Of a DNA stretch of 16,718 nucleotides, positions 1 through 16,718 are shown piece by piece. The notes under the pieces were generated by a model. That model was given only the letters and a program-made list of their open reading frames with translations, had not been told where the DNA came from and searched no databases. Both the position numbers and the translations under genes were made by a program. How positions within the stretch are numbered: the first letter of the stretch is position 1; every line of letters starts with the position of its first letter. Origin of the DNA: an uncultured Eggerthellaceae bacterium (GTDB taxonomy: Bacteria > Actinomycetota > Coriobacteriia > Coriobacteriales > Eggerthellaceae); the NCBI GenBank assembly GCA_946618265.1, contig CAMOLA010000044.1, forward strand, positions 1-16,718. The letters run 5' to 3'.

Positions 1-550
1 GGCTGCGAAAGATCCGAGCAAGCTGACCGTCGCGCAATACGAGACGTGGTACTGCACGGCGTACGTGAGCTCGATCTGCTACCAGCTGCAGGAGGTCATC
101 ACCGACTCGGTCGCCAAGGCCGTGCGCCAGGTGGCCGAATCCGAAGGCGCCATCTTGGACAAGACGCAGCTGCTCATGCTCCTCATCACCGTCTTGGCAC
201 TCATCGGGTCCGCGCTGGGCATCTCTAACCTCATCACGGCCTCGGTCATGGAGCGTTCGCAGGAAATCGGCTTGCTGAAGGCGATAGGCGCGAACGACCG
301 CGCCGTGTCCGCCTTGTTGCTGGTGGAGATCCTCATCGTGGCCATCTTGGGCGGAGCGGTCGGATTCGGCGTCGGCTACGGCTTCGCGCAGATCATCGGG
401 TACACGGTGTTCAACGCGAGCATCGCGCTGAGCCCGACGGTCATTCCGCTCGTCATCATCTTGGTGATCGTGGTTACGCTCGCGGGTTCGATTCCCGCGA
501 TTCGCACCGTGCTGCGTCTCGACCCGGCGGAGGTGCTCCATGGAAGGTAA
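1..550 (+). CDS. ABC transporter permease, FtsX/MacB fold (C-terminal part)
   Basis: The reading frame is open from base 2 to the TAA at 548-550, so the gene starts upstream and about 182 C-terminal residues are visible. They hold three hydrophobic helices typical of the FtsX domain. The segment after the first helix reads VMERSQEIGLLKAIGAND, the conserved cytoplasmic loop that touches the ATPase, and the end (LDPAEVLHGR) is the usual FtsX-family tail. The visible N-terminal part, with YETWYCTAY, is extracytoplasmic. MacB-type permeases act as mechanotransmitters rather than as channels with a binding protein. The gene is followed 51 bases later by a second permease and then by an ATPase, so the two permeases probably form a heterodimer. 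Similar sets accompany FTR1/P19 iron uptake loci (inference); substrate unknown. Confidence 0.85.
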   Translation, partial: AAKDPSKLTVAQYETWYCTAYVSSICYQLQEVITDSVAKAVRQVAESEGAILDKTQLLMLLITVLALIGSALGISNLITASVMERSQEIGLLKAIGANDRAVSALLLVEILIVAILGGAVGFGVGYGFAQIIGYTVFNASIALSPTVIPLVIILVIVVTLAGSIPAIRTVLRLDPAEVLHGR

Positions 551-601
551 GGCAATGGTTTTCGCCTCCAATGAAGGCATCTGGGGAAAGGAGGCGGTTG
601 C

Positions 602-1771
602 ATGAAGCGCCAAACCATGTATTTCCGCATGATCACGGCGTCGCTCGCGCGCCGCAAGTCGCGCATGCTCGTGGCGCTGCTGGCGATCACGGTCGGCTCG
701 ACGATCCTGGCCGGCCTCGTCACCGTGTACTACGATCTGCCGCGCCAGATGGGCGAGCAGTTCCTCGCATACGGCGCCAACATGATCTTCGTGCCGAGCG
801 CTGATTCCGAAGGCATGACGGATGCCGAGGTCCAGCAGGCCGTTTCGCAAATAGACGGCGAAGTGGAGGGCGCCATCTCGTACTGCTACGAGTCGGCGAC
901 CATCAACGACGCCCCGATCATCATCGCCGGCTGCAATCTGGAGGAAACGCTCAAGACCAGTCCGTATTGGCAGATCAACGGCGAATTGCCGACGGGCGAC
1001 CACGAGATCCTCGTCGGCCTCGAGCAGGCGGAGTTCTTCTCGCTCGCGGTCGGCGACACGGTGACGATCGCCTACCTGCCGCCGGAAATCGCCGCAAGCG
1101 GCAAGAACCTCAACGGCGAGATCGAGGGCAAGGTGTTCCAGGACTTCAAGGTCACGGGCATCCTCGACACGGGCAGCTCCGAAGAGAAGTACTTCTTCAT
1201 GTCGGACAAGGACATGACGGCCCTCATCGGCCACGAGCTGACCTATGACGTCACCGAGCTCCGCGTCAACGCGAACGCCGATTCGCTCGCCGCGTCCGTC
1301 GAGAAGATCAAGGCCAACGCGACCGGCGTGTCGCCGCAGCTCGTGAAGCGCATCACGGAATCGCAGACCACGGTGCTCTCGAAGCTGTCCGCCCTCGTGC
1401 TGCTCGTCACGATCATCACGTTGGCGCTCATCATGATCTGCGTCGCGACAACCATGACCGCCGTCGTCACGGAGCGCAGGCGCGAAATCGGCCTGCGCAA
1501 GGCGCTCGGCGCATCTGACAAGTCGATCATGCTCGAGTTCATGGGCGAAAGCCTCATGCTCGGGTTCATCGGCGGCCTCGTGGGATCGTTCCTCGGTTTC
1601 GGGTTCGCGCTACTCGTGAGCACGAACGTGTTCAACAGCACGATCACGTTCCTGCCCGGATTGATTCCGATCACGATCATCGTCGCCCTGGCGGTCACCG
1701 CGCTCGCGTGCGTGCTGCCGATTCGCAATGCGACAAAGGTCGATCCTGCGCTGGTGCTGAAGGGCGAATAG
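602..1771 (+). CDS. ABC transporter permease, FtsX/MacB fold
   Basis: A 389-residue inner-membrane protein. The ATG at 602 is preceded by a strong ribosome site, AAAGGAGG at 587-594. Architecture: one N-terminal membrane helix (about residues 22-43), a roughly 215-residue extracytoplasmic domain, then three helices forming the FtsX domain. The loop after the second helix carries VVTERRREIGLRKALGAS, the standard ATPase contact motif, and the protein ends KVDPALVLKGE. This four-helix layout matches MacB-like mechanotransmission permeases. It resembles the C-terminal part of the preceding permease, which suggests a gene duplication and a heterodimeric permease working with the ATPase at 1879. 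The substrate cannot be read from the sequence; a role in the extracytoplasmic side of iron uptake is a context-based guess. Confidence 0.9.
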   Translation: MKRQTMYFRMITASLARRKSRMLVALLAITVGSTILAGLVTVYYDLPRQMGEQFLAYGANMIFVPSADSEGMTDAEVQQAVSQIDGEVEGAISYCYESATINDAPIIIAGCNLEETLKTSPYWQINGELPTGDHEILVGLEQAEFFSLAVGDTVTIAYLPPEIAASGKNLNGEIEGKVFQDFKVTGILDTGSSEEKYFFMSDKDMTALIGHELTYDVTELRVNANADSLAASVEKIKANATGVSPQLVKRITESQTTVLSKLSALVLLVTIITLALIMICVATTMTAVVTERRREIGLRKALGASDKSIMLEFMGESLMLGFIGGLVGSFLGFGFALLVSTNVFNSTITFLPGLIPITIIVALAVTALACVLPIRNATKVDPALVLKGE

Positions 1772-1878
1772 GAATCGACGCGCGCCCGATTGGGGCGATC
1801 GCAGTCAGGCGCTGCACGTGGCACGCTAGATTTGGGGTATGGATGTTGCCTTAGCCGGTAACAGAACGGAGAAGAATT

Positions 1879-2574
1879 ATGGCGCTTCTGGAGTTGAAAG
1901 ACGTCTACAAGATATACGGCGACCTGCATGCGCTCGACGGCGTGAATCTCAAAGTCGACCAGGGCGAATGGGTAGCCATCATGGGACCGTCGGGTTCGGG
2001 CAAGTCCACGGTCATGAACATCATCGGCTGCATGGACAAACCGACGAGCGGCGAGGTCCTGCTCGACGGCGTGGACATTGCGAAGGAGACGAGCAAGGGG
2101 CTCACGGAGATCCGCCGCGACAAGATTGGGCTCGTGTTCCAGCAATTCCATCTTGTGAATTACCTGACCGCCCTCGAGAACATCATGGTGGCGCAATACT
2201 ACCATTCCATGCCCGACGAGAAGGAGGCCATGGAAGCGCTCGAGCGCGTCGGCCTGGGAGACCGTGCGAAGCATCTGCCCAGCCAGCTTTCGGGCGGCGA
2301 GCAGCAGCGCGTGTGCGTGGCGCGCGCCCTCATCAACCATCCCGAGCTCATCTTGGCCGACGAGCCGACGGGCAACCTCGACGAGACGAACGAGAAGATC
2401 GTGCTCGACCTGTTCCGCCAGCTGCATGATGAGGGCACGACGCTCATCGTCGTCACCCACGACGCCGAGGTCGGCGCTTCGGCCGAGCGCGTCATCACGC
2501 TCGAATACGGCAAGGTGACCAGCGAGCATGGCGACACGAGCTTCGGAAAAGTGGCGCGCAAGGACGTTGTCTAG
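1879..2574 (+). CDS. ABC transporter ATP-binding protein (MacB/LolD type)
   Basis: A 231-residue cytoplasmic ATPase of the usual length. Visible motifs in order: Walker A GPSGSGKST (residues 36-44), Q-loop VFQQF (about 87-90), ABC signature LSGGEQQ (137-143), Walker B LILADEP (157-163), D-loop GNLDE and H-loop histidine 194. All catalytic positions are intact. The ATG at 1879 has GGAGAAG at 1868-1874. The family belongs to the MacB/LolD/FtsE branch, which pairs with FtsX-fold permeases, here those ending at 550 and 1771. The 107-base gap before it is the longest in the operon and holds no clear promoter or terminator. Its C-terminal ~25 residues after the H-loop region are polar and not conserved. 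Confidence 0.93.
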   Translation: MALLELKDVYKIYGDLHALDGVNLKVDQGEWVAIMGPSGSGKSTVMNIIGCMDKPTSGEVLLDGVDIAKETSKGLTEIRRDKIGLVFQQFHLVNYLTALENIMVAQYYHSMPDEKEAMEALERVGLGDRAKHLPSQLSGGEQQRVCVARALINHPELILADEPTGNLDETNEKIVLDLFRQLHDEGTTLIVVTHDAEVGASAERVITLEYGKVTSEHGDTSFGKVARKDVV

Positions 2575-2613
2575 ACAATCTCAATCGCTCGAAGGCGATG
2601 GAATGGAGTGAAC

Positions 2614-3057
2614 ATGCGAAAGGTATCAGCTTGCAAGAAGACGGCGGCGCTCGCGTTGTGCGCGACCTTGGGGTGCGTCGGCTTGGCGTCGTGCAGCGGC
2701 GGCGAAAGCGCCGCTTCGTACAAGGACGGTACGTACGAGGGGAAATCCCAGGTTCTCGACGCGAACGTCGACGGCGACGGCTACTGCGAGGTGACGATCA
2801 CCGTGAAGGACGGGATCATCTCAGATGCGAAGCTGTCCGCATTCCAGGTCGACGGCACGCCGAAGGACAAGGATTACGGCAAGGACGGCGCCAATTACGC
2901 CATCGCCCAGAAAGCCGTTTCGGCAGGCGACGAGTACGTGTCGGTCCTGCTCCAGACCGGTACGGTCGATGCGGTCGACACGGTTTCCGGCGCTACGTAT
3001 CTGCATGACCAGTTCGTCGAGGCGGTGGACGACGCGCTGTCCAAGGCGTCCAAGTAG
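2614..3057 (+). CDS. FMN-binding domain lipoprotein, probably covalently flavinylated
   Basis: A 147-residue exported protein. The N-terminus has a basic start, a hydrophobic core and the lipobox L24-A25-S26-C27, so Cys27 should be lipidated after signal peptidase II cleavage. The rest is a single FMN_bind domain (family of NqrC/RnfG C-terminal domains). It contains DTVSGAT at residues 122-128, matching the ApbE flavinylation pattern D-x-x-[ST]-G-A-[ST], with Thr128 as the expected FMN attachment residue. No apbE lies in the window. ATG 2614 is chosen over GTG 2608 because GGAG (2605-2608) sits just upstream. It stands between two ABC modules and 20 bases before a permease, suggesting that extracytoplasmic flavin redox chemistry serves the transporter, for example metal reduction (inference). 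Confidence 0.88.
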   Translation: MRKVSACKKTAALALCATLGCVGLASCSGGESAASYKDGTYEGKSQVLDANVDGDGYCEVTITVKDGIISDAKLSAFQVDGTPKDKDYGKDGANYAIAQKAVSAGDEYVSVLLQTGTVDAVDTVSGATYLHDQFVEAVDDALSKASK

Positions 3058-3077
3058 CCTGCGTGCTTGGTGAGCCC

Positions 3078-4277
3078 ATGGACCTGAAGAAGCTTCCGCT
3101 CAACAACTTGATTCGAAACGGGGGACGCACGGCTTTGCTGGCGTTCCTCGTCGCGTTGCTCGCGTTCACCGTGTTCGGCGGCACCGCGATCGTGACGTCG
3201 CTCAAGAACGGCCTGTCGAGCCTCGAGGCCCGGCTCGGCGCCGACGTGATCGTCGTGCCCGCGACGGCGAAATCCACGGCCGACCTCGAGTCGATCATGC
3301 TCGACGGCACGCCGGGCTACTTCTACATGGACGAGTCCTATGTCCAGAAGGTCGCGGCCCGCGAGGGCGTCGAGAAGGTCTCGCCCCAGTATTACCTCGC
3401 CACGGTCAAGGCAGGTTGCTGCACGATGCCCGTGCAGATAGTCGGAATCGACCCGGAGACCGACTTCACGATCCAGCCGTGGATCGACCGCAGCTATCAG
3501 AGCGAGCTCGGCTTGCACGACGTCGTGGCGGGATGCAACATCACGGGCGCTCCCGGTTCGAAGATCTTGTTCTACGGTGTCGAATGCACGATAGTCAGCA
3601 AGCTCGACGAAACGGGGACGGCGCTCGACAACGCGGTGTTCTGCACGTCCGAAACGATAAAGGACCTGATTCGCGGGTCGCAAGAGCAGGGCATCTCGGT
3701 GCTCGCCGACAACGACCCCGATGCCATCGTGTCCACCGTCCAGGTGAAGGTCGCCGATGGCTACAACGTCACCAAGGTCGTCGACGACATAAACCTGCAC
3801 GTGCGCGGAGCCACCGCCGTGCAAGCGCGCGCGATGACGTCGGGCGTCGCCGACAGCATGGCCGGCGTGTCGTCGACGATCGGCATTCTCGTCGCGGCCC
3901 TCTGGGTGCTCGCGGTCGCGGTGATGATCATCGCGTTCATGATGATGGGGAAGCAGCGTCGTCGCGAGTTCGCCGTGCTGCGCGTGCTGGGCGCCTCGCG
4001 GAAGAGCCTTGCAGGCATCGTGATCGCCGAGTCCCTGATGGTGTCGGCGGTCGGCGCCCTTATTGGAACCGCGCTCGCCGGCGTCATCCTGTTCGCCTTC
4101 AAGGGTGCGCTCGAGAATGCGCTCGGGCTGCCCTTCCTGATGCCGGATGTCGGCCAGATCGCCATCATGGCTCTCGTTTCGCTGGTCATGGCGTTGGTCA
4201 TCGGTCCGGCGGCTTCGGCAGCATCGGCCCTGCGCCTTTCGAAAGTCGATCCCGGCCAGATTCTGCGAGAGGAGTAG
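3078..4277 (+). CDS. ABC transporter permease, FtsX/MacB fold
   Basis: A 399-residue membrane protein with an N-terminal helix (about residues 19-40), an extracytoplasmic domain to about residue 270, and a C-terminal FtsX domain of three helices. The contact loop reads GKQRRREFAVLRVLGAS and the protein ends KVDPGQILREE. ATG 3078 is preferred because GGTGA lies at 3069-3073; a GTG at 3063 in the same frame would add five residues. The extracytoplasmic part includes a Cys-Cys pair (KAGCCTM) and further single cysteines, possibly forming disulfides or touching metal. It is the third FtsX-fold permease of the operon and is the only one with the second ATPase, so it may act as a homodimer. Spacing to both neighbours is 20 bases or less. 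Confidence 0.9.
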   Translation: MDLKKLPLNNLIRNGGRTALLAFLVALLAFTVFGGTAIVTSLKNGLSSLEARLGADVIVVPATAKSTADLESIMLDGTPGYFYMDESYVQKVAAREGVEKVSPQYYLATVKAGCCTMPVQIVGIDPETDFTIQPWIDRSYQSELGLHDVVAGCNITGAPGSKILFYGVECTIVSKLDETGTALDNAVFCTSETIKDLIRGSQEQGISVLADNDPDAIVSTVQVKVADGYNVTKVVDDINLHVRGATAVQARAMTSGVADSMAGVSSTIGILVAALWVLAVAVMIIAFMMMGKQRRREFAVLRVLGASRKSLAGIVIAESLMVSAVGALIGTALAGVILFAFKGALENALGLPFLMPDVGQIAIMALVSLVMALVIGPAASAASALRLSKVDPGQILREE

Positions 4278-4283
4278 GAGGCC

Positions 4284-4982
4284 ATGGAACGCGAAGTCGT
4301 ACGTGCGGTCGATGTCCGCAAGCAGTTCTTTCGCAAAGGACGGGAATCGGCGCGTCATTTCGATGCGGTAGCGGGCGCAAGCCTCGCGCTTTCCGCCGGC
4401 GAGTTCGTCGAGCTCGTCGGCCGGTCGGGCGGCGGCAAGTCGACGCTGCTCAACATGCTAGCAGGCTTGTCCGTCCCGACGGAGGGAAGCGTCGAGTGCT
4501 GCGGCAGCGATTTATACGCGATGTCCGATGGCGAGCTTTCGAAGTTCAGGAACGAGCATTTCGGAATCGTGCCCCAGGGGCAGACCGCGCTGCACAACTT
4601 GACGGTCGTGCAGAACGTGAAGCTACCGCATTTGATGTACCGTCCAGACGACGGCATCGACGGCCGGGCCATGGAACTGCTCGAGCGCCTCGGGATAGCG
4701 GATTTGTCCGAGAGCTATCCCTCGGAACTTTCGGGCGGGGAGCTGCGCCGGATGGCCATCGCGCGGGCGCTCGTGTGCAAGCCGCCTATCGTGCTTGCCG
4801 ACGAGCCGACGGGCGATCTTGATGACGAGAACACGACGATCGTGCTCGAGACGCTACGCGCCGTCGCAGATGCCGGGGCGGCGGTGCTCGTCGTGACGCA
4901 CGAGCAGGCCGCCGCGCACTATGCTGATCGCATCGTGAGGATGGATGCCGGCCGTATCGTGGAAGAGTGCAAGGTGGTATAG
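4284..4982 (+). CDS. ABC transporter ATP-binding protein (MacB/LolD type), second module
   Basis: A 232-residue ATPase with intact motifs: Walker A GRSGGGKST (46-54), Q-loop glutamine near 98, signature LSGGELRR (149-156), Walker B IVLADEP (169-175), D-loop GDLDD and H-loop His206. It follows the permease stop codon by six bases. The ribosome site AGGAGG (4276-4281) overlaps that stop and is unusually close to the ATG, so translation is probably coupled to the permease. It differs clearly from the ATPase at 1879, with a longer N-terminus and a different Walker A, so the two modules are not a recent duplication. It is the expected partner of the permease at 3078 and the FMN lipoprotein. Confidence 0.92.
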   Translation: MEREVVRAVDVRKQFFRKGRESARHFDAVAGASLALSAGEFVELVGRSGGGKSTLLNMLAGLSVPTEGSVECCGSDLYAMSDGELSKFRNEHFGIVPQGQTALHNLTVVQNVKLPHLMYRPDDGIDGRAMELLERLGIADLSESYPSELSGGELRRMAIARALVCKPPIVLADEPTGDLDDENTTIVLETLRAVADAGAAVLVVTHEQAAAHYADRIVRMDAGRIVEECKVV

Positions 4983-5006
4983 TACGATATCACGGTTGTA
5001 CGATAT
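4982..5006. promoter_or_regulatory. Direct repeat in the spacer before the FKBP gene
   Basis: The nine bases GTACGATAT occur at 4982-4990 and again at 4998-5006, 16 bases apart, filling most of the 40-base gap between the ABC ATPase and the FKBP gene. This spacing of about 1.5 helical turns could suit a regulator binding as a tandem dimer, or the AT-rich copies could contain a -10 element. The first copy begins on the last base of the ATPase stop codon. Function is not shown by the sequence. Confidence 0.3.
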
Positions 5007-5022
5007 GAAAGGGGAGCCCGCC

Positions 5023-5451
5023 ATGAGCAACGAGGGCAAGAAGGTAAAGGTGCATTACGTCGGGACGCTCGACGATGGGACGAAGTTCGATTCGTCGCGT
5101 GATCGCGGCGAGCCGCTTGCATTCACGTGCATGGCCGGCCAGATGATCCCGGGCTTCGACGTCGCGGTGCGCGACATGGAAGTCGGCCAGACGATCACGG
5201 TGCATATTCCCGCGAAGGACGCCTACGGCGAGTCCGATCCCACCAAGATCCTGCACATGCCCTTCGATGCGCTGCCCGGATCCGAGAAGCTCGAGGTCGG
5301 TTCGCATCCGATTCTCGCGACGCCCGAAGGGCGCCAGCTGCCGTGCGTGGTCATCGACAAGGACGAGGAGTCCATCACGTTCGACATGAACCACGAGCTC
5401 GCCGGCAAGGACCTTACGTTCGAGATCGAGCTGCTCGATGTAAAGTCATAA
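5023..5451 (+). CDS. FKBP-type peptidyl-prolyl isomerase, SlyD-like
   Basis: A 142-residue cytoplasmic protein. The start at ATG 5023 follows AAAGGGGAG (5008-5016) with six bases of spacing; an upstream ATG at 5005 lies before this site. The N-terminal FKBP segment reads VHYVGTLDDGTKFDSS and then GQMIPGFDVAV. An insert-in-flap chaperone domain follows (about residues 70-120), and the C-terminal strand reads DMNHELAGKDLTFEIEL, close to the SlyD signature DxNHPLAGK with Pro replaced by Glu. SlyD proteins catalyse prolyl cis-trans isomerisation and act as chaperones. The histidine/cysteine-rich metal-binding tail of E. coli SlyD is absent, so a nickel role is not supported. It may be read through from the ABC operon or be transcribed separately; a terminator follows. 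Confidence 0.9.
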   Translation: MSNEGKKVKVHYVGTLDDGTKFDSSRDRGEPLAFTCMAGQMIPGFDVAVRDMEVGQTITVHIPAKDAYGESDPTKILHMPFDALPGSEKLEVGSHPILATPEGRQLPCVVIDKDEESITFDMNHELAGKDLTFEIELLDVKS

Positions 5452-5475
5452 AAAGGGACAGTCCCCTTTTATGAC
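5445..5475. repeat. Palindromic repeat, GGGACAGTCCC core (type B)
   Basis: A 31-base near-perfect palindrome with a single central A: all position pairs match except one A:C, giving arms GTCATAAAA-A-GGGAC and its complement. It begins inside the last codons of the FKBP gene. The core GGGACAGTCCC is shared with two elements at 11056-11088 and 11141-11171. The A/T-rich outer stem and following T run could also let it act as a terminator. Confidence 0.75.
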
Positions 5476-5544
5476 GTTGTGGGGTAGGACAGCTTCTGGC
5501 AGACGTTTCGTCTTCGTAACAGATAAGCTGAATATCTGCATGTT

Positions 5545-5580
5545 CCGCGCAATGGCAAAATCGGCCATTGCGCGGGTTTT
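5545..5580 (+). terminator. Rho-independent terminator after the FKBP gene
   Basis: Perfect 12-base-pair stem: CCGCGCAATGGC at 5545-5556 pairs with GCCATTGCGCGG at 5564-5575, with a seven-base loop, followed by GTTTT. It ends transcription from the ABC/FKBP side, and its T tract runs directly into the -10 box of the next gene. Confidence 0.85.
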
Positions 5581-5592
5581 ATAATCGGGTTG
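5580..5592 (+). promoter_or_regulatory. -10 box TATAAT for the flippase gene, leaderless type
   Basis: A perfect TATAAT lies at 5580-5585, followed by six bases and then the GTG at 5592. The transcription start would fall on or next to the start codon, the pattern of leaderless mRNAs in actinobacteria. No good -35 is seen, and no ribosome site lies between the terminator and the GTG. Confidence 0.55.
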
Positions 5593-7106
5593 TGAGAAAG
5601 AGTTCAAACGACATACGCAGAAACGTGGCGTCGCATCGTCCGACGGCTTCGGGGCGCCCTATGGCGAATGGCCATGCGCGCGTGACGGGCAGCGTCAGGG
5701 ATTTGCATAACGCCACGGCGCATGAGACCGACGAAGAGGAGCGAAAGGCGCGGAGGAAGCGCTACCGGCGCGTCAATCCCGTGCGGAAACTCATCAACGA
5801 CTGGTTCGACCGTCTCGTGGGCGCCGTGTCGGAAGGCAGCCTTTCCAGCCAGGAGGAAGAATACGAGAGCGGCGCGACGTCGCGCGATTTCGTGTGGAAC
5901 ACGATCGGGTTCGCGGCCTGGGGCATGGTCTTTCCGCTGCTCACGATCGTCGTTACCTGGCTTGCCGGCGTCGAGCGCGCGGGCATGTTCTCGTTCGCGT
6001 TCGTCGTCGCCAACTTGCTCTACATCATGGCGAACTACGGCGTGCGCACTTATCAGGTGTCCGACATCGACGAGTTCCATGGATTCGCCGACTACCAGCT
6101 CAACCGCATCATTACCTGCCTCGTGATGCTCGTCGTGGGCTTCATCTTCACCAAGATCGCCGGCTACGAAGGCGAGATGGCCACGATGTGCATGGGCTTG
6201 TTCGCGTTCAAGGCGGTCGATGCCCTGGGCGAAGTGTACGAGGGCAGGCTGCAGCAGGTCGATAAGCTCTACCTCGGCGGCATATCGCTCACCGCGCGCT
6301 CCGCGGCTGCGTTCGTCTTCTTCGCCATCTTGCTGGTGGTCACGGGCGATCTGGGCATCGCGTCCATCGCCATGGCCGTAGCCGCGCTCGCGAGCTTTGC
6401 GTTCCTCACGTTCCCGCTCACGATGTTCGAGACCCCGCGCTCGACGCCGCTCAACCTGCATTCGGTTGGCATCCTGTTCAAGGAATGCTTCCCCGTGTTC
6501 CTCGCCCTGTTCCTCTATGCGGTGATCGACAACATGCCGAAATTCGTCATGCAGGGCGCGGCGCTGCCCTACGATAACCAGCTCTATTTCAACGCGCTGT
6601 ACTTTCCCGCCATGGCGGTTCTCATCTCGGTCGGGATGATATACAAGCCCATGCTCGTGAAGATGGCCAACGTCTGGGCGGACGAGTCCCGCCGGTCGCG
6701 GTTCGACCTGATCATCATCGCCATGATGGTGATCATCGTCGTCATCACGGTCGTCGGGGTGCTCGTCATGAACTGGATTGGCATACCCGTCATGAGCTTC
6801 CTCTACGGGTTCGATTTCGCGCCGTTCACGCAGCTGTCGTTCATCATGCTCGCAGCGGGCGGGGTGACGGCCGCCATCGATTTCCTCTACCAGGTGATCA
6901 CCATCCTCAGGCGCCAGCAGGTCGTCATGAGTCTGTACCTGATAACCTTCGGGTTCTCGCTGCTCGTGCTCATCCTCATGATCCCGATGATGCAGCTGCA
7001 AGGCGCGATCGTCGGGTACCTTATCGTCATGAGCATCTTGCTCATACTGCTCGTGCGCGAATATATCATGCAGCGCATGAAATTCGTCAGCAAGAAAGGC
7101 CGCTAG
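5592..7106 (+). CDS. Wzx/MATE-like polysaccharide flippase (lipid-linked glycan exporter family)
   Basis: A 504-residue polytopic membrane protein. GTG 5592 is chosen because it sits six bases after a TATAAT; a TTG at 5568 lies inside the terminator stem. Residues 1 to about 100 form a polar, highly charged cytoplasmic tail with a run of basic residues (ERKARRKRYRR). The remaining ~400 residues contain about 12 hydrophobic helices, starting near WNTIGFAAWGMVFPLL. The layout and the pairwise helix pattern fit the MOP superfamily (Wzx, RfbX, MurJ-like), which flips undecaprenyl-linked sugars across the membrane. No glycosyltransferases lie nearby, so the substrate is unknown. The stop codon directly abuts the ATG of the NAD+ synthetase gene. 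Confidence 0.75.
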   Translation: MRKSSNDIRRNVASHRPTASGRPMANGHARVTGSVRDLHNATAHETDEEERKARRKRYRRVNPVRKLINDWFDRLVGAVSEGSLSSQEEEYESGATSRDFVWNTIGFAAWGMVFPLLTIVVTWLAGVERAGMFSFAFVVANLLYIMANYGVRTYQVSDIDEFHGFADYQLNRIITCLVMLVVGFIFTKIAGYEGEMATMCMGLFAFKAVDALGEVYEGRLQQVDKLYLGGISLTARSAAAFVFFAILLVVTGDLGIASIAMAVAALASFAFLTFPLTMFETPRSTPLNLHSVGILFKECFPVFLALFLYAVIDNMPKFVMQGAALPYDNQLYFNALYFPAMAVLISVGMIYKPMLVKMANVWADESRRSRFDLIIIAMMVIIVVITVVGVLVMNWIGIPVMSFLYGFDFAPFTQLSFIMLAAGGVTAAIDFLYQVITILRRQQVVMSLYLITFGFSLLVLILMIPMMQLQGAIVGYLIVMSILLILLVREYIMQRMKFVSKKGR

Positions 7107-8639
7107 ATGAAAGACCTCTCGAAGCTCAAGGTCGCCATTGGACAAATGGAGATCGTGGAAGGAAGGCCGTCGATCAACGAGGCCGCATGCGATCGGATGG
7201 TCGACCGGGCGCTCGATGGCGGGGCGGACGTGCTCGTGGTGCCCAATTCGCTTTCCGATGCGCGAAACGTGCGCCTCATCGGCCTCAACGATTCGAGGAT
7301 CGACATCGCGGGCAACGTCGCCGTGCTCGACGTGTGCGGTGAGAGCTATCGGGTTGGCATTGACGAGCCGATAGCCGACTGCGACTTCCGCATCATATCG
7401 GACGTCAGCCCGTACACGATAGCGGGGGCGGACGACGCCGCCCATCGGTTGTCGGTGCTCGTGCGTCCGGTCGGCATGCGCGACGACGGCAAGAAGGTGT
7501 GCGCGCTCGACGGTGGGTCGAAGGTCTATGGCGCGGACGGGGCGGTGCTCTCCAGCCTGAACGACGATTTCGAGGAGGACTTCGCGCTCGTCTCGCTCGT
7601 GAATCCGGGCCCCGAGCCGAAGCCCTGCAAGGACAAGCTCCTCAAAGCGCTTTTGGCGACGATCAGGCGGTTCGACAGCCAGGTGCTCGGCGCGGGTCCG
7701 AAGTGGGTCATCGGGCTTTCAGGCGGTCTCGACAGCAGCGTCGTCGCCGCCTTGCTCGTGATGGCCCTCGGCCCAGACCGCGTGGTGGGATACAACATGG
7801 CCACGCGATACAACTCGCTCGCGACGAAGGCGAATGCCGCGGCCCTTGCCGAATCGCTCGGCATACCGCTGCGCAACGGTTCTATCGAGGGCCTCGTGGT
7901 ATCGCTCGGCAACACGCTCGTGCAGTACGGGTATCCCCCCGATGCGCTCAAGGGGGTTTTGCTCGAGAACGCCCAAGCGCGCACGAGGGGCAACTTGCTG
8001 TCCACGTTCGCCGCGGTCGAAGGCGGCGTCGTGGTCAACAACGGCAACCGCATCGAATCGGCACTCGGTTACGCTACGCTCTACGGCGATGCAATCGGGG
8101 CTTTGGCTCCGATCGGCGATGTGACGAAAGTCCAACTGTTCGACATTTCGAGGGCCATCAACCAACAGCTCGGTTTCGAGGCGGTGCCCGAGAACCTGTT
8201 GCCGCGCGAAACCGAAGACGGCTACATTTGGGAGACCATGCCGTCGGCGGAATTGTCGAACGGGCAGATGGACCCCATGAAATGGTTCTACCATGACTGG
8301 CTCGTGGGCAGGCTGCTCGGCGACGGGGGCGTGGAGCATGTCGACATCGATGCCGCAGCTTGCGACGTCATGCGGCGCTACCTCGAAGATCGCCTCATCG
8401 GTTCCGAGGTGGGCAAGTGGGTCACGTTCTACGGGCTTGAAGACCCGGGCGCGTTCCTGGCCGACCTCGATTGGGTCATCAACGGCATGTCCGGATCTGC
8501 TTTCAAGCGCGTGCAGGCGCCGCCCTACATCGCTTTGGCCAACAAGGCGTCGGTGGGGCCCTACGCGGGCGCCCAGATTCGCAAGGAACATTCATCGACG
8601 TTCAACGCCCTTCATGTGCAAATTGCTAGAATGGGATAG
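7107..8639 (+). CDS. nadE: NAD+ synthetase with degenerate glutaminase (nitrilase-like) domain
   Basis: A 510-residue protein that amidates deamido-NAD+ to NAD+ using ATP. The C-terminal synthetase domain has the pyrophosphatase loop SGGLDSS (residues 205-211) and the expected downstream motifs, including LLPRETEDGYIWE. The N-terminal ~190 residues align with the nitrilase-fold glutaminase: GQMEIVEGRPSIN at the start and LDGGSKVYGADG with FEEDFALVSL at the end. However, the PE glutamate is Asn47 (VVPNSLS), the ICED cysteine position is Asp86 (VGIDEPI), and the lysine-bearing loop is missing, so the domain is shorter than usual. Glutamine hydrolysis looks impossible; free ammonia is the likely nitrogen donor. 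ATG 7107 directly abuts the flippase stop, implying translational coupling. Confidence 0.88.
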   Translation: MKDLSKLKVAIGQMEIVEGRPSINEAACDRMVDRALDGGADVLVVPNSLSDARNVRLIGLNDSRIDIAGNVAVLDVCGESYRVGIDEPIADCDFRIISDVSPYTIAGADDAAHRLSVLVRPVGMRDDGKKVCALDGGSKVYGADGAVLSSLNDDFEEDFALVSLVNPGPEPKPCKDKLLKALLATIRRFDSQVLGAGPKWVIGLSGGLDSSVVAALLVMALGPDRVVGYNMATRYNSLATKANAAALAESLGIPLRNGSIEGLVVSLGNTLVQYGYPPDALKGVLLENAQARTRGNLLSTFAAVEGGVVVNNGNRIESALGYATLYGDAIGALAPIGDVTKVQLFDISRAINQQLGFEAVPENLLPRETEDGYIWETMPSAELSNGQMDPMKWFYHDWLVGRLLGDGGVEHVDIDAAACDVMRRYLEDRLIGSEVGKWVTFYGLEDPGAFLADLDWVINGMSGSAFKRVQAPPYIALANKASVGPYAGAQIRKEHSSTFNALHVQIARMG

Positions 8640-8693
8640 GATATTCGTCGACATCGGCAGACCGAAGCAATCGGAGCGAGGCAAGGGGACAAC

Positions 8694-9629
8694 ATGCGGA
8701 AATGCGATTTGCACGACATCATCGACGAGATAAAGGCGACGTACGACTCGAGCGACGAGATCTTTTTCACGAGGCCCGAGAAGCGCATGCCATCGCGCAA
8801 TGCCATCATCGGGATCTTGAAGGACCTGCGCAATATCATGTTCCCCGGCTATTTCACCGACGGGGCGCAGACGTCGGTCGATGCGAGCTATTTCGTGGGC
8901 CATACCGTCTTGCGCGTGGAGGAGAAGCTCAACGAGCAGGTGCGCCTCGCGCTCACGTTCAGGGACGGCCAAAAGCTATCGCACGAAGAGCTCGAACAGC
9001 GGGCGGGCGAGGTGTGCTCGGGCCTGCTGTGCAAGCTGCCCGCTATCCAGAAGATGCTCCACAAGGACATTCAGGCGGCGTTCGTCGGAGATCCTGCCGC
9101 CCAGTCCAAGGAAGAGATCATCTATTCCTACCCGGGATTCTTCGCCATATGGGTGTACCGCATCGCGCATGAGCTGTACATGCTTGGCGTGCCGCTGATT
9201 CCGCGCATCATGACGGAATACGCGCACAGCCGCACGGGCGTCGACATCAACGCGGGCGCCACCATCGGCGAGTACTTCTTCATCGACCATGCGACAGGCG
9301 TCGTCATCGGCGAGACGACCGTCATCGGCAACAACGTGAAGATCTACCAGGGCGTGACGCTCGGCGCGCTCTCGACGCGCGGAGGACAACGCCTCGCGGG
9401 CGTCAGGCGCCATCCCACCATCGAGGACAACGTGACCATCTACGCCAATGCCTGCGTGCTCGGCGGCGACACGGTGATAGGCGAGGGGTCGATCATCGCG
9501 GGTAGTGCGTTCGTGACGAAATCGGTTCCTGCAGGAAGCCGCGTATCGCTCAAGAACCAGGAAATTACCGTGCGCACGTCGAAGAAGAAGCCCGACGGTG
9601 ACACACCCTATCTCGAAACCGTCGAATAG
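8694..9629 (+). CDS. cysE: Serine O-acetyltransferase
   Basis: A 311-residue cytoplasmic enzyme that transfers acetyl from acetyl-CoA to serine, the first step of cysteine synthesis. The N-terminal ~160 residues are helical (SATase N-terminal domain). The C-terminal part is a left-handed beta-helix of hexapeptide repeats. The active-site turn has Asp198-His199 in FIDHATGVVIGET, preceded by the aspartate in VDINAGATIG, and later repeats read HPTIEDNVTIYANA. The length is like long-form SATs rather than the ~270-residue E. coli protein. The ATG at 8694 has AAGGGGAC at 8683-8690. The start lies 54 bases after the nadE stop, so it may be cotranscribed. No cysK is in the window. Confidence 0.93.
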   Translation: MRKCDLHDIIDEIKATYDSSDEIFFTRPEKRMPSRNAIIGILKDLRNIMFPGYFTDGAQTSVDASYFVGHTVLRVEEKLNEQVRLALTFRDGQKLSHEELEQRAGEVCSGLLCKLPAIQKMLHKDIQAAFVGDPAAQSKEEIIYSYPGFFAIWVYRIAHELYMLGVPLIPRIMTEYAHSRTGVDINAGATIGEYFFIDHATGVVIGETTVIGNNVKIYQGVTLGALSTRGGQRLAGVRRHPTIEDNVTIYANACVLGGDTVIGEGSIIAGSAFVTKSVPAGSRVSLKNQEITVRTSKKKPDGDTPYLETVE

Positions 9630-9641
9630 CGATGATGCAAG

Positions 9642-9670
9642 TGATACAGTACCTCAGAGGTAGTGTATCA
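9642..9670. repeat. 29-base near-perfect palindrome (type C, copy 1)
   Basis: TGATACAGTACCTC, a central A, then GAGGTAGTGTATCA. All pairs match except one G:G. It lies 13 bases after the cysE stop, in the gap between convergent genes. The sequence is nearly identical to the second copy at 9691. Confidence 0.85.
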
Positions 9671-9690
9671 TTCGCGAAGCTAAGATATTG

Positions 9691-9725
9691 GGATGATACA
9701 GTACCTCTGAGGTACTGTATCATCC
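9691..9725. repeat. 35-base perfect palindrome (type C, copy 2)
   Basis: GGATGATACAGTACCTC, a central T, then the exact reverse complement: 17 matched pairs with no mismatch. Twenty bases separate it from copy 1, and it ends seven bases before the queD stop. It could work as a bidirectional terminator for cysE and queD, though it lacks a long T tract on either side. Confidence 0.9.
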
Positions 9726-9731
9726 ACTACG

Positions 9732-10151
9732 TTACTTGCGGTAGAACGCGCGGTTGTTCGGCGTTTCGTCGACTTCGACTTCCGCGACGGGCAGCCCCTC
9801 TTCTTCGAGCTTCTCGAAGAAATACCGCGCAAGGTTTTCGGCGGTGGTGCGGAAGGGGAGGATGGTCAGGCTGAAGCCCTCCGATTCCAGCGCCTCGATG
9901 GTGGCTGCGGAAAGCGAGCCCTCTTCGACGAGGAACGTGTGGTCCAAGCTGTCTGCGAGCGCACGGACGGATTTCTTGAACACGCCGAAATCGAGCACCA
10001 TGTCCTTCATGGTGCCTTCGGTTTGAAGCTCGGGCACTTCGATCGTTACCTCGACGCGCCAGCGATGCCCGTGCAGGTTCTCGCATTTGCCGTAGTAATC
10101 GGTGAGGAAATGGGCCGAATCGAACGCCGACTCTGTTTTTAGACCGTACAT
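9732..10151 (-). CDS. queD: 6-carboxy-5,6,7,8-tetrahydropterin synthase (QueD/PTPS family)
   Basis: A 139-residue enzyme of the T-fold family. It converts dihydroneopterin triphosphate to carboxytetrahydropterin, the second step to preQ0/queuosine. Zinc ligands are His14 (SAHFL) and His27/His29 (LHGHRW). The catalytic Cys23 is in GKCENLHGH, which distinguishes QueD from many other PTPS proteins. Other hallmarks are DFG (54-56), LDHTFL with Asp70-His71, TAENLA with Glu105 and VDET with Glu129. The start at 10151 has AGGAG just upstream on the minus strand. A longer in-frame extension to 10319 has no ribosome site and would overlap the thrH promoter region. No other queuosine genes (queC, queE, queF, tgt) are in the window. 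Confidence 0.92.
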   Translation of the reverse strand: MYGLKTESAFDSAHFLTDYYGKCENLHGHRWRVEVTIEVPELQTEGTMKDMVLDFGVFKKSVRALADSLDHTFLVEEGSLSAATIEALESEGFSLTILPFRTTAENLARYFFEKLEEEGLPVAEVEVDETPNNRAFYRK

Positions 10152-10190
10152 GTCATCTCCTGTTAAACTTTGAACTGATAGCGCCAATCT

Positions 10191-10196
10191 ATTGTA
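10191..10196 (-). promoter_or_regulatory. Candidate -10 box for queD
   Basis: On the minus strand this reads TACAAT, giving a start about 30 bases before the queD ATG, which leaves room for its AGGAG ribosome site. No good -35 is visible. A preQ1 riboswitch was looked for in the short leader and not seen. Confidence 0.4.
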
Positions 10197-10311
10197 ATCT
10201 ATGGTTAGCCTTTGGGGACTTGGCCTGTTTGCGGGATGTGACCAAATCGGCGTATTGGACGACGTTGGTATACGGCGGTCGGCTATGCGGCTCGCCAGAA
10301 CGGAGAAGCAG

Positions 10312-10911
10312 ATGAACATCGTATGCTTGGATATGGAAGGCGTGCTCGTACCGGAAATCTGGATTGCGTTTTCGGAAGCGAGCGGAATTCCCGAGCTTTC
10401 GCGGACGACGCGCGACGAGCCGAATTACGACAAGCTGATGAAATACCGCCTCGACATCCTGGAGCAGCATGGACTGGGCCTTTCCCAGATTCAAGACGTT
10501 ATTTCCACGATCGATCCCCTGCCCGGCGCACGCGAGTTCCTCGACGAGCTGCGCGCAACCACGCAGACGATCATTTTGTCCGATACGTTCGAGCAGTTCG
10601 CCCAGCCGCTCATGAAGAAACTCGGCTGGCCCACCTTGTTCTGCAATTCGCTGGAAGTCGGCGAAGACGGCATGATCGTCGACTATCACATGCGCTGCGA
10701 GCAGTCCAAGCTGACGACGGTCAAGGCCCTGCAGTCTATCGGGTTCGACACCATCGCCGCTGGCGACAGCTTCAACGACCTGGGCATGATCCGCGCGTCG
10801 AAGGCAGGCTTCCTATTCCGGAGCACGGAGTCGATCATCGCCGACAACCCCGACCTGGGCGCGTTCGAGGAATTCGACGACCTCCTCGTCGCCATCAAGG
10901 CAGCCCTCTAA
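10312..10911 (+). CDS. thrH: ThrH-like HAD phosphatase (phosphoserine phosphatase / homoserine kinase family)
   Basis: A 199-residue HAD-superfamily enzyme. The N-terminus, MNIVCLDMEGVLVPEIWIAF, is very close to Pseudomonas ThrH, including the glutamate at position 9 where other HADs have aspartate. Further motifs: Ser90 in ILSDTFEQF (motif II), Lys133 (motif III) and GDSFND at 151-156 (motif IV). ThrH dephosphorylates phosphoserine and can transfer phosphate from phosphoserine to homoserine. ATG 10312 is chosen because GGAGAAG (10302-10308) precedes it and the homology begins there. The gene is divergent from queD with a 160-base spacer. Production of serine would feed the nearby serine acetyltransferase pathway, but the genes are not in one operon. 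Confidence 0.88.
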   Translation: MNIVCLDMEGVLVPEIWIAFSEASGIPELSRTTRDEPNYDKLMKYRLDILEQHGLGLSQIQDVISTIDPLPGAREFLDELRATTQTIILSDTFEQFAQPLMKKLGWPTLFCNSLEVGEDGMIVDYHMRCEQSKLTTVKALQSIGFDTIAAGDSFNDLGMIRASKAGFLFRSTESIIADNPDLGAFEEFDDLLVAIKAAL

Positions 10912-10926
10912 AATCATGCGCTCGCT

Positions 10927-10953
10927 GACCGAAAGGGAGTCTCCCTTTCGGTC
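10927..10953. repeat. 27-base perfect palindrome, GGGAGTCTCCC core (type A)
   Basis: GACCGAAAGGGAG, a central T, then the exact reverse complement: 13 pairs without mismatch. It lies 15 bases after the thrH stop. The flank CATGCGCTCGCT before it resembles the flank of the degraded copy at 11112. Confidence 0.85.
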
Positions 10954-11055
10954 TGTTCAGCTGGCGTGCATCCTGCTACGATGGCGCACGTGTTGCTGGT
11001 TTGAAGCTTGTGCATGCGCGAGGGTAGACGCGTTACTTCAGCAAGTGACTCTCTG

Positions 11056-11088
11056 GTATACATTTGGGGACAGTCCCCAAATGAATAC
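11056..11088. repeat. 33-base palindrome, GGGGACAGTCCCC core (type B)
   Basis: Arms GTATACATTTGGGGAC and the matching complement around a central A, with one mismatch (A:A). Same core as 5445-5475 and nearly identical to 11141-11171. Confidence 0.85.
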
Positions 11089-11111
11089 TCTCCAGCGTCA
11101 TGCAGCTCACT

Positions 11112-11140
11112 GACAGAAAAGGGAGTCTCCTCTTTTTGTT
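11112..11140. repeat. Degraded palindrome, GGAGTCTCC core (type A')
   Basis: Related to the element at 10927 both in the core and in the upstream flank (ATGCAGCTCACTGAC versus ATGCGCTCGCTGAC). Allowing G:T pairs, one mismatch remains over 14 pairs. It abuts the next palindrome directly. Confidence 0.7.
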
Positions 11141-11171
11141 TATACATTTGGGGACTGTCCCCAAATGTATA
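11141..11171. repeat. 31-base perfect palindrome, GGGGACTGTCCCC core (type B')
   Basis: TATACATTTGGGGAC, a central T and the exact complement: 15 pairs, no mismatch. It ends nine bases before the elp3 stop codon. Confidence 0.9.
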
Positions 11172-11180
11172 CCGAGCTCT

Positions 11181-12863
11181 TTAGCTCAGCAAATCTCTTT
11201 GCTGGTAGAGGCCGTTGTCGGCAAAGCTGAGCTTGCGGTAGTAGTCGCGCGTGCCAACGGCGCTTATGACGTTCATACGTTCGTAGCCGGAGTCGCGGGC
11301 GATGCGGCAGGCTTCTTCGACGAGGGCGCGCCCCAGACCGTGGTGCTGCGCTGACGAACCGGTCTCGTTGAGCTTGGTGGCCACGCCGTAGACGTGGACC
11401 TCGCGTATCATCGCCTCGCCCGGCCCAATGGGCAATGCATCGGCGTGCGACCTTATGTATTCCTGATTCGGCAGCGACAGCCTGAGGAATCCCGCGATCT
11501 TGTATGCGGGTGTCACCCATTGCAGGAACACCTCGTTGGTCGCGGAGGTTTTGTAATCGTATCGATCGAGTTCGAGCTCGTTTGGGTCTAGCTGGTCCGT
11601 CGAAATCTCCCTGAACCTGATTTCGCGAACCGCATCGCGGTCGTCTTGGAGACTTAGATCCACGATTTGCCTCAGGTTGGTCTTCTTGTTGCCGACGAGG
11701 ATGTCCTTGGCGGATATGTCGCGGATCATCCGCGATACGCGGCAGAACGGCGGCGTCGTCAGCATGTCGGACCGTAGGACGTCGACGAGCTCTTCCTCGG
11801 TATACGGGCGCCATCGTCCCTCGCGGTAACAATCGACGAGACGCGTGTTCGCGACGAGGGCGCAGGGGTAGAGCTTGACCTCGTCAGGACGAAACGCGAC
11901 ATCGTGCATGAACGTCGCGTAATCGCGCTTATCGGAATCGGGCGTCGCTCCCAGCAGGTTCACCATGAAATGCGTGTGCGTCTTGAAGCCGAAGATGCGA
12001 GCCAGCTCGAGGGAGCGCTTGATCGTCTCGCTCGATTCGCGTCTGCCGTTTTGCGCCAAGATATCGTCATCGACCGATTGCACGCCAAGCTGGATTTTCG
12101 TGCAGCCGAGCTTTCTCAAATGCGAAAGCGCGTCGGCCGTCACGGTATCGGGCCTCGTTTCGACGACGAGGCCGACGACGCGATGGTCTGCCCGCTCGTT
12201 CGCGCGCTGTGCGTCGTCGATGTCGGTTGGGCTCATGTGCTCGTCGGACGGAAGCGTGCCCGAATCGTATGCGTTGCGCAGCGCTGTTTCGCGCCGGTCG
12301 TCGGTATCGTTGAGGGCCCTGAACAGCTCCGTGACGAACCAGGTGCGGTATTCGGCCGGGTAGTCGAGCCATGTGCCGCCGAGCACGATGAGCTCGATCT
12401 TGTCGGTGGCATGACCCATCTGCGACAGCGTGCGAAGCCGGCTTGCGACCTGTAGGTACGGATGGAAGTAATGGCGTTCTGCGCGCTGGCATGCCGGTTC
12501 GTCGCTCAGGTAGCTCTTCGGCATGCGCGGGTCGTTGGGGCAGTACACGCAGCTGTTGGCGCAACCCCAGGGCTTTGTGATCACCGTTATGGTTGCCACC
12601 CCCGATGCCGTGCGCCGCGGTTTCATCTGCAGCGTTTTCAGAAATGCGGCATCAAGGTCATCGTCGACGTTCCAGGCCTCCCAAAGGGGGCCGCCGTCGG
12701 ATTTGGCGGCAAGATAATAGGGGAGGATCCGCTTCTTGGCGAACAGTCGGCGGCCATCATGCGCCTTTTTGCTGTGCTTGCGGATTATCTTGTCGAGTCC
12801 GGTTGGCCCGAGCTGCTGGTTTGAGCGCAGGGCGTCGAGTATGTCGGAAATGACCTCATCCAT
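11181..12863 (-). CDS. elp3: Elp3-family tRNA wobble-uridine modification enzyme (radical SAM + GNAT)
   Basis: A 560-residue protein. Elp3 uses a radical SAM centre and acetyl-CoA to add a carboxymethyl group to C5 of U34 in tRNA. The N-terminal part has the basic tRNA-binding segment. RTASGVATITVITKPWGC leads into the Fe-S cysteines C101, C105 and C108 (CX3CX2C, then YCPND). PKSYLSDEPACQRAERHYF and LGGTWLDYP are Elp3 hallmarks. The C-terminal GNAT domain has REVHVYG, QHHGLGRALVEEA and GTRDYYRKL. The start at 12863 is chosen because TACAAT on the minus strand lies exactly seven bases before it, a leaderless arrangement. A reading frame 25 codons longer crosses this promoter and the start of the divergent gene. 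The stop faces a cluster of palindromes. Confidence 0.9.
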   Translation of the reverse strand: MDEVISDILDALRSNQQLGPTGLDKIIRKHSKKAHDGRRLFAKKRILPYYLAAKSDGGPLWEAWNVDDDLDAAFLKTLQMKPRRTASGVATITVITKPWGCANSCVYCPNDPRMPKSYLSDEPACQRAERHYFHPYLQVASRLRTLSQMGHATDKIELIVLGGTWLDYPAEYRTWFVTELFRALNDTDDRRETALRNAYDSGTLPSDEHMSPTDIDDAQRANERADHRVVGLVVETRPDTVTADALSHLRKLGCTKIQLGVQSVDDDILAQNGRRESSETIKRSLELARIFGFKTHTHFMVNLLGATPDSDKRDYATFMHDVAFRPDEVKLYPCALVANTRLVDCYREGRWRPYTEEELVDVLRSDMLTTPPFCRVSRMIRDISAKDILVGNKKTNLRQIVDLSLQDDRDAVREIRFREISTDQLDPNELELDRYDYKTSATNEVFLQWVTPAYKIAGFLRLSLPNQEYIRSHADALPIGPGEAMIREVHVYGVATKLNETGSSAQHHGLGRALVEEACRIARDSGYERMNVISAVGTRDYYRKLSFADNGLYQQRDLLS

Positions 12864-12870
12864 GCCGTTC

Positions 12871-12890
12871 ATTGTAGCGTGCTTTACAAT
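12871..12890. promoter_or_regulatory. Back-to-back leaderless promoters for elp3 and the methyltransferase
   Basis: ATTGTA at 12871-12876 and TACAAT at 12885-12890 form a perfect inverted repeat with eight bases between. Read outward, each is a TACAAT -10 box exactly seven bases from an ATG (12863 on minus, 12898 on plus). Neither gene has a ribosome binding site, so both mRNAs probably begin at the start codon. The same inverted repeat could also be a dimeric operator. No -35 elements are evident. Confidence 0.6.
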
Positions 12891-12897
12891 AGGCGTC

Positions 12898-13674
12898 ATG
12901 GATGCGAACACGGCCAACACATTACGCGAGCTGAACAACCGGTTCTACGCTCTGCAAGCGCAATCGTTTTCCGAGACGAGAAACCATCCCTGGCCTGGAT
13001 GGCGGCGCGTGGTCTCGAAAGCCAGCGCCTCGTGTGGCCCGATCGGCACGGTGATGGACGTCGCTTGCGGAAACATGAGGTTCGAACGGTTCTGCTGCGA
13101 TGAAGGCCTTCTCGCCGAAGCGGAATTCCATGCGCTCGATTCGTGCCCTGATCTCGCATGCGACCTCGAAGGCGTCCATTTCAGGGAATTTGACGTTATC
13201 GAACCGCTCGTCGCAAGCGCAGGCGCGTCCTTGTCGTTTCCTTATCGAGATTGCGACCTTGCCGTCTGCTTCGGGTTCTTCCACCATGTCCCCGGTTTCG
13301 ATAATCGAGTGGCGCTCCTGCGTGCGATGCTGGACAGCGTGCGGGTTGGCGGTGTCGTTGCCTGCACGTTCTGGAGGTTCATGGACAACGAGAAGCTCGC
13401 TTCCGCGGCAATCGATACGACGCGCAATGCGTTGCGCAACATCGACGCCTGCCTCGAGCGCGGCGATTACCTCATAGGTTGGCAAGGCAAAGAAGGCGTC
13501 TATCGGTATTGTCATCATTTCGACGATGAGGAAATTGGGTCGCTGGCGAATGCAGTATCGAATCGGGCGCATGTGCTCGATCGGTTCGTGTCCGACGGGC
13601 GTACGAACGACCTGAACGAATACCTCGTGCTCGAGAGGCGCGAGGCAGTTCATATGCCGCTCGCGGGAGAATAG
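12898..13674 (+). CDS. SAM-dependent methyltransferase, Trm9/ALKBH8-like
   Basis: A 258-residue class I methyltransferase. The N-terminus reads NNRFYALQAQSFSETRNHPW followed by P, closely resembling the conserved Trm9/ALKBH8 opening (NRIAPHFSQTRYKPWP in yeast Trm9). Motif I is VMDVACGN (52-59), the acidic residue after beta 2 is Asp81, and GFFHHVPG (126-133) corresponds to the VVHHW region of Trm9. The C-terminal VYRYCHHF (201-208) fits the RYYHVF element and EYLVLER the last strand. Trm9 methylates cm5U34 to mcm5U34, the step after Elp3, which is encoded divergently 34 bases away. The start follows TACAAT by seven bases without a ribosome site. No Trm112-like partner is seen. A less specific methyltransferase role is possible. 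Confidence 0.68.
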   Translation: MDANTANTLRELNNRFYALQAQSFSETRNHPWPGWRRVVSKASASCGPIGTVMDVACGNMRFERFCCDEGLLAEAEFHALDSCPDLACDLEGVHFREFDVIEPLVASAGASLSFPYRDCDLAVCFGFFHHVPGFDNRVALLRAMLDSVRVGGVVACTFWRFMDNEKLASAAIDTTRNALRNIDACLERGDYLIGWQGKEGVYRYCHHFDDEEIGSLANAVSNRAHVLDRFVSDGRTNDLNEYLVLERREAVHMPLAGE

Positions 13675-13675
13675 A

Positions 13676-13775
13676 TGCGTTTTATTCCCCAAACTAGACC
13701 ACTCGCAATTATTAATCATTATGAAATAGTTATACGCGCTATTATGGCGGCGTAGTAACTCGAGCCAAGGAGGAA
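13676..13775 (+). promoter_or_regulatory. AT-rich leader and probable promoter of the dehydrogenase gene
   Basis: This gap is much richer in A and T than the surrounding genes. It contains TATTAT at 13740-13745 and TATACG at 13731-13736 as candidate -10 elements, a small TAATCATTA palindrome near 13713, and the strong ribosome site AAGGAGG just before ATG 13778. No clear terminator for the upstream methyltransferase gene is seen. Confidence 0.4.
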
Positions 13776-13777
13776 AA

Positions 13778-14554
13778 ATGACTAAGAATTATTTTGACTT
13801 GACCGACAACGTTGCGATTGTGACTGGCGCTTCCGGTGGCTTGGGCGTGCAGATGGCCAAGGCTCTTGCGAACCAGGGTTGCAAGATCGTCGTCATGGCC
13901 CGCCGTCAGGAGAAAATCGATGCTGTAGCCGCTGAAATCGCGGAAGAGTACGGCGTCGAGACCGCTGCCATCCGCTGTGACATCACCGACACCGATAACG
14001 TCAATGCTGCCGTCGACGAGGCGCTCGAGAAATTCGGCCGCATCGACATCGTCGTCAACAACGCCGGCACCGGCGCCGTCGCGCCTGCCGAGGACATCAC
14101 CGACGAGCAGTTCGACAACGAGATGCAGATCGACCTCTTCGGCACGTTCAAGGTTGCCCGCGCCGTGGCCAAGAAGGCCATGATTCCCGCGAAGTACGGC
14201 CGCGTCATCAACATCGCGTCGATGTACGGCCTGGTCGGCAACAAGGTCGCCGGTTCGGCACCATACCATGCGGCCAAGGGCGGCGTCGTCAACCTCACCC
14301 GCGCGCTCGCGGCTGAGTGGGGCAAGTACAACATCACCGTCAACGCCATCTGCCCGGGTTATTTCTACACGCCGCTCACCAAGGAGACGCTCGATTCCGA
14401 ATTCTTCCAGCAGAACGCAAAGACCATGATCCCCATGGAGCGTTACGGCAACGAGGGCGAGCTCGACAGCACCGCCATCTTCCTGGCTTCCCCGGCTTCG
14501 ACCTACGTCACCGGCGTCATGGTTCCCGTCGACGGCGGTTATACCTGCATGTAA
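13778..14554 (+). CDS. Short-chain dehydrogenase/reductase (SDR), classical type
   Basis: A 258-residue NAD(P)-dependent oxidoreductase of typical SDR length. The cofactor loop is TGASGGLG (16-23), the structural NNAG is at 94-97, and the catalytic residues are Ser148 (NIASMYG) and Tyr163/Lys167 (YHAAKG). After the second strand the sequence reads ARRQEK, and the arginines there favour NADP(H) over NAD(H). The end, VTGVMVPVDGGYTCM, is the usual SDR C-terminus. Overall it looks like the gluconate 5-dehydrogenase/3-oxoacyl reductase/hydroxysteroid dehydrogenase group; the substrate cannot be assigned. AAGGAGG precedes the ATG and codon use looks like a well-expressed gene. It is a single-gene unit, with an AT-rich promoter region before it and a terminator after it. 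Confidence 0.92.
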   Translation: MTKNYFDLTDNVAIVTGASGGLGVQMAKALANQGCKIVVMARRQEKIDAVAAEIAEEYGVETAAIRCDITDTDNVNAAVDEALEKFGRIDIVVNNAGTGAVAPAEDITDEQFDNEMQIDLFGTFKVARAVAKKAMIPAKYGRVINIASMYGLVGNKVAGSAPYHAAKGGVVNLTRALAAEWGKYNITVNAICPGYFYTPLTKETLDSEFFQQNAKTMIPMERYGNEGELDSTAIFLASPASTYVTGVMVPVDGGYTCM

Positions 14555-14582
14555 TCAGGCATGTAGCATTTCTCTAAACGCG

Positions 14583-14612
14583 AGAAAGGCCACCTTGCGA
14601 GGTGGCCTTTCT
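14583..14612 (+). terminator. Hairpin terminator after the dehydrogenase gene
   Basis: AGAAAGGCCACCT (14583-14595) pairs perfectly with AGGTGGCCTTTCT (14600-14612) around a four-base loop. The T tract is within the 3' arm (CCTTTCT) and only GTATAAT follows, so strength is uncertain. Confidence 0.75.
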
Positions 14613-14613
14613 G

Positions 14614-14619
14614 TATAAT
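14614..14619 (+). promoter_or_regulatory. -10 box for the hypothetical gene at 14655
   Basis: A perfect TATAAT sits one base after the terminator stem. It would start transcription near 14626, leaving a short leader with the AAGGAG ribosome site at 14644-14649. No convincing -35 was found. Confidence 0.45.
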
Positions 14620-14654
14620 CAGAGAGGGTAAAAAGAACTGCTTAAGGAGCATCC

Positions 14655-15266
14655 TTGAAGAACAACCGCGTTTACATGCAAGTCGGAGTTGCTGACAAGC
14701 GAGAAGATTTCAAGCTCTGGTACGCCGATGGAGACGAGTTCCTTACGGTAACGAAAGAAGACTGGAACGACGAGAAGTGCCGTGCCGAAATCTACAATCG
14801 GTTCGGCGGACAGATGGCGCGCATCAAGCCCGACCCGAAGTGCATGACATACAACGTCGGCGTCGAACGTTACGAGTACGAGCTCCATACGTACCTGCTG
14901 TTCGAGCACTACTTCTTTAAGGGTATGCTGTGGGACATCCAGGGCAGCTTGGAAGACTCCCAGATGGATTTCCGGAACGAGGGCACGGGCAAGCTCGACG
15001 TGCGCATCAGCACCGTCAAGTTCAAGGACAAGGGCAAATGCTACGAGATCAAGGTCAAGGACCTTGCCAAGCTGCGCATCGCCGCCTGCTGCGTGATCGC
15101 CATGGCCCTCAAGGAAAGCTACAAGAGCGTGAGCGAGGGCGAGCCCGTCGAAGACGAGAAGTTCTGGAAGAAGTGGAAGAAGATCGTATTCGGCGACAAG
15201 GGCATTACCTATGAGGAGATCGTCGCCATGCGCGAAGCACGCGAGGCGGAAAGGCTTTCGCGATAA
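14655..15266 (+). CDS. Hypothetical protein, possible tubby/LURP-one-like fold
   Basis: A 203-residue protein with a TTG start at 14655, supported by AAGGAG five bases upstream; the next in-frame ATG would remove seven residues. It is soluble and rich in charged and aromatic residues, without a signal peptide. The pattern WDIQGSLEDSQMDFRNE, then VRISTVKFKDKGKCYEIKVK, then LRIAACCVIAMAL, resembles the end of LURP-one/tubby-C-terminal domains: a beta sheet whose last segment is a buried hydrophobic helix. This is a weak, memory-based resemblance. The C-terminal ~50 residues are a charged helical tail (FWKKWKKIVF and then EAREAERLSR). I do not recognise a function. It is flanked by its own promoter and terminator. 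Confidence 0.8.
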   Translation: MKNNRVYMQVGVADKREDFKLWYADGDEFLTVTKEDWNDEKCRAEIYNRFGGQMARIKPDPKCMTYNVGVERYEYELHTYLLFEHYFFKGMLWDIQGSLEDSQMDFRNEGTGKLDVRISTVKFKDKGKCYEIKVKDLAKLRIAACCVIAMALKESYKSVSEGEPVEDEKFWKKWKKIVFGDKGITYEEIVAMREAREAERLSR

Positions 15267-15304
15267 AGAAGGGTAGGACCACGCGCTATTCTTTCCTGAA
15301 GGCG

Positions 15305-15355
15305 AAGAATCCCCGTGAAGCGGCTAACTCAGATAACTGCTTCACGGGGATTCTT
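15305..15355. terminator. Long hairpin between convergent genes, probable bidirectional terminator
   Basis: AAGAATCCCCGTGAAGC (15305-15321) pairs perfectly with its complement at 15339-15355: 17 base pairs with a 17-base loop. The 3' arm ends GATTCTT on the plus strand and the same on the minus strand, so it may stop transcription from both the gene ending at 15266 and the minus-strand gene ending at 15402. Confidence 0.7.
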
Positions 15356-15401
15356 GTCTACGGCTCAAGATGACGTGGCACCCTGTAATCAACCTTGGGG
15401 G

Positions 15402-15743
15402 CTACTTCTCAATTTCGCCGTTGTTCCAAGCGTCGAGCGTTTCCCTTGAAATGCCGTTTGCCTGGCGGTAACCGTCCATCTTGCTCTTCTTGCGCGAGGC
15501 GTGCATGAGCTTGATGCCGGAAAGGCCGGCAAGAACCATGGCAGTCAGGTAGAGCATGGCGCGAACGGCGACGTTGCTATCGTCGAGCACGCCCATCTGG
15601 TAGGCGAGGGCGTTGTACACGACGATGAACACGGCCATCACGGCAATCGACCCGAAGCCGATCAACTGGTCGCGTTTGTATTCTTTCGCGAGCTTGTCTA
15701 TTTCCCTGAGAGCGGCACGCTGCTTTTTGGAAATCTTTGCCAC
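15402..15743 (-). CDS. Small membrane protein with two helices, unknown function
   Basis: A 113-residue protein. The GTG start is supported by AAGGAG five to six bases upstream on the minus strand. Residues 1-26 are basic and helical (KKQRAALREIDKLAKEYKRD). Two hydrophobic segments follow, around residues 28-48 (IGFGSIAVMAVFIVVYNALA) and 60-80 (VRAMLYLTAMVLAGLSGIKL), and then a polar cytoplasmic tail. Both ends are probably cytoplasmic by the positive-inside rule. I do not recognise the family. It is convergent with the preceding gene and is separated from the MFS gene behind it by that gene's terminator. Confidence 0.7.
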   Translation of the reverse strand: MAKISKKQRAALREIDKLAKEYKRDQLIGFGSIAVMAVFIVVYNALAYQMGVLDDSNVAVRAMLYLTAMVLAGLSGIKLMHASRKKSKMDGYRQANGISRETLDAWNNGEIEK

Positions 15744-15780
15744 CGTTACTCCTTAGTTGATTGAAAGAATGGTTCGACTC

Positions 15781-15786
15781 AGTATA
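15781..15786 (-). promoter_or_regulatory. -10 box TATACT for the small membrane protein gene
   Basis: On the minus strand this reads TATACT, placing the start about 30 bases before the GTG at 15743. It is flanked by the inverted repeat GGTTCGA (15771-15777) and TCGAACC (15803-15809), which could be an operator. Confidence 0.45.
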
Positions 15787-15836
15787 TCAAAGAGCTCAGC
15801 GTTCGAACCGTAGGTGCACTATCGTGCAGATAAAGA

Positions 15837-15862
15837 GGAAGGCTCCCTTGCGGGAGCCTTCC
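15837..15862 (-). terminator. Terminator of the MFS transporter gene
   Basis: GGAAGGCTCCC (15837-15847) pairs perfectly with GGGAGCCTTCC (15852-15862) around four bases. Read on the minus strand it is followed by TCTTTAT, and it lies 45 bases after the MFS stop. Confidence 0.8.
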
Positions 15863-15906
15863 AATCACCGTGCCTTAGTAGCGGGCAAAGTGAGCGTTGC
15901 TGAGAA

Positions 15907-16718
15907 CTAGTCCTTCTTGAGAGCCAGCGGGCCGGCGAAGATGAAGAAGAACAGGAACGGCAGCAACATGCCGGTTGCCATGAGCGGCAGAGCCATCGGC
16001 GTCTTGGAGAACGGCATTCCGCCGAACATATCGGCAGGAAGCAGCGGCATGACGATGCACAGGATGGCGAGCAGCGCCACGATGACCATCATGATGCCGA
16101 AACGCGTGGTTCCGGTATCGCCGTCATCGCCAGAGGCCTCGGCGGCCAGCTGGTCCATGGTCTTACCACCGGTCTCACGCACGAACAGGAGTGTGCAGAT
16201 GAAGCCGAGGACGAACGGGATGCACAAGGTGAGCACCACGACGGACCAATCCGGGATGGTTTGCAGCGCGCCGATCGCCTTCTCGATAGCGGCAGGGTCG
16301 GCATTCTTGACAGAAGCCGTAGCTGCACCCTCGATGTTCTGCTGGAACGTCTGAGAAGCAGCCTGGATGGCGGGGTCGGTGCTCTGGATGCCGGCATCGC
16401 CATAGACGGGGTTCGCAACGCGCAGAGCGCCAGCAAACGCGCCGAGGACGATGGACGATCCGGAACCGCCGAAGCGGGCGAACGCCTGGCACCAGGCAAC
16501 GCCGGTGTTACGGATGGCAGTCGGATAGGACTCGGGCATCAGCGGCTGGACAGCGGTGATGGCGTAGTTCAGAGCGAAGCCGAACACGAGCATCAGGATC
16601 GTGTACAGAACCAGCTTGGACTGCGTCGGGTCCCAAACGATGAAGAACGAGCACAGTGCGATTGCGATGATGCAGGCAATCCACGAAGCGGCGAGGTTCT
16701 TCTTACGGCCGATACGGT
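15907..16718 (-). CDS. MFS transporter, C-terminal half (runs off the window)
   Basis: About 269 residues are visible; the frame stays open to the window end, so the start lies beyond it. The first residues, RIGRKKNL, are the conserved MFS cytoplasmic loop between paired helices. After two helices comes PESYPTAIRNTGV, the sugar/metabolite:H+ symporter-type motif (PE-x-x-PT-x-x-R). An extracytoplasmic insert of about 60 residues, rich in Ala, Gln and Asn, precedes the next helix, and RETGGKTMDQL matches the usual MFS end motif. Unusually, the protein continues through a polar linker (SGDDGDTGTTR) into about two more helices (IMMVIVALLAILCIVMPLL and LPLMATGMLLPFLFFFIFA), ending LKKD. The substrate is unknown. 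Confidence 0.85.
   Translation of the reverse strand, partial: RIGRKKNLAASWIACIIAIALCSFFIVWDPTQSKLVLYTILMLVFGFALNYAITAVQPLMPESYPTAIRNTGVAWCQAFARFGGSGSSIVLGAFAGALRVANPVYGDAGIQSTDPAIQAASQTFQQNIEGAATASVKNADPAAIEKAIGALQTIPDWSVVVLTLCIPFVLGFICTLLFVRETGGKTMDQLAAEASGDDGDTGTTRFGIMMVIVALLAILCIVMPLLPADMFGGMPFSKTPMALPLMATGMLLPFLFFFIFAGPLALKKD

Follow-up and report, generated by a model that had tools for sequence, protein, structure and literature searches.

In reviews, bacterial xm5U34 modification is handled as MnmE/MnmG chemistry (available sections of PMC7663514 and PMC5372719). In eukaryotes, Trm9 acts downstream of Elp3, as described in the available text of PMC5372719. The combination of Elp3 and Trm9 was predicted for the archaeon Haloferax in 2008, with the two genes clustered in Sulfolobus (excerpts of PMC2584109; the clustering also in PMC5372719), and mcm5U occurs in Haloferax volcanii according to work cited in the accessible part of PMC7663514. 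Elp3 itself is present in numerous bacteria (PMC13315578, in the portion available). The sections of PMC7663514 at hand name a single bacterial clade with Elp3, that of Dehalococcoides, and give no direct evidence for the product. Bacterial genes resembling Trm112-dependent methyltransferases were not detected, according to the available sections of PMC5372719. The Elp3-Trm9 pathway is thus known in eukaryotes and predicted in archaea, and the bacterial pair appears to be undescribed: our literature search, judged mostly by titles and the openings of abstracts, returned no description of such a pathway in bacteria and no paper on Elp3 in Coriobacteriia. The part of PMC10531406 that was available likewise contains nothing on a bacterial Elp3-Trm9 pair.

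We analyzed a stretch of 16,718 nucleotides from an uncultured Eggerthellaceae bacterium (here called the window), in which an elp3 gene and a methyltransferase gene are arranged head to head. The features are as follows.

11181 to 12863, minus strand: elp3, predicted radical SAM/acetyltransferase tRNA uridine-34 carboxymethylating enzyme (TIGR01211, domains, PDB matches)
12872 (ATG) and 12938 (TTG), minus strand: alternative elp3 starts
12864 to 12897, no strand assigned: intergenic stretch of 34 bp, with TACAAT 7 bases before ATG on each strand (pattern search)
12898 to 13674, plus strand: Trm9-family class I methyltransferase of 258 aa, predicted tRNA (cm5U34) carboxyl-O-methyltransferase (profiles, catalytic columns, linkage)

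We propose that Elp3 and the Trm9-family methyltransferase constitute a two-enzyme tRNA U34 pathway yielding mcm5U34, or mcm5s2U34 with MnmA, and we put the probability of this reading at roughly three in four. Elp3 would transfer a carboxymethyl group from acetyl-CoA onto C5 of U34 by radical SAM chemistry, giving cm5U34, and the methyltransferase would then pass a methyl group from SAM to the cm5U34 carboxylate, giving mcm5U34. On tRNAs thiolated by MnmA, the product would be mcm5s2U34. In genomes that carry both genes (carriers), the pair would occupy the place that MnmE/MnmG hold in other bacteria.

The open Elp3 frame on the minus strand covers positions 11181 to 12938 and has a TTG start (585 aa). 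The ATG at 12863, giving a protein of 560 aa with the end again at 11181, is the likelier start because TACAAT-N7 precedes it on the minus strand. If this start is assumed, 34 bp lie between both gene starts, and the TACAAT hexamers (12885 to 12890 on the plus strand and 12876 to 12871 on the minus strand) form TACAAT-N7-ATG both ways. Among 70 related loci whose first residue corresponds to a start codon, TANNNT is found upstream of the methyltransferase start at a distance of 6 bases in 15 loci and 7 bases in 8 (23 of 70 in total), compared with at most 8 of 70 at any one of the remaining offsets between 4 and 59 (the maximum being at 14 bases). The intergenic stretch fits a pair of candidate divergent leaderless promoters, and both genes may have leaderless transcripts. 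Scanning the window for tRNA and Rfam families yielded no match.

The Elp3 protein scores 421.6 bits against TIGR01211 (curated cut-off, 350) and contains Radical_SAM, Radical_SAM_C, and Acetyltransf_1 domains. Nine of the 10 matches in a PDB search, the best ones included, were Elp3 proteins; the match 5l7j is presumably Elp3 of Dehalococcoides mccartyi. We aligned 89 Elp3 rows (the window and 88 loci, certain of which share one genome). All 89 retain the ETRPD Glu and the KLYP Lys and Tyr. The radical SAM cysteines (CX3CX2C) are conserved in 87, 87, and 89 rows, the residues of the acetyl-CoA motif QHxGLG in 87, and the YYR tyrosines in 86 and 87. The active-site names (Min E207, K302, and Y304) are those given in the available text of PMC13315578 and were assigned here by motif. 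The CxCxxC site seen in six canonical Elp3 rows is absent from the Coriobacteriia rows; among solved Elp3 structures, only the one from Dehalococcoides has zinc, as stated in the available sections of PMC7663514. There is also an insertion ahead of ETRPD, where the segment measures 52 to 162 residues (median, 100; 54 in the window protein) versus 31 in the canonical rows. We infer that this Elp3 makes cm5U34.

The genomic neighborhood was surveyed in 80 loci, kept from 192 relatives in the genome collection. An elp3 gene lies near the methyltransferase gene in 75 of the 80, either upstream on the opposite strand, i.e., head to head (73 loci, in 10 of which the gap between the elp3 and methyltransferase matches exceeds 500 bases), or downstream on the same strand (L047 and L052). 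Five loci have no adjoining elp3 (L012, L055, L069, L077, and L080), and two of these, L012 and L069, start close to a contig end. Elp3 is encoded elsewhere in the genomes of L055, L077, and L012, unlinked in the case of L055, and was not found by searching the genomes of L069 and L080. The linkage between elp3 and the methyltransferase is not mere synteny, since seven other window genes recur in just 3 to 17 of the 80 loci. Conserved linkage with those genes was considered and rejected (queD, for example, is present in 5 of 80).

The same neighborhood counts bear on the alternative that survives best, namely, that a Trm9-related enzyme acts after Elp3 but mcm5U is a mere intermediate, or a different cm5U derivative accumulates (an amide or a hydroxylated or 2'-O-methylated form). 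Yeast and archaea do convert cm5U into ncm5U and further derivatives (PMC5372719 and PMC7663514, in the sections available). However, a third conserved neighbor that might carry out such a step is lacking among the seven window genes tested, and we regard this outcome as unlikely compared with mcm5(s2)U34 as the end product.

At the level of whole genomes, we searched a class sample of 149 Coriobacteriia genomes. Elp3 was detected in 79 at E 1e-30 (76 above the cut-off), the methyltransferase profile matched in 80, both genes were present in 78 (that is, in 78 of the 79 Elp3 genomes), and neither was present in 68; these genomes have common ancestry, and the counts are hence not independent samples. 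Only G100 has Elp3 without a methyltransferase match. In this genome (locus L089), a transporter-like frame, so named by its appearance, lies upstream of elp3 on the same strand. Two genomes (G032 and G092) have a profile match without Elp3; these matches are probably other methyltransferases, as they score about 20 bits each. In G049, the methyltransferase gene next to elp3 is fragmentary, covering 54 profile positions. In a phylum sample of 396 genomes, Elp3 was found in 32 at E 1e-60, of which 26 belong to the class sample, and the six further genomes outside it have Elp3 matches of about 600 bits. In three of these six Actinomycetota genomes (loci L093, L094, and L095), a canonical elp3 is accompanied by a divergently oriented Trm9-like gene. 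The sequence ends at the 5' side of elp3 in L091 and L092, and a different gene occupies the 5' side of the canonical elp3 in L096.

The first-pass annotation of this DNA had identified elp3 and suggested that its product and the neighboring methyltransferase function together. The TIGR01211 score confirms the former. As to the latter, linkage is conserved across Coriobacteriia in 75 of 80 loci and both genes occur in 78 of 79 Elp3 genomes, and these sequence-level patterns support a functional pairing.

We then considered other U34 enzymes in a sample of 21 carrier genomes. Neither MnmG nor MnmE was above the cut-off in any of the 21; weaker matches were partial stretches for MnmG and mostly the GTPase part for MnmE. 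Coexistence of MnmE/MnmG with the pair in carriers was therefore rejected. MnmE was searched for in these 21 carriers only, whereas MnmG was detected in 1 of the 149 class genomes (E 1e-30), G076, itself without Elp3. MnmA is present in 20 of the 21 carriers. CmoB was found in 0 of 21 at E 1e-10, with a positive E. coli control. At the thresholds applied, Elp3 and MnmG are both missing from 69 of the 149 class genomes, and the modification proposed here would therefore be dispensable within Coriobacteriia. Matches to PF03966 (Trm112) were obtained in 7 of the 21 carriers, 4 of them above the cut-off, all inside frames of 393 to 784 aa; stand-alone Trm112 was not found in the 21 genomes. The methyltransferase is predicted to work independently of Trm112.

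CmoM esterifies the carboxylate on C5-linked U34 side chains, and by analogy, the methyltransferase might act on a different tRNA carboxylate, be it cmo5U34, in the manner of CmoM, or the MnmE/MnmG product. We consider this very improbable. The CmoM-like role was set aside because CmoB, the maker of cmo5U, has no match in 21 of 21 carriers at E 1e-10, the MnmE/MnmG product would require enzymes that none of the 21 has above the cut-off, and the gene is linked to elp3. The Elp3 product cm5U34 thus remains our preferred substrate.

The family assignment of the methyltransferase was less straightforward than that of Elp3. Searched alone, the 258-residue protein matches generic class I Pfam models near or under the cut-off, has no NCBIfam match, and finds a single chance match in the PDB (E 0.18). 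A profile of 43 homologues of the window protein (A1), in contrast, places Yarrowia Trm9 (5cm2) at the top of the PDB with 35.7 bits (E 4.9e-8), the runner-up chain having 19.3 bits (E 0.005), and hhalign of A1 with a profile of 18 fungal Trm9 proteins (A2) gave 98.8%. When A2 was run across the 21 carrier genomes, 10 yielded no match; among the 11 that did yield one, the family member ranked first in 5. Because the outcome of this fungal-only reciprocal search was mixed, we built a broader profile. Bridging Trm9-like proteins were found from an Actinomycetota locus (120 of 462 listed); most of those listed are unnamed, and the seven that bear organism names are all bacterial (Actinomycetota/Actinobacteria, Nealsonbacteria, Parcubacteria, and "bacterium"). 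The broader profile (A3) consists of 30 bridging and 6 fungal Trm9 proteins, with the Coriobacteriia homologues left out. It matches 5cm2 with 211.8 bits versus 81.7 for the runner-up chain, aligns with A1 at 99.9% across 238 columns (hhalign), and gives the window methyltransferase 73.6 bits. The top A3 match is the elp3-linked family member in 19 of the 21 carriers (matched by coordinates); in G003 and G007, the family member ranks second.

A signature pattern for the family, composed with the alignment already in view, matches 117 of 120 Coriobacteriia, 119 of 120 fungal, and 68 of 120 bridging proteins. In 110 loci, it picks out 81 of 2,512 frames of 150 to 450 aa, every one an A1 match. 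Some database relatives are already auto-named TRM9 (P0030, P0077, and others). The profile evidence places the methyltransferase nearer to Trm9 than to other methyltransferases, with mixed results from the fungal-only profile. As A1 ranks Trm9 first and the distance is bridged by Trm9-like proteins from other bacteria, the window protein, judged by its sequence, belongs to the Trm9/ALKBH8 methyltransferase family as a divergent member.

The resemblance to Trm9 had been noted in the first-pass annotation from three motifs, SFSETRNHPWP, HH, and RYCHHF. The coordinates and the motifs given there are correct, all three being present in the 258-residue protein, and the ranking of Trm9 first by both A1 and A3 bears out the resemblance. 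The motifs are not due to chance, as their residues (S23, F24, R28, W32, H129, H130, R203, Y204, C205, H206, and F208) are invariant across the 43-homologue alignment. In yeast Trm9, R29, H115, R241, Y243, and N271 are required in tRNA binding and activity (PMC5372719, a review from 2017, in the text available). We placed the yeast numbering by motif position (H115 being either of two His) in an alignment of 66 rows (17 Coriobacteriia, 40 bridging, and 9 fungal). The equivalents of R29, H115, R241, and N271 are conserved in the window methyltransferase; R28, H129, and R203 are identical in 66 of 66 rows, and N240 is identical in 65. At the column assigned to Y243, all 17 Coriobacteriia rows have Cys, all 9 fungal rows have Tyr, and the 40 bridging rows are mixed (I in 12, F in 10, Y in 9, C in 4, and other residues in the rest). 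Since this position is functional in yeast yet not family-wide, it was left out of the family definition. A tree built with no outgroup gathers the Coriobacteriia rows into a single group (100/100), set off by a long branch (2.92).

The AlphaFold2 model of the methyltransferase has a mean pLDDT of 96.0 and a pTM of 0.92. Its Foldseek matches are class I methyltransferases, with 5cm2 narrowly first (E 3.1e-11 versus 3.6e-11), and 5cm2 is missing among the 50 entries listed by VIA-align for the predicted fold. Comparison of the modeled fold does not separate families inside the class I methyltransferases. An unrelated class I methyltransferase with a small-molecule or protein substrate, sharing a divergent promoter with elp3 and having Trm9-like motifs by convergence, would suit the generic Pfam and empty NCBIfam results and a fold common to NRMT, METTL6, and sugar methyltransferases, but it is rendered highly implausible by the conserved Trm9 columns beyond the Rossmann core, the profile ranking, the bridging sequences, and the presence of the gene in 78 of 79 Elp3 genomes while other neighbors vary.

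If the Elp3-Trm9 pathway operates as proposed, its substrates would be U34 tRNAs. The complete carrier genome G001, examined over its whole length, has C34 tRNAs in addition to U34 tRNAs in each split box inspected: Lys, Glu, Gln, Arg(AGR), Leu(UUR), and Gly. This weakens the earlier suggestion that decoding of G-ending codons depends on the modification. Because C34 tRNAs stand beside the U34 tRNAs, the modification in G001 is more likely to adjust accuracy and the way A-ending codons are read than to make the decoding of G-ending codons possible.

With less assurance than for the locus itself, we lean toward the view that mcm5(s2)U34 occurs in much of Coriobacteriia, and probably in other bacteria, through a stand-alone Elp3, a Trm112-free Trm9, and MnmA in replacement of MnmE/MnmG. 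If true, these bacteria would perform eukaryote-style U34 chemistry without the usual bacterial enzymes for the wobble base, and the Elp3-Trm9 pathway would extend to all three domains, the Trm9 forms of bacteria providing a link between Coriobacteriia and eukaryotes. Culturable carrier genera (Collinsella, Slackia, Atopobium, Raoultibacter, and others) would gain a concrete, measurable predicted product. A single-subunit Elp3 and its Trm9 could be used in biochemistry, and the pair bears on the age of mcm5U34. A further question posed by the pair is how the 69 class genomes without Elp3 and MnmG live.

Compared with known systems, the proposed pathway modifies C5 of the same base as the MnmE/MnmG (cmnm5U34) pathway, by unrelated enzymes and in carriers where neither MnmE nor MnmG exceeds the cut-off (0 of 21). 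The Coriobacteriia Elp3 resembles that of D. mccartyi in being bacterial and stand-alone (PMC7663514, in the sections available; PDB match 5l7j) but differs in the absence of the zinc-site cysteines; the literature on the D. mccartyi enzyme, in the parts available, does not mention a partner methyltransferase. Set alongside by description, the archaeal Elp3-Trm9 systems of Haloferax and Sulfolobus likewise combine a stand-alone Elp3 with a Trm9-type gene, although archaeal thiolation is of the Tuc1 type and not by MnmA (available text of PMC2584109). Unlike the eukaryotic Trm9-Trm112 system, the bacterial genes stand back to back, stand-alone Trm112 was not found in the 21 carriers, and the Coriobacteriia methyltransferases form a separate long-branch clade with Cys at the Y243 position. 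Nevertheless, they resemble the eukaryotic enzymes (Yarrowia 5cm2, yeast Trm9, and the ALKBH8 methyltransferase domain) in their class I fold and in the TR..PW, HH, D....W, RYxH, and terminal N positions, which align with those of Trm9.

The Elp3 proteins of the Coriobacteriia loci carry an insertion of highly variable length ahead of ETRPD, the motif that holds the active-site glutamate, and have lost the CxCxxC site. The segment preceding ETRPD spans 52 to 162 residues in these loci (median, 100) and 54 residues in the Elp3 of the window, compared with 31 in the canonical reference rows. At three other loci from Actinomycetota (L093, L094, and L095), a divergent Trm9-like gene occurs with a canonical Elp3 that scores as archaeal type at about 600 bits. 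Across the class sample, both Elp3 and MnmG, the usual bacterial U34 enzyme, were missing from 69 of the 149 Coriobacteriia genomes when searched at an E value of 1e-30.

Four further features of the window lie around the gene pair:

9732-10319, minus strand, QueD-like gene (TIGR03367, 88.9 bits, just below the cut-off of 89.25)
11055-11088, near-perfect palindrome between thrH and elp3
11141-11173, second near-perfect palindrome between thrH and elp3
14655-15266, plus strand, 203-amino-acid frame

The QueD-like gene is another wobble modification gene near elp3, and it recurs in only 5 of the 80 related loci. Relatives of the 203-amino-acid frame, which had no match in Pfam or NCBIfam at an E value of 0.001, are present in seven of them. 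The palindromes, each about 31 to 33 nt long and spaced 84 bp apart, share the core TTTGGGGAC-N-GTCCCCAAA, which had no occurrences in the 140 loci searched; they are candidates for a REP-like element or a terminator.

The tRNA genes of the complete carrier genome G001, from which locus L072 derives, include one for tRNA-SeC(UCA). Mammalian ALKBH8 counts selenocysteine tRNA among its substrates.
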